Source of the DNA: Bdellovibrio bacteriovorus W
GTDB taxonomy: Bacteria; Bdellovibrionota; Bdellovibrionia; Bdellovibrionales; Bdellovibrionaceae
Direction of reading: 5' to 3'
NCBI GenBank assembly: GCA_000525675.1
Contig: CP002190.1
Location: 2,170,001-2,234,000 of the forward strand
Length of the DNA: 64,000 nt
Both the position numbers and the translations under genes were made by a program. Positions 1 to 64,000 of this stretch are shown here, one piece after another. The notes below the pieces were generated by a model. It ran no database searches. It was not told the origin of the DNA and was given only the letters and a program-made list of their open reading frames with translations. Numbering within the stretch: position 1 is the stretch's first letter; each line of letters begins with the position of its first letter.

Positions 1-12
1 TTACTGCTCCCA

Positions 13-38
13 TTAACCTTCCAAAATTGGAAGGTTAA
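13..38. promoter_or_regulatory. CueR/MerR-type palindromic operator (copy 1)
   Basis: A perfect inverted repeat with 12-bp arms (TTAACCTTCCAA) around a 2-bp centre. The CCTTCC...GGAAGG core is the one known for copper-responsive MerR-family (CueR) operators. A convincing 19-bp-spaced -35/-10 pair is not evident here, so it may be an auxiliary site or serve a gene left of the window. The same core recurs at 85-123 and upstream of copA near 26.6 kb. Confidence 0.6.
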
Positions 39-84
39 AAGGAAACAAAATCACAGAAGCGTGTTTTGTATTAGGAATGATATT

Positions 85-123
85 CTATTATTGACCTTCC
101 AACTATTGGAAGGTCAATAATAG
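85..123. promoter_or_regulatory. Symmetric CueR/MerR-type promoter-operator
   Basis: A perfect palindrome with 18-bp arms and a 3-bp centre. On the plus strand it contains a -35 TTGACC (91-96), a 19-bp spacer and a -10 AATAAT (116-121). The over-long 19-bp spacer with a central dyad is the hallmark of MerR-family promoters. Because the arms are perfect, the same -35/19/-10 arrangement exists on the minus strand (-35 at 117-112, -10 at 92-87), so one bound regulator could fire in both directions. The plus-strand start would lie near 128, giving a leader of about 70 nt before the ATPase gene at 199. Confidence 0.7.
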
Positions 124-198
124 ATCTGTCTAGCCCATGAAGCTTGAGAGTCTCGGGCGGCTACACCGACAAGTAAGGCACAATCGGAGGATTTAAAA

Positions 199-2568
199 AT
201 GAAGCATAATAGCGACCACGATCATTCCTGCTGCTCAAGTAAAAAGCCTAGGGAACAAGCTTCATCGCTGGTCAAGGACCCAGTCTGCGGGATGATGATC
301 GATCCGAAAACCGCCAAAGGTGGAAGCTCTATCTTTAAGGACCAGACGTACTTCTTCTGTAGTCCAACGTGCAAAGCAAAGTTCGAGGCCGAGCCCCTCA
401 AGTACCTAAAAAAACAAGAGCCTGAGCTAGTCACAGCAGCAGACAAGGAAAAAATATACACCTGCCCCATGCACCCAGAGATCCGGCAAAAAGGCCCAGG
501 CAATTGCCCCATCTGTGGTATGGCACTTGAGCCAGAAGAGGTAAGCCTTGAGGAAGAGGAAAATCCTGAACTTATCGATTTCACAAAACGCTTGAAATTA
601 AGCGCCGCCCTTTCAATCCCTCTCGCTCTCCTTGCGATGTCTGATCTAATTCCTGGGCAACCCGTGCAGCACGCGATGCCCGAGTGGCTTTATGCAGGTA
701 CACAGTTCTTGCTAGCGACACCTGTCGTCTTATGGGGTGGGTTTCCTTTTTTCGAACGTGGTTGGGCTTCGATCAAAACCCGTAATCTCAATATGTTCAC
801 CCTAATCGCGATCGGAACAGGCGTTGCCTATCTCTATAGTGTGGTCGCTACCTTCTTTCCAGGACTCTTTCCTGAGAGCGTAAGAGTCCACGGGGGGATG
901 CTACCACTTTATTTTGAAGCGGCAGCAGTCATCACCACACTTGTTTTAGTGGGACAGGTACTTGAGCTTCGCGCTCGAAGTCAGACCGGAAATGCCATTA
1001 GAGCACTTCTCGGACTTGCACCCAAAACGGCTCGTAAAGTGAGCCCAGACGGCACTGAAGAGGACCTCCCGCTTGAGCACGTTCATGTCGGAGATCGCCT
1101 TCGCGTTCGACCTGGAGAGAAAGTTCCCGTCGATGGAAGAGTGGTTGAAGGAATGAGCTCTATTGATGAGTCAATGATCACGGGTGAGCCGATTCCGGTG
1201 GAGAAAACGGAAGGCCAATCCGTTACGGGTTCAACTGTGAATGGATCAGGAACTTTCATCATGGAAGCAACCAGAGTCGGTTCAGATACTCTTCTCTCGC
1301 AAATCGTAAAGATGGTCTCTCAAGCGCAACGAAGCCGCGCCCCGATTCAAAAACTTGCCGACCGCGTGTCGGCATACTTTGTTCCCGCCGTCATCGTGAT
1401 CGCTGTCCTCACTGCCGTGAGTTGGTTTTTTGTTGGCCCTGAACCCGCGATGACCTATGCCATCTTGAATTCAGTCGCCGTTCTTATTATAGCGTGTCCG
1501 TGCGCCTTGGGACTTGCTACACCGATGTCTATCATGGTCGGAACGGGAAAAGGCGCAACCCACGGGGTCCTCATTAAAAACGCCGAGGCCCTTGAGACGA
1601 TGGAGAAAATCACAACCCTCATTGTCGATAAAACTGGAACCCTGACAGTCGGAAAACCAAAACTTGCGGTCGTGAAGCCCTTCTCTGGGTTTTCCGAAGA
1701 TGAGATTCTAGGGCTTGCGGCATCCCTTGAGCGAGTCAGTGAACACCCGTTGGCTGAAGCGATTGTTGAGGGAGCCAAAGAGCGCGGCCTTTTGCTCGAA
1801 GACGTAAAAGATTTTGAATCCCTGACTGGGCGTGGACTCAAAGGAAAAGTCGCGGGCAAAGAGATCTTGATCGGTAACAAACGCCTGATGTCTGAATTCA
1901 ATATCGAATCTCATGAACTCGTAATTGCTGCCGAGGAACTTCAGAAAACAGGTCATGGGGCCATGTTAATTGCCATTGATCAAAAGCCGGCCGGCGTTCT
2001 TGCTGTGAAAGATCCCATCAAAGAGACCACGAAAGAAGCGATCTCATACTTTCATGCGAAAGGGATTGAAGTCATCATGTTGACTGGCGACAACCGCCAT
2101 ACGGCTGAAGTCGTGGCCACGCAGATTGGCATTGATCGCTTTGAGGCTGAAGTCTTGCCAGAGCAGAAGAACGCAATCGTTAAGCAGTTACAAGCAAAAG
2201 GAAAGCTAGTCGCCATGGCGGGCGACGGTATTAACGATGCTCCGGCTCTGGCGCAAGCTAATGTCGGTATTGCTATGGGAACTGGAACCGATGTCGCAAT
2301 GGAATCAGCCAGCGTCACCCTCGTCAAGGGCGACCTTCTCGGCATCGTGCGAGCACACCGTTTAAGCCAAGAGACGATGAAGAACATCCGCCAAAACCTG
2401 TTCTTCGCGTTTATTTACAATGCCCTCGGTGTTCCAGTGGCAGCGGGTCTTCTTTACCCAACCTTTGGAATTCTCTTAAGCCCCATGTTCGCAAGCCTTG
2501 CGATGAGTCTGAGTTCAGTTTCTGTCATTGCCAATGCCTTGCGATTAAGAAGAGTAAAGTTGAACTAA
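199..2568 (+). CDS. Copper-type P1B ATPase with YHS and heavy-metal-binding N-terminus
   Basis: This is an inner-membrane heavy-metal efflux ATPase of 789 residues, probably exporting copper. The N-terminus starts with a His/Cys-rich stretch. A YHS domain (about 26-70, with DPVCGM and a CSPTC pair) and a heavy-metal-binding motif (about 87-113, CPMHPE...CPICGM) follow. The P1B core then has TGEP, the membrane CPC motif (about 432), DKTGT phosphorylation site (about 477), the SEHP motif and GDGIND (about 675). These are classic CopB/CopA-like signatures. A GGAGG ribosome site lies 7 nt before the ATG. The CueR-type promoter at 85-123 predicts copper induction, probably by the cueR product encoded at 24 kb, since no regulator lies beside this gene in the window. 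It differs from the CopA at 24.4-26.6 kb, which has an HMA domain instead. Cu versus Ag or another metal cannot be decided from sequence alone. Confidence 0.93.
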
Positions 2569-2670
2569 TGGGAAACTGCTTTGCGATACAGATTCCAACT
2601 GACCTTTAAGGCAATTTATACGCTTAATAAGCTTGTCTTTGTTCTTTGTCGTGTGTGCCATGCACTTCCA

Positions 2671-2694
2671 TATAGCATAGGGGGGTATATTATA
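2671..2694. promoter_or_regulatory. CsoR/FrmR/RcnR-like operator (candidate)
   Basis: The stretch reads ATAGCATA-GGGGGG-TATATTAT, an AT-rich dyad around a G6 run. This layout is typical of operators bound by the CsoR/RcnR/FrmR family (ATAC-C tract-TAT on the other strand). It lies just downstream of the copper ATPase, but no CsoR-family gene or intact downstream gene is visible. It could be a remnant of a lost metal- or formaldehyde-responsive unit. The match is by eye only. Confidence 0.3.
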
Positions 2695-2759
2695 TAACAA
2701 GATAATGAGCCTTGTGCTTCGCTCGTTAAAATGCAGACGAAGGAACTAAGTAATTGAAG

Positions 2760-2972
2760 TCAGTTCTTTGCTCGAACACTCCTTTGAACATTTTCTTTCA
2801 AGCTTGATCCTTTCGATAAGAACTTGGGAGAGCCCCAAGTCTCGGTTCGCGATTCGTAAATAATCTTCGCCTGAGCTTTCAGAATTACGCTGTGAATATC
2901 ATCAATATGATAAACTCCAGCCCATGCTGAAATCATCGCCGCACTCCAAAAAATTAAATTCGATAAATTCAT
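2760..2972 (-). CDS. Small membrane-anchored hypothetical protein
   Basis: A 70-residue ORF whose ATG overlaps the stop of the upstream recombinase-like gene (ATGA). It is preceded by GAGGAG at good spacing, so translational coupling is likely. The N-terminus (about 5-25) is hydrophobic and could be a single membrane helix or signal anchor. The remainder is polar, with a basic C-terminal end. No family was recognised. The coupling and ribosome site are the evidence that it is real, and a function in common with its partner is inference only. Confidence 0.5.
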   Translation of the reverse strand: MNLSNLIFWSAAMISAWAGVYHIDDIHSVILKAQAKIIYESRTETWGSPKFLSKGSSLKENVQRSVRAKN

Positions 2973-3523
2973 TTTGCTCCTCGTTTCTTTTTAGCTTTGT
3001 CGCTTGGTAATATTATTCCTTTTAGAAAGTCTTCGGATAGGCAAAGCTTGCCTTGCCGAAGGACAATAGCTTCAGCTTCAAAGCGTTTAATGATGCTTTG
3101 AATAACCCCATAGCTCCATGCTTTTCCGGTTCGAGATTTCAAACCCCGCACCTCAAGCCTTTTCAAAATGGACATTATAGATTCGTTGTTATTCCAAAGC
3201 TTATGTAGAAGCAGAAGAGTGGGATACTCTTTAGGTTCCGGTACGACTTCTCCCAAAAGAAAGCAAAAGCCGTAGGGAGGACGCGCTCCCGTCCGTTGAT
3301 GGCCTTTACGCCATCTGTCATAAAGAACTATTTTTAAGGCTTCTTTAGGCTTCTGCTGAAGCTTTAATGATTCCCAAATCATCGTCTTTTTAAAACCTGT
3401 ACTGTCGGAAATTTCAGCTATAGATAGGTTGGCCTCTTGTAAAGGCGCTACAATTTCGGAAATTCGACTTAATGAAAGACAACTAAACTTAATAATATCA
3501 TGTATATAAGTAAAGTTGCGCAT
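2969..3523 (-). CDS. Free-standing serine-recombinase 'Recombinase' domain protein without catalytic domain
   Basis: A 184-residue protein. Residues about 30-55 look like a helix-turn-helix (SIAEISDSTGFKKTMI). Residues about 78-150 match the pattern of the Recombinase domain (PF07508 type) of large serine integrases: PPYGF, a VVPEP segment, then an ILKRLEVRGLKSRTGKAW-like stretch. The N-terminal resolvase catalytic domain with its nucleophilic serine is absent. It is therefore more likely a DNA-binding protein derived from a recombinase than an active enzyme. The start at ATG 3523 has only a weak ribosome site. It overlaps the small membrane ORF downstream by 4 nt. No phage or transposon partner genes are seen nearby. 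Confidence 0.65.
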   Translation of the reverse strand: MRNFTYIHDIIKFSCLSLSRISEIVAPLQEANLSIAEISDSTGFKKTMIWESLKLQQKPKEALKIVLYDRWRKGHQRTGARPPYGFCFLLGEVVPEPKEYPTLLLLHKLWNNNESIMSILKRLEVRGLKSRTGKAWSYGVIQSIIKRFEAEAIVLRQGKLCLSEDFLKGIILPSDKAKKKRGAK

Positions 3524-3545
3524 TGAGCTGGTCGGGCATCCATTT

Positions 3546-3576
3546 AAAACCTGCCATGAGAGCAGGTTTTTTTATT
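3546..3576 (+). terminator. Rho-independent terminator, orphan on plus strand
   Basis: A 9-bp stem (AAAACCTGC / GCAGGTTTT) with a 7-nt loop is followed by a T tract. It stands just upstream of the minus-strand recombinase-like gene, and no plus-strand gene ends here. In minus orientation the hairpin is followed by TTTT, so it might block read-through into that gene. Confidence 0.6.
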
Positions 3577-3885
3577 TGTGCTACCAGCACGACACATTCG
3601 CCGAGTAGTATCTATTCCCGCCTTCGATTGTTGATTTAGGTTTGGTCCTTCTCAGCCGCCGGCAGAAAACTCCGGTCACGGATGGGCTATCGCCATAGAG
3701 TCACCATGAAACGAGAAGATCTACGAACTCTCTCATTCACAACGTCCTACTTTGTCAGGAATGTGTTCTGTTTTAACAGCCGCAGCAAGACAAAGTACAT
3801 TTCCGAATTGAAACACTAAAACTCCGTTGGTACTGCTTGATTGTATTGCCATCTAAGGCAATTGATCCGCATCAAAGGGGAAAAT
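3577..3885. other. Intergenic region with no recognised gene
   Basis: No convincing gene was found. A 36-codon ATG ORF beginning near 3706 has no ribosome site and no recognisable product. Several short GC-rich inverted repeats occur around 3650-3700 (CCGG...CCGG, ATGGGCTATCGCCAT), but they match no riboswitch consensus I could verify. Confidence 0.3.
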
Positions 3886-4638
3886 GTGGGCCGCTCTTCA
3901 TTCGTTCTATTTTCATTCGCGTTCTTTTTAATATCATTCGCTGCCAATGCAGATCTTCGCACTGACTTAAAAAGACAGGTCGAATCTGACCACCATCCGA
4001 TTTCATATGGCCGAGCCCAAATGGAGCTACTTGGAAATATAGCACTCACTCGCCTCAACGATGGTTCTTATGCCATTGATGAAGTTTATTGCTCCACACC
4101 TTACGGAACACCTCGCTTAGGGAACTCTGTCGGACCAGGCAAAAAGCCCTCTTCAATGATCATTAATGTCGAGCACACAGCTGCACAATCTTGGTTTAAA
4201 GGCCGATATTACGCGGGCGTTGCGAAAGCTGACTTACACCACCTGTACCCATCAGATTCTCGCGCTAATTCCATGCGTGGACACTTTGCCTTTGGCGAAG
4301 TTCATAGAATCAAGAACGCCCCAAAATGCTTTGATGATGAAGGCCGAAGCATTTCAACGGAATCTAAGTTAGGAGCAGGAAATGACAAAGGTGGCGAACT
4401 TGTTTTTGAGCCACCGACTGCACATAAAGGCAACGTAGCAAGAGCACTCTTTTATTTTTCAGTTCGCTATGACTTTCCCTTAAAGCCTAGCTTAGAAGAT
4501 ACTCTGCGCCGCTGGCACAAGCTTGACCCTGTCGACCAAACAGAAGTAGAGCGTAATAATGCTATTGCAAGAATCCAAGGCAACCGCAATCCATTCATTG
4601 ATCACCCAGAATACGCAGATCAAATCGCCAACTTTTAA
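3886..4638 (+). CDS. Exported endonuclease I family nuclease
   Basis: A predicted periplasmic or secreted DNA/RNA endonuclease of the EndA/NucM/Bsn family (Endonuclease_1), about 250 residues. The GTG at 3886 is chosen because AAGGGG precedes it by about 7 nt. This start also begins directly with a signal peptide (hydrophobic 5-18, cleavage near AANA-DL). The TTG at 3841 would add a non-secretory extension. Family motifs seen are NVEHTAAQSWF, DLHHLYPSD (catalytic His region) and the N..R....FG segment. Such nucleases degrade extracellular or prey nucleic acid; the predatory role is inferred. It stands alone with no operon partner. The family assignment is strong, but substrate preference is unknown. 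Confidence 0.88.
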   Translation: MGRSSFVLFSFAFFLISFAANADLRTDLKRQVESDHHPISYGRAQMELLGNIALTRLNDGSYAIDEVYCSTPYGTPRLGNSVGPGKKPSSMIINVEHTAAQSWFKGRYYAGVAKADLHHLYPSDSRANSMRGHFAFGEVHRIKNAPKCFDDEGRSISTESKLGAGNDKGGELVFEPPTAHKGNVARALFYFSVRYDFPLKPSLEDTLRRWHKLDPVDQTEVERNNAIARIQGNRNPFIDHPEYADQIANF

Positions 4639-4977
4639 GTCCGACATACAAGAGCCACCGATAACATCAATACTGCTAGAGCAATGGTTAAAACATTGCT
4701 CTCAGTGATAAGATCAGCCAATGCCTAAGAGTTATTCTCTTGGGTCCATGAGTCCCCGTCCTTTTAAAAGAAGCAATTGCATACTTAGGAAATGATGAAT
4801 GCACCCTTCCTTGAGTCGGCACGCGGCGCACTTTTGCCATCAAGCAAGAAAAGGTCACAACACTTCCAGCTGCAAAGGTCCAAAAGACTACATAGACTTT
4901 GATCAAACTCTTTCACATTGCTAACCTCTTTCTTAAATCACCAGCCAATTACTTTTACGAAGTCCGAGGTATTGAAC
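4639..4977. other. Intergenic region; possible minus-strand micro-ORF
   Basis: Nothing firm was found. A TTG-started 72-codon frame on the minus strand (4906-4688) begins with a hydrophobic segment (VYVVFWTFAAGSVVTFSCL) but lacks a clear ribosome site and family. The GAGGT at 4965-4969 is the ribosome site of the next gene. Confidence 0.2.
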
Positions 4978-5553
4978 ATGGCAAAGTTTTTAATGATTGG
5001 AATGTCTCTTAGAAAAGACTCTTTTAATAAAAAGCTGATCTCGAACGCTCACAAAATTTTGAGCGGCGAAAACTCAGAACATGAATTTGAACTTGTACAA
5101 TTCAATGACTTTCCCATGCCAGTCTACGATGGCGATGTTGAAAAAGCCGGAATGCCTGAAGGAGTCGTTAGCCTGGGCAAAAAAATCAGCGAAGCCGATG
5201 CCGTCATTTTCTCCACTCCGGAATACAACGGAGGAATGCCAGGTCCTTTTAAAAATGCCGTCGACTGGGTTTCAAGAATATTTCCAATGCCATGGCCTGG
5301 AAAACAAGTGCTACTTTTAGGAGCCTCGCCAGGAGCTTTAGGAGCTATCCGTAGCTTAGGTCACTCAAGAGTCCCTTTAGAATCCATTGGCGTTTTTGTA
5401 TATCCAGAGATGTTTGGCCTTCCAAGAGCTCATGAGGCTTTCGATGAGAATGGAACTCTTAAAGATCCCGCCACTACAGAAAAATTAAAGAAATTACTTT
5501 TAAAATTTAGAGATCATGTTGCTGGTGGATCCCGAATAGATCGTTCCAATTAG
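4978..5553 (+). CDS. NAD(P)H-dependent FMN reductase (flavodoxin-like fold)
   Basis: A cytoplasmic quinone/azo/chromate-type FMN reductase of 191 residues. It carries the family phosphate-binding start (GMSLRKDSFNKKL), the flavin-site motif FSTPEYNGGMPGPFKNAVDW and the GASPGALGAIRS loop. The ATG at 4978 follows GAGGT by 8 nt, whereas an upstream TTG frame at 4918 has no ribosome site and would add 20 residues ahead of the fold. A paralogue with the same motifs lies at 30.1-30.6 kb. No operon partner is evident. The physiological acceptor (quinone, metal, azo compound) cannot be told from sequence. Confidence 0.88.
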   Translation: MAKFLMIGMSLRKDSFNKKLISNAHKILSGENSEHEFELVQFNDFPMPVYDGDVEKAGMPEGVVSLGKKISEADAVIFSTPEYNGGMPGPFKNAVDWVSRIFPMPWPGKQVLLLGASPGALGAIRSLGHSRVPLESIGVFVYPEMFGLPRAHEAFDENGTLKDPATTEKLKKLLLKFRDHVAGGSRIDRSN

Positions 5554-5764
5554 CAAGCTCAAGGTTCTGGCAGAGCAAATTTAAGTCACAAAAAAGCTCA
5601 GATCTAAGGTAGATCATTTGAAGGGATTAAAATATCTTTTTAATAATAAAGCTATCTTTAAACATCTGCACGTGTTCCATTGACCACTCATCGTCATTTT
5701 CAAACTTCATTAGATGCCCTTTTGTCTTCTGTGAATGGCCCCCATCACCTTACAGGAGGCACAA

Positions 5765-6064
5765 ATGGGAAAAAAATTATATATCGGAAATCTTTCTTTC
5801 ACTGTAAACGACGCTTCGTTAGTAGAGTTATTCTCTCAACACGGCACTGTTGAATCAGCTCGCATCGTAACGGATCGCGACTCAGGTCGCAGCAGAGGTT
5901 TTGCTTTCGTTGAAATGTCAGCAGACTCCGAAGCTTCAATGGCCATCGATAAACTAAATGGTTTTGAATTATCTGGTCGTAACCTGACTGTGAGCGAAGC
6001 TAAAGAAATGGCTCCTCGCGAAAGTCGCGGTGGACGCGATAATTTTAACCGCAGTCGTTACTAG
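5765..6064 (+). CDS. RRM-type RNA-binding protein
   Basis: A 99-residue protein that is almost entirely one RNA-recognition motif. It has RNP2 (LYIGNL, residues 5-10) and RNP1 (RGFAFVEM), followed by a short Arg/Gly/Ser tail (ESRGGRDNFNRSRY). Such single-RRM proteins bind single-stranded RNA and are often cold- or stress-inducible in bacteria. The start is set by AGGAGG at 5754-5759, 5 nt before the ATG. The next gene, an IF-1 homologue, follows after 29 nt with its own ribosome site. The pair is likely co-transcribed and concerned with RNA structure or translation. The cold-shock role is inference. Confidence 0.93.
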   Translation: MGKKLYIGNLSFTVNDASLVELFSQHGTVESARIVTDRDSGRSRGFAFVEMSADSEASMAIDKLNGFELSGRNLTVSEAKEMAPRESRGGRDNFNRSRY

Positions 6065-6093
6065 ATTATTTACTCCCGTAAAGGAGAAAATAT

Positions 6094-6321
6094 ATGGCTA
6101 AAGATGATCTTGTGAAGGTTGATGGCAAAGTCATGAATATATCAGGTGGCGGAAGCTATGATATAAAGCTTGATAACGGCATCGACATCACTGGAAAACT
6201 TTGCGGTAAGATGAAGAAGTTTAACATCAAGATCGTCGTCGGCGATCGAGTGATCGTTGGTATTTCACCGTACGATACGACGCATGGACTTATTCTTTTA
6301 CGGCATAAAATTCATAGATAA
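6094..6321 (+). CDS. infA: Translation initiation factor IF-1 homologue
   Basis: A 75-residue S1/OB-fold protein starting MAKDD, with the IF-1 features GKMKKFNIKI, VVGDRVIV and SPYDTTHGLILLR. The family norm is about 72 residues. IF-1 binds the 30S A site during initiation. An AAAGGAG precedes the ATG. It is paired with an RRM gene rather than with ribosomal-protein genes, and diverges from the standard sequence in the N-terminal strand (SGGGSYDIKLDNG). It may therefore be a second, specialised copy rather than the housekeeping infA. Whether another copy exists outside the window cannot be seen. Confidence 0.85.
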   Translation: MAKDDLVKVDGKVMNISGGGSYDIKLDNGIDITGKLCGKMKKFNIKIVVGDRVIVGISPYDTTHGLILLRHKIHR

Positions 6322-6388
6322 TCATGTATATATTTTGAGAAACGATAGTTTCATCAAATCGGCAGTTAAACACACACGACTACCGAGC

Positions 6389-6420
6389 AATGACGGATGA
6401 GAGAAAAACCATCCGTCATT
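6389..6420 (+). terminator. Hairpin downstream of infA
   Basis: An 11-bp perfect stem (AATGACGGATG / CATCCGTCATT) with a 10-nt loop. Only a weak T-rich tail follows (CTACTATTTAG). It probably ends the RRM-infA transcript. Confidence 0.5.
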
Positions 6421-6741
6421 CTACTATTTAGATTCTTTATTTTAATAAAAATCTCATAGATCTTGAATTGCTCTCTGATGAGCTCTTCTCCGTAATATCG
6501 AAAACTCTTTGAGTCGGTTTTTCACCGGAACCTGCATAGGAAAAGACAAAGTTAGTATTCAAGTTATTAGAAAATTGAGAAATGGCAGTAAGTCAGTAAA
6601 CCTCAGATCTCAGTTTTTCTATGCAAAATATATTCTGTTATATAACCAAGACTTGAGTTTGTAATTGCACCTCACATAAAAAAAAAAGAAGCTACTTCAA
6701 GTTTATTTAAACCACGAGAATAGGCTAGGCACCAACCGCGC
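6421..6741. other. AT-rich intergenic region
   Basis: No gene was found. The stretch is AT-rich and includes an A10 run near 6679-6688. It presumably holds the promoter of the downstream ATPase-Usp operon, but no sequence there can be assigned with confidence. Confidence 0.3.
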
Positions 6742-9270
6742 ATGGAACATGAAATTCTCTCTTTCTCTAAAAAGGAAAATGAACGGCAGTTTCAAGGGCT
6801 ATCTCGCTCTTTTGCACTCCAACGCCTAGATGAAGAAGGGTTTAACGAACTTCCAACCTCTAAAGCTCGGCGCAGTCACCAAATTATTTGGAATATTCTC
6901 AAAGAGCCAATGATCTATTTGCTCTTAGGCTGTGGAGCTATCTACTTCTTTTTAGGAGATCGGCAGGAGGCTACAATACTTCTCGCGTTTCTTTTGCTCA
7001 TTATCGGCATCGAGTTTTTTCAAGAGCAAAAGGCAGAGCAATCCCTTGAAGCATTAAGAGAACTCTCGAGTCCCCGTGCTTTAATTTTACGAGATGGAAA
7101 GAAAGTTAGAATTTCTAGTCGTGAGATCGTGCGGGAAGACATTATTTTCATTAATGAAGGAGATAAGGTTCCAGCCGATGCGCAAGTGATAAAAAGCAGT
7201 CATTTGGCTGCTGACGAATCTTTGCTAACTGGAGAATCAATGCCAGTCAGTAAAACGAATACTTCAAAAGTTTATGCTGGAACGACTATTATTGCTGGAC
7301 AAGGGATGGCTTTCGTCACAGCTATTGGTGCAAACACGCAGATCGGAAAAATTGGTAAATCTCTTCAAGAAACAGAGTCAACCAACTCAAGACTGCAGAG
7401 GGAGACAAGAAGATTAGTTCAAAAAGTTGCAGTCATATCTGTTTTGATTTGTATTGCGGTTTTCATTACATTTGCAATAACACGAAATGACTGGCTTGAG
7501 GGTTTTTTAGCCGGCTTAACTTTGGCGATGGCAATAATGCCCAATGAACTCCCCGCCGTTCTCACAATATTCTTGGCGCTCGGAGCTTGGCGTTTATCAA
7601 AACGAAGAGTTTTAACACGCAAGTTACCTGCTGTAGAAAACTTAGGTGCAGCTACCACCTTGTGTGTAGATAAAACAGGAACACTGACTTTAAATAAGAT
7701 GAAAATACATAAGCTCTACGCTCAGGGGGACTTTTTAGATCTCTCAGATTCAAATCAAAAAAATATTCCAGAGAAATTTCATGAAGCATTAGAGTTTGGA
7801 ATTTTAGCGAGCCGACAAGATCCTTTTGACCCTATGGAGATCGCTTTCCTATCCGCAGGCGGGCAGTTTCTAGAAAATACAGAACATTTGCATTATGATT
7901 GGATCTTAGAAAGAGAATATCCTCTGACTCCGGAACTTCTTGCAATCTCCCATGCTTGGAAAACCCAATCTGATGGGAACTACATTATTGGAGCTAAAGG
8001 CGCTCCAGAAGCAATTATTGATTTGTGTCACTTAGAAAGCTCTATGTCTCAAGAAATCAGTCAGATGGCGGAGCTTATGGCCAGCGAGGGCCTTCGAGTT
8101 CTAGGTGTAGCAAAGGCGATTTACGCGGAGCCCTCGCTTCCACAAATACAACATGACTTTGATTTTGTCTTTGTAGGACTGATTGGCTTGGCAGATCCTA
8201 TTCGCAGCGAGGTCCCCGCTGCAATTTCCGAGTGCCATAGTGCAGGAATTCGTGTGATTATGATCACTGGTGATCATTCTACAACCGCACGAAGTATCGC
8301 AAAAAGAATAGGTCTAAAAAACTCTCACCTAGTTCTTACAGGGTCGGAACTTTCAGAGCTGTCTAAAAAAGATCTTTCGAAAAGAATAGAAAGCATCAAT
8401 ATATTCTCGCGTGTTTCGCCAATGCAAAAGTTGCAAATCGTCGAGGCTCTTAAAAGTGCAGGAGAAGTTGTTGCGATGACCGGCGATGGCGTCAACGATG
8501 CTCCAGCACTGAAAGCCGCCGATATCGGAATTGCCATGGGCCAAAGGGGCACGGACGTAGCGAGAGAATCGGCTGACCTAGTTCTACTCGATGATGATTT
8601 TGGATCTATCGTCGAATCTATAAGAATGGGCCGAAGAATCTATTCAAATCTCAGGAATGCACTTCAATATCTTTTCTCGGCCCATGTTCCTATAGCAGGT
8701 ATGTCCGTCTTTCCTGTAATTTTCCAGTCGCCTTTGGTGCTTCTTCCTATGCATATTGCTCTCCTCCACCTAATTATTGAGCCAGCTTCGTCAATCGCTT
8801 TTGAAATTGAACCAGCTTCGAGTTCAACAATGAAAAAACCGCCAAGAAGTGCGCATCAGCTCCTCTTCGACAAACAACTATGGACCAAAAGCCTTGTCAG
8901 TGGAGTTGGTGTTTTGATCGCTTTGATTTTTATTTATCAGATTGCTTTATCGCGAGAATTGGGAGCTTCTGAAGCAAGGGCCCTCGTTTTTACTTCTCTT
9001 ATATTTTCCAATATAGCGCTTATATTTTTAAATAGCTCATCACAAAAAACTTTAACTGAAAAAGTTCTTAAAAATCGTAACCGTGCAGTTGAAATCACAG
9101 CTTTTTTTTCGATTCTCTTACTTCTTCTATCTCTATACCTTCCCTCCTTTAGAGATCTAATGAAGTTCTCATTTTTGCACTGGGATGATTTAGCAATATG
9201 TCTATTTTTAGGCGTTTCGAGTGTCCTAATCAGTCAGGGCCTCTCTACCTCACTAATTAAAGAAAAATGA
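6742..9270 (+). CDS. P-type cation-transporting ATPase (COG0474-like)
   Basis: An inner-membrane P2/P3-like cation pump of 842 residues. It has an N-terminal cation-ATPase segment, a TGES actuator motif (about 163), DKTGTLT (Asp about 310) and GDGVNDAPAL (about 581), with about ten hydrophobic segments. The fourth-helix motif is MPNELP rather than PEGLP or PEELP. The sixth helix reads LLHLIIEPASSIAFEIEP in place of the calcium pumps' N..TD motif, so ion specificity is open (Ca, Mn, H or other). No strong ribosome site precedes the ATG. The gene for a universal stress protein starts 21 nt after the stop, implying an operon and a stress-linked role. Confidence 0.9.
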   Translation: MEHEILSFSKKENERQFQGLSRSFALQRLDEEGFNELPTSKARRSHQIIWNILKEPMIYLLLGCGAIYFFLGDRQEATILLAFLLLIIGIEFFQEQKAEQSLEALRELSSPRALILRDGKKVRISSREIVREDIIFINEGDKVPADAQVIKSSHLAADESLLTGESMPVSKTNTSKVYAGTTIIAGQGMAFVTAIGANTQIGKIGKSLQETESTNSRLQRETRRLVQKVAVISVLICIAVFITFAITRNDWLEGFLAGLTLAMAIMPNELPAVLTIFLALGAWRLSKRRVLTRKLPAVENLGAATTLCVDKTGTLTLNKMKIHKLYAQGDFLDLSDSNQKNIPEKFHEALEFGILASRQDPFDPMEIAFLSAGGQFLENTEHLHYDWILEREYPLTPELLAISHAWKTQSDGNYIIGAKGAPEAIIDLCHLESSMSQEISQMAELMASEGLRVLGVAKAIYAEPSLPQIQHDFDFVFVGLIGLADPIRSEVPAAISECHSAGIRVIMITGDHSTTARSIAKRIGLKNSHLVLTGSELSELSKKDLSKRIESINIFSRVSPMQKLQIVEALKSAGEVVAMTGDGVNDAPALKAADIGIAMGQRGTDVARESADLVLLDDDFGSIVESIRMGRRIYSNLRNALQYLFSAHVPIAGMSVFPVIFQSPLVLLPMHIALLHLIIEPASSIAFEIEPASSSTMKKPPRSAHQLLFDKQLWTKSLVSGVGVLIALIFIYQIALSRELGASEARALVFTSLIFSNIALIFLNSSSQKTLTEKVLKNRNRAVEITAFFSILLLLLSLYLPSFRDLMKFSFLHWDDLAICLFLGVSSVLISQGLSTSLIKEK

Positions 9271-9291
9271 TTCTTTGAAAGGACTGAAGCT

Positions 9292-10239
9292 GTGGCTCTA
9301 ACAAATCTTGTCCTCGCAGATGATTTTAGCAATACCTCTTCTCAAGGTAGGAATCGTTCTAAGTTATCAAGACAACTGGCTTCTCATTTAAGTGAAATCC
9401 TCAAAGCCCATTTACATATTATCTATGTTGAGGACACACCGGAGTTTCACTTCGATGGAAGCTTATTAAATCTCGTTGATCCTATTCATGCTTGCCAATT
9501 AGATGATCTAAAACAAACTATAGAAGAAACCACAGGGAATACGAATATTCATTTAGAGATTGCAATGGGCTCACCTGCTGAAAAGATCCTTGAATATGCA
9601 AATTCAACCTCTTCAAAGCTTATTGTAACTGGCACGCGAGGTTTGCGTGGTCCTGGGAAGTTGTTTTTAGGAAGTGTAACAGAAGAAGTAGCTAGAAATA
9701 GTCAAATCCCTGTTTTTGTCATAGGTCCTACCGTCAAAAGAATCTCTTTCTCCTGTCGGCAAGAACATCCAAGAATTCTTTTACTGACGGATCTTTCATG
9801 GACAAGTAAAAATGCAGAGAACTATACCAAAAAATTAGCAAAACAAACGAATGCAGAAGTCACGATCCTGCATTCGGTTGGAGAACCAATTCATAAACTT
9901 AAACAGTTAGTTTATCGCAGCCGTGTTCCTATTTTTTCTCTTGATGAACGTGTTGCAGAGATGAAGAAATGGGCGTACGAAAATCTAAATCGATGTAAAG
10001 AAAAATTCACAGAGGACAATATTCTAGTCCAAATAATATTGCTCCATAAAGAACACGATTTTCTGATAGACTTCAAAAAGGAACTCAAAAACGGCTATGA
10101 CTTAGTCATCATAGGAACCCATGGACGCACTAAAACCATGACCTCTTTCTTAGGAAGTACCGCTCGAAAAGCATGCCTTGTCTCGTCAACTCCTGTCGCT
10201 ATCGTTCCCTCTAAATCCAACAATATATCTTCTTCCTGA
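9292..10239 (+). CDS. Tandem-domain universal stress protein
   Basis: A cytoplasmic UspA-family protein of 315 residues with two Usp domains (about 3-145 and 155-305). Each ends in the ATP-binding G-x2-G-x9-G-(S/T) pattern: TRGLRGPGKLFLGS in the first and THGRTKTMTSFLGS in the second. The GTG start at 9292 follows AAAGGA by about 9 nt. It is cotranscribed with the P-type ATPase just upstream (21-nt gap). Usp proteins modulate stress survival and often accompany transporters, but no specific regulator was identified. Confidence 0.9.
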   Translation: MALTNLVLADDFSNTSSQGRNRSKLSRQLASHLSEILKAHLHIIYVEDTPEFHFDGSLLNLVDPIHACQLDDLKQTIEETTGNTNIHLEIAMGSPAEKILEYANSTSSKLIVTGTRGLRGPGKLFLGSVTEEVARNSQIPVFVIGPTVKRISFSCRQEHPRILLLTDLSWTSKNAENYTKKLAKQTNAEVTILHSVGEPIHKLKQLVYRSRVPIFSLDERVAEMKKWAYENLNRCKEKFTEDNILVQIILLHKEHDFLIDFKKELKNGYDLVIIGTHGRTKTMTSFLGSTARKACLVSSTPVAIVPSKSNNISSS

Positions 10240-10624
10240 AAATCTTGATTGACATAGGCTCTATCTCTTGAATTCGCTTGTTCAAAGCGATCGTCATTGC
10301 CTCAATATAAAAAGCCCAATAGCAATAGAGAATCGTAATGAATTGTTAATACATTTCACTTAAAAACTGTTTAAGTCTTAAAGAAACGAAATCTTATACT
10401 TTCGTTACGAATCTAACATCTACTGTGCCTATATTCATTCACGCAGTAAATCTTACGAAAATCCGTTTTTAATGACTCAAGCTCCGTGCATATCTATATA
10501 CCTAAAACAATTTATAAATATCTTGTTCTACCGTTCGATAAGTTTGACGTTTTTTAAAAGATTTTAGGCCGTGCTAAGATTGGGTATTGAAAATGCTTTA
10601 ACCTCTTTCAGGTGGAACTACTGC
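10240..10624. other. AT-rich intergenic region
   Basis: No gene or RNA was recognised. A TTGACA-like hexamer at 10249 lacks a good -10 partner. A TTGACG at 10543 is followed by a T tract and has no convincing -10 at 16-18 nt. Confidence 0.3.
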
Positions 10625-10879
10625 ATGAAAAAGAAAAAGAGCAAGGAGAATACCCAATGGCCGCCTAAGTCGAATAATAAAAACTTAGCTGCCCTCATAC
10701 TAACAGCTATGTCTGTAGGCTGTGGAGTGGTTAATACAAGTCGCATAGGGATTTCGAGTTCGACAACAAAAGAAAATGAAATTCGTGGAAAGCTAAGTCT
10801 TCAAGGCTCTTCTGCCACTTCAAACGATCGTTTTCTTGGAACGGTATTTGTATTGATTTGTGGTAGGAGCTACGAATGA
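10625..10879 (+). CDS. Small putative lipoprotein, coupled to subtilase
   Basis: An 84-residue ORF from the ATG at 10625, preceded by a weak CAGGTGG. It has a long basic and polar N-region, then a hydrophobic stretch (LAALILTAMSVGC) that could be a lipoprotein signal, although the lipobox (SVGC) is not classical. The rest is Ser/Thr-rich. Its stop overlaps the subtilase start (ATGA), so translation is probably coupled. The function is unknown. It might be an outer-membrane or periplasmic partner of the protease, or a shortened remnant of a longer gene. Confidence 0.5.
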   Translation: MKKKKSKENTQWPPKSNNKNLAALILTAMSVGCGVVNTSRIGISSSTTKENEIRGKLSLQGSSATSNDRFLGTVFVLICGRSYE

Positions 10880-12045
10880 AAAATAAGGCTAAAAAGAGAA
10901 CTTTTACGCTGTCGAATCTTTTGACAAGGTTGTCTTATTTTCTTTTGATTCTTTTCTTGGTTCCAACAGCTCAAGCCGGCCGCGCCCTTGTGTTTATGAA
11001 GAATCGAGAGTCTTTCCAAGGTGCTCAGCTACCCGTAAAAATTCAAAAACACCTAAAAAATTTAAATGTTTTTATCGTTGAAGCCCAGGATGATCAGCAA
11101 CTGCAGGCGATCAAGAATCTTCCCGGTGTTGCCTACGTCGAAAAAGAATTTAATCACCCTGTAAAACTTGAAAACATCGCCATTGAAAAAGCCGAAAAGC
11201 CGTGGGGATTAGATGCGATTAAAGCTCCCCGCGCTTGGGAAATCGCCGGTAAAGGCAAAGGTATCCGCGTACTGGTGTTAGACACTGGCATTGATCCTCA
11301 ACATCCATCGCTAAAAGATAACTTCGAAAAAGGCCGCGACTTCACTGGAGCTAGCAAAGGCACTTTCTTTTTTGATGAAACCGGTCACGGCACTCATGTC
11401 GCCGGAACTGTAGCGGCTATTGAGAACTCTAGCGGCTTTGCTGGAGTGGCTCCAGAAGCCACGATCTTAGCAGGGCGCGTGTGTGGTGAGATGGGTTGCA
11501 ATAGCATCGGAGTTATTGAGGGCATTGACTGGGGTGTGAGCGAAAAGGTGGATGTGATCAATCTGTCTCTTGGGTCCACTGGTGCTTCGCCTGCAACTCT
11601 TGAGGCCGTTTTAAGAGCTGATCGTGCCGGTGTATCTATCGTCGCTGCCACAGGTAACTATGGCGTGAACGAAGTTCTTTTTCCCGCAGCCTACCCTTCG
11701 GTGATTGCAGTGGGCGCGGTCGATCGCCATATGCAAATCGCTAAGTTCTCTCAATACGGGCCCGAGGTCACTTTAGTGGCTCCGGGGGTTGAAATCGTTT
11801 CTACCTATCCAAGAGCCAAGGGCTCTCCCTTCTTTGAAACCTTCGGCACCTCTATGGCATCTCCACACGTTGCAGGCGTGGTAGCCCTTGTGAGATCTGC
11901 AAATAAAAAGCTCACTCCCTTAGAAATCAAAGAGCTCCTCATTAAAACTGCAATTCCATTATCTCCTAATATCGACAATAAATTCGGTGCAGGACTCGTG
12001 AATGCCGAAGCTGCTGTGAGTGAAGCTCTACGCCTCACAAAATAG
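10876..12045 (+). CDS. Exported subtilisin-like serine protease (S8) with I9 propeptide
   Basis: A 389-residue secreted protease. A basic start and hydrophobic segment form the signal peptide (to about AQA, residue 34). An inhibitor I9-like propeptide follows (about 35-95), then the S8 catalytic domain. The triad is visible as D136 in VLVLDTGID, H171 in HGTHVAGT and S326 in GTSMASPHVAG. All three catalytic residues and the N-rich oxyanion region are intact, so it should be active after autoprocessing. The start overlaps the preceding small ORF by 4 nt. A hairpin follows at 12050. A role in degrading prey or environmental protein is inferred. Confidence 0.95.
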   Translation: MKNKAKKRTFTLSNLLTRLSYFLLILFLVPTAQAGRALVFMKNRESFQGAQLPVKIQKHLKNLNVFIVEAQDDQQLQAIKNLPGVAYVEKEFNHPVKLENIAIEKAEKPWGLDAIKAPRAWEIAGKGKGIRVLVLDTGIDPQHPSLKDNFEKGRDFTGASKGTFFFDETGHGTHVAGTVAAIENSSGFAGVAPEATILAGRVCGEMGCNSIGVIEGIDWGVSEKVDVINLSLGSTGASPATLEAVLRADRAGVSIVAATGNYGVNEVLFPAAYPSVIAVGAVDRHMQIAKFSQYGPEVTLVAPGVEIVSTYPRAKGSPFFETFGTSMASPHVAGVVALVRSANKKLTPLEIKELLIKTAIPLSPNIDNKFGAGLVNAEAAVSEALRLTK

Positions 12046-12049
12046 AAAA

Positions 12050-12076
12050 CACTTGCTGAGGATAGCTCAGCAAGTG
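12050..12076. terminator. Convergent terminator hairpin
   Basis: An 11-bp stem (CACTTGCTGAG / CTCAGCAAGTG) with a 5-nt loop between two converging genes. On the minus strand it is followed by TTTTCTATTTT, so it mainly suits the ABC transporter transcript. Confidence 0.7.
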
Positions 12077-12088
12077 CTTCGTAAGATT

Positions 12089-15000
12089 TTAGACTAGGCT
12101 CTCTTCAATTTCTTTTTCTGTCAGCTCTTCAGGTCGTCGGATAGATTTCACCTCACCTGCTAAAATCTCAATAATCTGATCGCAATCTGAGATGGTTCCC
12201 AGACGATGGGCAATAATAAGCATCGTAACACCTTTGAAGGATGTGCGAATCACCTTCTGTAAGAGCGCATCTGTTTGCACATCAACACTCGCAGTCGCTT
12301 CATCCATAACGATGACCTTTGCGTTTGTCAGTAGAGCACGCGCAAGACAGAGCAATTGACGCTGGCCTTGACTTAAATTTTGCCCGCCTTCTGTAACCGG
12401 TGAATTCAAAATCTGAGGCAAAGACTTTACATATTCCCACATCGAAGCGTGTTTAAGTGCCTCCATAACTTCTTCATCTGAATATTCGTTATAGCGGTCT
12501 AAATTACTTCGAATCGTGCCCATAAATAACGTTGGGTCTTGAGGTATGATTGCAAGACTTCGGCGCAATTTCTCTAAGGGCACAGTGGCTATGTCAACTC
12601 CGTCTATTAAAATACTACCTTCTTCGGCCTCAATGAAACGGAAGAGGGTTTGAAAAAATGTGCTCTTACCCGATCCCGTGCGACCGATAATTCCCACGCG
12701 ACTTCCAGCCTCGACTTCAAAGTTGATTCCTTTTAAAACCAAAGGCAAATGAGAAGCATAGCGAACCTTTAAAGATTCAACATTTATTCGACCTTTTTCA
12801 GGCCATGTTTCACGTAAGACCTCGTTCGAAGCTTTCAAAATTGAAACTTCAGCAGGTAAGTTTGAAAAGAACTTCAATCTTTCAATCGAGGTCATTCTTG
12901 ATTCAATATCCGCAAAAACACGAACTCCCCAATTTAGGTATCCCCAAAAAGAAAGTGAATAAAGAGTTACAAGGCCTGCTGTCCCCGCCTCCATCACACC
13001 ATGATAGGCAGATAGAGTTACTCCCACAGCTGTCGCCGTGGAGATAAGTCCGCCAATCAAAGGCACGCGAGTAGAGAACCAACGATTTACTAAAATATGT
13101 GCATGAAACATTTTATGGCTGTGAAAAAGCTTTTGATAAAAGTTTTCCATAAACCACTCTGTCTTATTGAATCCGCGAATAACTGTTAACCCCTGCAAGC
13201 TTTCCTTGAAGTGAGCATAACGTGGAGATCGCGCGACACTATCAAAGCGTTTCACTTCTCTAGCTGGACGTCTGTAGTCTCGTTGCACTATGTAATAAAG
13301 ACTCATCACCGGGCCGATAACCAAAATCATTAAAGGCATAAGTCCTAAAATCAAAACAATTGATACTATCACCTGCAATGCACAGTGAACTGCAGAATCA
13401 AAACTCCATTGCAGATACACATCTACAGATTCAACGTCTCTCGAAAATCTCTGAATGATTCGCCCTACAGGAGTAGAATCAAAAAAGCGAATCGGCGCAC
13501 TTAAAACGCTTTTAAGCATCTTATCATGCATATTTTTACCCGCTCTAATTCCTCGACTGAGCCAAAAGAGATGATTCATCAAAGATCCAACCAAAACTGT
13601 GATCCCGATCAATCCGTATATTCCTACGGCAGTCAAAGCCAACCACTTACCGCTATTTTCTGAATAAAAAGATAACCAAGCTTTCTGTGCCAAAGGTAAG
13701 ACCGCAGTCAAAATTGCTGACATCAAAAGCAAGACAAGTATTAGTGGTTTTGTATAGCGTCCATCTCCCCCCAAAGAGCTGATATAATCCCAATAGACGG
13801 TACTCTTAACGGCCCCCACTTCTCGATCTTCATCTTCAGTGACTCGTTGACCATCATTGCTATCATGAAGCTCCAACTCTTCATATGTTACTGCTTGCTC
13901 GTGCGGTTTAGCCTCTTCTTCCCCTTGTGACTTCCCATGCTCTTTATAAAAAGACAGAAAAGAAGGACAACCCACTAGTAACTCATTAAAAGTACCAAGT
14001 CCTTGAACCTTTCCCTCATGTACAAATGCAACTTTATCAAAATTCGACAGATACTCGAGTCGATGAGTAGCTACAACTCGCGTAACTCCCTGCCAAGCTC
14101 CGAACAAGAGGCGTTCGCAAAGAAGCCGTTCCGTTTCTGCATCCACAGCTGAAAGTGGATCATCTAACAACACCACTTGTGGCTTTCTTAAAAAGGCGCG
14201 GGCTAAAGCAACCCGTTGCTTTTGTCCACCAGATAGGTTCACGCCTTTTTCTCCGATTTCCGTGCGAAGGCCCGACGACCACTCTTTAAGATCTCGACTC
14301 AAACAACTATTATGTAGAGCTCGGCGAACCTCTTCATTGCTTACAGATTCTCCAAATTTCAAATTTTCTAAGAGAGAAGCATTTACGATATATGCTTCTT
14401 GGGGCACAAAGGCCATCCGAGGTTTTGCTCCAGATTCTGGAACAAAAATGCAACGACCTGATTGAGGATTGATCTCACCTAATAAGGCCATTATAAGCGA
14501 ACTCTTTCCTGAACCAACCGGCCCCACAAGCGCCAACGATTCTCCGGCTTTCACATCAAGAGTAATATCCGTCAAAAGATCGCTATCTTGACCTGCATGG
14601 CGAATGCTTAAAGATTCTAAATGAATCCCTACAGGTTCTGAACGATCTTGCTCACGAACATCCACCTGCACTTCTTCTTGCGCTAAATAAGATAAAATTC
14701 GCCTTGCGCCCACCAGTCCATTGGTTGTGCGAGAAATCAAACGAGACAAGTCGCCAAAGGGTCCCTCCAGCAATCCAAAAAGTGCTATGCAAGTAAATAT
14801 AGTGGCGGCGTTGAGTTCTTGCCCTCGCCAAGCATGGACAGCAAGTGCTACAAAAAGAACTAAAGTCGAAACTCCGAGGTAGCCAAGGCTTGAAATTACT
14901 TCCGCCTTAGCTAGTCTTCTTCGACTAGAAAGCTCTTTTTCACGTACCTCTGCTACTTCATTCGAAACACTTTTTTCCCATGCAAAATACTTTACAACCC

Positions 15001-15772
15001 GAATGGCATTCATTGCCTGTGTCATCAATGTGACACGACGGTCCCGATGTAGCATCATTTCTTCATCGAGATACGTGAACTTTTTGGCCACGTAAATTGT
15101 TAAAGGGGCTAGCGTAAAAAGAACTAGAAGAGCTGCAAATGCAGAGACTCCTATGTAATAGAAGAGCATTGCAACAACGCCGATGATCAGGAAGGTCGAC
15201 ATTATCAGATCCCCTAAAACCATCGGGAAATCCGCAATATTATCGCTATCACTGCTCATGTGATTTACGATATCCCCCACTTGATTGTGCTGCCGAGCTT
15301 GCTGACTCAATCGCAAACTATGAGAGAATATTCTTTCATTCAAAATACTCGTAGTGACTTGATAAGCTTTAAGACCATTATAGAAATAATGTTGCATAAA
15401 GAGGCCTGACAAAAAGCCAAAAAAACCAAGTAATACACCATAGATCAAAGTCGTTGTGAGAGTCTCTGAAGACACTCCTTCAGAAATAAGTCCTACAAAC
15501 TTGTTTACCAATACAGGTGACATTAACGCAAAAACGGAACTCCCCAAATACCAAAGGTATGCCGGTCCTGTATATTTTCTTAAGCTATAGACCATCGACA
15601 AAAGCAAATCCTTAGGAGTCGTCCAACGAATCTCGTTCCGATTAATAGTAATATTTCTAGGATCAAGATCCGATGGGAGTTCCATCAAATCGGCTTCTTC
15701 TATATTCTTTATCTTTGCTAATTTTACTAAAGGCGATACCTCTGTAAATAATAGGCGCTTCAATACATTCAT
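12089..15772 (-). CDS. Full-length ABCC/MRP-like ABC exporter
   Basis: A single 1227-residue polypeptide with the order TMD1-NBD1-TMD2-NBD2, an inner-membrane exporter. NBD1 has Walker A GPVGSGKS (about 417), LSGGQ (about 510) and a Walker B ending in DDPLSAVD, where Asp replaces the catalytic Glu. NBD2 has GRTGSGKS (about 1027), LSQGQ (about 1128) and MDEATASVD with the Glu retained. This asymmetry and the DDPLSAVDAE string are trademarks of eukaryotic ABCC (MRP) transporters. Bacterial exporters are usually half-size or heterodimers. A charged linker (about 620-660) joins the halves. The start has GGAAG about 5 nt upstream. The substrate is unknown (conjugates, lipids and drugs are all possible). 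It is monocistronic. Confidence 0.92.
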   Translation of the reverse strand: MNVLKRLLFTEVSPLVKLAKIKNIEEADLMELPSDLDPRNITINRNEIRWTTPKDLLLSMVYSLRKYTGPAYLWYLGSSVFALMSPVLVNKFVGLISEGVSSETLTTTLIYGVLLGFFGFLSGLFMQHYFYNGLKAYQVTTSILNERIFSHSLRLSQQARQHNQVGDIVNHMSSDSDNIADFPMVLGDLIMSTFLIIGVVAMLFYYIGVSAFAALLVLFTLAPLTIYVAKKFTYLDEEMMLHRDRRVTLMTQAMNAIRVVKYFAWEKSVSNEVAEVREKELSSRRRLAKAEVISSLGYLGVSTLVLFVALAVHAWRGQELNAATIFTCIALFGLLEGPFGDLSRLISRTTNGLVGARRILSYLAQEEVQVDVREQDRSEPVGIHLESLSIRHAGQDSDLLTDITLDVKAGESLALVGPVGSGKSSLIMALLGEINPQSGRCIFVPESGAKPRMAFVPQEAYIVNASLLENLKFGESVSNEEVRRALHNSCLSRDLKEWSSGLRTEIGEKGVNLSGGQKQRVALARAFLRKPQVVLLDDPLSAVDAETERLLCERLLFGAWQGVTRVVATHRLEYLSNFDKVAFVHEGKVQGLGTFNELLVGCPSFLSFYKEHGKSQGEEEAKPHEQAVTYEELELHDSNDGQRVTEDEDREVGAVKSTVYWDYISSLGGDGRYTKPLILVLLLMSAILTAVLPLAQKAWLSFYSENSGKWLALTAVGIYGLIGITVLVGSLMNHLFWLSRGIRAGKNMHDKMLKSVLSAPIRFFDSTPVGRIIQRFSRDVESVDVYLQWSFDSAVHCALQVIVSIVLILGLMPLMILVIGPVMSLYYIVQRDYRRPAREVKRFDSVARSPRYAHFKESLQGLTVIRGFNKTEWFMENFYQKLFHSHKMFHAHILVNRWFSTRVPLIGGLISTATAVGVTLSAYHGVMEAGTAGLVTLYSLSFWGYLNWGVRVFADIESRMTSIERLKFFSNLPAEVSILKASNEVLRETWPEKGRINVESLKVRYASHLPLVLKGINFEVEAGSRVGIIGRTGSGKSTFFQTLFRFIEAEEGSILIDGVDIATVPLEKLRRSLAIIPQDPTLFMGTIRSNLDRYNEYSDEEVMEALKHASMWEYVKSLPQILNSPVTEGGQNLSQGQRQLLCLARALLTNAKVIVMDEATASVDVQTDALLQKVIRTSFKGVTMLIIAHRLGTISDCDQIIEILAGEVKSIRRPEELTEKEIEESLV

Positions 15773-16322
15773 AAATCTTCCGCAACTGCTCTCTAAATTC
15801 TTAAAGAGAACTACATATGAAATTTTATTATTGATTCATTTTCAAGAGTTGGAGGTAATGGCGCCTTCTCTGAATTCTAAATCTATTTTTAGAAAAACAA
15901 GACAGGAGAAGGCATCATCATTGATTGCAACATATTCAAGAACATAGCCCCTCCCTTCGTGAGATAAATAAAGGCTAACGAATTTATAGAACCTTGTCTA
16001 GAGAAGATCTAAAAAAAAATTTAAAGTTTTTATAATAAGACTTTGCGTGTGCATTTTAAGCCTTTTCCATTGTTTCACTATTGATTCGCCATTGCGTGGT
16101 CAAAATTCCGTCAAAGCCTCTACGAAATTTCTATTTAGTGCCTCTAAAAATATTTGAGACTTTATCTTTCCGATAAATTTAAATGAATTTCGATATCAAT
16201 TCCGCGTTCCGCAAAAAAATCATTCTTTGTCTATCTGGAGAGAACTCACTTTTTAATCATAAATGCCCTCGCTTTACCCTGACCTAAACTCCAGAAAACA
16301 CGCTGAGCCGTATCTATCTTTT
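15773..16322. other. Divergent intergenic region, no gene
   Basis: About 600 nt of AT-rich DNA separate the ABC transporter (minus) from the lipoprotein peptidase (plus). No ORF with a ribosome site, repeat or stable hairpin with a T tract was found. It must contain the transporter promoter, which could not be assigned. Confidence 0.3.
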
Positions 16323-16351
16323 TTGAACTCCTTGTAGTCTCGCATTTCAAT
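16323..16351 (+). promoter_or_regulatory. Candidate sigma-70 promoter for M15-like lipoprotein
   Basis: TTGAAC (16323-16328), a 17-bp spacer and TTCAAT (16346-16351) match four of six consensus bases in each element. The start point would be near 16358, only about 16 nt before the ATG, and just ahead of the AAGGAG ribosome site. Confidence 0.35.
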
Positions 16352-16374
16352 GCCAAACCACACAAGGAGTGCAG

Positions 16375-17121
16375 ATGAAAATAAATACTATGGCCATAGC
16401 CCTGCTTTTAGCCTTGGGCCTGCCCTTAACCGCTTGCCAAAAAGACGACTCAAACAATGCTGACTACGCTTCCACTGAAAATGAAACCGTTCACCAATCA
16501 CCGGCTCTCGATTCTGACAGCGAAGACATCGTTGACCACATTCACGATGACTATCAAGAGGACCCTGGAATTTCCGAAGAGATTCAAGCACTCGGTTGCC
16601 TCAGACCATCTTCTTCCCAAATCAAACAAGTGAATCTCGGTCTTTCAAAAAAAGAAAAGTTTTTAAAAAAATGTTATAGCGAAACAAAGAACTCGTCGTG
16701 GTGCGCGCAAGTCGTACGCCCCAACCCTAGCAGCAAAAACACCTTTCGTTGCACCTATGGATCTGGCCAAGCCCACAACTTAATCCATCCTGACGAAAAA
16801 ACTTGGCAATATCCAATTGCTGGAATTCGTATCCTGCAAGATCTTCAGAAAAAAGGGATTGGTGTAAAACAGATCTATAACTGGTGGCGTCCTGAGCCTT
16901 ACAATAAAAATGTCGGAGGTGCCGCTGGAAGACATCCTTACGGAACTTCGATTGATGTGCGCTTCACTAGCAGCAGCCAAGCCAATGTGGCCTTTAAAGA
17001 ACTTTGTAAAATGAGAAAAGCAAAACGTCTGCGTGCTATCGGTCACTATGGAAGCGCCTCACTTCACATTGGTGTCGGAGATCGCACTGCCAATACGTGG
17101 GGTAAGTCCTGTGGCTCGTAA
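16375..17121 (+). CDS. Lipoprotein with M15-like (VanY/D-D-peptidase fold) domain
   Basis: A 248-residue lipoprotein. The ATG at 16375 is 8 nt from AAGGAG, whereas the GTG at 16369 would be too close. The signal ends in a canonical lipobox LTAC. An acidic linker (about 22-70) leads to a C-terminal domain. Its GRHPYGTSID segment supplies H187 and D194, and LHIG supplies H231: the zinc triad spacing of M15 D,D-/L,D-carboxypeptidases (H-x6-D...H). It is probably anchored in the outer or inner membrane and trims peptidoglycan peptides. For a predator, self- or prey-wall remodelling is possible, but that is inference. It is monocistronic, with a convergent terminator after it. Confidence 0.8.
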   Translation: MKINTMAIALLLALGLPLTACQKDDSNNADYASTENETVHQSPALDSDSEDIVDHIHDDYQEDPGISEEIQALGCLRPSSSQIKQVNLGLSKKEKFLKKCYSETKNSSWCAQVVRPNPSSKNTFRCTYGSGQAHNLIHPDEKTWQYPIAGIRILQDLQKKGIGVKQIYNWWRPEPYNKNVGGAAGRHPYGTSIDVRFTSSSQANVAFKELCKMRKAKRLRAIGHYGSASLHIGVGDRTANTWGKSCGS

Positions 17122-17140
17122 ACTATAAGTAAATCTCAAT

Positions 17141-17167
17141 GCAAGGGAGTTAAATAGACTCCCTTGC
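17141..17167. terminator. Bidirectional hairpin terminator
   Basis: A 10-bp stem (GCAAGGGAGT / ACTCCCTTGC) with a 7-nt loop lies between the converging lipoprotein and rhomboid genes. Confidence 0.65.
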
Positions 17168-17178
17168 TTGCATCTTAG

Positions 17179-17892
17179 TTATTCAGATTGTGAAGAAGGA
17201 GTGACTAAATCCTCCGTGATATACTCCACCTTGACTGCTTTTCTAAAACGAGCTCGATTAAAAACATAATAGATCCCCCCCGATGCAATACCGAAAGCAA
17301 ATCCTAAAAGATGCGCCATATAGCTGATGGAGGGATCAAAAGCCGAAGCCGGCATAAAAATCCCAATAGCAACTCCGAGTGCACGAAGAGCTCTCTGCAT
17401 TTTTGTTTTTCTGAGATCTAAAAGAAAATATAAAATCAACCATGCTCCAGCCATCCAATAAACAACGCCGGAAACACCAATCAGATCTACTGCCGGAGGA
17501 TAAGTCTTCAAAGTCAAATAGTTGACGACACCACCAACGAAGAATCCCGCCACTGGAAAGAACCAGAGACTGAAGTAGCCTATTAAGAAATACCCAACGA
17601 CAAAAAAAGTGAGACAGTTAGAAAGCAAATGCTTCACATCACCGTGAGCAAACAAAGCACTCCATAATCTCCAGTATTCTTTTTTTTCAAAGACGGCGTG
17701 CCCCGACGCTGGCATTAAGGACTCTAATCCCCAGAGGTCTGTCCAATAGAAAACGCAGCTTAAAATCAATAGTAAGAGCAGCCAGCCGATAAGTATTCCT
17801 GATCGCGTTGAGGGTGCGCGACTCAGCCATGTGCGACGGATGACAGAATAGGTATATCCCTCGTTGGGTATTTCTTCGCTTGGTCTATCCAT
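17179..17892 (-). CDS. Rhomboid-family intramembrane serine protease
   Basis: A 237-residue protein with about seven hydrophobic segments. The rhomboid signatures are a WRLWSALFAHGDVKHLLSN block (H88 and N92 of the second helix), the nucleophile S141 in GVSG and H194 in YMAHLLGFAFG. The Ser-His dyad is therefore intact and the enzyme should cleave transmembrane substrates in the inner membrane. An extra N-terminal hydrophobic segment precedes the six-helix core. The C-terminus is a short cytoplasmic tail. It converges on the M15-like gene and is not in an operon. Substrates are unknown. Confidence 0.92.
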   Translation of the reverse strand: MDRPSEEIPNEGYTYSVIRRTWLSRAPSTRSGILIGWLLLLLILSCVFYWTDLWGLESLMPASGHAVFEKKEYWRLWSALFAHGDVKHLLSNCLTFFVVGYFLIGYFSLWFFPVAGFFVGGVVNYLTLKTYPPAVDLIGVSGVVYWMAGAWLILYFLLDLRKTKMQRALRALGVAIGIFMPASAFDPSISYMAHLLGFAFGIASGGIYYVFNRARFRKAVKVEYITEDLVTPSSQSE

Positions 17893-17959
17893 CAGGCCTC
17901 CGTCTAAAAGATGGGGCCGATAGAAATAATGTCAAGATTTGAAGATTGTTTTGTAACTG

Positions 17960-18176
17960 TTAGCTTTTACATCGCCAGCTATGGCTCCCGACCACAGTTC
18001 CATCAATATACCATGTTTGATCAGCACCAGCCCCCTCGCCATACAGCTCACAGTTCCAGGCTCCTGTGTCTTCGAAAGTTCCATCAGGCCTTGCGTGCCC
18101 CGATAAGTTCATTTTTTGCGCATTCATTAGACGCCTTATTCGTAACACAGTTAGTAGAGTTTGCAATAACTTGAGC
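17960..18176 (-). pseudogene. Frameshifted remnant of an exported-type protein
   Basis: Two adjacent minus-strand frames read like pieces of one protein. Frame A (18176-18084) gives AQVIANSTNCVTNKASNECA and nine further residues to a TGA. Frame B continues with PDGTFEDTGAWNCELYGEGA, then ADQTWYIDGTVVGSHSWRCK and a terminal Ser before TAA at 17960. Cys and Trp patterns suggest a secreted domain. No start, signal peptide or ribosome site survives upstream. The junction lies about 18084-18110 and implies a +1/-1 slip. No family was recognised. The remaining 17893-18415 sequence holds no other gene. Confidence 0.4.
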
Positions 18177-18415
18177 CCCTGGCTTTCTACTTCAACTTGC
18201 TGACGGAAGAATTATTAAAGATCCGACAAGTTAAACATTGGAAAGCATCCGGATTACAGGCTTATCTAATGCAGACACCCCGTTTTCTAGGTGCTACCAG
18301 ACAGCCCTCTTCCGCCGTTCAATGTCTCTCTCCAAACGATGCAAAATATTTTTTTCGCTGCCTAAAATTTAAATTTATATTCAAAGAAGCAATTTTAAAA
18401 ACCCAAAGGTGAGTT

Positions 18416-18709
18416 ATGAAAAATGCTTTAAAAGTCTTTTCTGCGGCCGCTTTACTTTCTGTTGTGATGACATTGCCCTTTTCTCATGCACAAGAAAAAA
18501 TGAAAGGTAAATAGGCTCCAAAAATCGAATGGACAACCCTTCAACGTGAGAACATGGCGAAAATGCACGAAGATATGGCGAATTGCTTTCGCTCTACGAA
18601 AACACCTATGCAGTGTCGTGCAGACATGAAAGCATCCTGCCAAACCATGGGCAAAAATGGATGTCCAATGATGGAGAAGAAACATCATATGATGGATGGT
18701 GAATACTAA
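18416..18709 (+). pseudogene. Small exported Met/Cys/His-rich protein interrupted by an in-frame TAG
   Basis: From ATG 18416, with AGGTGAG just upstream, the frame encodes a clear signal peptide (LKVFSAAALLSVVMTLPFSHA-QE) for 32 codons. It meets TAG at 18512-18514, then continues open for 64 more codons to TAA at 18709. The downstream part is Met-, Cys- and His-rich (NMAKMHEDM, four Cys, KKHHMMDGEY) and ends just before a strong terminator. A single C-to-T change (CAG to TAG, Gln33) would explain the break. It is therefore either a fresh pseudogene, a sequencing error or a suppressed amber codon. A periplasmic metal-binding role is suggested by composition only. Confidence 0.6.
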
Positions 18710-18713
18710 AAGA

Positions 18714-18750
18714 AAAAACACCGAGGACTCGGAAAATCCTCGGTGTTTTT
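18714..18750. terminator. Strong bidirectional terminator
   Basis: A stem of about 14 bp (AAAACACCGAGGA / TCCTCGGTGTTTT) with a 9-nt loop and A/T flanks on both sides. It serves the interrupted exported gene (plus) and the small Thr/Ala-rich gene (minus). Confidence 0.85.
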
Positions 18751-18781
18751 AAGCGGTAATTTAAAAATCTATTTTAGATAA

Positions 18782-19003
18782 TTAGTGGCCTGCAGGAGCA
18801 GCTACTTTTGCAGCTTCTTCTTTTTTTGCAGTCTTTTTGTTATCTTTTTTTGCTGCTTCAACTTTTTGTGCTTCAGTTGGAGCTGACACAGCTGCTGGCG
18901 CTGCTGCTGTTGTTGTTGTCGTCGTTGTTGTTGCAGTTGTTGATGAAGCGTGCGCGACAAAAGCTGCTAATACGATTGCTGATACTGTTGCAAAGAATTT
19001 CAT
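18782..19003 (-). CDS. Small exported Thr/Ala/Lys-rich low-complexity protein
   Basis: A 73-residue protein with a good signal peptide (FFATVSAIVLAAFVAHA-SS) followed by a run of Thr (TTATTTTTTTT), an Ala/Pro stretch and a Lys/Glu-rich tail ending PAGH. GGAGG lies 7 nt before the ATG and a terminator follows, so the gene looks genuine despite low complexity. The Thr run is an imperfect ACN trinucleotide repeat that could vary in length without changing frame. Periplasmic or surface location is predicted. The function is unknown. Confidence 0.7.
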   Translation of the reverse strand: MKFFATVSAIVLAAFVAHASSTTATTTTTTTTAAAPAAVSAPTEAQKVEAAKKDNKKTAKKEEAAKVAAPAGH

Positions 19004-19090
19004 TTAAAACCTCCAGTGGTTTTTGTTGTATCCTAATCACAGGACAAACAAACAATATCAACTTCATCTAAAAATCTAATTAAAATCAGA

Positions 19091-20545
19091 TTAAAGGTTT
19101 TTAATCTCAAGGTTGAAATTAGCTCCGCCCTCAGAATTCCAAGCCTCAATTTCAGCACCGTGGAGCTGAGCCACTTTTTGAGCAATTGCCAGACCAATAC
19201 CGTGCCCTTTTATTTTATTCTCGACCTGGGCTCCCCGAGAGAATCGGTCAAAGATATAGGGCAACTGGTCCTCAGGAATTCCTCCGGCCCGATCCCGAAC
19301 TGTCACAAATGAACGCTCCTCGTTCCAACCAATCTCAAGATAAATAGCCTCTGAGTTGGGTGAGTATTTAATCGCGTTCTCTATCAAATTATTAAAGAGA
19401 TGCTGTAAAAGATCTCGATCACCAAGAATCAAAGGACTTTCAATATGCTCATCGTTTCGAAGTGTCACCACAAGTTTCAATTGTTTCTTTAAAGCTACTT
19501 TCTCAAGCCGAGGGAGCAGCTCATAGATCAACTCATCTAATCGCAACTCTTCAAGATTCAAACTCCCCATCCCTGCATCTATACGAGAAAGCAGAAGCAT
19601 TTCTTGAACAATCTTTGCTAAATGATCTACTTCCTGCAAAAGACTCTGACTTAAACTCTGAACTTCTGGAGTCTCAGATTTACTAGTCAACTCAAGCTCA
19701 CCCCTTAGAACTGCAAGGGGGGTCATTAACTGATGTGAGGCATCGGCAACAAATCTTTCCTGACTATGAAAAGCTTGTCCTATCCGCTCGAGCATCTCGT
19801 TAAAGGTCAGCGAAAGCATTTTTATTTCGTCATTTGCGCTCGGAATCGGTACTCGTTTAGAAAAATCACTGGCTTTGATCTCTTTTGTCACCTCGATCAT
19901 ATTCTTTAAAGGTCGCATTGCACGAGCCGAAAGAAAGATTCCCGCTAAAGTCGCAGCCAATAAAACGATTGGAATACCCATCTGAAGTATATTTTTTTGA
20001 CTGCGTACCTGTTTCTCCAGAAGAGTCATTGGTACCGCAATCTGAAGCATCAGTTGAGTTTTCTTTTTCTCATCCAATGGCACACTGATTAATCGATAAG
20101 AATGAGCTTCCACATTGGGGATACTCTCAAGTTCAGTCAAAGTCTGATAGTCATAATCCTTCCCTGAACGCAGGACTTTCAGGGATTTCTCATAGGGAGG
20201 ATCAAAGGTTCCAAAGTTCCCTACTTTTTCTAAGATCTTCCCTGAACTATGACGAATGAGAATAAGGGCCGTCCCTAGTCGGAATGGCAATATCTTTTCA
20301 TGCTCCAAGTGCAGAGGTGGAATATTGACGTCTCCACTGCGCTCTAGAGTGATACTATCTGCCACGTCCACACTGTAATTAAAAAGTGCATCGTCAAAAT
20401 CTTGTTGAAGAGTATCGACCATAAACTGATAGATAAAAATATTAAAAACAAGTGTGAAAACTCCAAACAGAGTCACAAATAACAGTGACAAGCGGACACG
20501 AATACTCAGGGCTGGAAAAAATTTATTTTGATTCTTTGAGAACAT
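19091..20545 (-). CDS. Two-component sensor histidine kinase
   Basis: A 484-residue membrane kinase. TM1 (about 17-41), a periplasmic sensor domain (about 42-186), TM2 (about 187-208) and HAMP (about 209-262) lead to a HisKA domain. Its phospho-acceptor is H271, in DASHQLMTP. A HATPase_c domain follows with NLIENAIKYS (N box), DRAGGIP (G1) and GHGIGLAIA (G2). The overall design resembles metal/envelope sensors of the CusS/QseC type, but no ligand motif is obvious. Its ATG overlaps the end of the response-regulator gene by 23 nt, so the two are translated as an operon. Target genes are not evident. Confidence 0.93.
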   Translation of the reverse strand: MFSKNQNKFFPALSIRVRLSLLFVTLFGVFTLVFNIFIYQFMVDTLQQDFDDALFNYSVDVADSITLERSGDVNIPPLHLEHEKILPFRLGTALILIRHSSGKILEKVGNFGTFDPPYEKSLKVLRSGKDYDYQTLTELESIPNVEAHSYRLISVPLDEKKKTQLMLQIAVPMTLLEKQVRSQKNILQMGIPIVLLAATLAGIFLSARAMRPLKNMIEVTKEIKASDFSKRVPIPSANDEIKMLSLTFNEMLERIGQAFHSQERFVADASHQLMTPLAVLRGELELTSKSETPEVQSLSQSLLQEVDHLAKIVQEMLLLSRIDAGMGSLNLEELRLDELIYELLPRLEKVALKKQLKLVVTLRNDEHIESPLILGDRDLLQHLFNNLIENAIKYSPNSEAIYLEIGWNEERSFVTVRDRAGGIPEDQLPYIFDRFSRGAQVENKIKGHGIGLAIAQKVAQLHGAEIEAWNSEGGANFNLEIKNL

Positions 20546-21203
20546 AACCCGTCCCTACAACTGTATGAATGAGCTTCTTGCTAAATGGGACGTCTACTTT
20601 CTTTCGCAGCATATTGATATAGACGTCGATGACATTGCTTTCTGAATCAAAATGCAGATCCCATACCTGTTCGGCAATGGATACTCGTCCTAAAGGTCTT
20701 TCTGGATGGCGCATGAAAAATTCTAAAAGTGAAAACTCTTTTGTTGTGAGGGAGATTTCTTTCCCCTCACGTTTCACCTGCCGATTGAGAAGGTCCATCT
20801 CAAGGTCTGAATATTTTAGAAGGTGATCCGACAATTTTTTTGGACTTTGACGACGCAGCAATGCTCTGATTCTTGCGTGGAGCTCTTCAAAGGAATAGGG
20901 TTTGGTCAGATAGTCGTCCGCTCCAGCATCTAATCCCGCCACTTTATCTTTGGTCGTTCCCAATGCCGTCAGCATCAATATCGGACCTGCATAACCATCA
21001 CGTCTAAGGTTCTTCGAAGTCTCTAGGCCACTTTGATCTGGCAGCATCACATCTAAAATTATAAGATCATAGGAACTTGCCGCCACACACTCTTCGGCAT
21101 CTTTACCTTTGGCGGCGATATCGACGACGTAGCCGACCTCATTCAGGCCCTGCTTTAAAAAGCGAGACATCTTATCTGAATCTTCAACGACCAGAATACG
21201 CAT
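20523..21203 (-). CDS. OmpR-family response regulator
   Basis: A 226-residue regulator with an N-terminal receiver (acidic pocket E7/D8, phospho-Asp D51 in ILDVMLP, Lys in LTKPYS) and a C-terminal winged-helix DNA-binding domain (VWDLHFDSESNVIDVYINML). The ATG at 21203 is preceded by TGGAG, whereas a longer frame to 21248 lacks a ribosome site and would add residues before the receiver. It is the first gene of an operon with the histidine kinase that overlaps its 3' end. It is presumably phosphorylated by that kinase to control transcription. The regulon is unknown. Confidence 0.94.
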   Translation of the reverse strand: MRILVVEDSDKMSRFLKQGLNEVGYVVDIAAKGKDAEECVAASSYDLIILDVMLPDQSGLETSKNLRRDGYAGPILMLTALGTTKDKVAGLDAGADDYLTKPYSFEELHARIRALLRRQSPKKLSDHLLKYSDLEMDLLNRQVKREGKEISLTTKEFSLLEFFMRHPERPLGRVSIAEQVWDLHFDSESNVIDVYINMLRKKVDVPFSKKLIHTVVGTGYVLKESK

Positions 21204-21319
21204 ACTGACTCCAGTAGAAAAAAGAATAGAAGAGCTACCCACATGCACACAAGGGGATTTTACGGCGACTCAATGCATTTACGGCGGTCTATTTCACAAA
21301 GCAAAAACGCTGTGATCTT

Positions 21320-22015
21320 TTATCGTTGCTGAAGACTTTCCGCCGACGGAGTTAGAGAATCTTGGGGAAATTGCACTTCCACCTGTTCAATCTCAAGATG
21401 TGTCATCGAAGTTAAGATCCAACTGCGGATAAACTCTTCCACCGAGTTACGGGCTTCGTCGCGAACACTGTCACGGTGTTGAATGGCTCTCTCGATAAGA
21501 AAACCCGGAATATCTGATTCAAACTTCTTTAGAAGCTCTTTTTGATTTCTAAGCACACTGCCTTTTTTGATTTTAAATTTCATTTTGGCCAAATCAACAG
21601 CAGGTCTTGAACTTGTCAGCTCTGGAGGAAAAACTTTTAAAACTCTGTCACGAACTTCAAAGCGCCATCCCCCTGAAAGAGGAACATAGTAATTATACTC
21701 TACAGGAACTTCCGCTTCCAAGACTACAGAAGGAAGAGAAATACCTAAAGCCTTTGCCGCCGATGTTCGCTCGACGACTTCCACGGTATGAAGTTTTGCC
21801 ACATAAAGACTCTGTTTACCAGTAAGCTGCTGAATAGTGGTCGCAAATTTTTCCGTAATTTGTTCATCATAAAGATGGACATGGGCCCCAGAGATCGGAC
21901 GCAGTTTTGAAACCAGAAAATAGGCCCCAACTCCTAAGAGAACAACAAGTGCGAAATAACTAAGAACTTTAATGCGCATAAACCATTTCATCATATAAAC
22001 AATATCTTTGCTCAT
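21320..22015 (-). CDS. Membrane-anchored hypothetical protein (DUF4230-like architecture)
   Basis: A 231-residue protein with one N-terminal transmembrane helix (about 18-36) and a long extracytoplasmic domain. The pattern of a Tyr-rich strand (VEYNYYVPL), a PAVDLAKMKFKI strand and a long C-terminal helix (about 155-205) recalls DUF4230 proteins. That is a by-eye comparison. No catalytic motif was seen. It precedes the two-component operon on the same strand with a 116-nt gap, so a functional link to the sensor is possible but unproven. The first ATG is close to AAGGGA, and a start a few codons later cannot be excluded. Confidence 0.6.
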   Translation of the reverse strand: MSKDIVYMMKWFMRIKVLSYFALVVLLGVGAYFLVSKLRPISGAHVHLYDEQITEKFATTIQQLTGKQSLYVAKLHTVEVVERTSAAKALGISLPSVVLEAEVPVEYNYYVPLSGGWRFEVRDRVLKVFPPELTSSRPAVDLAKMKFKIKKGSVLRNQKELLKKFESDIPGFLIERAIQHRDSVRDEARNSVEEFIRSWILTSMTHLEIEQVEVQFPQDSLTPSAESLQQR

Positions 22016-22120
22016 TCCCTTTTAGAATGAAAGAAAAAACAAGAAACTCATGAGTCTCAAACCTAAATTCTCGAGAAGTCCATTGATCAACATAGCCCTC
22101 TGGCGCTATATTCAGACTCT

Positions 22121-22471
22121 ATGAAAAAATGGACACTCTATCACAATCCACGCTGCTCAAAGTCTCGCGAAGCCTTAGCTCTCCTTGAAGCAAGTAACGT
22201 ATCTTTTCAGGTCGTTGAATATTTAAAAGACACTCCCTCTATTGAGGAGCTAAAACACATTCTCAAAGTCCTAAAAGTCCCAGCTAAAAATCTTGTTCGA
22301 ACCAAAGAAGAACTCTATCAAGACCTTTCTTTCGACTTAAACTCTGACGATGTGATTTTAGAAAACCTCACACGCCATCCTTCACTCCTGGAGCGACCGA
22401 TTCTTTTTAATGACTCGGTAGCAGTCATTGCGCGTCCCCCAGAGCTTCTCTTAGAACTCCTGAAGTCTTAG
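22121..22471 (+). CDS. ArsC-family arsenate reductase (glutaredoxin type)
   Basis: A 116-residue cytoplasmic thioredoxin-fold protein. The catalytic Cys is C12 in HNPRCSKSRE. Three arginines in the positions of E. coli plasmid R773 ArsC are visible: R60, R92 (LLERPI) and R105 (VIARPP). With these residues it should reduce arsenate to arsenite using glutathione and glutaredoxin. No arsenite efflux pump or ArsR is adjacent, and many chromosomal homologues (YffB type) have no proven arsenate role. It is transcribed divergently from the membrane protein at 22015 and stands alone. Confidence 0.88.
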   Translation: MKKWTLYHNPRCSKSREALALLEASNVSFQVVEYLKDTPSIEELKHILKVLKVPAKNLVRTKEELYQDLSFDLNSDDVILENLTRHPSLLERPILFNDSVAVIARPPELLLELLKS

Positions 22472-22871
22472 ATTTTTTATTGAACTAACACAGTTCCAGA
22501 ACAGCTTGCCCCTTGACTCATTTACTAGAGACCGATTCGGGCAACTTTGTCGTTGCATGACACCTTGGAATAGGGTCAGTCTCTGTCAAAAATGCTTGCG
22601 TGGCCACGTGGCAACTTCTGTTCCTTACTAAATGAGACCTTATAAGAAATAAAAGAATCTTTGGCACAAAATCAAAGAAACGAGTCGATCGTTAACATAC
22701 TCAAAAGCGAAAAATAACATATCTTCTATTCGCGCCTCCTTGTTCTGTCTGCATTATAAACGCGCAAGAATTTATAAAAATATATTTTTAGATTTTTGTT
22801 TTAGTAAAATAAGTCTTTAAGACAAGAACACTTTAGAGATTAATTAACTAACTAAAACAAGGAAGTGAAAT
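22472..22871. other. Intergenic region
   Basis: 400 nt without a convincing gene. A 10-bp palindrome (CGTGGCCACG) sits at 22599-22608. The last 100 nt are very AT-rich and presumably carry the promoter of the amidase gene, whose ribosome site AAGGAAG lies just before 22872. Confidence 0.3.
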
Positions 22872-23963
22872 ATGAAGCGACCCTTTCTAACTGGTCTCAT
22901 CTGTCTCTCGACGATCTTTGCCTACTCGACGCCAACATTGGCCTGCTCCAAAGTTCTTTGGCAAAGTAAAAGTGGACCTGAAGTCATTGTTGGAAGAAAT
23001 ATGGATTGGCTGGAAGATACGCGTAGTAATCTTTGGCTTTTTCCTCGAGGTATGACCCGCGATGGTGCGGTTCCTGAAAATCCTTTAAAGTGGACTTCCA
23101 AATACGGCAGCGTCGGTCTTTCTATCTATGATATTGGCACAGTGGATGGCATCAATGAAAGAGGCCTGTCCATGAGCATGCTCTACCTCACAGAAAGTAA
23201 GTTCGGCAAAAGAGACCCCAAAGTTCCAGGCCTTTCTGTCACTCTATGGGGTCAGTACTTTTTAGATAATTTTGCAACTGTGCAAGAGGCCGTTGAGTCA
23301 TTGAAAACGAATCCCTTTCAAGTGGCCCAAGTGGATGTCGAAACATCCGCCGGTAAAAAAGAAGGGACCGTTCATTTAAGTATTAGCGATAATACCGGAG
23401 ACAGCGTCGTACTGGAATACATCAACGGCAAACTTCAGACTTACCATAATAAAGACTTTATCGTCATGACGAACTCTCCAACCTACGACAAACAACTGGA
23501 AATCATACGTCAGTATAAAAGTTTTGGAGGAAGCAAAGCTCTGCCTGGCACTACAGAAGCTGCCGATCGTTTCGTGAGAGCTGCTTACTACACCTCTCAT
23601 CTTCCGGATACAAAAGACTATAGAGAAGCCGTCGCCGGAGTTTTCAGCGTTATGCGAAACGTCTCTCAGCCCTTCGGTGTGAGTGATCCAGCTCGCCCGA
23701 ACATTTCCCCGACTCGCTGGAGAACTGTGGCAGATCTAACAAAAAGAATCTACTACTATGAGAATACAGAAAGTCCTAATTTGGTTTGGGTCGAACTCGA
23801 GAAACTTAACTTCGACAAGAAACAAAAAACTAAAAAAATTGATCTTGTGAAAAACTATTCTCTGATTGGAAATATCAGCGATAAATTTAAAGAAGTTTCA
23901 CCAATGAAGTTTTTAGCAACTGGCTCTCCAATGCCGGCAGCCTCTGAATCAAAAACAGAGTAA
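22872..23963 (+). CDS. Exported Ntn-type linear amide hydrolase (choloylglycine hydrolase family)
   Basis: A 363-residue protein of the penicillin V acylase/bile salt hydrolase family. The signal peptide ends exactly before Cys25 (TPTLA-CSKVLW). Signal peptidase would therefore expose the N-terminal cysteine nucleophile directly. R42 and D45 (GRNMDW) and the TNSPTYD segment (Asn about 199) match the family active site. It should hydrolyse linear C-N amide bonds in the periplasm or outside. Candidates are N-acyl homoserine lactones, penicillin V or N-acyl amino acids. AAGGAAG precedes the ATG. It is monocistronic with a terminator hairpin shared with cueR. Confidence 0.9.
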   Translation: MKRPFLTGLICLSTIFAYSTPTLACSKVLWQSKSGPEVIVGRNMDWLEDTRSNLWLFPRGMTRDGAVPENPLKWTSKYGSVGLSIYDIGTVDGINERGLSMSMLYLTESKFGKRDPKVPGLSVTLWGQYFLDNFATVQEAVESLKTNPFQVAQVDVETSAGKKEGTVHLSISDNTGDSVVLEYINGKLQTYHNKDFIVMTNSPTYDKQLEIIRQYKSFGGSKALPGTTEAADRFVRAAYYTSHLPDTKDYREAVAGVFSVMRNVSQPFGVSDPARPNISPTRWRTVADLTKRIYYYENTESPNLVWVELEKLNFDKKQKTKKIDLVKNYSLIGNISDKFKEVSPMKFLATGSPMPAASESKTE

Positions 23964-23989
23964 AAAAAAAGGGGCTCTTCAAAAGCCCC
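23962..23989 (-). terminator. Terminator of copA-cueR operon
   Basis: The stem GGGGCT / AGCCCC (23971-23976 / 23984-23989) is followed on the minus strand by nine Ts (23970-23962). It lies 9 nt beyond the cueR stop and overlaps the stop of the converging amidase gene. Confidence 0.85.
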
Positions 23990-23997
23990 CTTATCTG

Positions 23998-24390
23998 TTA
24001 TTTTTGAATCTCTAGATTTTCTAGAATAGGACACTCCGGTCTTTCATCTCCAGAACAACAATGAACCAGATGCCGAATCGAATCCGCCATTTCCTGTAAA
24101 TCAGAAATTTTTTGTTCCAACTCTTCTAAATGCGCCGAAGCCAATTTCTTAACTTCCTTGGATGTGCGGCTTTTATTCTTCCACAGTCCTATAAGCGTTT
24201 TAATTTCAGAAGTCGAAAATCCCAACTGTCGAGATCTCTTAATGAAGATTAAGTTGTGAGCATCTTTTTCAGAGTATTGCCGATACCCAGACTCTGACCT
24301 CTTAGCCTTCGGCAGAAGACCTATCGATTCATAGTGACGAATCATCTTATCACTGACACCTGAAATTTTTGAAAGCTCACCTATATTCAT
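23998..24390 (-). CDS. cueR: CueR-like copper-responsive MerR regulator
   Basis: A 130-residue MerR-family protein. The N-terminal winged helix (NIGELSKISGVSDKMIRHYE) is followed by a dimerisation helix and the metal loop CCSGDERPECPI. The latter carries the two conserved CueR cysteines and their spacing, typical of Cu(I)/Ag(I) sensors. Its ATG overlaps the copA stop by one base (TAATG), so it is translated from the copA mRNA and autoregulated through the CueR promoter at 26577-26607. The same operator core upstream of the ATPase at 199 suggests it controls that gene as well. Regulation in trans is inferred. Confidence 0.93.
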   Translation of the reverse strand: MNIGELSKISGVSDKMIRHYESIGLLPKAKRSESGYRQYSEKDAHNLIFIKRSRQLGFSTSEIKTLIGLWKNKSRTSKEVKKLASAHLEELEQKISDLQEMADSIRHLVHCCSGDERPECPILENLEIQK

Positions 24391-26570
24391 TAACGATCCT
24401 TTATACGCAGAGATCTCATTTGCAGCTTTAACAAGAGCGCGTTTGAAAGAACAATCGTGCTACTTAAGCCCATCGCCAATCCTGCAAACTCCGGAGTCAA
24501 TTTTCCCAAAGCTGCCAGAGGAATTCCGATAATATTAAAAATAAATGCAAAGAACAGATTCTGCCAAATCTTATTATAGGTCATCTGTGCCATTTTTAAC
24601 AGACTCAGCAAACTCCATGGGTTGTCATTGAGAATAATGACTTTCGCAGAAGACTGAGCAATATCTGCTCCTGATCCTATACTAATTCCCAAATCCGCCG
24701 TCACCAGCGCTGGAGCATCATTAATTCCATCTCCAATCATAGCGACGGATTTAAATCGCGATTTTAGCGACTTCAAATACTCTACTTTTTCTAACGGATT
24801 GGCCTCTGCCTTGTAGTCAGAAATTTTCAGTTGTTCAGCCACTCCACGCACAGCCCCTTCAGCATCGCCGCTTAAAATAAACGACGCCACTCCACGCTCC
24901 TTCAAACTCTCGATGAGCTTGCTCGCGTCTGCACGCAATTGATCAGAGAAAGAAAAAAAGGCGATGGCTTTTTTAGAATCGATATCCGCTAAAAAAGAAA
25001 ACGACATGCCTTGAGCTTGCGCCTCTTGCAGAGAAGTCTGAAAATCACTCACAGCAATTTCTTGATTTTCCATGAATCGTCGGCTGCCCAAAATATAACG
25101 ACGTCCCTCTACCTTACCTTCGACTCCTAAACCTGAATGATTGCGCAGCTCCGAAGCCTCTAAGGAGATAGACTCTTCCTTTGCCTCTAAAAAGGCCAAG
25201 GCAATGGGATGGTGACTGGCTTTTTGTAAAGCTTGGGCCACCCCCAGAGCATGGGCTGAGTTCTCAAAAGCCTCGACCCGTGAAAGCTGGGGTTTCCCAA
25301 GTGTCAGGGTCCCCGTTTTATCAAATGCAATTGCATCAGTGCGATGGATACGCTCTAGACTCTCAGGCCCACGAATGAGGAATCCCTCTTTGGCAGCCTC
25401 TCCCATTCCTACAGTGAGTGCCGCTGGAGTTGCCAAGCCCAAAGCACAAGGACATGCAATCACAAGCACTGCCACCGCACTCCAAAGAGCGTGATGAAAG
25501 TCTCCTGTCGTCAGAAACCATACCACCCATGTTAGTAAACTAATGACTAGAACCGTTGGAACGAAATAAGCACTCACCTTATCAGCAAGCCTTTGAATAT
25601 CTGCCTTGCCACTTTGTGCATTTTCAACAAACGAAATGATCTCGGCTAAGAAACTTTCCTTTTGCTCTTTACCTACTTGAATCTTTAAAGCTCCATCTAG
25701 ATTAAGAGCTCCGGCTTTCACTTCAGCGCCCGCCATTTTTTCCACGGGCTTGGACTCGCCGCTCAAGAAAGACTCGTCAACGAAAGACACTCCATCTAAA
25801 ACTGCTCCATCTAAAGGAATTCGTTCTCCCGCTTTAACTAAAATGGTATCCCCGATCTTTAAGAATCTAATATCCATTTTCTTTTCTCCTTTTGCCGTAA
25901 GAACAACGGCTTGGGAGGGCATCATTTTCTTAAGATCTCGAATAGCTCCAACGGTTTGAGTTTTTGCGCGCTCTTCGAGATAGCGACCCATCAAAATGAA
26001 GGTAATAATTGTTGCCGCAGTTTCAAAGTAATTGTGATGAGTACCTTTACCAGAAATAAAAAAGTATGTGCTCATCACATAGGCTGCAGAGGTCCCTAGA
26101 ACTACCAAAGTATCCATATCAGCAGATCTTCGTTTTAAAGCGGCCCAGGCATTTTTATAAAATGGCAAAGCTATGTAGAACTGAATCACACTGGCTAAGA
26201 TCCACTGAAGAAGAATCGGCACGTGAAGTGTCAGGCCGACATAGCCCGCCAGCATTGGCGCCAGAAGTGGCAACGTTAAAAGAGCAGAGAGCCACATCCT
26301 CTTTTTTTGCTTTATTAGTTTAAGCTGCGTTTTCTCTTCAAAGTCCCCTGTGTCGAGGTGCTCTTGGATTCGATAAGATTTTTCTTCACCCAGAGATTTT
26401 AAAATTTGGGACTTTTTTGTCGCATCAATTTCTATCGTCGCTTCTTTTGTTAAAAGAGAAACGTCTGCTTTTTGAATCCCCTCTTGGGAACGTAAGATGG
26501 TTTCAACTTTACTTACGCAAGAGCTGCAACTCATTCCTTCTATATCTAGTTTTACTTTTTGAGTTTCCAT
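24390..26570 (-). CDS. copA: CopA copper-exporting P1B ATPase
   Basis: A 726-residue inner-membrane Cu(I) exporter. It has one N-terminal HMA domain (about 4-70, GMSCSSC), membrane CPC in [11 protein letters not shown], actuator SGES, DKTGTLT, the SHHP motif and [10 protein letters not shown]. The C-terminal membrane pair has the NLFFAF...N and MGLSSTIVLSNALLL signatures of Cu(I) pumps. No ribosome site precedes the ATG. The -10 of the CueR promoter is only 6 nt upstream, so the message may start at the AUG and be leaderless. It is first in an operon with cueR. Together with the CopB-like ATPase at 199 it makes two copper pumps under one regulator. Confidence 0.95.
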   Translation of the reverse strand: METQKVKLDIEGMSCSSCVSKVETILRSQEGIQKADVSLLTKEATIEIDATKKSQILKSLGEEKSYRIQEHLDTGDFEEKTQLKLIKQKKRMWLSALLTLPLLAPMLAGYVGLTLHVPILLQWILASVIQFYIALPFYKNAWAALKRRSADMDTLVVLGTSAAYVMSTYFFISGKGTHHNYFETAATIITFILMGRYLEERAKTQTVGAIRDLKKMMPSQAVVLTAKGEKKMDIRFLKIGDTILVKAGERIPLDGAVLDGVSFVDESFLSGESKPVEKMAGAEVKAGALNLDGALKIQVGKEQKESFLAEIISFVENAQSGKADIQRLADKVSAYFVPTVLVISLLTWVVWFLTTGDFHHALWSAVAVLVIACPCALGLATPAALTVGMGEAAKEGFLIRGPESLERIHRTDAIAFDKTGTLTLGKPQLSRVEAFENSAHALGVAQALQKASHHPIALAFLEAKEESISLEASELRNHSGLGVEGKVEGRRYILGSRRFMENQEIAVSDFQTSLQEAQAQGMSFSFLADIDSKKAIAFFSFSDQLRADASKLIESLKERGVASFILSGDAEGAVRGVAEQLKISDYKAEANPLEKVEYLKSLKSRFKSVAMIGDGINDAPALVTADLGISIGSGADIAQSSAKVIILNDNPWSLLSLLKMAQMTYNKIWQNLFFAFIFNIIGIPLAALGKLTPEFAGLAMGLSSTIVLSNALLLKLQMRSLRIKDR

Positions 26571-26576
26571 AAAACC

Positions 26577-26607
26577 AGCCTAAACCCTCCCATCGTTGGA
26601 AGGTCAA
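26577..26607 (-). promoter_or_regulatory. CueR promoter of copA-cueR
   Basis: On the minus strand there is -35 TTGACC (26607-26602), a 19-bp spacer with the near-dyad CCTTCCAACGATGGGAGGG, and -10 TAGGCT (26582-26577). This is standard MerR-family promoter geometry and matches the sites at 13-38 and 85-123. The predicted start falls at or within a base or two of the copA ATG. Confidence 0.8.
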
Positions 26608-26612
26608 ATAAA

Positions 26613-26642
26613 AAAGAAGCTGGCTCTATCCAGCTTCTTTTT
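26613..26642. terminator. Terminator of KGG-protein gene
   Basis: An 11-bp stem (AAAGAAGCTGG / CCAGCTTCTTT) with a 6-nt loop and T-rich flanks on both strands. It insulates the copA promoter from the upstream minus-strand gene. Confidence 0.85.
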
Positions 26643-26667
26643 CATTTCATCTCGAAATAAAGAGGTG

Positions 26668-27096
26668 CTAGTGATTTGTCGTCTGATCGGGCGTGTTACG
26701 TCGAGCTTGCCCGCTGGCTTCTCCCCCTTTACGTCCAATCTTTGCCATATGCTCACGGTCGCGACTCACCACTTCCCCGCCCTTTCTTCCAGCTTCCCGG
26801 GCTTCTTCGGACGTAAACTGATGAGCAGTTCCCTGCCTATGTGCAGCTTGCCCGCCTTTACTTGCAATCTCTCTTTGTTTAGCTGGGTCCATAGATGCAA
26901 ATCCTCTTCCTGAGGACTTTCCTGCAGGCTGATTAGGACGAGAGGATTCTTGAGAGGAGCTGTGCCGACTGTCCTTTTGCCCCTCCGTACTTGCCTGTTT
27001 GGGATTGTGCATTCCTTGGTTTTGGACATTGGAATGGTTGTTATTTTTATTTTGGTTGTGATTATTCTGATTATGATTGGGTTGCTGGTTAGCCAT
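26668..27096 (-). CDS. KGG-repeat stress protein with Asn/Gln-rich N-terminus
   Basis: A 142-residue hydrophilic protein. Residues 1-60 are Asn/Gln/His-rich and probably disordered. Residues about 65-130 carry three KGG motifs (SKGGQAAH, RKGGEVVS, RKGGEASG) of the GsiB/YciG stress-induced family. Such proteins are hydrophilin-like and accumulate in general stress or stationary phase. AGGAGG lies 6 nt before the ATG. There is no operon partner. Protective or nucleic-acid-associated function is inferred from the family only. Confidence 0.85.
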   Translation of the reverse strand: MANQQPNHNQNNHNQNKNNNHSNVQNQGMHNPKQASTEGQKDSRHSSSQESSRPNQPAGKSSGRGFASMDPAKQREIASKGGQAAHRQGTAHQFTSEEAREAGRKGGEVVSRDREHMAKIGRKGGEASGQARRNTPDQTTNH

Positions 27097-27367
27097 AACT
27101 TCCTCCTATAAAATTGACTAATTGGCCCTTCAAAAAGAGCCCTTTGATTCATCCATCCTTGGAGAATTTTTAGGTCGTCAAGACCCGACTTCTATGGTCT
27201 TATTATCTCAGAGTTCAAGGTTATTTGTATTTTTTGAATCTCTTTATGGGAACAAGCAAAGATATCTAAAGACCTTTGAAGGGTTTCTAAAATGACAAAA
27301 GAATAATTTTTTAGGAAACCAATCTCATCCATAATATTTTTTGAAGAACGTTTGAAGTGGAGATCCT

Positions 27368-28495
27368 ATGAATTCAGTTCTTATTGAGATACAAAATGCT
27401 TACGAAAAATATCCGCAACTTGACTGGCTCACCATCTTTGCAATCTCTTTAGGCTGTACTTTAGTTGCCCGAGGAATCGTTAAATTCTTCATCAGGAAAC
27501 TAAAGAATCGCTATGTTCAAACTCAAACAGATCCTGCCAAACAGTTTTCAATCAAAAACACGTTTTATCAGCTCTCTCAATCGACTCACTGGTGGGTGGT
27601 CTTCTTTTGGTTTCTGCATCAATTAGCAAAAACAACCTATCAATCAGAGTCTGCTCTGAAGTTTACATTTCCTCTGATTGTCATTGCTTCGGGTTTTCAA
27701 GTCTCTGTGTGGGGTCTGCGCTATATTGAAATTTGGCAAAATCGTTATTTAGAAAAAAAGATCGCTAAAGACGCCGGCGCCCAGACCGTCTCGGAACTGA
27801 TCTCGACGGTTCTAAAGGGAACTTTCGTTGTCTTTATCGTCCTGACTTGTTTGAGCAATCTCGGCATTAATATTGGCACCTTCGTCGCAGGTTTAGGAAT
27901 CGGCGGAATCGCCATCGCCCTTGCTGCACAAAACATCCTCGGCGATATCTTTGCTTCCCTTTCAATTATCTTCGACAAACCCTTCGTCATCGGTGACTCC
28001 ATCATGGTCGGCCAAGAACAAGGAACCGTAGAGCATGTTGGAATTAAAACAACAAGAGTTCGCAGCCTTTCAGGCGAAGAACTTATCTTTTCCAATAAAG
28101 ACCTTCTTGAAAGCCGAATTCGCAATTTTCGCCGCATGTGGAAGCGCCGAGTGGTGATTTCATTTGCGCTGCCTCTAAATGTTGATGTGCAAAAATTAAA
28201 GGAAGTCCCGAGCTGGATCCGCACTTTGCTAGAGTCTCAACCAGAAATCACTGTGGATCGCTCTCATCTATCCTCTTTTGCAAACGCCTATGCAAACTAT
28301 GAAGTTGTATATTGGGTGAACAGCCCTAACTTCAACCTACACATGGATTTACAGCAAAAATTCTTATTAAACTTTTTAGAAAAACTAAACTCACAAGACA
28401 TGTCCATTGCGATCCCCTCGCAGGAACTCATTCTTAATGAAAATCTTTTAAAGGCCATGAGCTTCCGGTCTGAATCACAAGAGGTGACAACCTAG
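27368..28495 (+). CDS. MscS-family mechanosensitive channel
   Basis: A 375-residue inner-membrane channel. Three to four hydrophobic helices precede the pore helix TM3 (GTFVAGLGIGGIAIALAAQN, about 172-191). The conserved beta-domain (DKPFVIGDSI, GTVEHVGIKTTRVRS) and an alpha/beta C-terminal domain follow. It releases solutes on hypo-osmotic stress in the MscS model. The length is slightly above E. coli MscS (286) because of an extra N-terminal helix region. TGGAG precedes the ATG. It lies next to a stress protein gene but is transcribed independently. Confidence 0.9.
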   Translation: MNSVLIEIQNAYEKYPQLDWLTIFAISLGCTLVARGIVKFFIRKLKNRYVQTQTDPAKQFSIKNTFYQLSQSTHWWVVFFWFLHQLAKTTYQSESALKFTFPLIVIASGFQVSVWGLRYIEIWQNRYLEKKIAKDAGAQTVSELISTVLKGTFVVFIVLTCLSNLGINIGTFVAGLGIGGIAIALAAQNILGDIFASLSIIFDKPFVIGDSIMVGQEQGTVEHVGIKTTRVRSLSGEELIFSNKDLLESRIRNFRRMWKRRVVISFALPLNVDVQKLKEVPSWIRTLLESQPEITVDRSHLSSFANAYANYEVVYWVNSPNFNLHMDLQQKFLLNFLEKLNSQDMSIAIPSQELILNENLLKAMSFRSESQEVTT

Positions 28496-28506
28496 TCTCT
28501 CGAAGT

Positions 28507-28530
28507 AAAAGGGCCTCATTGCAGAGGCCT
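28507..28530 (-). terminator. Terminator at end of redox operon
   Basis: The stem GGCCTC / GAGGCC with a 6-nt loop is followed on the minus strand by TTTT. It overlaps the stop codon of the last operon gene (28516). Confidence 0.55.
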
Positions 28531-28965
28531 CTCATCCTGTTGTTTGGGAGCTTCTGATAAGACTTCCAAAAATTTCTTTTTTACTCTCTGAAGCTGCTTC
28601 ATTGGATATTGGCTTTGCTTTGAGATTTTGCGAACCCCTTTCAACGGGCTCATCTCGCGATCAAATGAAAGCGAAAGACGCACTTTGCAGGCCTTGTCAG
28701 CAATATCAAGAATTTCAACGCGACAAACTTGCGCATTTTCTTCTCGACTCTTCCAAGCAATCGTTGTGAAGGGTTTATCCTCAACGAGTTCATAGACACG
28801 ATCTTTCAATAAAAAATTCGTCGCACGCTCTTTAATGAAATTATAAATAGACTCTCCATTGCCTTCCACCAAAGAAGACTCTTCAAGATAGATTCCCCAC
28901 CCTTCGAGTATTTGTACTTTTTCCGGTCTTTTCTTAGCTGGATTTAAATGATCATTTCTCGACAT
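28516..28965 (-). CDS. Conserved hypothetical protein, last gene of redox operon
   Basis: A 149-residue soluble protein with no signal peptide. AGGAGG precedes the ATG and the alcohol dehydrogenase gene ends 25 nt upstream, so it belongs to that operon. Alternating beta strands with a long C-terminal basic helix (about 110-140) might suggest an SRPBCC-like ligand-binding fold. This is not supported by any motif I could verify. Function not recognised. Confidence 0.65.
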   Translation of the reverse strand: MSRNDHLNPAKKRPEKVQILEGWGIYLEESSLVEGNGESIYNFIKERATNFLLKDRVYELVEDKPFTTIAWKSREENAQVCRVEILDIADKACKVRLSLSFDREMSPLKGVRKISKQSQYPMKQLQRVKKKFLEVLSEAPKQQDERPLQ

Positions 28966-28990
28966 CAGACTCCTCCTTGAATCGCAATAT

Positions 28991-30082
28991 CTAGTCCATC
29001 CTTAAAATCGGCTTAATGACTTCCCCAGTTTTTGAATCTTCAAAAGCCTGATTGATTTCATTTAAATTATAAAATCGAATCAGCTTATCGAAAGGAAACT
29101 GCCCTTTGCGATAGTACTCAATCAACTTCGGTATAAAAACTCTGGGCACTGAGTCTCCTTCGATCACGCCCTTAAGTGTTTTACCTTCGGCCATGATTTC
29201 AGATTGAACGTCAAACTCCACCTTGCCAGTAACACCTACAATTGCCACCGTTCCCAATGGTCTTAGAGCTGCCACAGCATCTTTTAAAACTGCACTCACA
29301 CCCGTTGTTTCAATGGCGTAGTGCAACCCTCCACCTGTCATTTCTTTGACTTCTTCGACAAAGTTTTTTGTGTTTTTACTATTTATAGAATGAGTCGCAC
29401 CTAATTCTTTGGCTAACTCCAAACGATTGTCGTGAATATCCACGGCGATTATGCTTTCACAACCACAAATTTTTGCTGCCATGATAGCGCTTAAGCCCAC
29501 AGCTCCACTGCCGAAAATGGCAATGCTTGAGCCAAACTCTGGGCGAAGAGTATTTAAAACAGTTCCGCTGCCAGTTTGGATTCCACAGCCCAATGGTCCC
29601 AAGAGAGCCAGATCTACATTCTTTGGAACTGGCACCACATTGTGGGCTTTTGCCACCGAGTATGTGCCAAAAGAAGATTGTCCAAAAAAAAGAGACACGG
29701 GTTTTCCCTCTTGATAAAGCCGCGTGCTTCCATCGGGCATCTTACCACCCATATTCAACTCATTGAATCGTGTACACACCGTAGGATGCCCGGTCAGACA
29801 ATTGTCGCACACACCACAACTTGCAAATGATAGAACAACATGGTCTCCGGCTTGGATGTCAGTTACTGCACTACCAACCATCTCAACAATCCCTGCTCCT
29901 TCATGGCCTAACAAGACAGGGTATGGAGTCAGAGCCATATCTCTTGCCACGGCATCCGTATGACAAACTCCTGTGGCAATGATCTTTATCAGTACCTCGT
30001 CTGCTTGAGGCTCGGCCAGATCCAGCATCGCCATCTGAAAGTCTTTCCCTTGGCCCTCTGTTAAGGCTGCATGAATGCGCAT
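28991..30082 (-). CDS. Zinc-dependent alcohol dehydrogenase (aryl/benzyl-alcohol type)
   Basis: A 363-residue MDR-superfamily dehydrogenase. The catalytic zinc site is CHTD and GHEGAGIV; the structural zinc cysteines follow (CGVCDNCLTGHPTVC). The Rossmann motif is GSGAVG with an acidic residue for NAD (VDIHDN). It oxidises primary or aromatic alcohols or reduces aldehydes with NAD(H). The ATG at 30082 with AAGGAG 6 nt upstream is preferred over a longer frame that would overlap the preceding gene. It lies 13 nt after the FMN reductase in a four-gene operon (31219 to 28516), which hints at detoxification of aldehydes or quinones. The substrate is inferred only by family. Confidence 0.92.
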   Translation of the reverse strand: MRIHAALTEGQGKDFQMAMLDLAEPQADEVLIKIIATGVCHTDAVARDMALTPYPVLLGHEGAGIVEMVGSAVTDIQAGDHVVLSFASCGVCDNCLTGHPTVCTRFNELNMGGKMPDGSTRLYQEGKPVSLFFGQSSFGTYSVAKAHNVVPVPKNVDLALLGPLGCGIQTGSGTVLNTLRPEFGSSIAIFGSGAVGLSAIMAAKICGCESIIAVDIHDNRLELAKELGATHSINSKNTKNFVEEVKEMTGGGLHYAIETTGVSAVLKDAVAALRPLGTVAIVGVTGKVEFDVQSEIMAEGKTLKGVIEGDSVPRVFIPKLIEYYRKGQFPFDKLIRFYNLNEINQAFEDSKTGEVIKPILRMD

Positions 30083-30095
30083 GACGACTCCTTTA

Positions 30096-30647
30096 TTATT
30101 TCTCTTCAAAGTTTCCGATCCACTTCGATAGATCGTCCATATACTTGGTAAAGAACTCTCTCTGCTTGCTATCCTTGACCTTCCCCGAGGCGTCGAGCAT
30201 CTCTGAGACATTCCCAATATACGCCTCTGGCTGCTGCATCACATAGAGATCTAAGAAGACACAACACTGACGAAGATGATGGTTCGCTCCAAACGCTGCC
30301 AATGCTCCAGGGGAAACGCTGATGACCCCTGCAGGTTTTTTAGCCCACTTACTTTTCCCATAGGGACGAGAAGCAACATCTAAGGCATTCTTTAAAACCC
30401 CAGGTATAGATCGATTGTACTCCGGAGTGGCGAAGACAAATCCACTGCACTCTTCTACTTTTTGTCGAAACTCCACCCACTCTTTAGGCGGAGCTTCATC
30501 GAGATCTTGATTGTAATGCGGAAGTTGGCCGATCTCTAGAATTGCCATCTCGTATCCGGGCAGACCTATCGAAATCAACTCGAGTGCAATCTTACGAGTG
30601 AAAGATTCTTTACGCAGACTTCCTACTAAAACTCCGATTTTTTTCAT
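30096..30647 (-). CDS. NAD(P)H-dependent FMN reductase
   Basis: A 183-residue flavodoxin-like reductase. It has GSLRKESFTRK at the phosphate site, ATPEYNRSIPGVLKNALD at the flavin ring and the SPGALAAFGANHHLRQ loop. The ATG at 30647 with TGGAG at 6 nt is preferred over a start 10 codons upstream. It sits in the middle of an operon: DUF2231 membrane protein (53-nt gap) upstream, alcohol dehydrogenase (13-nt gap) downstream. It is a paralogue of the enzyme at 4978. Likely roles are reduction of quinones or other oxidants using NAD(P)H. Confidence 0.9.
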   Translation of the reverse strand: MKKIGVLVGSLRKESFTRKIALELISIGLPGYEMAILEIGQLPHYNQDLDEAPPKEWVEFRQKVEECSGFVFATPEYNRSIPGVLKNALDVASRPYGKSKWAKKPAGVISVSPGALAAFGANHHLRQCCVFLDLYVMQQPEAYIGNVSEMLDASGKVKDSKQREFFTKYMDDLSKWIGNFEEK

Positions 30648-30700
30648 AATCCACTCCACTAAAAAATTTATGGTCACTCTTTAAAAATTTCAGATATGAC

Positions 30701-31219
30701 CTAATGAAAAATGACAGGCCCATCTTCACGATGAATTTCTTCATCCTCCTCTATTCGACGCTGTTCAGGAGTTAGTTCCACACCGACTTTATGGCGCCCT
30801 ACGAGTTCCCAACCAAAGTACCCTGCCGCCATGACGGTAATAATGCCTAAACCTGAGAGGAAAATATTTGTACCCGTGGGGATCACTCCCGTTTCCCAAT
30901 TGCCTGAAATAATAATGGCATTGGCAGCAAAAAGAGCCAGAGTGATTAAATTAAGAAGCATATGGATGAGGCCCGTTTTCCGTGCTTCAGAATACTTTGG
31001 CACTCCCCAAAATAGATCCACCATCCCCGGAATTGCTGCCACCAGAGCTGAAACAACAGCCGCATAGTTAGAAAAGTAACCCAACTTGTACCAGAATATA
31101 TCAGGACTAAAAAACTTATAGACGACAAATCCCACAAACGTCAGAACGTAAAATGTGATTGGAAAACCTACGAGCATTACATGAAGAGGATGACCTCCCA
31201 CTTTCACTTTACTATACAT
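30701..31219 (-). CDS. DUF2231 integral membrane protein
   Basis: A 172-residue inner-membrane protein with four hydrophobic helices. The conserved start GGHPLHVMLVGFPITFYVL is typical of the DUF2231 family. A charged C-terminal tail (EQRRIEEDEEIHREDGPVIFH) is cytoplasmic or periplasmic. GGAGGAG lies just before the ATG at 31219; a longer frame to 31321 lacks a ribosome site. It is the first gene of the four-gene redox operon. Family function is unknown, although some members bind heme or iron-sulfur clusters in electron transfer. Confidence 0.85.
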   Translation of the reverse strand: MYSKVKVGGHPLHVMLVGFPITFYVLTFVGFVVYKFFSPDIFWYKLGYFSNYAAVVSALVAAIPGMVDLFWGVPKYSEARKTGLIHMLLNLITLALFAANAIIISGNWETGVIPTGTNIFLSGLGIITVMAAGYFGWELVGRHKVGVELTPEQRRIEEDEEIHREDGPVIFH

Positions 31220-31382
31220 TTTCTCCTCCAAATCCGAAGTAGTGATGATTATATTTCGACTAAGACTAAGTTCTTGTGACTTTAAGGATAAGAAAAGGAG
31301 GCGTCTGAAAACCACGGCCATGACAATAAATTGCCAAAGACCATGATCTTAAACTGGGATGAAGATTTTCCTATGCGTTCAC

Positions 31383-32522
31383 TCACTGGACTTTAGAGCA
31401 TAATGTCGGTCTTAACACTTCATGAGGTTCAATACGCTGAGTGTTTCCAAAAAATTGAGCAGCGTGTTTGAGAACCGAGGCTGAGTCTTTAGAACCTACT
31501 GGAGAAACCACCGTGCCTTCTCGATAGGTCGGTGTGTAGCCGACACCCACAATGCGGGCTTTTTTATCCATCCCTTTTCCTAAGCCGACGTAGGTAACCA
31601 CTCCGGTTTTTCGAGAAATATCTTTTTGGCCGGCCACGAAGTTACCAAGTGAATACATGATAATGGTTTCGCGACCATCTGTTGTGACGTACTTTTCCCA
31701 AGGCTGAAGCACATGGGGATGACTACCGACAATCGCCAAAGCCCCCGCCTCAAGATACTTTCGCGCATATGACTTTTGCTGATTGCTGGGTTGATGTTGA
31801 TATTCGACTCCCCAATGGGGCATAACTATGATTCCATCCACATCGCTTCTTTTCTTAAGATCGCGAATCAATTTAATAACCTGATCACCTTGCTGATAAC
31901 AGAGAAGCAATTGCTCTTTAGAGTCCGCGCGCCCATTCGTTGTTTCCGTGCAGGCCAAAAACGCTAATCGCAAACCCCGCACGTTATGTACAGAATAAAG
32001 TGCTGCATTTCTTTCTTGTGAATGCCGAATACCGACGATAGGCAAATTAATTTTCAGAGCGGCTTCAAGAGTGCGATCAACCCCAAGACTCCCGCGATCT
32101 AAAGTGTGATTGTTAGAAAGGCTTATTAAGTCATAACCCGAACTCTGTAAATTCGATAGAATTCGCGGATGATAGTTAAAGCGAAAGTTTGTTCCAGAGT
32201 AGACATCATCGTCATAAATAAAACCTACATCTCCTCGGTCTCGGCCGTTTTTATCTATTCCCAAGGCCGCTGGCCCTTCTAAATTGGCTACAGAAAAATC
32301 AGCCTTGCGAATCAAGATATCGGTTTTTTCCCAGATCGAAGAAAACCTTTGCGTTGAATTTACAACATTTTGATAGAGCATTTTATGGACAAGTACATCT
32401 CCCACAAACGACAGTGTCGCTAAGGGTTCCGACGAGGTGCAGGTTTCAGAAAACCTGACTGTTTGCGCGGATACCAATTGGGAACATAGAACGAGTGCTA
32501 TGATTGAGACTATTTTTTTCAT
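31383..32522 (-). CDS. CapA/PgsA-like metallophosphatase-fold protein, exported
   Basis: A 379-residue protein with a signal peptide (to about VSAQ) and the bacterial CapA fold: SFVGDVLVHK, ANLEGPA, SLSNNHTLDRG, VMPHWGVEY and GSHPHVLQPWEKY. These carry the Asp/His/Asn metal ligands of calcineurin-like phosphatases. CapA-type proteins take part in poly-gamma-glutamate capsule synthesis in Bacillus, but most Gram-negative homologues are uncharacterised. No capsule synthetase (CapB/C) is adjacent. It follows the gene at 33251-32583 with a 60-nt gap and may be co-transcribed. Confidence 0.85.
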   Translation of the reverse strand: MKKIVSIIALVLCSQLVSAQTVRFSETCTSSEPLATLSFVGDVLVHKMLYQNVVNSTQRFSSIWEKTDILIRKADFSVANLEGPAALGIDKNGRDRGDVGFIYDDDVYSGTNFRFNYHPRILSNLQSSGYDLISLSNNHTLDRGSLGVDRTLEAALKINLPIVGIRHSQERNAALYSVHNVRGLRLAFLACTETTNGRADSKEQLLLCYQQGDQVIKLIRDLKKRSDVDGIIVMPHWGVEYQHQPSNQQKSYARKYLEAGALAIVGSHPHVLQPWEKYVTTDGRETIIMYSLGNFVAGQKDISRKTGVVTYVGLGKGMDKKARIVGVGYTPTYREGTVVSPVGSKDSASVLKHAAQFFGNTQRIEPHEVLRPTLCSKVQ

Positions 32523-32582
32523 GAGGCCATCTGACCAAATAGCGGCCAGAGTTCAAGACCTCAGAATAACTCCTGTGAATAA

Positions 32583-33251
32583 TCAGTTTGGCTTCATTTT
32601 TTTATGAAAAACTTTATCAGCGAACTTCATAAATGGATTGTCGCCTCCCAAAGTTCTTTCTAATTCTTGCCGTGCAACCATCGGATTGATCTTTTGCGAC
32701 TTCAACCAACATTCTTCAAACAGTGTTTCTGAAGCAGCCATATTTAGAGAGGGAAAGCTTGAGTCCTCGGTTTCGCCAAAACCAACAATATAAAGCTTTT
32801 CCCACAATGGTTTGAGGGCCTTGTTGTAGTGACTCTCTAAAAGACGCCCCTGTAATCCTAAATTTTCCTTCAGAAGCTTTGTGGACTGGGGAGAATCTAT
32901 TAAAAGCGAATCCAAAGCCTCTTGTGAGGATTTTGGAAGCGAAGCTTCATGGCGCGAAGTCCCCAAAAATGCGAGGAGATTCGTGTAGACGTTTATTGAA
33001 AAGAAAGTTGCCCTTGCTTGATACCACTTCGCATAAACAACCTCCTGACTACGAGAGAGTACTTCGCGACTATGCCATAACTCGGCGACGCGACTGTCCC
33101 CATCCTCTCCCCACTCCCATACCATTTCAGTGCGAGGATAGAGTTCATACCACAGACTTTTGGGGGTTTTCGCATTTTTTATGGGATAAACAAGCAAACA
33201 GCCGTTCTTCTCAATTGCCTCAATCATTTTCTTCTTTTTTTGAGCGTTCAA
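32583..33251 (-). CDS. AlkZ-related-like hypothetical protein
   Basis: A 222-residue soluble protein. Its N-terminal block (LLVYPIKNAKTPKSLWYELY, WEWGEDGDSRVAELWH, VVYAKWYQARATFFS) resembles proteins annotated as AlkZ-related. The resemblance is from memory and no glycosylase catalytic site is identified. It begins at TTG 33251, which follows AGGGG by 6 nt; the next in-frame ATG at 33227 lacks a good ribosome site. It is divergent from the hybrid kinase gene and possibly co-transcribed with capA downstream. Confidence 0.6.
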   Translation of the reverse strand: MNAQKKKKMIEAIEKNGCLLVYPIKNAKTPKSLWYELYPRTEMVWEWGEDGDSRVAELWHSREVLSRSQEVVYAKWYQARATFFSINVYTNLLAFLGTSRHEASLPKSSQEALDSLLIDSPQSTKLLKENLGLQGRLLESHYNKALKPLWEKLYIVGFGETEDSSFPSLNMAASETLFEECWLKSQKINPMVARQELERTLGGDNPFMKFADKVFHKKMKPN

Positions 33252-33340
33252 AAAATTCCCCTTGTCATAACCCCATACTATTAGCTTTGATTGATAAGTC
33301 TTTATTGTCTATCAATTAATAAATCGAGTACTATTGACGT

Positions 33341-35983
33341 ATGGGTAAAAACAAATTCGGTACGTGGTTTCTATATAACCTCACTCTCTTTCTTCTCGTT
33401 TTTTTCTCAGGGAAACTCGCAATGATGTGGTCCCTGCCACCCCTCAATAGTTCTCCTATATGGCCACCCATTGGTATCACTGTGGCCTTCCTTCTGCTCT
33501 TCGGCAGAGATAAGTTCTACGGCGCTCTGTTAGGGGCCATAGCCATCGCACTCAGCGGTGATAATTCCAACGTCGGCGCTCCCCTCTTGATCTTAAGCTC
33601 GGCAGGCAGCACAGCCTTTGCCCTTGTTGCCGCCAAAACTATTATCAATCGCTTTGAATATCCACGCCGCGAGTTTTTACTTGAACGGGATATCCTTCTC
33701 TATCTCGTTATCACCGGCCCACTTCTAGGTCTTTTCACATCTAGTTGGGGAATTGCTTGTTTTGCAATATCTGGAACTCTTGGCTCTGAAAATCTTTTCC
33801 TGAACTGGATGACGTGGTTCATCGGGGATTCCATTGGCGGGATTGTTTTTAGCCCCTTGGCTCTGATCTTCTCTAAAGGGGCCCGCGCCTATTGGATGCG
33901 CTCATTTAAGAATATCGTTGTTCCCTTGCTCTTCTTTTTCTTTCTTATTTTAGGCGCTCTTCACTACGTCAATTCTATTGAAAGAGAAAAAGTTTTAGAA
34001 GAGTTTGGTCGTCGCTCCCAGCTTTCTCTCAAGCTGCTTGAGCAAGGCTTGCAATTCCATCAAATGACGATCACGACATTGAAATCATTTATTGAAAACT
34101 CGGAGATCATCACCCCTGGAGAATTTCAAGATTTCACTGGTAGACTTTACAATGGTTACCCTGAGATTCAGTTCGTTGCCTTTCTTAAAGTAAGTCCACA
34201 GGGAAGTATTTCTATAGAGCATGCTTTTAGTAATGATAAAAACTCGAACACACAAATTCTGCGCAGTCTTCCCCTGAAGGAGGCCCTTCACTCTCTTAAG
34301 AAATATCAAAGTGACGAAGACGCTTTCAATGACGAGTTCTCTTACGGCCCCGTGGAAGTCGCCGTCAGCGGGCGTGGGTTGCAAGACTATCTCCTGAGTG
34401 GCCGCCCCGCTAAGGATGGGGTCATTCTTGAGGTTCTCAATTTGAATGTACTAAACTCCAGTTTTTCTCATTTCTTTGATGATGAAAGATATGGATATAA
34501 ACTTGAAGACATCACCAATACGCAACACCCGACAACGATTTTTGAATCCTTGGATCAAGACGACTATGACGATAATACAGTTTTTTTCAAAAAAACTTCG
34601 ACATTCAAGATAGCTCATCGGACATTAAAGGCGACCATCAGCCAGGCCAACACTCTTTCAGCTGACGCTTCTAAAGGAATCGCAGTTCTTCTTTTGGCAT
34701 CTTTAGTTTTGACTTATCTTACAAGCGCCCTGCTATTGATTTTTGCGACTCGCTTTGTTTCCGTCAATAAACTCGTGCTTCAGAACACATTGCACTTACA
34801 AGAGTTAAACTCAAAACTTATCCGCGCTTCTCAGGCGAAAAGTGAATTCTTAGCTAACATGAGTCATGAGATCCGCACACCTCTTCATATTCTTCTGGGA
34901 AGCCTTAAAGTTTTAGACAGCGATAACTTAAATGAAGAAGATGCCCGCTTCTTAGGTCTTGCGGAAAAGGCCGGTGATAATCTTTTAAATACTCTCAATG
35001 AGATTCTGGATCTTTCTAAAATAGAATCAGGACAAATTGAAATTGAAAATATTGAGGTTAATATTCAAGACATTGCACGCGAGGTCTTTGAACTTTTCCA
35101 ACTGCAAGCCCAAGAAAAAGCCATTGAACTTTCATACGAAGTCTCTCCACAGGTGGCAAAAATATATTCGGGGGACCCGACACGCATTAAGCAAGTCCTC
35201 TCGAACCTAGTGTCCAACGCCATCAAATTCACAAGTCATGGGAGAGTGGATATTAAAATTGAGCGCAATCAAGATCCCCTGCGCCCTGGAAATATCTACT
35301 TTGCTATTCAAGACTCAGGAGTAGGTATTTCCGAGGAAAACATTCCTCACCTCTTCCAACCGTTCTCTCAGGCAGACTCTAGCATCTCGCGCCGCTTTGG
35401 GGGCACGGGTTTGGGGCTTTCTATTTGTAAGATGCTAGCAGAACTTATGGGGGGAGATATTCGTGTGCAAAGCTCTGAAGGCCAAGGAAGCACTTTCAGC
35501 TTCACACTGCCTCTTCTCTATAGAGGGGATTCCCCAACAGTCCATAAAAAATCGGAAAGCAACTCCCGTGAGGAGTATCAGAAAAACATGCGTCCTCTGC
35601 ACATCCTAATCGCTGATGATTCTGAGGATAATCGCAATCTCATCAAGGCCTACCTGAAAGGGGTTGAACATCGTATCGACGAGGTTCAAAATGGTCAAGA
35701 GGCCGTCGATTTTGTTAAATCCACTCCCGTTGATTTAATCATCATGGATATGCAAATGCCCGTTCTTGATGGCCTTAAGGCCACCGAAGCCATTCGTAAA
35801 TGGGAGTCGGAACAAAGCGAGAAACGCCATATTCAGATTTGGGCCATCACAGCATTTGCTCTGGAAAGTGAAATTCGCCAAACCCGTGAAGCCGGATGCG
35901 ATAAGCACCTCGCAAAGCCTGTCAGCCGCGCCGAGCTCTATAAGTCCCTGTTTCAGCTTCAGTCTGATACAGAAAATAAATGA
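33341..35983 (+). CDS. Hybrid sensor histidine kinase with MASE1 and CHASE domains
   Basis: An 880-residue inner-membrane kinase. An N-terminal MASE1 domain of about eight helices (about 10-200; SSPIWPPIGITVAFLLLFG) and a helix lead to a periplasmic CHASE-like domain (about 225-440, AFLKVSPQGS). A second helix (about 445-470) follows. HisKA contains H509 in ANMSHEIRTPL. The HATPase_c domain has NAIKFT, DSGVGIS and GGTGLGLSI. A C-terminal receiver holds D803 in IIMDMQMP, with LAKPVS further on. It autophosphorylates and relays to its own receiver, then to an unlinked phosphotransfer protein. The signal is unknown; CHASE domains sense small extracellular ligands. No cognate regulator is adjacent. 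Confidence 0.93.
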   Translation: MGKNKFGTWFLYNLTLFLLVFFSGKLAMMWSLPPLNSSPIWPPIGITVAFLLLFGRDKFYGALLGAIAIALSGDNSNVGAPLLILSSAGSTAFALVAAKTIINRFEYPRREFLLERDILLYLVITGPLLGLFTSSWGIACFAISGTLGSENLFLNWMTWFIGDSIGGIVFSPLALIFSKGARAYWMRSFKNIVVPLLFFFFLILGALHYVNSIEREKVLEEFGRRSQLSLKLLEQGLQFHQMTITTLKSFIENSEIITPGEFQDFTGRLYNGYPEIQFVAFLKVSPQGSISIEHAFSNDKNSNTQILRSLPLKEALHSLKKYQSDEDAFNDEFSYGPVEVAVSGRGLQDYLLSGRPAKDGVILEVLNLNVLNSSFSHFFDDERYGYKLEDITNTQHPTTIFESLDQDDYDDNTVFFKKTSTFKIAHRTLKATISQANTLSADASKGIAVLLLASLVLTYLTSALLLIFATRFVSVNKLVLQNTLHLQELNSKLIRASQAKSEFLANMSHEIRTPLHILLGSLKVLDSDNLNEEDARFLGLAEKAGDNLLNTLNEILDLSKIESGQIEIENIEVNIQDIAREVFELFQLQAQEKAIELSYEVSPQVAKIYSGDPTRIKQVLSNLVSNAIKFTSHGRVDIKIERNQDPLRPGNIYFAIQDSGVGISEENIPHLFQPFSQADSSISRRFGGTGLGLSICKMLAELMGGDIRVQSSEGQGSTFSFTLPLLYRGDSPTVHKKSESNSREEYQKNMRPLHILIADDSEDNRNLIKAYLKGVEHRIDEVQNGQEAVDFVKSTPVDLIIMDMQMPVLDGLKATEAIRKWESEQSEKRHIQIWAITAFALESEIRQTREAGCDKHLAKPVSRAELYKSLFQLQSDTENK

Positions 35984-36039
35984 GTGAAATCCCCCTAAAA
36001 TTGCGCTAGAATAGTGGCTTTGCAATATCAGGGGGATTT

Positions 36040-36522
36040 ATGTCCAAAACCATTCATCACACTAATACACTTAAAGTGCGCCAAGCTCTTTGGGATCTTC
36101 AAAAAGAAGTTTTAAACTCTTTAAAAGATATTTTTGAAAAAGAGATCGGTTACCAAGCTCAGCCTGCAGAATGGTTCAACGTTCTTATGACAGCAGAAAG
36201 ATATATTTGGCTGAAAGAATTAACTTCTTTAATGGCTGATATCGACGTCTTAACAGAATTAGAAATGGTTGATGAAGACCAAGCAGCGATTGCCCGCTTT
36301 GAAATCGAACGTCTTATAATTGATTTAGAGACTGACGATGACTTTACGAGAAACTATAAAGGCCTGCTTCTGGCTGGAGGCAATCTTCTGCCTTTGCATA
36401 CGCAGTTGAAAGGTCACCTAGAGTTGATTCCTCAAAAAGAAATGGATGCCAAAGAATCTTTTGCTCAAAGAAAGAAATGGCAGGAGACTCATCGCGAGCA
36501 AGCTCGTAAAAAGAGAATGTAG
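36040..36522 (+). CDS. Conserved hypothetical alpha-helical protein
   Basis: A 160-residue soluble, acidic, helical protein (EIGYQAQPAEWFNVLMTAERYIWL, long helix about 60-100) ending in a basic tail (REQARKKRM). GGGGGA precedes the ATG by 5 nt and a terminator follows at 36570. No family was recognised. It lies 56 nt after the hybrid kinase on the same strand and might be co-transcribed, but a phosphotransfer-type motif could not be identified. Confidence 0.65.
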   Translation: MSKTIHHTNTLKVRQALWDLQKEVLNSLKDIFEKEIGYQAQPAEWFNVLMTAERYIWLKELTSLMADIDVLTELEMVDEDQAAIARFEIERLIIDLETDDDFTRNYKGLLLAGGNLLPLHTQLKGHLELIPQKEMDAKESFAQRKKWQETHREQARKKRM

Positions 36523-36569
36523 AACTCTGTTCACCACATGGATCTGCTCGTTAAATAATTGAACTGACA

Positions 36570-36600
36570 AACACCTCTTTTATAAGAGGTGTTTCACTTT
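36570..36600 (+). terminator. Rho-independent terminator
   Basis: A 10-bp stem (AACACCTCTT / AAGAGGTGTT) with a 4-nt loop and a T-rich tail. It ends the hypothetical gene transcript. Confidence 0.8.
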
Positions 36601-36724
36601 TGAAGCCAACCCATCTCTATACTCAAAATTATCATTTGCATCCCAACAATCTTAGATGCTCTCTCTTTCAAAAGAACTTCCACGGACTTAAAATACAAGA
36701 AAACATTTAACCAAGGAGGTTTCT

Positions 36725-37276
36725 ATGAAACTCACTCCCTACCGAAGAAATCGGAACTTAAGTACCGATCTATTTGACCAAATGGATTGGTTATTTGATG
36801 ACTGGGGTCGCAGCAGCCAAATGAGAGACTTTTTAAGCGAAAGAGTTCTTTCTCCGTCCTGCGATATCTCAGAGTCTAACGATCAATTCCTAATGAGTAT
36901 AGATATACCGGGAATGAAGCCTGAGGACATTAAGATTGAAGTCGCCAACAACATTTTGACGATTTCCGGTGAAAGACGACGTGAAGAAAAAGAAAGTGAT
37001 GATAGTATCCAGCACTTCGAAAAGTCTTATGGCTATTTTAAACGTAGTTTTTCTCTTCCGACGTCTATCGAAAGCGAAAGTGTCGAAGCGAGATACGAAA
37101 ACGGTGTCTTAGAGCTTCGCTTGCCTAAGACTCAGAATGCCAAGTCTCGACAGATTGAAGTTCAATCGGGAACTCGTAAAAATGGTGATTTTGAAAAGAT
37201 CACAGCTACTCAGAAATCTGAACCCCAAGAGCGTTCGCGACATTCCACTGAGGATACTCAGAAACATCCTCACTAA
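36725..37276 (+). CDS. Small heat-shock protein (Hsp20/alpha-crystallin)
   Basis: A 183-residue holdase chaperone. A short N-terminal arm is followed by the alpha-crystallin domain (about 45-140; FLMSIDIPGMKPEDIKIEV, LTISGERRREE, GVLELRLPK). The C-terminal tail is unusually long (about 40 residues), Gln/Ser/His-rich and probably disordered. The usual I-x-I oligomerisation motif appears only as RQIEVQ. AAGGAGG lies 6 nt before the ATG. No CIRCE element or clear sigma-32 promoter was found upstream. It binds unfolding proteins in the cytoplasm. Confidence 0.93.
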   Translation: MKLTPYRRNRNLSTDLFDQMDWLFDDWGRSSQMRDFLSERVLSPSCDISESNDQFLMSIDIPGMKPEDIKIEVANNILTISGERRREEKESDDSIQHFEKSYGYFKRSFSLPTSIESESVEARYENGVLELRLPKTQNAKSRQIEVQSGTRKNGDFEKITATQKSEPQERSRHSTEDTQKHPH

Positions 37277-37279
37277 AGA

Positions 37280-37311
37280 AAAAAAGCCTCTCTACAAAGA
37301 GGCTTTTTTTT
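37280..37311. terminator. Bidirectional terminator, Hsp20/aspA
   Basis: A stem of about 10 bp (AAAAGCCTCT / AGAGGCTTTT) with A and T runs on both sides. It lies between the converging Hsp20 and aspA genes and reaches the aspA stop region. Confidence 0.85.
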
Positions 37312-38719
37312 ACTTTATTCTTAAGCGTGGATTAAGAAGGTTCTCATCCGAAAGGATCTCAGCAATTTCATCTTTAGTAACTAAGGCTCTTTCTAAAAGA
37401 ACTTCAGGAACCGTCTTCCCAGTTTGGGCGCATTCCCTGCCAACCTCATCAGCAGCATTATGACCAATAAAGGGCTCAAAGTAAGTAATCAACCCAATGC
37501 TCTTTAAAACAAGTTCTCGGCAATGCTCGACGTTCGCAGTGATTCCAACGACACATTTGTCTGCCAAAGTTTCGCTGCCCGATTTTAAGATAGCAATGCT
37601 CTCAAAAAGTGCGTGAGCAATCACAGGCTCCATCACATTTAGCTGAAGCTGACTTGCATCGGCAGCTAAAGTCACAGTCAAATCATTGCCAATGACTCGA
37701 AAACAAATCTGATTCACAACTTCGGGTATAACAGGGTTTACTTTCGCAGGCATGATCGAAGACCCCGCCTGCATCTCTGGCAGATTTATCTCTTTTACTC
37801 CGGTGCGGGGGCCCGAACTTAAAAGTCTGAGGTCATTACAAATTTTTGAAATCCGCACAGCTGTTCTTTTAAGAGCTGAAGAAACACTGACAAAATCAGC
37901 GCACTCACTGGTTGCCGCCACATAGTCGGTTGTCTGAATAAAAGAATATCCCGTGACCTCTGCCATTTTTTTGGCAGCTAAGACTCGATATCCTAGTGGC
38001 GTATTCACCCCCGTCCCGATGGCTGTTCCCCCTAAGTTGACACCTAAAAGCAAAGTTCTTACTTGCTTCCAAAGTTGAATTTCTTCCATTAGTAAAGATT
38101 CAAAAGCTCTAAACTCTTCACCTAAGGACATAGGGACGGCGTCTTGTAACTGAGTCCTACCCATTTTTACGATCGAGGCAAACTCTTGGGCTTTAAGTGC
38201 AAATGAGCCCGCCAGTTTTTGCAGAGACTTTTCGACATCGATAAGTGCCTCATAAAGTGCCAAGCGCAAAGCCGTAGGATAAAAATCATTCGTCGACTGA
38301 CACTTATTCACATGATCGTTTGGATGCAGAAATTGATACTCACCTTTTTTATGTCCCATTTTTTCTAGGGCAATATTGGCAAGGACTTCATTCGTGTTCA
38401 TGTTCACGGAAGTACCAGCTCCCCCCTGATAGACATCCGTTGGAAAGCAAAAAGCCCACTTTTCGGGGGCTTTAATAACTTCGTCGCAAGCACTGACAAT
38501 GGCATCGGCATGTTCTGCCGATAAAGTTTGTGCTTCTTTATTAGCTAAGGCAGAAGCCTTCTTCACCTTAGCAAGTGCCGCGATCATATAGAGATTTTGT
38601 GACAAAGTATTGGAAGAAATTTTAAAGTTTTCGATCGCGCGAAGTGTGTGAATGCCGTAGTAACTATCCTGCGGTACTTTTTTTTCGCCGAGTAGATCTT
38701 TTTCTATGCGGTAATTCAT
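37310..38719 (-). CDS. aspA: Aspartate ammonia-lyase
   Basis: A 469-residue cytoplasmic enzyme converting aspartate to fumarate and ammonia. The fumarase/aspartase superfamily signature [11 protein letters not shown] is present. Other aspartase features are the start [33 protein letters not shown] and [14 protein letters not shown]. It is the normal length (about 470). AGGGAGAAGG precedes the ATG. It lies 14 nt downstream of the metallo-beta-lactamase-fold lipoprotein gene, so the two probably share a transcript. The role is likely to feed amino-acid carbon (aspartate) into the TCA cycle, apt for a protein-rich diet. Confidence 0.95.
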
Positions 38720-38733
38720 CCTTCTCCCTTCGC

Positions 38734-39762
38734 TTAAAGCTCGATGGTCTCTCCGTGCTTTAAAACTCTAAACTCATTTTCTGAAATTTTTAATTCTTCT
38801 TTTGCTATCTCGAGGTCTTTCACGGGCGTCCACATATCTTCATCAGCCATCTTGAAAGTTCCCCAATGAACCCCTATAGAGTTCTTCGCTGCCAAGTCTT
38901 TATGAATTAAAATCGCCTCATGGGGATTCACATGCTGACGCTTCATAAACCATCGAGGCTCGTACGCTCCGATAGGTATCGCGGCGAAATCAACAGGCCC
39001 TAAGCGCTCTTTAATATCTAAGAAATCTTTGGAGTATCCCGTGTCTCCGGCATAGAGAAACCGAAAGGATTTGATCTCTAGATGCCATCCTCCCCAAAGA
39101 GTCTGATTGCGATCAAACAACCCTCTTGCTGACCAATGCTGAACTGGGACAAAGGTGATTGTCAAATTATTGATTTGTTGGTTTTCCCACCAATTAAACT
39201 CTTCAACAATTTTAATCCCTTCCCCTTCAAGTAGGGACTTCAGCCCCAGCGGAACAAAGAAACGAGCTGCGGGGTTCAGTTCAGCCACCCTCTTGAGGGT
39301 CGGTAAATCCAAATGGTCGTAGTGCGAGTGAGACACCATGATAACATCCACATTTGGTAGTTCTTCTATATGAAACGGAAGCGCCGATAAACGCCGAGGC
39401 CCTGCAAAACTTAGAGGAGAAGCTCTTTCTGAGAAAATTGGATCCAGCAGAATATTTTGCCCATCCATCTGCAAGAACATCGACGAGTGCCCCATCCATG
39501 TCAGCGTATTTTTAGTCTTATTCTGTTTTAGAAAGCTCGTATCTGTTTTCACGATCTCGGGATTAAAGTCTTCCTTAGGCTTGCTTGGGGCCGTTCGACG
39601 CTCCCACTGCCACTTCCAGAAACCCTGCGGAGGAGTGTTGTCGTAATTGTTTAAAAAACCCTTTTCTCCATGATGAGGTTTTTCTGGATCGAAATACTTA
39701 AAGCTGCTTTGGCATCCCAAGAAAAAAACGGGAATGGCCATCATGAGGAAGACCTTTTTCAT
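38734..39762 (-). CDS. MBL-fold lipoprotein (NAPE-PLD/UlaG-like)
   Basis: A 342-residue lipoprotein with lipobox FFLGC (Cys17). The metallo-beta-lactamase fold carries SHSHYDHLD (HxHxDH), upstream [11 protein letters not shown] and ILLDPIF, and the GDTGYS and GVHWGTF ligands. This set matches the NAPE-PLD-like/UlaG branch, which includes N-acyl-phosphatidylethanolamine phospholipase D. It may act on phospholipids or other phosphodiesters in the periplasm or outer membrane, but the substrate is inference. It is first of an operon with aspA (14-nt gap). The ribosome site is weak. Confidence 0.83.
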
Positions 39763-39901
39763 GTCTTAAGATTCCCCCCTAAAGCGCACCATTGCAAGAA
39801 AGCATGTTTTACACCTACCGTCATGCGCGATGCTATTGCCTTGCTTCTAAAGTGCGATTACAGACTTAAATGGATGATATTTAACAAAGGACAAAATCGC
39901 T

Positions 39902-41449
39902 GTGATTCGTGAATTTTGGAACAAGCAGACTACCTCACAAAAGGTGACCATCGTCTTTATTCTCACTCTTGTTTTCAGAGCCTTCTTTTCCCTGAACGTG
40001 GGACTGATTGACGACGAAGCCTACCATTGGTCATGGGCCAAAAGCCTCCAGCTTTCCTACTTCGATCACCCCGCAATGATTGCTTGGCTAGAAGCCATCA
40101 CGACTTCCATTTTTGGCGACACCCTTTTGGGTGTACGTTTGCCTGGGTTCCTGTGCTTTATCGGAATCACGGTTCTTTTATATAAAATGACGAAGGATTT
40201 CTTTGACGAGTCTGCCGCAATTTTTGTGGGACTTATTATGTGCTGGTCTCCGTTTTGGGGCTTTGGCGGTTATGTAGCTTCTCCAGAGCCTCCGTTCATG
40301 CTTTGCTGGGTTGCTGCCTCCTACGTCTTTTGGCAAGGAGTGCGCGAGGATGAGAAGCGCTGGAGCACGAAGAAAACTTGGCTATGGCTGGGTGTTCTTA
40401 TGGGACTTGGATTAAATTCAAAGTTCATCATTGCTTTGTTAGCGCCTGGCTTTGGTTTGTATTTGCTGATGACTCCAACTCGCCGCAAAGACCTTTTAAC
40501 TCCTTGGCCATGGGTGGGACTTCTTATTGCCACGGCATTGGCATCGCCGATCTTTATTTGGAATCATCTCCATGACTGGCCGGGATTTAAGTATCAGTTC
40601 CATGATCGACACTCGGGCGAATCCTTTAATTTTAATCGCTGGCTCGTATTCTTAGGCGCACAAGTTCTATTTGCGACGCCGTTCCTTTACGTGATGATTG
40701 TTTTGGCATTCATTACTTCAGCCATTCGAATTAAAGATGCTCGCTGGCGTTACCTATTCTGCCTCGCAGCTCCATCAATTGCCGTCTTCTACCCTCAGCC
40801 CTTCTTTGCTGATTACAAACCGCACTGGAGTGGGGCTGCCTACACTCTCTTGCTGATTGGAGTCGGAGGCATTTGGTCTCAAGGTCTTCAGTGGGGTGAA
40901 CGCCAGATCGTCAAAGCACGCAGCAAGGTCTTTACTCGCGGGATCGCTGGTTTTTTCATATTCTTAGGAATCATCAGCTATACACCTTTCGTCTATCCGT
41001 GGATGCCAAAGGTCTTTAAGTTTTTCTCTCCCGAGGGACAATGGGAAACAACTTACGATTTCAGTAATGAGTTTACGGGTTGGGAAGAGTTGGGTCGCTT
41101 TGTGAATCGTCGCCAACGTGAAATTCATGCAGAGTCTGGCAAGAAGCCATTCATCGCAGCTCATCGCTATGAGACAACGGCGCAAACCACTTGGGGCGTA
41201 AAACAAAAAGTTTATATGCTGAGCTCAACAGTGAGTAATTACACCGTGATGCAATCCCCAGAGGAAATGGCCAACCTGCTTGGCAAAGATGTGCTTTTTG
41301 TAAGTACCGAAAAGTATCCAGCGGTCGCTAATGAATGGGCAAAATTTGATAACTGCGACAAAGAGCAGCTCAAAACTTTCCGCCACGGAATTCATGCTCG
41401 TACGTTCAATATCTATTATTGCACGAACTACCAAGGTATTACGAAGTAG
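39902..41449 (+). CDS. GT39-like (ArnT/PMT family) membrane glycosyltransferase
   Basis: A 515-residue inner-membrane protein with about ten hydrophobic helices. The first periplasmic loop holds the PMT/ArnT signature DDEAYHWSWAKSL with the conserved acidic pair, then SYFDHPAMIAWL. Such enzymes transfer sugars from polyprenyl-phosphate donors to lipids or proteins on the periplasmic face. The start is GTG 39902, with AAAGGA about 9 nt upstream. It stands alone. The donor and acceptor are unknown; lipid A modification (ArnT-like) and protein O-mannosylation are both possible. Confidence 0.86.
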   Translation: MIREFWNKQTTSQKVTIVFILTLVFRAFFSLNVGLIDDEAYHWSWAKSLQLSYFDHPAMIAWLEAITTSIFGDTLLGVRLPGFLCFIGITVLLYKMTKDFFDESAAIFVGLIMCWSPFWGFGGYVASPEPPFMLCWVAASYVFWQGVREDEKRWSTKKTWLWLGVLMGLGLNSKFIIALLAPGFGLYLLMTPTRRKDLLTPWPWVGLLIATALASPIFIWNHLHDWPGFKYQFHDRHSGESFNFNRWLVFLGAQVLFATPFLYVMIVLAFITSAIRIKDARWRYLFCLAAPSIAVFYPQPFFADYKPHWSGAAYTLLLIGVGGIWSQGLQWGERQIVKARSKVFTRGIAGFFIFLGIISYTPFVYPWMPKVFKFFSPEGQWETTYDFSNEFTGWEELGRFVNRRQREIHAESGKKPFIAAHRYETTAQTTWGVKQKVYMLSSTVSNYTVMQSPEEMANLLGKDVLFVSTEKYPAVANEWAKFDNCDKEQLKTFRHGIHARTFNIYYCTNYQGITK

Positions 41450-41464
41450 GGGAAATCCTACTTC
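41443..41464. terminator. Convergent terminator hairpin
   Basis: An 8-bp stem (GAAGTAGG / CCTACTTC) with a 6-nt loop embeds the GT39 stop codon and is followed by a T-rich tail, ahead of the converging TonB-like gene. Confidence 0.6.
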
Positions 41465-41493
41465 ATAGTTCTTCATTTCATTTTCTTGAAATA

Positions 41494-42174
41494 TTAATTC
41501 AGAGAATATTCAATCGGAACAGTGATCACCCAAGCATTGCGGGTGATCTCTTTAGGAAATGGCTTGATGCCATCGATCCCCTTAACAAGCTCAACAGCGG
41601 CATTGTTTAAAGAATCATAAGGTGTTTTCTCAACAACTTCACTTGCTGCTAAAGATCCATCCGAACTTAAAGTAAAGCGCATCATGACTTTTCCTGTGTG
41701 TCCCATTCTGCGGGCCATCACTGGATACTTCTTACGTCTTTCTAAAAGTTTTCTCAGCTCATAGAGATAGCGTTCTTCAGGGCTTACCTCAGAACCATTT
41801 GCTACACCCTCACGTCCCGTCAAAGCACCCGTCGTGGAAGTACCTAAAGGATTCCCTAGGGTCTTTTGCTCAGCCACCTGTGGGGTCACTGGTGCGGGAA
41901 CAGGTTTTTCTTTTTTCTTTTGTTCAATAGCTACGCCATCATCATCCATCGCGGCAACTGGAGCTGCTTGAGTTTTTTGGATATTCAATGATTGAGGTTT
42001 AGATGGAGCCGATACCGTCGTCGCCTCCCCGTACATCAACTCAACCCCCACCGGAAGTGGACTTTTTTGGGGAGCTGCAAGCGCCAAAGCCAATACAAAA
42101 GCGGCCCCATGCAAAACTGCAGAGATCACAAAAGAACTGGAGATTTTTAGGTTTAATTGCGCTTGATTCACCAT
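41494..42174 (-). CDS. TonB-like energy-transducing protein
   Basis: A 226-residue protein. An N-terminal helix anchors it in the inner membrane (about 11-33). A Pro/Lys/Gln-rich spacer (about 60-125) crosses the periplasm. The TonB C-terminal domain (about 145-226; KYPVMARRMGHTGKVMMRFTL, VEKTPYDSLNNAAVELV) is present. The ATG at 42174 is chosen over a start at 42216; the ribosome site is weak. No ExbB/ExbD genes are adjacent. It would couple proton-motive force to outer-membrane receptors or another machine. It does not share a terminator with the topoisomerase genes upstream, so it is separately transcribed. Confidence 0.85.
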   Translation of the reverse strand: MVNQAQLNLKISSSFVISAVLHGAAFVLALALAAPQKSPLPVGVELMYGEATTVSAPSKPQSLNIQKTQAAPVAAMDDDGVAIEQKKKEKPVPAPVTPQVAEQKTLGNPLGTSTTGALTGREGVANGSEVSPEERYLYELRKLLERRKKYPVMARRMGHTGKVMMRFTLSSDGSLAASEVVEKTPYDSLNNAAVELVKGIDGIKPFPKEITRNAWVITVPIEYSLN

Positions 42175-42366
42175 AACGTGCTTTATCTTATAAGCGTCAT
42201 GGCCCCCTAAAATCAATCTTGGCCGAAAGGAAAGCCACCAAATTCAATTTAACGACTTTGGCATTTTCTAAATGAAAGTAAAATGAAAATTTTGCTCCTT
42301 GCAAGGATCTAAACTATGAACTTTTGTCAAAAATCGCAGGGCGCACTCGGCCTTCTCAGAAACGAA

Positions 42367-42400
42367 AAAAGCCCCAGAATTTTTAAACTCTGGGGCTTTT
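42367..42400 (-). terminator. Terminator of topoisomerase VI operon
   Basis: A 12-bp stem (AAAAGCCCCAGA / TCTGGGGCTTTT) with a T tract on the minus strand. It lies just beyond the topoisomerase VI A-subunit stop. Confidence 0.9.
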
Positions 42401-42405
42401 AAGTA

Positions 42406-43569
42406 TTAAACGTAAGAACCGGATTTGATTTTTTCTAGGATCAACTTCTCTGTTTTGATTGGATCGTTAGGATCTACAGAGAAGAAAGACTGCTGCTCAC
42501 AACGCACTTTCTCTTTGATCAACCATTTCAAGATATCTGCTAGTTTCTTATTCTTTTTATCCAAGAAGAACGGATCGTTTTCTAAAGCATCTTTAGCTTT
42601 TTTCAATGCGCGCGCTTCAACTGGATCGCTTTCACGAACTTTATAGTGAGGAAGGTCGTACTTGCGAACGTCTTCAGGCAAAACTCCTAAGAATTTTACA
42701 TTCGGCGCAGAGAAGTCAGCGTTTCTAATGAGAGAAGCCGCCGAGCCTGCTTTCAATGTTCTATAGATATTTTGCAACGTGTACGCATCCAGATCCCCGA
42801 AGAAGTACATTGGTACATCTAACTGATCTTGGATAAGTTTTGACCAACCACGCACACCATTCGACGGAACCCCTTGAGCACCCATGACGATACAGTTGTT
42901 ACGTCTTGTGAATCCCATGGTTACCAAGGTATTTGCAGTACCTTCTGATTCTACGATAAGGCAGAAATCAATTTTCTTTTTCGCTTTCAGTTTCAAAGAT
43001 TGTGGTTTGTTCTTCGGTTGGAACGGAGAAGTTCCCAGAGAAGAAAGATCGACCACGGCTTTATCACCGTCAGGTAGAGTCTCTGTCACAATCAATTGCT
43101 GAGAGTAAGTCTGTCCACCACGGTCATTGGCAAAACAGTTCAATTCTTCACGGTAAACCTCAAGCATATCACCAATAAAATCGATGATCGCATCAGACTC
43201 TGGCTGATCATCAAAATCAAGAGGCTTTAAACGGGGATTGCCCTTAATCAGACCTTTACACATGTAGTAAAGTTCACGCTTCGTATTTACCGATCCACGC
43301 TCTAGGTTGTTGAGAAGAATTTCTAATACGAAAACCACGCGCGCTAGCTTTTGAACTGAAGAAACGTTGAGTTCTGTGCGAACAACTTTATCTCCAGGAG
43401 TTAAGTATCCCAGCTTCGAGTTATAATTCGAGTTGTCCAATGAAGTCTTCACTGCCTCTAAAACGGGGCGCTTTGAAGCCTCAAGATCACGCAACATTTT
43501 GTCTGCAAGAATGCGTGCCTCTTTAGGAATATCAATTTTTAAATCACGTATTTGAAGGAGTTTTCCCAT
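42406..43569 (-). CDS. top6A: DNA topoisomerase VI subunit A (Spo11/Top6A-like)
   Basis: A 387-residue catalytic subunit of a type IIB topoisomerase. It contains the winged-helix CAP motif TKRELYY, with Y102 as probable DNA-cleaving tyrosine. The Toprim metal residues are E207/E209 (VESEGT) and D259/D261 (GDLDAYTLQNIYR). QGVPSNGVRGW is a further family landmark. It cuts both strands with 2-nt overhangs together with the B subunit encoded 13 nt upstream (43583-45340). Type IIB enzymes are typical of archaea and plants and rare in bacteria. The C-terminal region is complete. The ribosome site is weak, consistent with translation coupled to the B gene. Confidence 0.93.
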   Translation of the reverse strand: MGKLLQIRDLKIDIPKEARILADKMLRDLEASKRPVLEAVKTSLDNSNYNSKLGYLTPGDKVVRTELNVSSVQKLARVVFVLEILLNNLERGSVNTKRELYYMCKGLIKGNPRLKPLDFDDQPESDAIIDFIGDMLEVYREELNCFANDRGGQTYSQQLIVTETLPDGDKAVVDLSSLGTSPFQPKNKPQSLKLKAKKKIDFCLIVESEGTANTLVTMGFTRRNNCIVMGAQGVPSNGVRGWSKLIQDQLDVPMYFFGDLDAYTLQNIYRTLKAGSAASLIRNADFSAPNVKFLGVLPEDVRKYDLPHYKVRESDPVEARALKKAKDALENDPFFLDKKNKKLADILKWLIKEKVRCEQQSFFSVDPNDPIKTEKLILEKIKSGSYV

Positions 43570-43582
43570 CGTCTATACCTAA

Positions 43583-45340
43583 CTATTTCTTCTTAGAGGT
43601 TGTTTTCTTAGCGACTTTCTTAGTCGCCTTTTTTTTCGTCGTAGCTACGGGGAAATCATATTCCTCTTCGTCATCCACGCGGATCACGTCTTCGAGAATC
43701 TCATCGTGATCAATACCCTTCTTTTTCTCTCTACGCTTTTGCTCTAATAGACGAGTTTCAGCCGCCTCAAGATCTGCTGCAGCTGCTTCAGATTCTCTGC
43801 CGAGAAGTTTTTTAAGTCCTTCTTCCGCTTTTTTCTTACGAGAATCTGGCGCTTTAACCATTCTTGCCAATCCTTCTACGAGAATCGGTCCGAACTGCTC
43901 GATATGCGCAAGTTTTCTTTCAAGATCAGCTTCTTTTACTTCTTTTTTAATATGACGTGAAAGTTTTTGGCCTGCCTGAATCAAAGCTAAACGGATCTCT
44001 GCAACTAACTCATCAGAAGCATCAATTGTTTCTTTCGAGGCATTCTTAAATTTAATAAAAGGAGATACAATAGAAACCGCAAAAATATACGGTCCCAATG
44101 GCAAGCTGTCTTTCGGCTGGCCAAGTCCATAGGATTTCCAGTTCACAGACTCAATCGCCCAAGTGATCGCACAACCCGATTTATCAAATTGTAGAGGAAC
44201 ACGATTCGCAAAACGCAACAGCGTCACGGGAGAATCCGGTGATTGAATACGATCTTTAAAGCGCGCCAATGCTACTTCAACGACCACCGGCTTAAAGTCA
44301 CAGATAGTCGGTTTTCGAGTCACAACGGCAAAGAAATCGATCTCACCTAAGCGATTGATCGACTTAGAAAGAGCTTCTTCACCCACCGTCAAAACAGACT
44401 TTGTAGATGGAGCCATCAAATCTGTGTTCTGAACCGCTTGGAAAACCTTTTTGAAATCTTCTTCCGTCAAAGAAGTGATCGGTTTTTCAACCAATCCCTT
44501 CGGTAGACCATTCTTAACGAAGGCTTGAATCGATTGATCTGAAATTCTTGAAAAACCCGTTTTTAAGAACTTTGAAAGGCTCACTTTTCCAAATAAAGTC
44601 GCGTGAGTAATAAACTCACCCAGCTTAAATGTATGAGGATGTGGTAAAGAGGCCTCAGGAACAGTTGGTACATCAGAACTAACGCGATTCACGGTAACGT
44701 AGTCGTTATCCATGAGTTTATAGGTCACGGTCATATGAGGATTCACTAGAATCGTGCCCTCGATATATGTAACAACTCCGCCATCGCCGTTTAGCTGCAC
44801 TCTTCCATCGAAAATAAACTCAACACGCGTGCCGTGTTCTCTGTCCCAATCAATCGTTTCGCGGTTTTTTAGCACACCCGTATTGGACTTAATGTCCACG
44901 TCTACTTGAGCAGAAACAGCCTTACGCATTTTTTTTGTCTTAGAAACAACGGAAACACCGCGAGCATTGGTCATTTGTGCCCAAGTTGTCGCTGCAGAAA
45001 TACCAATACCTTGCTGTCCACGTGAACATTGACCGCGACCAAATTTTGAAGACGCTAAATATTCACCATAAACTTTGGCCAAATCTTCTGCTTCAATGCC
45101 AGGACCGTTATCTTCAACAACGATTCTGACTAAATCCGTATTTTTAGTAGAGCCTGCGCCCACTTTTGAAACTTCAATCAATAAATCTGGTAATAACCCC
45201 GCTGCTTCGCAGGCATCTAAAGAGTTGTCCACAGCCTCTTTGAGTGTGGTCAAAACAGCCTTTAAAGGAGACGAAAAACCAACCTGCTGAAGGTTCTTCG
45301 CAAAATATTCAGCGGTACTACTTTTAGTAATCTTACTCAC
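43583..45340 (-). CDS. top6B: DNA topoisomerase VI subunit B (Top6B)
   Basis: A 585-residue ATPase subunit. The GHKL ATP site is visible: LKEAVDNSLDA (E35, N39), VEDNGPGI (D77) and the Top6B-specific segment SSKFGRGQCSRGQQGIGISA (97-116). An H2TH-like linker, transducer domain and a Lys-rich C-terminal tail (KKATKKVAKKTTSKKK) follow. It dimerises on ATP binding and drives strand passage with the A subunit. The start is GTG 45340, with AAAGGA about 11 nt upstream. It is the first gene of the operon. The basic tail is a lineage add-on that may strengthen DNA binding. Confidence 0.93.
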   Translation of the reverse strand: MSKITKSSTAEYFAKNLQQVGFSSPLKAVLTTLKEAVDNSLDACEAAGLLPDLLIEVSKVGAGSTKNTDLVRIVVEDNGPGIEAEDLAKVYGEYLASSKFGRGQCSRGQQGIGISAATTWAQMTNARGVSVVSKTKKMRKAVSAQVDVDIKSNTGVLKNRETIDWDREHGTRVEFIFDGRVQLNGDGGVVTYIEGTILVNPHMTVTYKLMDNDYVTVNRVSSDVPTVPEASLPHPHTFKLGEFITHATLFGKVSLSKFLKTGFSRISDQSIQAFVKNGLPKGLVEKPITSLTEEDFKKVFQAVQNTDLMAPSTKSVLTVGEEALSKSINRLGEIDFFAVVTRKPTICDFKPVVVEVALARFKDRIQSPDSPVTLLRFANRVPLQFDKSGCAITWAIESVNWKSYGLGQPKDSLPLGPYIFAVSIVSPFIKFKNASKETIDASDELVAEIRLALIQAGQKLSRHIKKEVKEADLERKLAHIEQFGPILVEGLARMVKAPDSRKKKAEEGLKKLLGRESEAAAADLEAAETRLLEQKRREKKKGIDHDEILEDVIRVDDEEEYDFPVATTKKKATKKVAKKTTSKKK

Positions 45341-45514
45341 AGGTGCGTAATCCTTTACGAGATATTAATGATAATTAGTGAATGACTTTAACAGGTTAAC
45401 GCGAATACCGTGTGTCAAAGCAAGACCAAAGCCCCGTTTTCGCAGAGCGTAAATTTAATTCTAAAGTGATTTGCTAGGAGTTTACGCAAGCTTAGGGCTT
45501 ATCTAAAGCCTATT

Positions 45515-45850
45515 TTATTCTTCACCATCCCCCTCAAAATCTGAGGGAAACTTGGCATTTAAATGCAGTTGGAGCTCTTCCATCGCCATTTCAGCCCGGG
45601 TTTTATAACCTTTTTTCGTGTTACATTCCTTACAAGACGCCACACAATTGTTCTTATTCGACTTTCCACCACGAGCGATGGGAATCAAATGATCCATGGT
45701 TAGATCCGCTGGCTTAAAGCGTTCACCGCAGTGGTAACACTGACCTTTCCCCAACTCTTGTTTCCACCATTGGCTTTGGCGAAGCTCACGAGCTTTCGCC
45801 TTTTCACGCTTTTGATGTTCAGGGGATGCAGGGGTAAAAAATAAAGTCAT
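45515..45850 (-). CDS. HNH endonuclease
   Basis: A 111-residue protein with a compact HNH domain. CYHCGERF supplies zinc ligands, TMDHLIPIARGG the catalytic His, and NNCVASCKECNTKKG the second Cys pair. It should be a metal-dependent DNA endonuclease, of the free-standing HNH type found in many bacteria. The ATG at 45850 has AAAGGG upstream; a longer frame to 45910 has none. It lies upstream of the topoisomerase VI operon on the same strand (174 nt away) and divergently from the cNMP-binding gene. Whether it acts in repair, defence or as a homing relic is unknown. Confidence 0.87.
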   Translation of the reverse strand: MTLFFTPASPEHQKREKAKARELRQSQWWKQELGKGQCYHCGERFKPADLTMDHLIPIARGGKSNKNNCVASCKECNTKKGYKTRAEMAMEELQLHLNAKFPSDFEGDGEE

Positions 45851-46020
45851 GTGCCCTTTATAATAGAAGTCGCCCGATAATTTCAACCCCCCGATCACAC
45901 ATTCCCACATCGTGACGCTGGACCTAGGTCGAAACTAAACGTTTTCGTACCGGCTTCACCTAAGCATTTGGGCCTTATAACCGATAAGTGCAAGGAAGTA
46001 CTTCCAAGGAGCGTTGACCT

Positions 46021-47163
46021 ATGTCCGTGAAAACTTTTAAAAAAGGTGAGTTCATTTACAAAGATGGCGATAAAATCACATCCGTCTATTTGATTCAAAG
46101 TGGCGGCGCCAATCAATGCCTCGTGCGCGGAAAAAAAACCATCGACCTCTTTCAACTAGGTTCTTCCCACCTCTTAGGTGATCAAGTCATTCTCGGTCAG
46201 GGCACGCATCCAACCTCTGCGGTTGCGACGACAGAAACTAAAGTTCTTGAAATTCCAGTGGCGGCCTTGAAGCAACACTATGAGCAAGCGCCTCAAATGC
46301 TGAAGGTCATCATTAAATCACTGGCTGATCGCCTGCGTTTAGCGATGAACGATGTTCGTTCAAGCAAACTTGAAAAAGACAGTTCTCCTTGTCCAGAAGA
46401 TCAAGTCGCAAAAGTTTTCGGTTCTGTCTTTCACACGGCCAATCACAAGGGCGATCACTCGCAGCCCGGAAGAGTCATTGTCGATTGGAATATGATGCGC
46501 CAATACTCTCAAAGAGTTTTTGGAGAAAGCCCTAAGCGCTTAGAACAAGCCATTAATATTCTCGTAAAAATGCAATTAGCGTTTTATGAAATGGGCAAGT
46601 CCATCGATAACCCTGACGGGCCTGAAGAGATCCAAAAGGTTCATTTCTTGGATCTCTCTTTAGTCGAAAGCTTCTTTGAGTTCTATCAGTACTACTACTT
46701 CAGAGGTGGCCGTAGTGAACTTTTAAAGGTCGATGAACTCTGCTTACAGATGCTTGAAGGACTTTTAAAACTGACTGAAAACGAGCAACCTGATCGCTTC
46801 GGTATCGTCGGCGTGGACTTCACACAATTTGGTGAATACTGCAAAGAAGAAGTTGGCATTAACTTAAATAACGATCACTTCAATCGCCTTGAAGGCAAAG
46901 GTGTCTTTATGAAACGCAAAAATGGCGGTTCAGGAGTCATCTTACAATTTGAAGTCAGGGAATTTCGCAGTATTTTCCAAAGTTGGAAGATGCTCAGAGA
47001 AATCGACAAGTGGAACGAAAAAGGTTTCGTCGATCTTCATGAAAAAGAAGAAAAAGTTAAAAAGAAATCCAGTGGTACTGCCTGCCCAGAGTGTAGCATT
47101 GATCTACAAGCTGGAGCAAAGTTCTGCCACGAATGTGGTCACAAAATTTTAGCGGCGGCTTAA
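46021..47163 (+). CDS. cNMP-binding domain protein with C-terminal zinc ribbon
   Basis: A 380-residue soluble protein. Residues about 1-115 form a cyclic-nucleotide-binding (CRP-type) beta barrel (FKKGEFIYKDGD, LGDQVILG, VATTETKVLEIPVAAL). The phosphate-binding cassette is not canonical, so ligand binding is uncertain. A middle region (about 130-330) is unrecognised and looks partly helical with winged-helix-like elements. The C-terminus (about 350-376) is a zinc ribbon, CPEC...CHEC. AAGGAG precedes the ATG. A PilZ gene starts 2 nt after the stop, suggesting a cyclic-nucleotide signalling pair. Confidence 0.82.
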   Translation: MSVKTFKKGEFIYKDGDKITSVYLIQSGGANQCLVRGKKTIDLFQLGSSHLLGDQVILGQGTHPTSAVATTETKVLEIPVAALKQHYEQAPQMLKVIIKSLADRLRLAMNDVRSSKLEKDSSPCPEDQVAKVFGSVFHTANHKGDHSQPGRVIVDWNMMRQYSQRVFGESPKRLEQAINILVKMQLAFYEMGKSIDNPDGPEEIQKVHFLDLSLVESFFEFYQYYYFRGGRSELLKVDELCLQMLEGLLKLTENEQPDRFGIVGVDFTQFGEYCKEEVGINLNNDHFNRLEGKGVFMKRKNGGSGVILQFEVREFRSIFQSWKMLREIDKWNEKGFVDLHEKEEKVKKKSSGTACPECSIDLQAGAKFCHECGHKILAAA

Positions 47164-47165
47164 TT

Positions 47166-47849
47166 ATGTCAGATGATATTCAAGTCTTTAAAGCAGTGGG
47201 AGCAGCCTCGGAAAAACAAATGATTCTGCAAAGAGTCCTTGCCGAGGAAGAGTCTATTTTTATTAAAGATAAATTTGATCGCTCTATTGAGCTTAAGCCC
47301 ATCAGCTTAAATTCAAATATGCAGATCAAATGCCATCATCCCGAAGACTTTGCTCTCCAAGTGGGTGAAGGCGAGATCTTCACGGCAAGCTTCACTCTGG
47401 GTTCTGAAAGATTTATCTTTGAAACTCATCCCGTGATTTCAGACAGCCATATTACACTTTCTCTACTCTACCTGTTTCACTTACAAAGACGAAAGCACTT
47501 CCGCTATCTTCTGCCACAGGATTATTCAGCCGAGTTTATTATTAATTACTTAAATCAGAATGTCTGTGCCCATACTTGCCGATTGCTAGATCTAAGCGTT
47601 GAAGGCTGTGGGATCGAATTTGAAAGTTATAACAACGAGTTTAAACTCGATGACGTTGTTCATGCCGAGATTTTTCTCGGAGACCGCGATCCTATTGTGA
47701 TTCAGGGTCTAATTAAAAACATCCGCATGAAGAATGATTCTGCCATTCTCGGAGTGGAGTTCAATCACATGGCGAGTGCAAGCGAATCCAAGATCGTCAT
47801 CGCGCTGACCGACTTTCAACGCGAAATTTTCGTTCGAAATAGTGCCTAA
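47166..47849 (+). CDS. PilZ-domain protein (YcgR-like), probable c-di-GMP receptor
   Basis: A 227-residue protein with a beta-rich N-terminal domain (about 20-105) and a C-terminal PilZ domain. The c-di-GMP-binding residues are visible as RRKHFR (RxxxR) and DLSVEGCG (D-x-S-x-x-G). This suggests a genuine c-di-GMP receptor controlling motility or attachment, as in Bdellovibrio PilZ proteins. ATG 47166 lies 2 nt after the stop of the cNMP-binding gene; a longer frame would overlap it. A terminator follows at 47850. Output partners are unknown. Confidence 0.88.
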   Translation: MSDDIQVFKAVGAASEKQMILQRVLAEEESIFIKDKFDRSIELKPISLNSNMQIKCHHPEDFALQVGEGEIFTASFTLGSERFIFETHPVISDSHITLSLLYLFHLQRRKHFRYLLPQDYSAEFIINYLNQNVCAHTCRLLDLSVEGCGIEFESYNNEFKLDDVVHAEIFLGDRDPIVIQGLIKNIRMKNDSAILGVEFNHMASASESKIVIALTDFQREIFVRNSA

Positions 47850-47874
47850 AAAGGGGCTAAAAAGCCCCTTTTTT
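47850..47874 (+). terminator. Rho-independent terminator
   Basis: A stem of about 9 bp (AAAGGGGCT / AGCCCCTTT) with a 4-nt loop and six Ts. It directly follows the PilZ stop codon and converges with the LTA-synthase-like gene. Confidence 0.9.
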
Positions 47875-47887
47875 CATCCTCAAGACA

Positions 47888-49867
47888 CTACTTTTTAACT
47901 GGTTCTAGAGGATAAAAAAGCCTATTTTCCATGATTCCAGAGTTATAATACTGAACAACAGCCTTCATTTTATTAAATAAAACTTCCACGCGCTTTTTCT
48001 GATCAAGGGTCTGACCCTCGATTTTTAACTCATTTTTTAGTCCATGGTCTGTCATTGCATAGACTCGCGGGCTTTCTTCGTGGGGCCACCAATAAAGCTG
48101 TAAATCCGAAGCAAACAGAACGTAGCGACCATCAATAAAATTAACAGCCACCTTGTCCCCTGCCTGAAAAACCGAACTTCCCAAGAAGCTCTTCTCTAGT
48201 TCCTCAAGATTTAAAAAATCATAAATGCTCGAAGGGATATCGATATGCTGAACCACTTGCCCAAGAGTCGTCTCCGGCAGTTTCTTACGTGGGTGGAAAA
48301 ATAAAAGCGGAACCGAATAATTTCCCCACTCGTTCTCGTACTCTTTACGGTAGTGCAAGGAGGTGTGATCGGCAGTGATTACAAACAAAGTATTTTCATA
48401 CCATGACTGCTTTTCAGCCTCCGCGAAGAACTTCTTTAGGGCCATATCCGAATAAGAAATGGTTTTTAGAATTGGGATCTCCCCTTCTGAAAAATCATTT
48501 TTATAAACTTCTGGCACCTTAAACGGATGATGAGAACTCAGAGTAAAAACTGTCGAGAAAAAAGGCTCTTTAAACGTTGCAAGCTGCTGAAGCATCCATT
48601 GCAAAAATGGTTCGTCCCAAATACCCCAAGTCCCGTCATCATCGGCGCTATTGGCATATTCGTTGGCACCAAAATAGTTCTCTACTCCGACTGAAGGCAT
48701 GAAAGCATCAAAGTGCATAGTTCCATTTCTTCCACCGTGGAAAAAACTCGTATGATAGCCCTTTAAAAGTAACTGATTTCCTAATCCAATAAAGTGATTC
48801 GAAGTGTATTGAGAAGAAATAAAAGGCTCTTGCATCAAGGCCGGAATGCCACTCAAGATCGCGGCAATTCCCTCGATAGATCTACGACCATTGGCAAACG
48901 CGTGAGGAAAGTCCAAGGACTTTTTACGAAGCTCATCTAAGAACGGAGTGAATGATTTTCCATTCTGCTGACCAAAGTACTCAGAACCGAAGCTCTCTAA
49001 GATTATGATGATCACGTTGCTTTTCTCTTGGCGATCTGAAGCTTGAAGCACAGACCCCGTCCCCGCGCCATTCAGCCAACTGAGCATCTCTTTTTCATCT
49101 TGAAAATACTTAGCTTGTGGAAGTTCTTTGGCTCCGTAGCTTTTGATAAATGTGAAGCTCGTATTTAAAACCAAGTTATTCATCATCGGGGCCGCAAAAA
49201 GATTGGCGTTTACAAAGCTCAAAGGTTTTCCCTGCAAGCCGCCGCGGATTCCAATCACGGCTACCACAAGGGCTAAAAAGCTCAAGCCTAGATGAACTCC
49301 CCACTGGCGAAGCTCTAGATGCCGAAGACTCCATGACATTTTATTGCGATACAAAATGCGATAGGCCCCATACAAAAACGCGCTCACTAAAAAAGTATTG
49401 ATCGCAAAAAGATGCCAGTAGGTCGCAACAAACTGAGAAAGCTTTCCAGAGAGTTCTTTCGTCAAAAACAGGCTGTCATAGGTAAAGCGACGGCCCACAA
49501 AGTTAATAAACTCACTATCCACCAGATTCAGGATGTAAAGAGGAGTTTGTAAAACAACAACACCAACGAAGCTTATAAAAGCCCAGGTTCGTTGCAGGCG
49601 ATAGGGCCATGGAATCAAAGCTAATAGAATCAAAGGGGCTAAAAGGGCTAAAATCGCAGAAATATCAAAGCGCATCCCCGCCACAAAAGCCGTCAGAACG
49701 TCCCTCAACGTTTGCGAACTCAACTGCGAAAAGTTCCATAAAAAGAACTCTAAACGCGCAAAGAAATAAAATAGCAAGCTCCACAGCAAGAGCTGAAAGA
49801 TTCTTATAATTCTAGAGGCTGGTCCCGACATGGGGCCCATCATATAGCGACATTTAGCGTCATTCAA
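47888..49867 (-). CDS. LTA-synthase-like membrane sulfatase/phosphoglycerol transferase
   Basis: A 659-residue protein with five N-terminal transmembrane helices (about 20-215) and a periplasmic sulfatase-superfamily domain (about 270-600). Motifs are IIILESFGSEYFG (metal site), NGRRSIEGIAAILSG with a Ser as probable catalytic nucleophile, FFHGG and ITADHTS. The family (COG1368) includes LtaS of Gram-positives and MdoB/OpgB of Gram-negatives. Transfer of phosphoglycerol or phosphoethanolamine to a periplasmic glycan is the likely reaction. Several in-frame Met codons within the first 13 residues leave the start uncertain. It is divergent from the bolA operon. Confidence 0.87.
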   Translation of the reverse strand: MNDAKCRYMMGPMSGPASRIIRIFQLLLWSLLFYFFARLEFFLWNFSQLSSQTLRDVLTAFVAGMRFDISAILALLAPLILLALIPWPYRLQRTWAFISFVGVVVLQTPLYILNLVDSEFINFVGRRFTYDSLFLTKELSGKLSQFVATYWHLFAINTFLVSAFLYGAYRILYRNKMSWSLRHLELRQWGVHLGLSFLALVVAVIGIRGGLQGKPLSFVNANLFAAPMMNNLVLNTSFTFIKSYGAKELPQAKYFQDEKEMLSWLNGAGTGSVLQASDRQEKSNVIIIILESFGSEYFGQQNGKSFTPFLDELRKKSLDFPHAFANGRRSIEGIAAILSGIPALMQEPFISSQYTSNHFIGLGNQLLLKGYHTSFFHGGRNGTMHFDAFMPSVGVENYFGANEYANSADDDGTWGIWDEPFLQWMLQQLATFKEPFFSTVFTLSSHHPFKVPEVYKNDFSEGEIPILKTISYSDMALKKFFAEAEKQSWYENTLFVITADHTSLHYRKEYENEWGNYSVPLLFFHPRKKLPETTLGQVVQHIDIPSSIYDFLNLEELEKSFLGSSVFQAGDKVAVNFIDGRYVLFASDLQLYWWPHEESPRVYAMTDHGLKNELKIEGQTLDQKKRVEVLFNKMKAVVQYYNSGIMENRLFYPLEPVKK

Positions 49868-49914
49868 GATTTGCTGCTACTGACTTCGGCGTTTTGCGGT
49901 GATAACTTGCCCCC

Positions 49915-50145
49915 ATGACACCAGAACAAATGAAAGCTCGCCTTGAGCAAACTTACACAGACGCAAAAATTGAGGTTTATGACCTTACAGGAACTCAAGA
50001 TCACTATGAGGTTTTTGTAGAAAGTGATATCTTTGCCGATATGACTCGTATCCAGCAGCATCAACACGTAATGGGATGCTTTGGTCCAGAATTAAAGACT
50101 GGCGAGGTTCATGCGCTCTCAATTAAGACTAAGATTAAATCCTAA
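49915..50145 (+). CDS. bolA: BolA-family protein
   Basis: A 76-residue protein of the BolA family (stress-related, class II KH-like fold). It carries the conserved HYEVFVESDIFADMTRIQQHQHV segment, with the His needed to bridge an iron-sulfur cluster, and a C-terminal LKTGEVHALSIKTK. It partners with monothiol CGFS glutaredoxins to bind a [2Fe-2S] cluster. The grx gene follows after only 16 nt (ATG to ATG context), making this the classic BolA-Grx pair. It leads a four-gene run with grxD, DUF2892 and an FAD oxidoreductase. Confidence 0.93.
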   Translation: MTPEQMKARLEQTYTDAKIEVYDLTGTQDHYEVFVESDIFADMTRIQQHQHVMGCFGPELKTGEVHALSIKTKIKS

Positions 50146-50161
50146 ATAAAGGGTGATTACG

Positions 50162-50467
50162 ATGGCATCAGTAAATGAAAGAATCGAAGCAATTTTAAAC
50201 GATAACAAAATCGTACTTTTCATGAAGGGCACTCAACAGTTCCCAATGTGCGGTTTCTCTGCACGTGCGTGCGCAATCCTTCAAGACATCGGCGTGAAGT
50301 TTCACGATGTAAACGTACTTGAAGACGAAGAGATTCGCGAAGGTATCAAAACTTTCGGAAACTGGCCGACAATTCCACAACTTTACATCAACAAACAACT
50401 TGTTGGTGGAAGCGACATCATGATGGAAATGTACCAAGCTGGTGAACTTCAGGAATTAATCAAGTAA
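50162..50467 (+). CDS. grxD: Monothiol CGFS glutaredoxin (Grx4/GrxD)
   Basis: A 101-residue glutaredoxin with the active-site CGFS (PMCGFSARA), WPTIPQLYI cis-Pro loop and GGSDIMMEM glutathione-binding motif. Such proteins carry and deliver [2Fe-2S] clusters and regulate iron with BolA. ATG 50162 is chosen; the GTG 9 nt earlier is within AAAGGGTG and would serve less well. It is co-transcribed with bolA upstream and DUF2892 downstream (4 nt apart). Confidence 0.95.
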   Translation: MASVNERIEAILNDNKIVLFMKGTQQFPMCGFSARACAILQDIGVKFHDVNVLEDEEIREGIKTFGNWPTIPQLYINKQLVGGSDIMMEMYQAGELQELIK

Positions 50468-50471
50468 TTCT

Positions 50472-50678
50472 ATGAGATGTAATGTTGCCATCTGGGATCG
50501 CATTCTAAGATTTGTTTTAGGCGTTCTTCTAACGACCTATGCAATTGCTGGCGGTCCCTTTTGGACATACATCGGTATCTACGGCCTGATCACGGCCGCT
50601 TGGGGCCTCTGCCCCGCCTACGCATTTTTCCGTTTTAGAACATTGAAAGATTTTCGTCGAACTCGCTTAGAAGAATAG
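50472..50678 (+). CDS. DUF2892 small inner-membrane protein
   Basis: A 68-residue membrane protein with two hydrophobic helices (about 11-28 and 34-56), a DUF2892 member (WDRILRFVLGVLL, YGLITAAWGLCPAYAFF). Homologues often pair with rhodanese or sulfur metabolism proteins. Cys residues at 3 and 47 may be relevant. It starts 4 nt after grxD and ends 8 nt before the FAD-oxidase gene, so all four genes are one operon. Confidence 0.85.
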   Translation: MRCNVAIWDRILRFVLGVLLTTYAIAGGPFWTYIGIYGLITAAWGLCPAYAFFRFRTLKDFRRTRLEE

Positions 50679-50686
50679 GAACTCTT

Positions 50687-52087
50687 ATGTCTCCATCTGC
50701 GCTTTCTCCTGCGGCTATCAGTGAACTGTCTCATTTCCTAAAACCAGATCAAATCAAAACAGATCTTGAAAGCTTGAAGTACTGGGGTAAGGACTGGACG
50801 ACTTATTTTGACGTAAATTCTTCCGCGATTGTTTTCCCTCGCTCTACAGAAGATGTCGTGGCCCTTGTCAAATGGGCGCGTACTCACAAAGTGGGCCTTA
50901 TCCCATCGGGTGGGCGCACAGGTCTTTCGGGCGCCGCTGTCGCCACACAAGGTGAAGTCGTGGTTTCCTTTGATCAAATGAACAAGATCAAAGACTTCAG
51001 CTCGATTGATCAAACTGTAGTGATTGAGCCCGGTGTTGTTACAGAAGCCCTGCAAGAGTTTGCAACTTCAAAGCAACTTTTCTATCCCGTAGATTTTGCC
51101 GCCGTTGGCTCTTCCCAAATGGGTGGAAACATCGCGACGAATGCTGGCGGCATTAAGGTTGTTCGCTATGGTCTGACTCGTGATTGGGTTGCAGGTCTGA
51201 CCGTTGTCACTGGCACGGGCGATGTTTTACACCTCAATAACGGCCTTATTAAAAACGCCACAGGTTATGATCTTCGACATTTATTCATCGGCTCTGAGGG
51301 AACCCTTGGCTTTATCGTAGAAGCTAAAATTCAACTCACAGCTCCCCCTCCTCCTTTGCAAGTTCTTGTCATGGGAGTCAGTGGCCTTGATGCTGTGATG
51401 AAAATCTTTGCTGAATTTAAAACAAAAACGTCACTGGTTGCTTTTGAAATGTTCTCAGACAAAGCCTTAGATAAGGTTCTAGAGGGCACAGGTCTACCTG
51501 CACCTTTAGATACTAAAACTCCGTTTTATGTTTTAGCAGAAGTGGAAGCTGGTAGCGAAAACGAGCAAGAATCCATCATGAGCGTTTTCGAAAAATGCCT
51601 TGAAGAAGAATGGGTGCTTGATGGAGTGATGAGTCAGTCGGATGTTCAAGCGACGACCTTCTGGCGCTATCGCGAAGACATCTCTGAGTCTTTAGCAAAA
51701 TACTCTCCGTACAAAAATGATATCGCTGTGACGATCTCTCAAGTTCCAGCCTTTATGAATGATCTCGATGTTGTCTTGAAAAACGCCTACCCAACATGGG
51801 AAGTCGTATGGTTTGGTCATATCGGTGATGGCAATTTGCACATCAACATTTTGCGTCCTGAGGGAATGAGCAAAGAAGAATTTGTGCAAGAGTGCCGTAA
51901 AGTCGACGTGCTTATCTTTGACTCTGTTAAAAAATACCACGGGTCAATCTCGGCGGAACACGGTGTGGGATTAACGAAGAAATCCTTTTTAAACTACACT
52001 CGTTCTGAGGCGGAGATTCAAATCATGCGTGGGATTAAGGATGTCTTCGATCCTGATCATGTCATCAATCCGGGGAAGTTGGTCTAG
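50687..52087 (+). CDS. FAD-binding oxidoreductase (GlcD/D-2-hydroxyacid dehydrogenase family)
   Basis: A 466-residue flavoenzyme. The FAD-binding type 4 domain (about 40-220) has PSGGRTGLSGAAVA, the NIATNAGGIKVVRYG loop and GSEGTLGFI. A C-terminal substrate domain carries GHIGDGNLHINIL and SAEHGVG, the metal/substrate His motifs of GlcD, D-lactate and D-2-hydroxyglutarate dehydrogenases. It oxidises a D-2-hydroxy acid to the 2-oxo acid. The serA gene lies 1.3 kb away on the other strand, so D-2-hydroxyglutarate clearance (a SerA by-product) is an attractive but unproven substrate. It is the last gene of the bolA operon. Confidence 0.9.
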   Translation: MSPSALSPAAISELSHFLKPDQIKTDLESLKYWGKDWTTYFDVNSSAIVFPRSTEDVVALVKWARTHKVGLIPSGGRTGLSGAAVATQGEVVVSFDQMNKIKDFSSIDQTVVIEPGVVTEALQEFATSKQLFYPVDFAAVGSSQMGGNIATNAGGIKVVRYGLTRDWVAGLTVVTGTGDVLHLNNGLIKNATGYDLRHLFIGSEGTLGFIVEAKIQLTAPPPPLQVLVMGVSGLDAVMKIFAEFKTKTSLVAFEMFSDKALDKVLEGTGLPAPLDTKTPFYVLAEVEAGSENEQESIMSVFEKCLEEEWVLDGVMSQSDVQATTFWRYREDISESLAKYSPYKNDIAVTISQVPAFMNDLDVVLKNAYPTWEVVWFGHIGDGNLHINILRPEGMSKEEFVQECRKVDVLIFDSVKKYHGSISAEHGVGLTKKSFLNYTRSEAEIQIMRGIKDVFDPDHVINPGKLV

Positions 52088-52103
52088 CTTAACTGAGCGA
52101 GCC

Positions 52104-52227
52104 TCCTAGGAAGAGGAAGGCTCTCTTGCGCCAACTCGCCCCTCCGTGGGCTCGCTGCCATCCGCCTTCGGCGGAGCGCATCCTGCTTGGCAGAGGTTGG
52201 CTTCAGAAAGCCTTCCTCTTCCTAGGA
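52104..52227 (+). repeat. Long structured repeat, copy A
   Basis: Perfect 19-bp outer arms (TCCTAGGAAGAGGAAGGCT at 52104-52122, complement at 52209-52227) enclose a second 6-bp stem (52130-52135 / 52196-52201). A conserved loop core (52148-52196) contains the perfect hairpin CCGCCTTCGGCGG. The core recurs inverted at 53241-53300, while the outer arms differ in sequence. Such a layout suits a mobile hairpin element or a structured RNA. It lies between the FAD-oxidase stop and its terminator at 52275. Confidence 0.75.
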
Positions 52228-52274
52228 TTCTCTTCGTTCAGTGTTTCAAATGGATTTTTTTCGTGTTTTTTGAT

Positions 52275-52314
52275 AAGAGGCTTTTGTTTGAAACAAAGGC
52301 CTCTTCTTTTTTAT
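52275..52314 (+). terminator. Terminator of bolA-glcD operon
   Basis: A long stem (AAGAGGCTTTTGTTT / AAACAAAGGCCTCTT, one G-U) is followed by CTTTTTTATTT on the plus strand. It ends transcripts that run through repeat copy A. Confidence 0.85.
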
Positions 52315-52330
52315 TTGGGATTGTTCTTTT

Positions 52331-52969
52331 TTATTTTCGTACGTAGCGCAAGTGTGTGGCTTTGGGGCTGTCTAGGACTTTTTCGATTTTGAATTGTGGC
52401 ATGGGGTCTTTCATGTTTTCGAAAAGGCGACGGCCTCCTCCGAAGATGACCGGGACTAAGGCGATTTCTAGTTCTTCGACGACCCCTAAGTTTAGGTATT
52501 GTTGAATCACGTCGGCACCGCCTGAGATTCTGATATCTTTTTCACCCGCCGCCTTGCGAGCTAATTCGAGTGCGTGTTCGGGGCCTTCGTTTACAAAGTA
52601 GAATGTGGTTCCCCCGGGGCGTACCCAAGGCTCGCGTTTTTCATGAGTCAGAACATAAACGGGACCGTGAAAGGGGGCTTCTTCCGGCCAAGAAATTTCG
52701 CCAGCATCGAATATGCGCTTTCCCATAATGTTGGCGCCTATACGCTCGGCAGTCTTTTTAAAGAGATCATTCACTGGGCCTGTTTCTCCACCTTTACCGA
52801 ATTGAAGATTCTCGCGAAAGTATTGCAGCCCGATCGCCCACCCCATGAGCTCTCCCCACTTCGCAGCCCAGTTTTTATATTCTGGAGTGTTCCAATTTTC
52901 GAGAGTCATTCCCTCAGGTGCCATATAACCATCAAGACTCAATCCGATATTCACAAAGACCTTGCTCAT
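52331..52969 (-). CDS. RibD C-terminal/dihydrofolate-reductase-like protein
   Basis: A 212-residue protein of the RibD_C/DHFR superfamily: NIGLSLDGYMAPEG, NIMGKRIFDAGE, ISGGADVIQQYL and IALVPVIFGGGRRLF. It likely reduces a small pteridine-like or other substrate with NADPH. Stand-alone members of this family are common and mostly uncharacterised. ATG 52969 follows AGGGG; an upstream frame to 52993 adds 8 residues. The gene is bracketed by two inverted copies of a long structured repeat (52104-52227 and 53204-53350), so the block could have been acquired or moved as a unit. Confidence 0.85.
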   Translation of the reverse strand: MSKVFVNIGLSLDGYMAPEGMTLENWNTPEYKNWAAKWGELMGWAIGLQYFRENLQFGKGGETGPVNDLFKKTAERIGANIMGKRIFDAGEISWPEEAPFHGPVYVLTHEKREPWVRPGGTTFYFVNEGPEHALELARKAAGEKDIRISGGADVIQQYLNLGVVEELEIALVPVIFGGGRRLFENMKDPMPQFKIEKVLDSPKATHLRYVRK

Positions 52970-53203
52970 AGTTTTTCCCCTATAAGCACTCATGCTGTCT
53001 CAATCAAAAATAGCTGACAATATTTTTCCTTAAGAACTTCATCTTGTAATTTTACGCCTGCAAGCACACAAAAAATTCATCAAAAAATTCCTGCAAGGAC
53101 GAATCTACTTAGCTATCAAGTCGCTGAACACGAGATGAAAGAAAGAATTTTTATTAAGCTCTCTGAAAAACAAGAAAAACATAAAGCAACAACGGCGACG
53201 ATT

Positions 53204-53350
53204 CCCCAGAAGGGGGGAGAGGGATCTTTAACGGAGTCGGCCTCTGCCAAGCAGGAGGCGTTCCGCCGTAGCGCTAGCGAAGGCGGATGGCAGCAAGCCC
53301 ATGGATGGGCGCGCCGACGGAGGTAAAGAGCCCTCTCTCCCCTTCTGGGG
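53204..53350 (-). repeat. Long structured repeat, copy B (inverted)
   Basis: Outer arms of 20 bp (CCCCAGAAGGGGGGAGAGGG at 53204-53223 with its complement at 53331-53350, one G-U pair) extend by 6 bp after one mismatch. An inner 6-bp stem (53236-53241 / 53313-53318) and three small hairpins are seen (about 53241-53258, the CCGCC...GGCGG stem, and GCCCATGGATGGGC). Read on the minus strand, 53300-53241 matches copy A's core with few differences and an insertion of about 11 nt in the hairpin loop. The arms share no sequence with copy A, yet are also complementary. Confidence 0.75.
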
Positions 53351-53380
53351 AGTTCACCGAGAGCTCCGTCCTACGCAAGG

Positions 53381-54583
53381 TTAAAGTTTTCGCGTACGAA
53401 TACTTCGTCCAAGATTACTGATCGAATCACATAGAATATCCGCGTGCCCCGAGTCGACGTCCATGACGAGGTAACCAATTTTTTCATCCGTCGCTAAGTA
53501 CTGACCTTCGATATTGGCTCCTGCTTGAGAAATCAAACCATTGATCTCCCCTAGAACCCCTGGTTCATTACGATGTACATTCACAAGACGCGAAGCCCCC
53601 GGGCGAATAGGTAAATCAACATTCGGAAAATTAACAGCCCCTGCCGATGAACCAATTTTTAAAAACTTTCTAAAGCTCTCAGAAACTTCAATCCCGATAG
53701 CATACTGAGCCTCTTCAGTACTTCCCCCGATATGTGGAGTCAGTATGACATTGTTAAGATTTTGCAGAGGAGACTGAAAAGGATCTTTGTTTGAAGCTGG
53801 CTCTTCTGGAAAAACGTCAATCGCACAGCCTGCAATTTTATTTTCCAGCAAGGCACTGGCTAAAGCTTCAATCACAACGACAGAGCCACGACTGGCATTG
53901 ATCAAATAGCTGCCCTCTTTCATAATTGAAAGTTCGCGGGCACCGATCATGTCTTTGGTATCTAATGTTTCGGGAACATGCAAAGTCACAAAATCTGACA
54001 TTGCTAATAGCTCATCCAAATTTGCTACCGATTGCGCATTCCCTAGTGGTAATTTTTTAATAACATCGTAAAAGCAAACTCGCAGTCCCATAGCTTCGGC
54101 TAAGACACTCACCTGACTACCGATATGACCATATCCAACAATCCCCAAAGTCTTACCACGAACCTCATGAGCTCCTTCAGCGGACTTTACCCACTCTCCA
54201 CGATGAGCCTTGGTATTGCGATCTCCTAATTGACGAGAAAGAGCGATCATCTCTCCGATAACCAACTCAGCCACTGAGCGTGTGTTCGAATGAGGTGCAT
54301 TGAAAACAGGAATTCCTAAATCACGTGCAGCCTCAAGATGAACTTGATTGGTCCCTATGCAAAAACACCCAATTCCGTGTAGGTGTGGGTTTTCTTTCAA
54401 AACCTTTTCAGTGATCTGTGTTTTTGAGCGAATTCCGAGAACTTGATACTTCGGCAAGAGTGACAAAAGCTCATCCTCTGAAGGAGCATAACTCAGGGAG
54501 TCTACCAGAAACCCTTCGGCTTCCAGATTCTTTTTAGCCATTGGATGAATGTTTTCTACAAGAAGGATTTTTAGAGCGGTCAT
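53381..54583 (-). CDS. serA: D-3-phosphoglycerate dehydrogenase with ACT domain
   Basis: A 400-residue cytoplasmic enzyme, first step of serine synthesis. It has the NAD-binding GYGHIGSQ, the catalytic residues in INASRGSV (Arg), FPEEPAS (Glu) and LTPHIGGST (His), and a C-terminal ACT domain (about 330-400; NVHRNEPGVLGEINGLI) for serine feedback. The length and layout match the E. coli type. AGGAGG lies just before the ATG. It is monocistronic, and repeat copy B lies 31 nt beyond its stop. Confidence 0.95.
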   Translation of the reverse strand: MTALKILLVENIHPMAKKNLEAEGFLVDSLSYAPSEDELLSLLPKYQVLGIRSKTQITEKVLKENPHLHGIGCFCIGTNQVHLEAARDLGIPVFNAPHSNTRSVAELVIGEMIALSRQLGDRNTKAHRGEWVKSAEGAHEVRGKTLGIVGYGHIGSQVSVLAEAMGLRVCFYDVIKKLPLGNAQSVANLDELLAMSDFVTLHVPETLDTKDMIGARELSIMKEGSYLINASRGSVVVIEALASALLENKIAGCAIDVFPEEPASNKDPFQSPLQNLNNVILTPHIGGSTEEAQYAIGIEVSESFRKFLKIGSSAGAVNFPNVDLPIRPGASRLVNVHRNEPGVLGEINGLISQAGANIEGQYLATDEKIGYLVMDVDSGHADILCDSISNLGRSIRTRKL

Positions 54584-54665
54584 CAGCGCCTCCTACGCCT
54601 ATTCTAACTCAGTTCAAGAGGAGTACAAAAGTTAAAACACTCTCTAAAGACGAACCAGACTGACC

Positions 54666-56072
54666 ATGCGCAACAATGGTAGTCAAAGTCACAATCCGCA
54701 GGACAGACTATTGTTTATGGCAATAACTCGAGTTTTTTCTCTACTTATCGTGGATGACGATCCCCTGGTTCATCAGTCCTTAAAAATGGCTCTTCCTGCG
54801 CACTGGAAAGTTTTCTCGGCTATGCGCCTAGAAGCCATTCAATACGAAAGATTCTATCACGCTGCGTTCGTAGATATGCACCTTGAGCCTGATGCTAAAA
54901 AAGCAGCTGGCCCCCAAGTGATTGCAGAACTGATGAAGCACAATCAACAGCTCGAAGTTGTTGCTATGTCAGGAGACCTCAGCCTTCCTCTGATGGAGAG
55001 TTGTCTTAAAGCCGGTGCTCAAAGATTTTTAGGCAAGCCCCTCACTCCCGAAGAAGTTCATCTTGTCTTGGCAAAAATTGAAGCTCTTTGGGATCTTCGC
55101 AATATCGACTCTCAATCAGACCGCAATAAAGCTCACTGGGTCGGTGGCTCTGAAGCTTCCGTAAAAATAAAAAAACGAATCGCCGAACTTCGCGGTGAAT
55201 CCAACAGCATTCTTATCGAAGGCGAAACTGGAACTGGTAAAGAAGTTGTTTCACGCATGCTTAATCAGCAAGAGGGTAACCGTCCCTTTATCGCCGTCAA
55301 CTTAGCAAGTATCCCAGAGCACCTCTTTGAATCTGAAATGTTTGGCCACCTCAAAGGCGCCTTCACGGGTGCCGAGCAAAACAAAATGGGCCTTGCCGAA
55401 GCAGCCAACGGAGGGGATCTTTTTTTAGACGAGATCGAAGCACTTCCTCTTTCTCAGCAAGCCAAACTGCTGCGCTTTTTAGAAAGTGGAGAAATTCGCA
55501 AAGTAGGTGCGAAAGAAACCACCACTGTGCAAACACGCGTGATCGCTGCCAGCAATAAGCCTCTCGAAAAAATGGTCCGTGATGGAGAGTTTCGCGAAGA
55601 CCTTTTGTACCGTTTGTCATCTCAAAAGATTCAACTTCCACCACTTCGTGACAGATTGAGCGATATTGCAGAGCTTGCGCAGTTTTTTCTGGAGGCCGAG
55701 CGTCCTCGTCGCAATAAAGCATTTGCCGAAGATGGGTTAACAGCGTTACAAAACTACAAGTGGCCTGGCAACATTCGAGAGTTAAAGAGGGTTTGTGAGC
55801 AACTCAGCCTGACTTCCCCTTTACCTGTGATTCGCGCCCAAGACGTGCATAAATGGATTCAGCCGTCTTTAAGCCCTCAAGCTTCTACTTTAAACCCTTT
55901 GGATTTGAACAAAGGTTTAACTGCGCTCTTGGCAGAGCATGAAGCGATGATTATTAAAACTTGCCTTCAGGGCACCAAGGATGTGGAAGAAGCTGCCCGC
56001 CAATTGCAAATCTCCCGTTCAAGTCTTTATAAAAAAATTAAGGACTATAAGTTAGAAGAGGAATTAGTATAA
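54666..56072 (+). CDS. Sigma-54-dependent NtrC-family response regulator
   Basis: A 468-residue regulator with an N-terminal receiver (LLIVDDDPLV, phospho-Asp in AFVDMHLEP, K in LGKPLT). The AAA+ sigma-54 activator domain has Walker A GETGTGKE (about 188), GAFTGA (about 233), which contacts sigma-54, and Walker B GGDLFLDEIE. A Fis-type helix-turn-helix ends the protein (DVEEAARQLQISRSSLYKKI). Two starts are possible, ATG 54666 and ATG 54717; neither has a strong ribosome site, and the later one begins just before the receiver. It heads a run of overlapping genes through 59525, so it may autoregulate phospholipid and membrane genes. The cognate kinase is not linked. Confidence 0.92.
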   Translation: MRNNGSQSHNPQDRLLFMAITRVFSLLIVDDDPLVHQSLKMALPAHWKVFSAMRLEAIQYERFYHAAFVDMHLEPDAKKAAGPQVIAELMKHNQQLEVVAMSGDLSLPLMESCLKAGAQRFLGKPLTPEEVHLVLAKIEALWDLRNIDSQSDRNKAHWVGGSEASVKIKKRIAELRGESNSILIEGETGTGKEVVSRMLNQQEGNRPFIAVNLASIPEHLFESEMFGHLKGAFTGAEQNKMGLAEAANGGDLFLDEIEALPLSQQAKLLRFLESGEIRKVGAKETTTVQTRVIAASNKPLEKMVRDGEFREDLLYRLSSQKIQLPPLRDRLSDIAELAQFFLEAERPRRNKAFAEDGLTALQNYKWPGNIRELKRVCEQLSLTSPLPVIRAQDVHKWIQPSLSPQASTLNPLDLNKGLTALLAEHEAMIIKTCLQGTKDVEEAARQLQISRSSLYKKIKDYKLEEELV

Positions 56073-56073
56073 A

Positions 56074-57018
56074 ATGGACTTATTTGATTTTACGTTCCCG
56101 ATTCGCATCTCAATTCCCACCGCGTGGGAAAGTCATATCTACCGCCAAACTGTTTTGATTGTACTTTCTATTATTTTTGTCTCTGCCGCGATTATTTTCA
56201 TTTTCAGAAAGAAGAACTATTACTTCGTTCAATCATGGGCCAGCATCAAAAGTTGGATCGTAGCAGCTCCCTTACTCTTCCTGACCATGGGCCTACCAGA
56301 GCCTTGGCCTCTCGTCTTCCTCACAGGTCTTGCCATCGTGGGTGCAAAGATCTTTTTTCAAATCATGGGGATGTTCCATCGTAGCTATTTTGTTCTTATT
56401 TGTTACGCGGGAATTATCGGCCTTGGTATTTCAGCATGGTATGATCGCTTAGATATCTATAACGCTATGCCAATGATCGTTCTGGGCGTGAGCTGCCTCG
56501 TGCCTCTGGTGCGCAATTCTTATAAGCGCATGATTCAGTACATGTCGCTCACTCTTTTAGCTTTTATTTTCCTTGGCTGGTCTTTCATGCACTTGGGATT
56601 AATTTTAAAATTCCCTAATGGAATTTACCAAGTCATGTACTTAATTATTCTGACAGAGTTCTGTGATAATACGAACTTAGCCATGGGTCGTTACTTTGGT
56701 GGCTGGAGATTGTTTCCTAAAATCAATCCTCGTCGTACCGTCGGCTCTACAGCGGTTTCGGTTCTTTTGACTCTCTTCTTAGCAGGCTCTATGCGCTTCT
56801 TACTTCCTGATGGCTCTGATAAATACTGGCTCGCTTCAGGATTAGTCGCTTCACTTGGTGGCTTTGTCGGCGATCTAGTGATGACCGTGATTCGTAGAGA
56901 CGCAGGAATGAAAACCGTGGGACCGTTCATTATTGGCCGAGGCGACTTCCTTCACCGCATGGATCGTTTGATCTTTGTAGCACCGATTTATTATTACGTT
57001 ATGACGGTGCTTCTATGA
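56074..57018 (+). CDS. CdsA-like phosphatidate cytidylyltransferase
   Basis: A 314-residue inner-membrane protein with about eight helices. The C-terminal motif VIRRDAGMKTVGPFIIGRGDFLHRMDR resembles the CdsA signature, with altered residues (RR for KR, GRGDFLHR for GHGGxxDR). It would make CDP-diacylglycerol from phosphatidate and CTP. Variation at the signature leaves real activity or substrate uncertain. It starts 1 nt after the regulator stop and its stop overlaps the plsC start by 4 nt (ATGA). The next gene is an acyltransferase, fitting a phospholipid-synthesis unit. Confidence 0.82.
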   Translation: MDLFDFTFPIRISIPTAWESHIYRQTVLIVLSIIFVSAAIIFIFRKKNYYFVQSWASIKSWIVAAPLLFLTMGLPEPWPLVFLTGLAIVGAKIFFQIMGMFHRSYFVLICYAGIIGLGISAWYDRLDIYNAMPMIVLGVSCLVPLVRNSYKRMIQYMSLTLLAFIFLGWSFMHLGLILKFPNGIYQVMYLIILTEFCDNTNLAMGRYFGGWRLFPKINPRRTVGSTAVSVLLTLFLAGSMRFLLPDGSDKYWLASGLVASLGGFVGDLVMTVIRRDAGMKTVGPFIIGRGDFLHRMDRLIFVAPIYYYVMTVLL

Positions 57019-57794
57019 AAGATTGGTACTACGAAAACGATCAGTGGACCAAGCTCCCTGCTTATTTAAAACATCTTCCTTTATTCACAAGACACTTGGA
57101 TATGTTCAGTGTCTTTATGCGATTTCTTTGGTCGATCTTTCTAAAAAATATCTGCTTTAAGTTCTATATTCGCTTAAAAGTTAAAGGCACTCCTTTTAAA
57201 GAAATTTATCGAACTCATCCAAAGCTCATTATTATCAGCAATCACGCCAGTCACTTGGATGCCGTTTCTATTGCAGCGTCAATTCCCCGTCGCTACTGGC
57301 TGAATTTATATATCGCAGCCGCCAAGGATTATTTCTTTTCAAATCCTCTATTTACTTTCTTCAGTAAACACTGCCTCGGCGCCATTCCGATTGATCGCAA
57401 GGATCGCAAAGGTGAAGCTATCAATTTAATTTTGAAGCTTCTCACAGAGCTTCCGCGTATGTGGCTGATCATTTTCCCAGAAGGCACTCGTTCAAAAGAT
57501 GGTAAAATACAAACCTTTAAGCGCGGTGTTTCTATTTTTTCTGAAAGAACACAGACCCCTCTACTCTTTACCTACCTCGAAGGGAATAATGAGTTATGGC
57601 CCAAAGGGCAACCCATTCCCCTACCTGGAAAGTTAGTTCTTCACGTGGGCCCGGTTCACCCTCCAGGTCCGATTCAAGATGTGTATACTCACTACAAACA
57701 GTGGGTCTTAACGATCAATCCGAATGCCTTCCCTGCTGAGGAGCCGGCTCCTGAAACAACGGAAGAAAAAAAGGAGGATTTAGAAAATGAATAA
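57015..57794 (+). CDS. 1-acyl-glycerol-3-phosphate acyltransferase (PlsC-like)
   Basis: A 259-residue membrane-associated acyltransferase. The catalytic HX4D motif is in SNHASHLDAVS and the acceptor-binding FPEGTRSKDGK is further on. It acylates lysophosphatidate to phosphatidate, the substrate for the CdsA-like enzyme encoded just upstream. The start overlaps that gene by 4 nt, and its own end overlaps the MBL gene by 8 nt. A Pro/Glu-rich tail (EEPAPETTEEKKEDLENE) is appended. The two enzymes would give a local CDP-diacylglycerol branch. Confidence 0.9.
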   Translation: MKDWYYENDQWTKLPAYLKHLPLFTRHLDMFSVFMRFLWSIFLKNICFKFYIRLKVKGTPFKEIYRTHPKLIIISNHASHLDAVSIAASIPRRYWLNLYIAAAKDYFFSNPLFTFFSKHCLGAIPIDRKDRKGEAINLILKLLTELPRMWLIIFPEGTRSKDGKIQTFKRGVSIFSERTQTPLLFTYLEGNNELWPKGQPIPLPGKLVLHVGPVHPPGPIQDVYTHYKQWVLTINPNAFPAEEPAPETTEEKKEDLENE

Positions 57795-58689
57795 TTCCAT
57801 CGAATCTATTCAACTAAAAATCGGTCCCTATGAAATCTGCCCAGTGCCCACAGGCGAGTTTGCCTTAGACGGCGGTGCCATGTTTGGGACCGTGCCTAAA
57901 GTTTTATGGGAGCGCACCAATCCTGCGGATGATAAGAATCGCATTCCTATGGAAGCTCGTGCTTTATTATTAAAATCAAATGGTCTTAATATTTTAATTG
58001 ATACTGGAAACGGATCTGACTTTGTTCTTAAGTACGGCGAAAAGTTAGGTACTAAATTTTCCGAGATGTATGCCATTGACCAAAATGGCCCATCTCTTAT
58101 GAAGTCCTTGAACAAACACGGCGTAAAGCCAGAGGATATCCACCACGTCATCATCACTCATTTACACTTTGACCACGCTGGTGGCGCAACAACAGAGCGT
58201 CAGGGAGAACTTGCTCCGACATTCCCAAACGCCACTTATTGGGTGCAGAAAAAGAATCTTGAAACAGCTCGCCACCCCAACTTAAGAGAAAAAGCGAGTT
58301 ATTACGCTGCGAATTTTGAGCCTCTCGAAAAAGCTGGCGTTCTTAAAGTGATCGACGGCGCCCAAGAGATTCTTCCAGGTATTTCTGTCTTCATTTCAAA
58401 TGGCCACACCGAGGGACAACAGATTGTTAAGGTCACTGATGGTACGAACACTTTGCTTTATTGCGCCGACATGGTGCCTACGAGCACCCACGTTCGCACA
58501 CCATGGCTTATGGGTTACGACTTACAGCCCTTGGTTCTGATGGAAGAAAAGAAAGAGCACCTTAGCAAAGCGGCCGACGAAAATTGGTATCTGTTTTTTG
58601 AACATGATCCCTATTGTGATGCGGCTCTTATCGAGCGCAGTGGCAGTGACTTTGCTGTAAAATCACGAGTGGTATTTCAAAACCCATGA
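57787..58689 (+). CDS. MBL-fold hydrolase (lactonase/quinolone-hydrolase-like)
   Basis: A 300-residue metallo-beta-lactamase-fold protein. Metal ligands are in ITHLHFDHAGG (HxHxDH), the SNGHTEGQ loop and the CADMVPTSTHV segment. It has no signal peptide and is probably cytoplasmic. The fold resembles AHL lactonases and related hydrolases, but the substrate is unknown. AAGGAGG precedes its ATG within the end of plsC. Its end overlaps the YihY gene by 4 nt. Its presence in a lipid operon may mean that it hydrolyses a lipid by-product, which is inference. Confidence 0.87.
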   Translation: MNNSIESIQLKIGPYEICPVPTGEFALDGGAMFGTVPKVLWERTNPADDKNRIPMEARALLLKSNGLNILIDTGNGSDFVLKYGEKLGTKFSEMYAIDQNGPSLMKSLNKHGVKPEDIHHVIITHLHFDHAGGATTERQGELAPTFPNATYWVQKKNLETARHPNLREKASYYAANFEPLEKAGVLKVIDGAQEILPGISVFISNGHTEGQQIVKVTDGTNTLLYCADMVPTSTHVRTPWLMGYDLQPLVLMEEKKEHLSKAADENWYLFFEHDPYCDAALIERSGSDFAVKSRVVFQNP

Positions 58690-59525
58690 CACAAAAACTA
58701 CGCGTCCACAACCTAATTGAAATTCTTCGCGGAGTCCTTCAACAAATGCGCGATGGAGAACTTGCACTAGTAGCAAGCTCTCTTGCATTTTCTACGGCAA
58801 TGGCCCTCGTTCCGTTCTTGGCCGTTGTTCTTGCAACTTTTCAATCCATTGGCGGACTCGAAGCTCTTTATCCCAAAGTAGAAACTCTGCTTCTGCGAAA
58901 TTTAACGGAAGCCGTTGGCTCTGACGTTACAAAGTTCATTCGAATCTTTATTAAAAACATCAACGCCGGAAAACTTGGAACGACAGGTGCGATCTTCCTA
59001 TTCATCACCTCTATCCGTCTTCTTCATGATATGGAAGTCGGTGTCAATCGAGTGTGGAACCAGCGCACGACCCGTCCTTTCTATAAACGCTTGATGTATC
59101 AATGGGGATTAATGCTTGCGATTCCAATTTTACTGGCCGTGTATTTCGGTTTTCTCTCCATGGAACAGTTAAAATTTGTGCGCAGCTACGTTCCCCCAAG
59201 TGCCTCCAATAGCTTACTCCTGATCGGTATTTTGTTTTTCACTTACAAAGTCGTGCCTGATGCCAATGTACGATCTAAGTATGCCTTTTGGAGCGCGATA
59301 CTATCAGCAGGCGTCTTATACATAGTCCATAAAAGTTATTCTCTCTTGGCAGTTAAGTTTTTCTCATACAATAAAATTTATGGATCTTTTGCCGCGATCC
59401 CAATGTTACTCATTTGGATTCTTACGATGTGGTATGTGATCCTGGGTGGCGTGGCTCTCTCAGCAGCCCTGCAGAAACGCCTAGAAGAGATGGATGAAAC
59501 AAATAAAGTTTTAGGAGATAAATAG
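58686..59525 (+). CDS. YihY/BrkB-family inner membrane protein
   Basis: A 279-residue membrane protein with about six helices, of the YihY/BrkB/RNase BN-like family: MRDGELALVASSLAFSTAMALVPFLAV at the start, VNRVWNQRTTRPFYKRL in the middle and FFSYNKIYGSFAAIPMLLIWI at the end. The RNase BN name is historical. Transport or flippase-like functions have been suggested for the family, but nothing is settled. It is the last gene of the five-gene operon from 54666, and its start overlaps the MBL gene (ATGA). A terminator follows immediately. Confidence 0.9.
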   Translation: MTQKLRVHNLIEILRGVLQQMRDGELALVASSLAFSTAMALVPFLAVVLATFQSIGGLEALYPKVETLLLRNLTEAVGSDVTKFIRIFIKNINAGKLGTTGAIFLFITSIRLLHDMEVGVNRVWNQRTTRPFYKRLMYQWGLMLAIPILLAVYFGFLSMEQLKFVRSYVPPSASNSLLLIGILFFTYKVVPDANVRSKYAFWSAILSAGVLYIVHKSYSLLAVKFFSYNKIYGSFAAIPMLLIWILTMWYVILGGVALSAALQKRLEEMDETNKVLGDK

Positions 59526-59551
59526 GACCTTGCAGAAGGTCCTTTCATTTT
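59524..59551 (+). terminator. Terminator of regulator-lipid operon
   Basis: An 8-bp stem (AGGACCTT / AAGGTCCT) with a 4-nt loop and a T-rich tail. It overlaps the last base of the YihY stop region. Confidence 0.75.
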
Positions 59552-59622
59552 GGCTCATTTTAATCCGTACAACTATAAGTTCGAGATTATCTTTGATAGC
59601 ATTAAGACATCAGGAGGTCCCT

Positions 59623-60051
59623 ATGAAGACCCTAGATCAGTGGCTCAGCGAATACAGTCAGAGTCACCAGAACCTCACTAATCAAAAGATTCATAAGTTT
59701 TGTGTTCCTGCCATTTTCTTTTCTATTTTGGGAATGCTTTGGAGTATCCCTGCTGGGGCTTTAAATATCGCACTGATTGCCTTAGGTGTGGTGATGCCGT
59801 TTTATATTCTCTTAGGTAAGCGTGCCTTAATGCTCGTCTTACCGCAAATTCTTATCTATGGAGCTTTACTCTATGCTTGGGAACAATCGCCATTCAAAGA
59901 GCAGATGTTTTGGGCGTGTCTGGGTATTTTTGTAGTCGCGTGGATAGGGCAATTTATTGGGCATAAAATCGAAGGCAAGAAACCATCGTTTTTTAAAGAT
60001 CTGCAGTTTCTCTTAATTGGTCCACTCTGGATTATTAAAGGCTCCCCTTAG
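59623..60051 (+). CDS. Mpo1-like (DUF962/YGL010w) membrane protein
   Basis: A 142-residue protein with about three to four helices. It begins LDQWLSEYSQSHQNLTNQKIHKFCVP and has GHKIEGKKPSFFKDLQFLLIGP near the end. These His-containing blocks are the signature of the yeast Mpo1 family, an iron-dependent dioxygenase of 2-hydroxy fatty acids. AGGAGG lies 6 nt before ATG 59623; an upstream frame (from 59530) is unlikely. Bacterial homologues are often annotated only as DUF962. Fatty-acid processing is inferred by family. Confidence 0.85.
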   Translation: MKTLDQWLSEYSQSHQNLTNQKIHKFCVPAIFFSILGMLWSIPAGALNIALIALGVVMPFYILLGKRALMLVLPQILIYGALLYAWEQSPFKEQMFWACLGIFVVAWIGQFIGHKIEGKKPSFFKDLQFLLIGPLWIIKGSP

Positions 60052-60066
60052 AGGAGCCTTTTTTAT
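60038..60066 (+). terminator. Rho-independent terminator
   Basis: The stem AAAGGCTCC / GGAGCCTTT is followed by a T run. It ends the Mpo1-like gene and stands between it and the converging GDT1-family gene. Confidence 0.85.
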
Positions 60067-60068
60067 TT

Positions 60069-60626
60069 CTATTGCAGTCCCATCAAAATAGCGATTCCAA
60101 AAACCATAAAGAGGATACAAGCTGCGACTCTCACCCACTTCATTGGAATGCGGCGAAGAAGTTTTTCCCCTAGAAAAATGGCCAATGCATTAGAGCCCAT
60201 CATTCCCGCTGTACTACCTAACGTCACGATCCAAGGGTCCGCAAAACGCGCACCAAGTGCGATAGTCGCCAATTGCGTTTTGTCACCCATTTCGGCAATG
60301 AAGAAAGCAATCACAGTTGTTAGAAAAACACCAAAGCGTCCAGAAGATTTAATCTCTTCTTCCTTATCAGGAACAAGAATCCACAATCCGAAAGCAAAGA
60401 ATGTAAACGCCAAGCCCCACGTCAAATAGCGCGGCTCCAGTAAGGAGGCTACCCAACCACCGGCCCAGGATGCCAAAGCATGGTTAAGGATAGTTGCGAC
60501 GAAAACTCCCCCTAAGATCACCCAAGGCTGTCTGTAACGACTGACCAAGAGTAGTGATAAAAGCTGAGTTTTATCTCCCATCTCGCCTGCAAACACTAAT
60601 AAGAATGAATTAATAAAAGCTTCCAA
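60069..60626 (-). CDS. TMEM165/GDT1-family (UPF0016) cation transporter, probable Mn exporter
   Basis: A 185-residue inner-membrane protein with six helices. Two copies of the family motif E-x-G-D-K-T-Q are visible (FAGEMGDKTQ near the start, IAEMGDKTQ near residue 113). Bacterial members such as MneA export Mn(II), probably by exchange with protons. Both motifs are intact. The start is TTG 60626, with GAGGA 5 nt upstream; that ribosome site is held in a hairpin (60632-60658). It converges on the Mpo1-like gene and is monocistronic. Confidence 0.9.
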   Translation of the reverse strand: MEAFINSFLLVFAGEMGDKTQLLSLLLVSRYRQPWVILGGVFVATILNHALASWAGGWVASLLEPRYLTWGLAFTFFAFGLWILVPDKEEEIKSSGRFGVFLTTVIAFFIAEMGDKTQLATIALGARFADPWIVTLGSTAGMMGSNALAIFLGEKLLRRIPMKWVRVAACILFMVFGIAILMGLQ

Positions 60627-60631
60627 ATTGT

Positions 60632-60658
60632 CCTCACTTCTTTTCTTGCGCCGTGAGG
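60632..60658 (-). promoter_or_regulatory. Hairpin masking the ribosome site of the GDT1-family gene
   Basis: On the minus strand CCTCAC (60658-60653) can pair with GTGAGG (60637-60632), which contains the ribosome-binding GAGG for the TTG start at 60626. The loop is 15 nt. Such pairing would lower translation. A yybP-ykoY Mn riboswitch would be expected ahead of this family, but its GGGGAGUA core was not found. Confidence 0.4.
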
Positions 60659-60997
60659 TTTTTCCCTGATTTTAGGAATAGACGACACGGCAATTATAAA
60701 AAATTACCAATGTCAGTCTCGTCAATGGCTGCTTCTTTCAAACAACCACATCAGTGCCGGGATCTTAACATCCAGTATGTCGACACGGATCTGAAGACAG
60801 GCTTCAGAGACTACTCCCTAACGAAGCGTGAAGATAGCCATTCCCTGCACCGAAAGCAAGCATTCTCTACATTTGCCGCAAAATGGGAGTCTCAATATAG
60901 AAGTTACCGAGTATTTCTTCCCACTTGAACAGGTCATAAACTATTTGTAGCATAGATCTTTACACAATTTCTTAATCTGGGACCAGCAAAGACACCT
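60659..60997. other. Intergenic region without gene
   Basis: No gene was found. A short perfect hairpin (TCTGAAG...CTTCAGA) occurs near 60790-60809. A GTG-started frame of 91 codons (60653-60928) has no ribosome site and no family, and was not accepted. Confidence 0.3.
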
Positions 60998-62338
60998 ATG
61001 AAAACCTTCACGCCACTTCTTACCGCACAAAAAAAATTCTGGTTTTTAACATTCGATATTCTGATTTTCCTAGCGGCCTTTGCTATTGCGATCATAGCAC
61101 GCTTCTCAGGCACGTATGTTTCGATGCCCCTCAATACAGAATTGATCTTACTCGCCCTCGCCGTTCCCACGCTTCAGTATATTTTTGGTAACTACGACCT
61201 AGATCATATCTCCGACTTTAAACAGCTTTTAGCACGCCAAATTGTAGCGATCATCTTCACTCTTCTTTTTGCCACTCTTGTGACATATGTGTTTGCCACT
61301 GAGCGTGCGGGAATCTTTGGCCGTGGTATCTTGTTTATCGCTCTCGGAGGATTCTTCGTTCTATCTGTGGCCTATCGAAGTGCCGTCGCCTCATACCTAA
61401 AGAAAATCAAAGGTACTTTAAAATGGCTTATTCTTGCTGATGCAAAAACACAAGAGATCGTCAAAAAAGATTTCTCTCAGTTGGATTTCGAAGGAACTCT
61501 GGATTTCCTCACTCCTGAAGAAGCTCTTCAGTCAAAAGATTGGCTCAATCGTAAATGGAGCACGATCGTTGTTTCTATTACGAATCACGAGCACCAAAGC
61601 CAGCTAGGCCCTATTATTATCGATGCAAAATGTTCTGGTTTAAATACGATCACAATTACGACATTCTACGAAAGACATCTTCGCAAAGTGCCAGTGCATC
61701 TTTTGGACTATGCGTGGTTCATCAATGCTGGTGGCTTCTATAGCATTACTAATCCTGTGAAGCTGCGTCTCAAACGCATTATCGACATCAGCTTGTCTCT
61801 ATTTTTGTTGATTCTCACAGCGCCCGTTTTGTTGTTAACGGCTCTAGCAATTCGCCTTGAATCAAAGGGTGATGCTGTTTATAGCCAAATTCGTACGGGC
61901 AAAGACAATAAGCCGTTCACAATTTATAAATTACGCTCCATGCGCTCCGATGCTGAAAAAGACGGAGCAAAGTGGGCACAGAAAAATGACAATCGTATCA
62001 CTCGTGTGGGCAAAATGATTCGCCTTACCCGCTTAGATGAGTTGCCACAGCTTTGGAACGTTCTCCGCGGAGACATGAGCTTTGTTGGACCCCGCCCAGA
62101 GCGTCCAGAGTTCAATGAAATGCTAAAAAAAGAATTGCCGTTCTATGAACTTCGCCACATCGTACGCCCAGGGATCACGGGTTGGGCGCAGGTACTTTAC
62201 CCGTATGGCGCAAGCGTTGAGGACTCTAAGGAGAAGCTTCAGTTTGAGCTCTACTACATCAAGCACAGTGGCACGATGCTCGACCTGCTCATCATCCTAA
62301 AAACAATTCGCGTTGTGGTAGGAGCCCGAGGACGTTAA
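60998..62338 (+). CDS. Polyprenyl-phosphate sugar-1-phosphate transferase (WcaJ/WbaP type)
   Basis: A 446-residue membrane protein. Four N-terminal helices (about 13-125) and a CoA-binding-like linker (about 140-250) precede a reentrant/hydrophobic segment (about 262-290). The catalytic sugar-transferase domain follows ([58 protein letters not shown]). It starts exopolysaccharide or O-antigen repeat synthesis by loading a sugar-phosphate onto undecaprenyl phosphate. The motifs PRPERPEF and GITGWAQV are the standard ones. The glycosyltransferase genes on the other strand suggest a polysaccharide locus that continues beyond the window. Confidence 0.93.
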
Positions 62339-62378
62339 CAATTTCTGTATGAATTTATTCGTAAGATTTTAAATCTAA

Positions 62379-62409
62379 AAAGGCTTCCACTAAGGAAGCC
62401 TTTTTTTTA
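62379..62409. terminator. Bidirectional terminator
   Basis: The stem AAGGCTTCC / GGAAGCCTT with a 5-nt loop and strong A/T runs either side. It separates the converging sugar-transferase and glycosyltransferase genes and overlaps the end of the latter. Confidence 0.9.
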
Positions 62410-63556
62410 TCTCCGCCGAGAAAAACTGAGCCTTGGCATCCCAAGTTTCATTCCCCTCTAAGTAAGATAAAGTTCTCTGCGCGTCGAGCTGATGCCCTGC
62501 TCTGATCTCTTCAACGTGTGCGATGAAATCCTCAGGACTGTTTCCAAGATACAAATGATCCTTAAAAGTTACAACTTCTGGCAAAGCCGTCGCAATCACA
62601 GGTCGCCCTGTGCTTAAGTACTCCTTGAGTTTCAAAGGATTAATATTCTCCGTAAGCTCATTGCGCACATAAGGAAGAATAAAAATATCCATTGAGGAAA
62701 TTGTTTGTGGCAGATTTTTATAGGGAACTGGCCCATGAAAATGAATGTTCTTAAGTCCAGAGAGTTCTTCGATTGGGCAGACGACATTTCCATAAATGTG
62801 AATTTGGTCTTTTGCCAGAGACTCGGCCATTTTCTTTAAAATTTTTTGATCAGATCTTTCATCAAACAGTCCGAAGTAACAAATTTGCAAAGATTCAAGA
62901 CTCGTCACCTTCTTCGGACCTATATTGAAATGCTTAAACTCCACACCGTGAGTTAATAAAAGAGTCTCACTCTTGCCATTGCTTTTTGTTTTTTGCAGCG
63001 ACCGAGAGGTGGCAAAGACGAGGTCTGACTTCTTTAATAAAAGATCTTCCATGTCTTTGACCATCTTATAGTTCAAGCCAGGCCATAGCGAGAACTCATC
63101 CACGCATACATAGACTTTCAAAGACTCATTAAAGTCACCAATATAGTCGGCGGCATTAGGAACGGAGTAAATCGAGACGGGCGACGTTATGCCTTGCGCC
63201 TGAAGAGCTTTACTAACCGTGCGCTGAACACTCCAACGATTTAAACGACGAATGAACGTGAACTGATTCAAGGGAATCATCAAGGGTCGCACGATCGTGA
63301 TATTTTCAGGAACTTGTACGCCCTCATGGGTTACCTGCGGCTTAAACCACTTCGTTACCTTTTCAAGAATTCGGCGTAAATCGTAAAGAGAAAATTTAGG
63401 AGAGCGAATGCCAATGGTTTCAACCCAAATCCATTTGTTAGACGAAAAAAGGGGACGTAAGAGATGCTCCAAAGAATGAGCATGGCGCCCAAAATCTTCG
63501 CCAAAGACGATGACATTTTGATTTTTTAAGAGGTGCTCGCTCTCAATCGAACTCAT
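62390..63556 (-). CDS. Glycosyltransferase (GT4-like, GT-B fold)
   Basis: A 388-residue cytoplasmic glycosyltransferase. The N-terminal half has FGEDFGRHAHSLEHLLRPL. A catalytic-domain-like C-terminal half has LLTHGVEFKHFN, YFGLFDERSDQKIL, HFHGPVPYKNLPQTI and LKLKEYLSTGRPVIATALPEV (the E-x7-E type site). This layout matches GT4-like enzymes that build surface glycans. ATG 63556 overlaps the stop of the upstream GT2 gene by 4 nt (ATGA), which favours it over TTG 63574. Donor and acceptor sugars are not predictable. Confidence 0.85.
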   Translation of the reverse strand: MSSIESEHLLKNQNVIVFGEDFGRHAHSLEHLLRPLFSSNKWIWVETIGIRSPKFSLYDLRRILEKVTKWFKPQVTHEGVQVPENITIVRPLMIPLNQFTFIRRLNRWSVQRTVSKALQAQGITSPVSIYSVPNAADYIGDFNESLKVYVCVDEFSLWPGLNYKMVKDMEDLLLKKSDLVFATSRSLQKTKSNGKSETLLLTHGVEFKHFNIGPKKVTSLESLQICYFGLFDERSDQKILKKMAESLAKDQIHIYGNVVCPIEELSGLKNIHFHGPVPYKNLPQTISSMDIFILPYVRNELTENINPLKLKEYLSTGRPVIATALPEVVTFKDHLYLGNSPEDFIAHVEEIRAGHQLDAQRTLSYLEGNETWDAKAQFFSAEIKKRLP

Positions 63557-64000
63557 CTTTGGGCCTTTTTCCAAACTTCCACATTGGATTGCTGTTTTAG
63601 AAAAAACTGGAATCCCTTATAAGCTGCTAGGTTCACGTTGCAATAATAGTAAGGCAAATAGAAAATCCCCAAAGAGCGGTGCCGACGATCTTTCTGCCAA
63701 CCGATGAATGCCATCATATAGAACGCAAACTGCAGAACTATAAAGATCGCATAGAAGGCATGTTCTCCCGCAATAATGGCGTTGCTTAAGAAGATACCCG
63801 CCAAGAGCAGCCACATAAAATAGCGAAGCCCCTTATGAATCATGAACTGAAAACCGAACCAGCTTGTGAACGGATTTAGAAGCTGTTTATAGAGACTCAT
63901 GATCTGGATACCACCATAGACCATTCTCGATTTCACATTGAAATCATCTTTAAGAGTGATCGATGCTTCTTCTTCGGTGATCGCCTCTTGATCATAAATC
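63553..64000 (-). CDS. Glycosyltransferase family 2, C-terminal part (truncated by window edge)
   Basis: The frame is open from the right edge to TGA at 63553, about 148 residues. It begins IYDQEAITEEEASITLKDDF, then VKSRMVYGGIQIM: the pattern of the C-terminal catalytic end of processive GT2 enzymes, with the EE and R segments. Two to three hydrophobic helices (about 50-110 of the visible part) follow, for membrane anchoring. Only the C-terminal third or so is visible, so the active-site DxD lies off the window. It overlaps the downstream GT4-like gene by 4 nt, so both are one operon transcribed leftwards. Confidence 0.8.
   Translation of the reverse strand, partial: IYDQEAITEEEASITLKDDFNVKSRMVYGGIQIMSLYKQLLNPFTSWFGFQFMIHKGLRYFMWLLLAGIFLSNAIIAGEHAFYAIFIVLQFAFYMMAFIGWQKDRRHRSLGIFYLPYYYCNVNLAAYKGFQFFLKQQSNVEVWKKAQR

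Follow-up and report, generated by a model that had tools for sequence, protein, structure and literature searches.

REP/BIME repeats are dispersed extragenic palindromes that are located near gene 3' ends, occur in tens of copies, and are transcribed with the upstream gene. Bcr1-type and ERIC repeats are structured, mobile intergenic repeats of ~130-155 bp, which have a strong RNA fold and are conserved over their whole length. The window analyzed here, a 64,000-nucleotide stretch of the Bdellovibrio bacteriovorus W genome (contig CP002190.1, positions 2,170,001 to 2,234,000), contains two elements, C1 and C2, which are members of a mobile, structured palindromic repeat family of Bdellovibrio. 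The family is ordinary in kind, being a dispersed structured mobile repeat; its unusual trait is that a conserved branched core is joined to arms that evolve fast and freely in sequence while remaining complementary. Like REP/BIME repeats, the Bdellovibrio elements are dispersed palindromes at gene 3' ends, but their core is a covarying multi-branched fold and their arms are unique to each locus. A link to RAYT genes was rejected, since a profile search revealed no Y1_Tnp gene (PF01797) in the window genome, and none of the 30 RAYT loci of the genus has a copy beside it. (Up to 12 Y1_Tnp, RAYT-like, genes per genome are present in the genus, in G022 and G012.) The elements resemble Bcr1-type and ERIC repeats in size, intergenic location, strong RNA fold, and mobility, but differ in host and sequence, and in having free arms instead of full-length conservation. 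They share with the MITEs of IS elements the character of short non-autonomous repeats, and one IS1-like element bears a Bdellovibrio hairpin; however, most copies have no IS1-like terminal inverted repeats (TIRs), and complementary arms free in sequence are foreign to MITEs. Integron attC sites are also palindromes in which pairing, not sequence, partly matters, but the layout in Bdellovibrio is the inverse, with a conserved core and free arms.

The two palindromes, each of ~140 bp, stand in inverted orientation at positions 52099-52233 (C1) and 53201-53353 (C2), where the earlier note had described inverted repeats with matching cores. The gene-sense orientation of C1 is the plus strand, and its modelled strand, the one with GGA loops, is the minus strand (model match 52124-52205); for C2, the gene-sense orientation is the minus strand and the modelled strand is the plus strand (model match 53232-53324). 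On the plus strand, the 28-nt left arm of C1 (52099-52126), unique to the locus in sequence, pairs strictly with the right arm (52205-52232) and encloses the conserved branched core (52130-52201), which is composed of P1 (GCCAAC/GTTGGC), P5, P2, P3, and P4. In C2, 23-nt arms at 53201-53223 and 53331-53353 pair with each other around a conserved branched core at 53233-53322 (all plus strand). When aligned in inverted orientation, the cores match over 34 nt at 91% and over 57 nt at 74%, and the C1-C2 match in a genome-wide blastn search had an E value of 5.9e-11. The arms of C1 and C2 are mutually unrelated in sequence, yet each pairs with its own partner, which bears out the claim that the arms differ between copies while remaining self-complementary. 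In the 64-kb window, C1 and C2 are the sole long palindromes with a large, G+C-rich branched loop, other arms longer than 15 nt belonging mostly to short-loop, terminator-like hairpins. Both elements are far more stable than their dinucleotide shuffles (z of -6.6 for C1 and -7.3 for C2).

A blastn search across the genome with C1 or C2 revealed three more copies, and in the resulting set of five, 12 of 25 core pairs were already changed on both sides. Of the 24 genomes of the genus, 20 had matches to a first covariance model, R1. A second model, R2, was built from 60 copies, with P3 left out because the alignment split this helix. With R2, 20 copies were found in the window genome (3.0 Mb; 3,006,992 bp), and 4-34 copies per genome were found in 22 of the 24 Bdellovibrio genomes; strain HD100 has ~14. 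The element is ~150 bases long in the family. A second genus of the same taxonomic family (G035) has one complete element, with a 35-bp arm, and elsewhere in the class only weak model matches were obtained. There was no match in phages with a 156-bp query, or in plasmids with the IS unit as a query; two pattern-scan matches in genome contigs of MAGs from other phyla were taken as chance.

The fold common to the family consists of an outer helix P0 (~25-40 bp), a purine-rich internal loop CGAAG/CGAAG, helix P1, and a junction of P2 and P5; P2 encloses P3, which has an A-NGA-U loop, and P4, and the loop of P5 is usually nGGAU. On the strand antisense to the neighbor gene the order is P0, CGAAG, P1, a conserved CCUYYG, P2 with nested P3 and P4, a UGA linker, P5, P1', CGAAG, and P0'. 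Across the 60 copies, 91.9% of core cells were paired, compared with 73.2% in shuffles, and core covariation was 0.506, compared with 0.183 in shuffles and at most 0.108 in controls in which the partners were slid. About a quarter of the copies share a foot motif, AGCAAAATTTG / CAAATCCCCGC; both of its ends stand at matching distance in 33 of 133. Another short palindrome, TCCGCCTTCGC..GCTACGGCGGA, which forms the P4 hairpin of C2 and C4, also occurs repeatedly in G010 and G021 (L028, L029, L030), there with no branched core. In Rfam, no family reached the gathering threshold for the window, and nothing relevant was obtained for 12 other copies even at relaxed thresholds. No earlier description of the family was found in the open-access literature, and the family is apparently undescribed. 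The genome-wide search and covariance modelling proposed in the earlier note thus yielded 20 copies, not two, with strongly covarying core pairs. Its placing of the repeat outside known REP/MITE types agrees with the Rfam result and with the missing link to RAYT genes, and its suggestion of a selected structure or a mobile hairpin element is supported by core covariation, compensated arms, the dispersal of the 20 copies, and presence/absence between species.

With neighbor genes defined as open reading frames picked by length, rather than by curated annotation, 61 of 93 matches are flanked on one side by a gene that ends at the element (p 0.003, shared ancestry ignored), and in ~40 of the 93 the gene end is within ~50 nt of the arm end. 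A stop codon often precedes the copy by 5-50 nt, and the orientation is fixed. The neighbors are diverse, unrelated housekeeping genes (rplL, rpsI, rpsD, cysS, recG, lepB, etc., named mostly by reading the sequences, with recG checked), and a regulon of related genes was rejected for this reason. No replication-strand bias was seen by eye in the coordinates of model matches, the origin being assumed at base 1. In the window, C1 starts ~11 nt past the stop codon of an FAD-linked oxidase gene (50687-52087, plus strand; PF02913, E 8e-50), and C2 starts ~28 nt past the stop codon of a D-3-phosphoglycerate-dehydrogenase-like (serA-like) gene (53381-54583, minus strand; PF02826, E 1e-50). A RibD_C/DHFR-like gene (52331-52993, minus strand; PF01872, E 2e-12) does lie between C1 and C2, as previously noted, but a special meaning of this bracketing is not borne out, since the DNA enclosed by ten other inverted pairs is mostly short and non-coding, and each copy appears to belong with the gene next to it, at that gene's 3' end. 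Given the distances of 11 and 28 nt to the two outer genes, the DHFR-like gene is incidental, and the inverted pair arises from two convergent genes, each ending in a copy.

It is very improbable that C1, the DHFR-like gene, and C2 form a gene cassette mobilized by its flanking inverted repeats. The unit is lineage-specific, as a cassette could be, the gene being absent where the FAD-oxidase and serA genes of relatives stand 13-70 bp apart, and other relatives having other DNA between the two. However, the arms of C1 and C2 are unrelated and therefore are not duplicate ends, other inverted pairs enclose 200-650 bp, mostly non-coding, and single copies are the rule; as the meaning of inverted pairs, a cassette was rejected. 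The convergent interval between the FAD-oxidase and serA-like genes (window 52088-53380; L124-L146) is variable in the genus: it measures 13-70 bp in four species, and other species have 1-7 kb there, with contents that differ. The C-terminus of the serA-like product (window 53381-53400) reads RTRKL, compared with RTRVVY in most relatives, which indicates that the last codons were replaced beside C2.

Mobility of the hairpin repeats is supported by comparisons within and between genomes. Four near-identical copies, dispersed in the window genome, are located at the right end of a ~1.2-kb IS1-like unit (G000:C1, in genome:contig form, at 1151190, 1650354, 1821520, and 2010529; L188, L210, L193, and L201, respectively). 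The unit has imperfect terminal inverted repeats (TIR AACTGATCC...) and a gene for a 290-aa zinc-ribbon IS1-related transposase, whose match to NCBIfam IS1 (E 2e-11) is below the cut-off; the gene is disrupted in two of the four units. G010 contains a decayed relative of the unit (a 66% identical fragment), with a copy at the same place. IS1-like TIR ends were found at only 6 of 130 copies; since most copies are without them, we consider the IS a carrier and not the source. Duplications of 8-10 bp surround two IS units, while no clear target-site duplication was seen at a standalone site, L088, which holds a copy in G022 and is empty in G012 and G021; the outer left arm of this copy resembles flanking sequence that exists in G012 even without the element. 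At L084, G012 has a full element and G022 a core-less hairpin, the outer arm of which is itself compensated. At L071, the element is present in G012 and G022, and an intrinsic terminator stands in its place in G021. All three are presence/absence comparisons and may reflect gain or loss.

These data could also be accounted for by a DNA hairpin that is purely selfish (a MITE-like or single-strand-DNA element), is moved in trans by a transposase, has no host function, and has a fold that matters for transposition alone. Mobility without functional bias among neighbor genes would be expected of such an element, the TIR-bounded IS1-like unit with its copy and the remnant in G010 provide a possible vehicle, and the arms, which are pure in Watson-Crick pairs and in which about half of double changes are of the transversion type, suggest copying at the DNA level. 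We nevertheless regard this explanation as doubtful, because many copies are found at the same position in different species and have a fold that covaries, few copies have IS ends, and neither the window genome nor the RAYT loci of the genus offer a RAYT connection.

The best explanation, which we rate about as likely as not, is that the family is a structured mobile repeat of a REP/MITE-like kind, whose copies land behind genes, at their 3' ends, and act there as hairpins at the transcript end. According to this reading, the element would spread as a hairpin unit, at times as a passenger of the IS1-like transposon, would settle close to terminators at the 3' ends of genes, and may be kept for a putative transcript-end structure, which would protect the 3' end or block read-through, a role that REP/BIME repeats have in enterobacteria. 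The attack-phase RNA APsRNA6 of HD100 (1,338,787-1,339,441, plus strand; PMC3627812) bears on this point. G006 was identified as HD100 by the merRNA c-di-GMP riboswitch, which stands at its published coordinates. APsRNA6 contains an R2 match in gene-sense orientation behind a 92-aa open reading frame, continues past this copy, and has another inverted copy, decayed and seen by eye, at its end. The transcript, published as a small RNA, may instead be an mRNA. The open reading frame (L229:814-1092; HD100 1,338,813-1,339,091) has no Pfam match. The APsRNA6 copy, the position of the elements, and the exchange with a terminator favor a role at the 3' end. Unlike an intrinsic terminator, the stem has no U-tract directly behind it (no U-run at positions 2-9), and the sequence is T-rich only ~10-18 nt downstream. 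Because of this, and because the excess of G-U pairs speaks for the opposite strand, we infer the 3'-end function with moderate confidence. A set of long hairpins at the ends of Bdellovibrio genes, which would otherwise be puzzling, is explained by this family. The structured repeat is genus-wide and apparently unannotated, although its host is a model predatory bacterium, and one of the HD100 copies lies inside a published attack-phase RNA.

The imbalance of G-U over A-C pairs in the arms (51:15, p 1e-5) favors folding of the strand antisense to the neighbor gene and fits a 3'-UTR role poorly. It agrees with an independent small RNA gene family, in which this modelled strand would be transcribed, the core with its two GGA-bearing loops would bind a protein such as CsrA, and the arms would be an RNA scaffold. 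Changes between orthologues are skewed in the same way (32:16), csrA is present (91.5 bits), and the loops of the modelled strand are purine-rich and often ANGGA, so that several GGA-loop hairpins on one strand recall CsrB/RsmZ-type small RNAs. We nevertheless consider such a gene family unlikely. GGA is common without being invariant, CGAU, UGAU, and GAU loops being common as well, and copy number and position vary as in mobile, intergenic repeats. Moreover, APsRNA6, the sole published transcript found over a copy, runs on the other strand, and only one of eight HD100 attack-phase small RNAs overlaps a copy.

The arms have a median of 29 pairs and a total composition of 2410 Watson-Crick, 51 G-U, 15 A-C, and 98 other pairs; when arms from different copies were mispaired as a control, the score was 7 or less and no pairing was observed. 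Arm (P0) sequence is unique to each locus, and some near-identical dispersed copies include the arms. In orthologous copies, grouped by similarity of neighboring genes, 74 double changes kept pairing, and 39 of these, more than half, were of the transversion type, for which there is no route through G-U. The same copies had 48 single-sided changes to G-U or A-C and 55 other mismatches, many at the outer edge. In eleven copy pairs of two close species, divergence was 17% in the arms, 7.5% in the core, 21% in the left flank, and 8% in the right, mostly coding, flank, and 60 arm pairs were changed on both sides, compared with 15 expected under independence. Arm evolution is near-neutral in speed but coupled between strands. 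Since arms shaped only by selection for an RNA helix should evolve more slowly and contain more G-U pairs, arm complementarity is probably kept by coupled mutation, in which replication copies one arm from the other, whether or not the helix is selected as well. A more far-reaching possibility, which we put forward tentatively, is a new class of element in which the conserved branched core drives continual renewal of the palindrome: copying across the hairpin would rewrite one arm from the other, keep the arms near-neutral yet perfectly complementary, and, on insertion, extend them into the target sequence. Coupled mutation in palindromes is recorded naturally, and many times over, in these arms, so that RNA-helix selection and template-switch repair could be told apart with data. 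In the right flank of L078, tandem CAAGTCCCGGCAGCC repeats stand directly beside the element arm.
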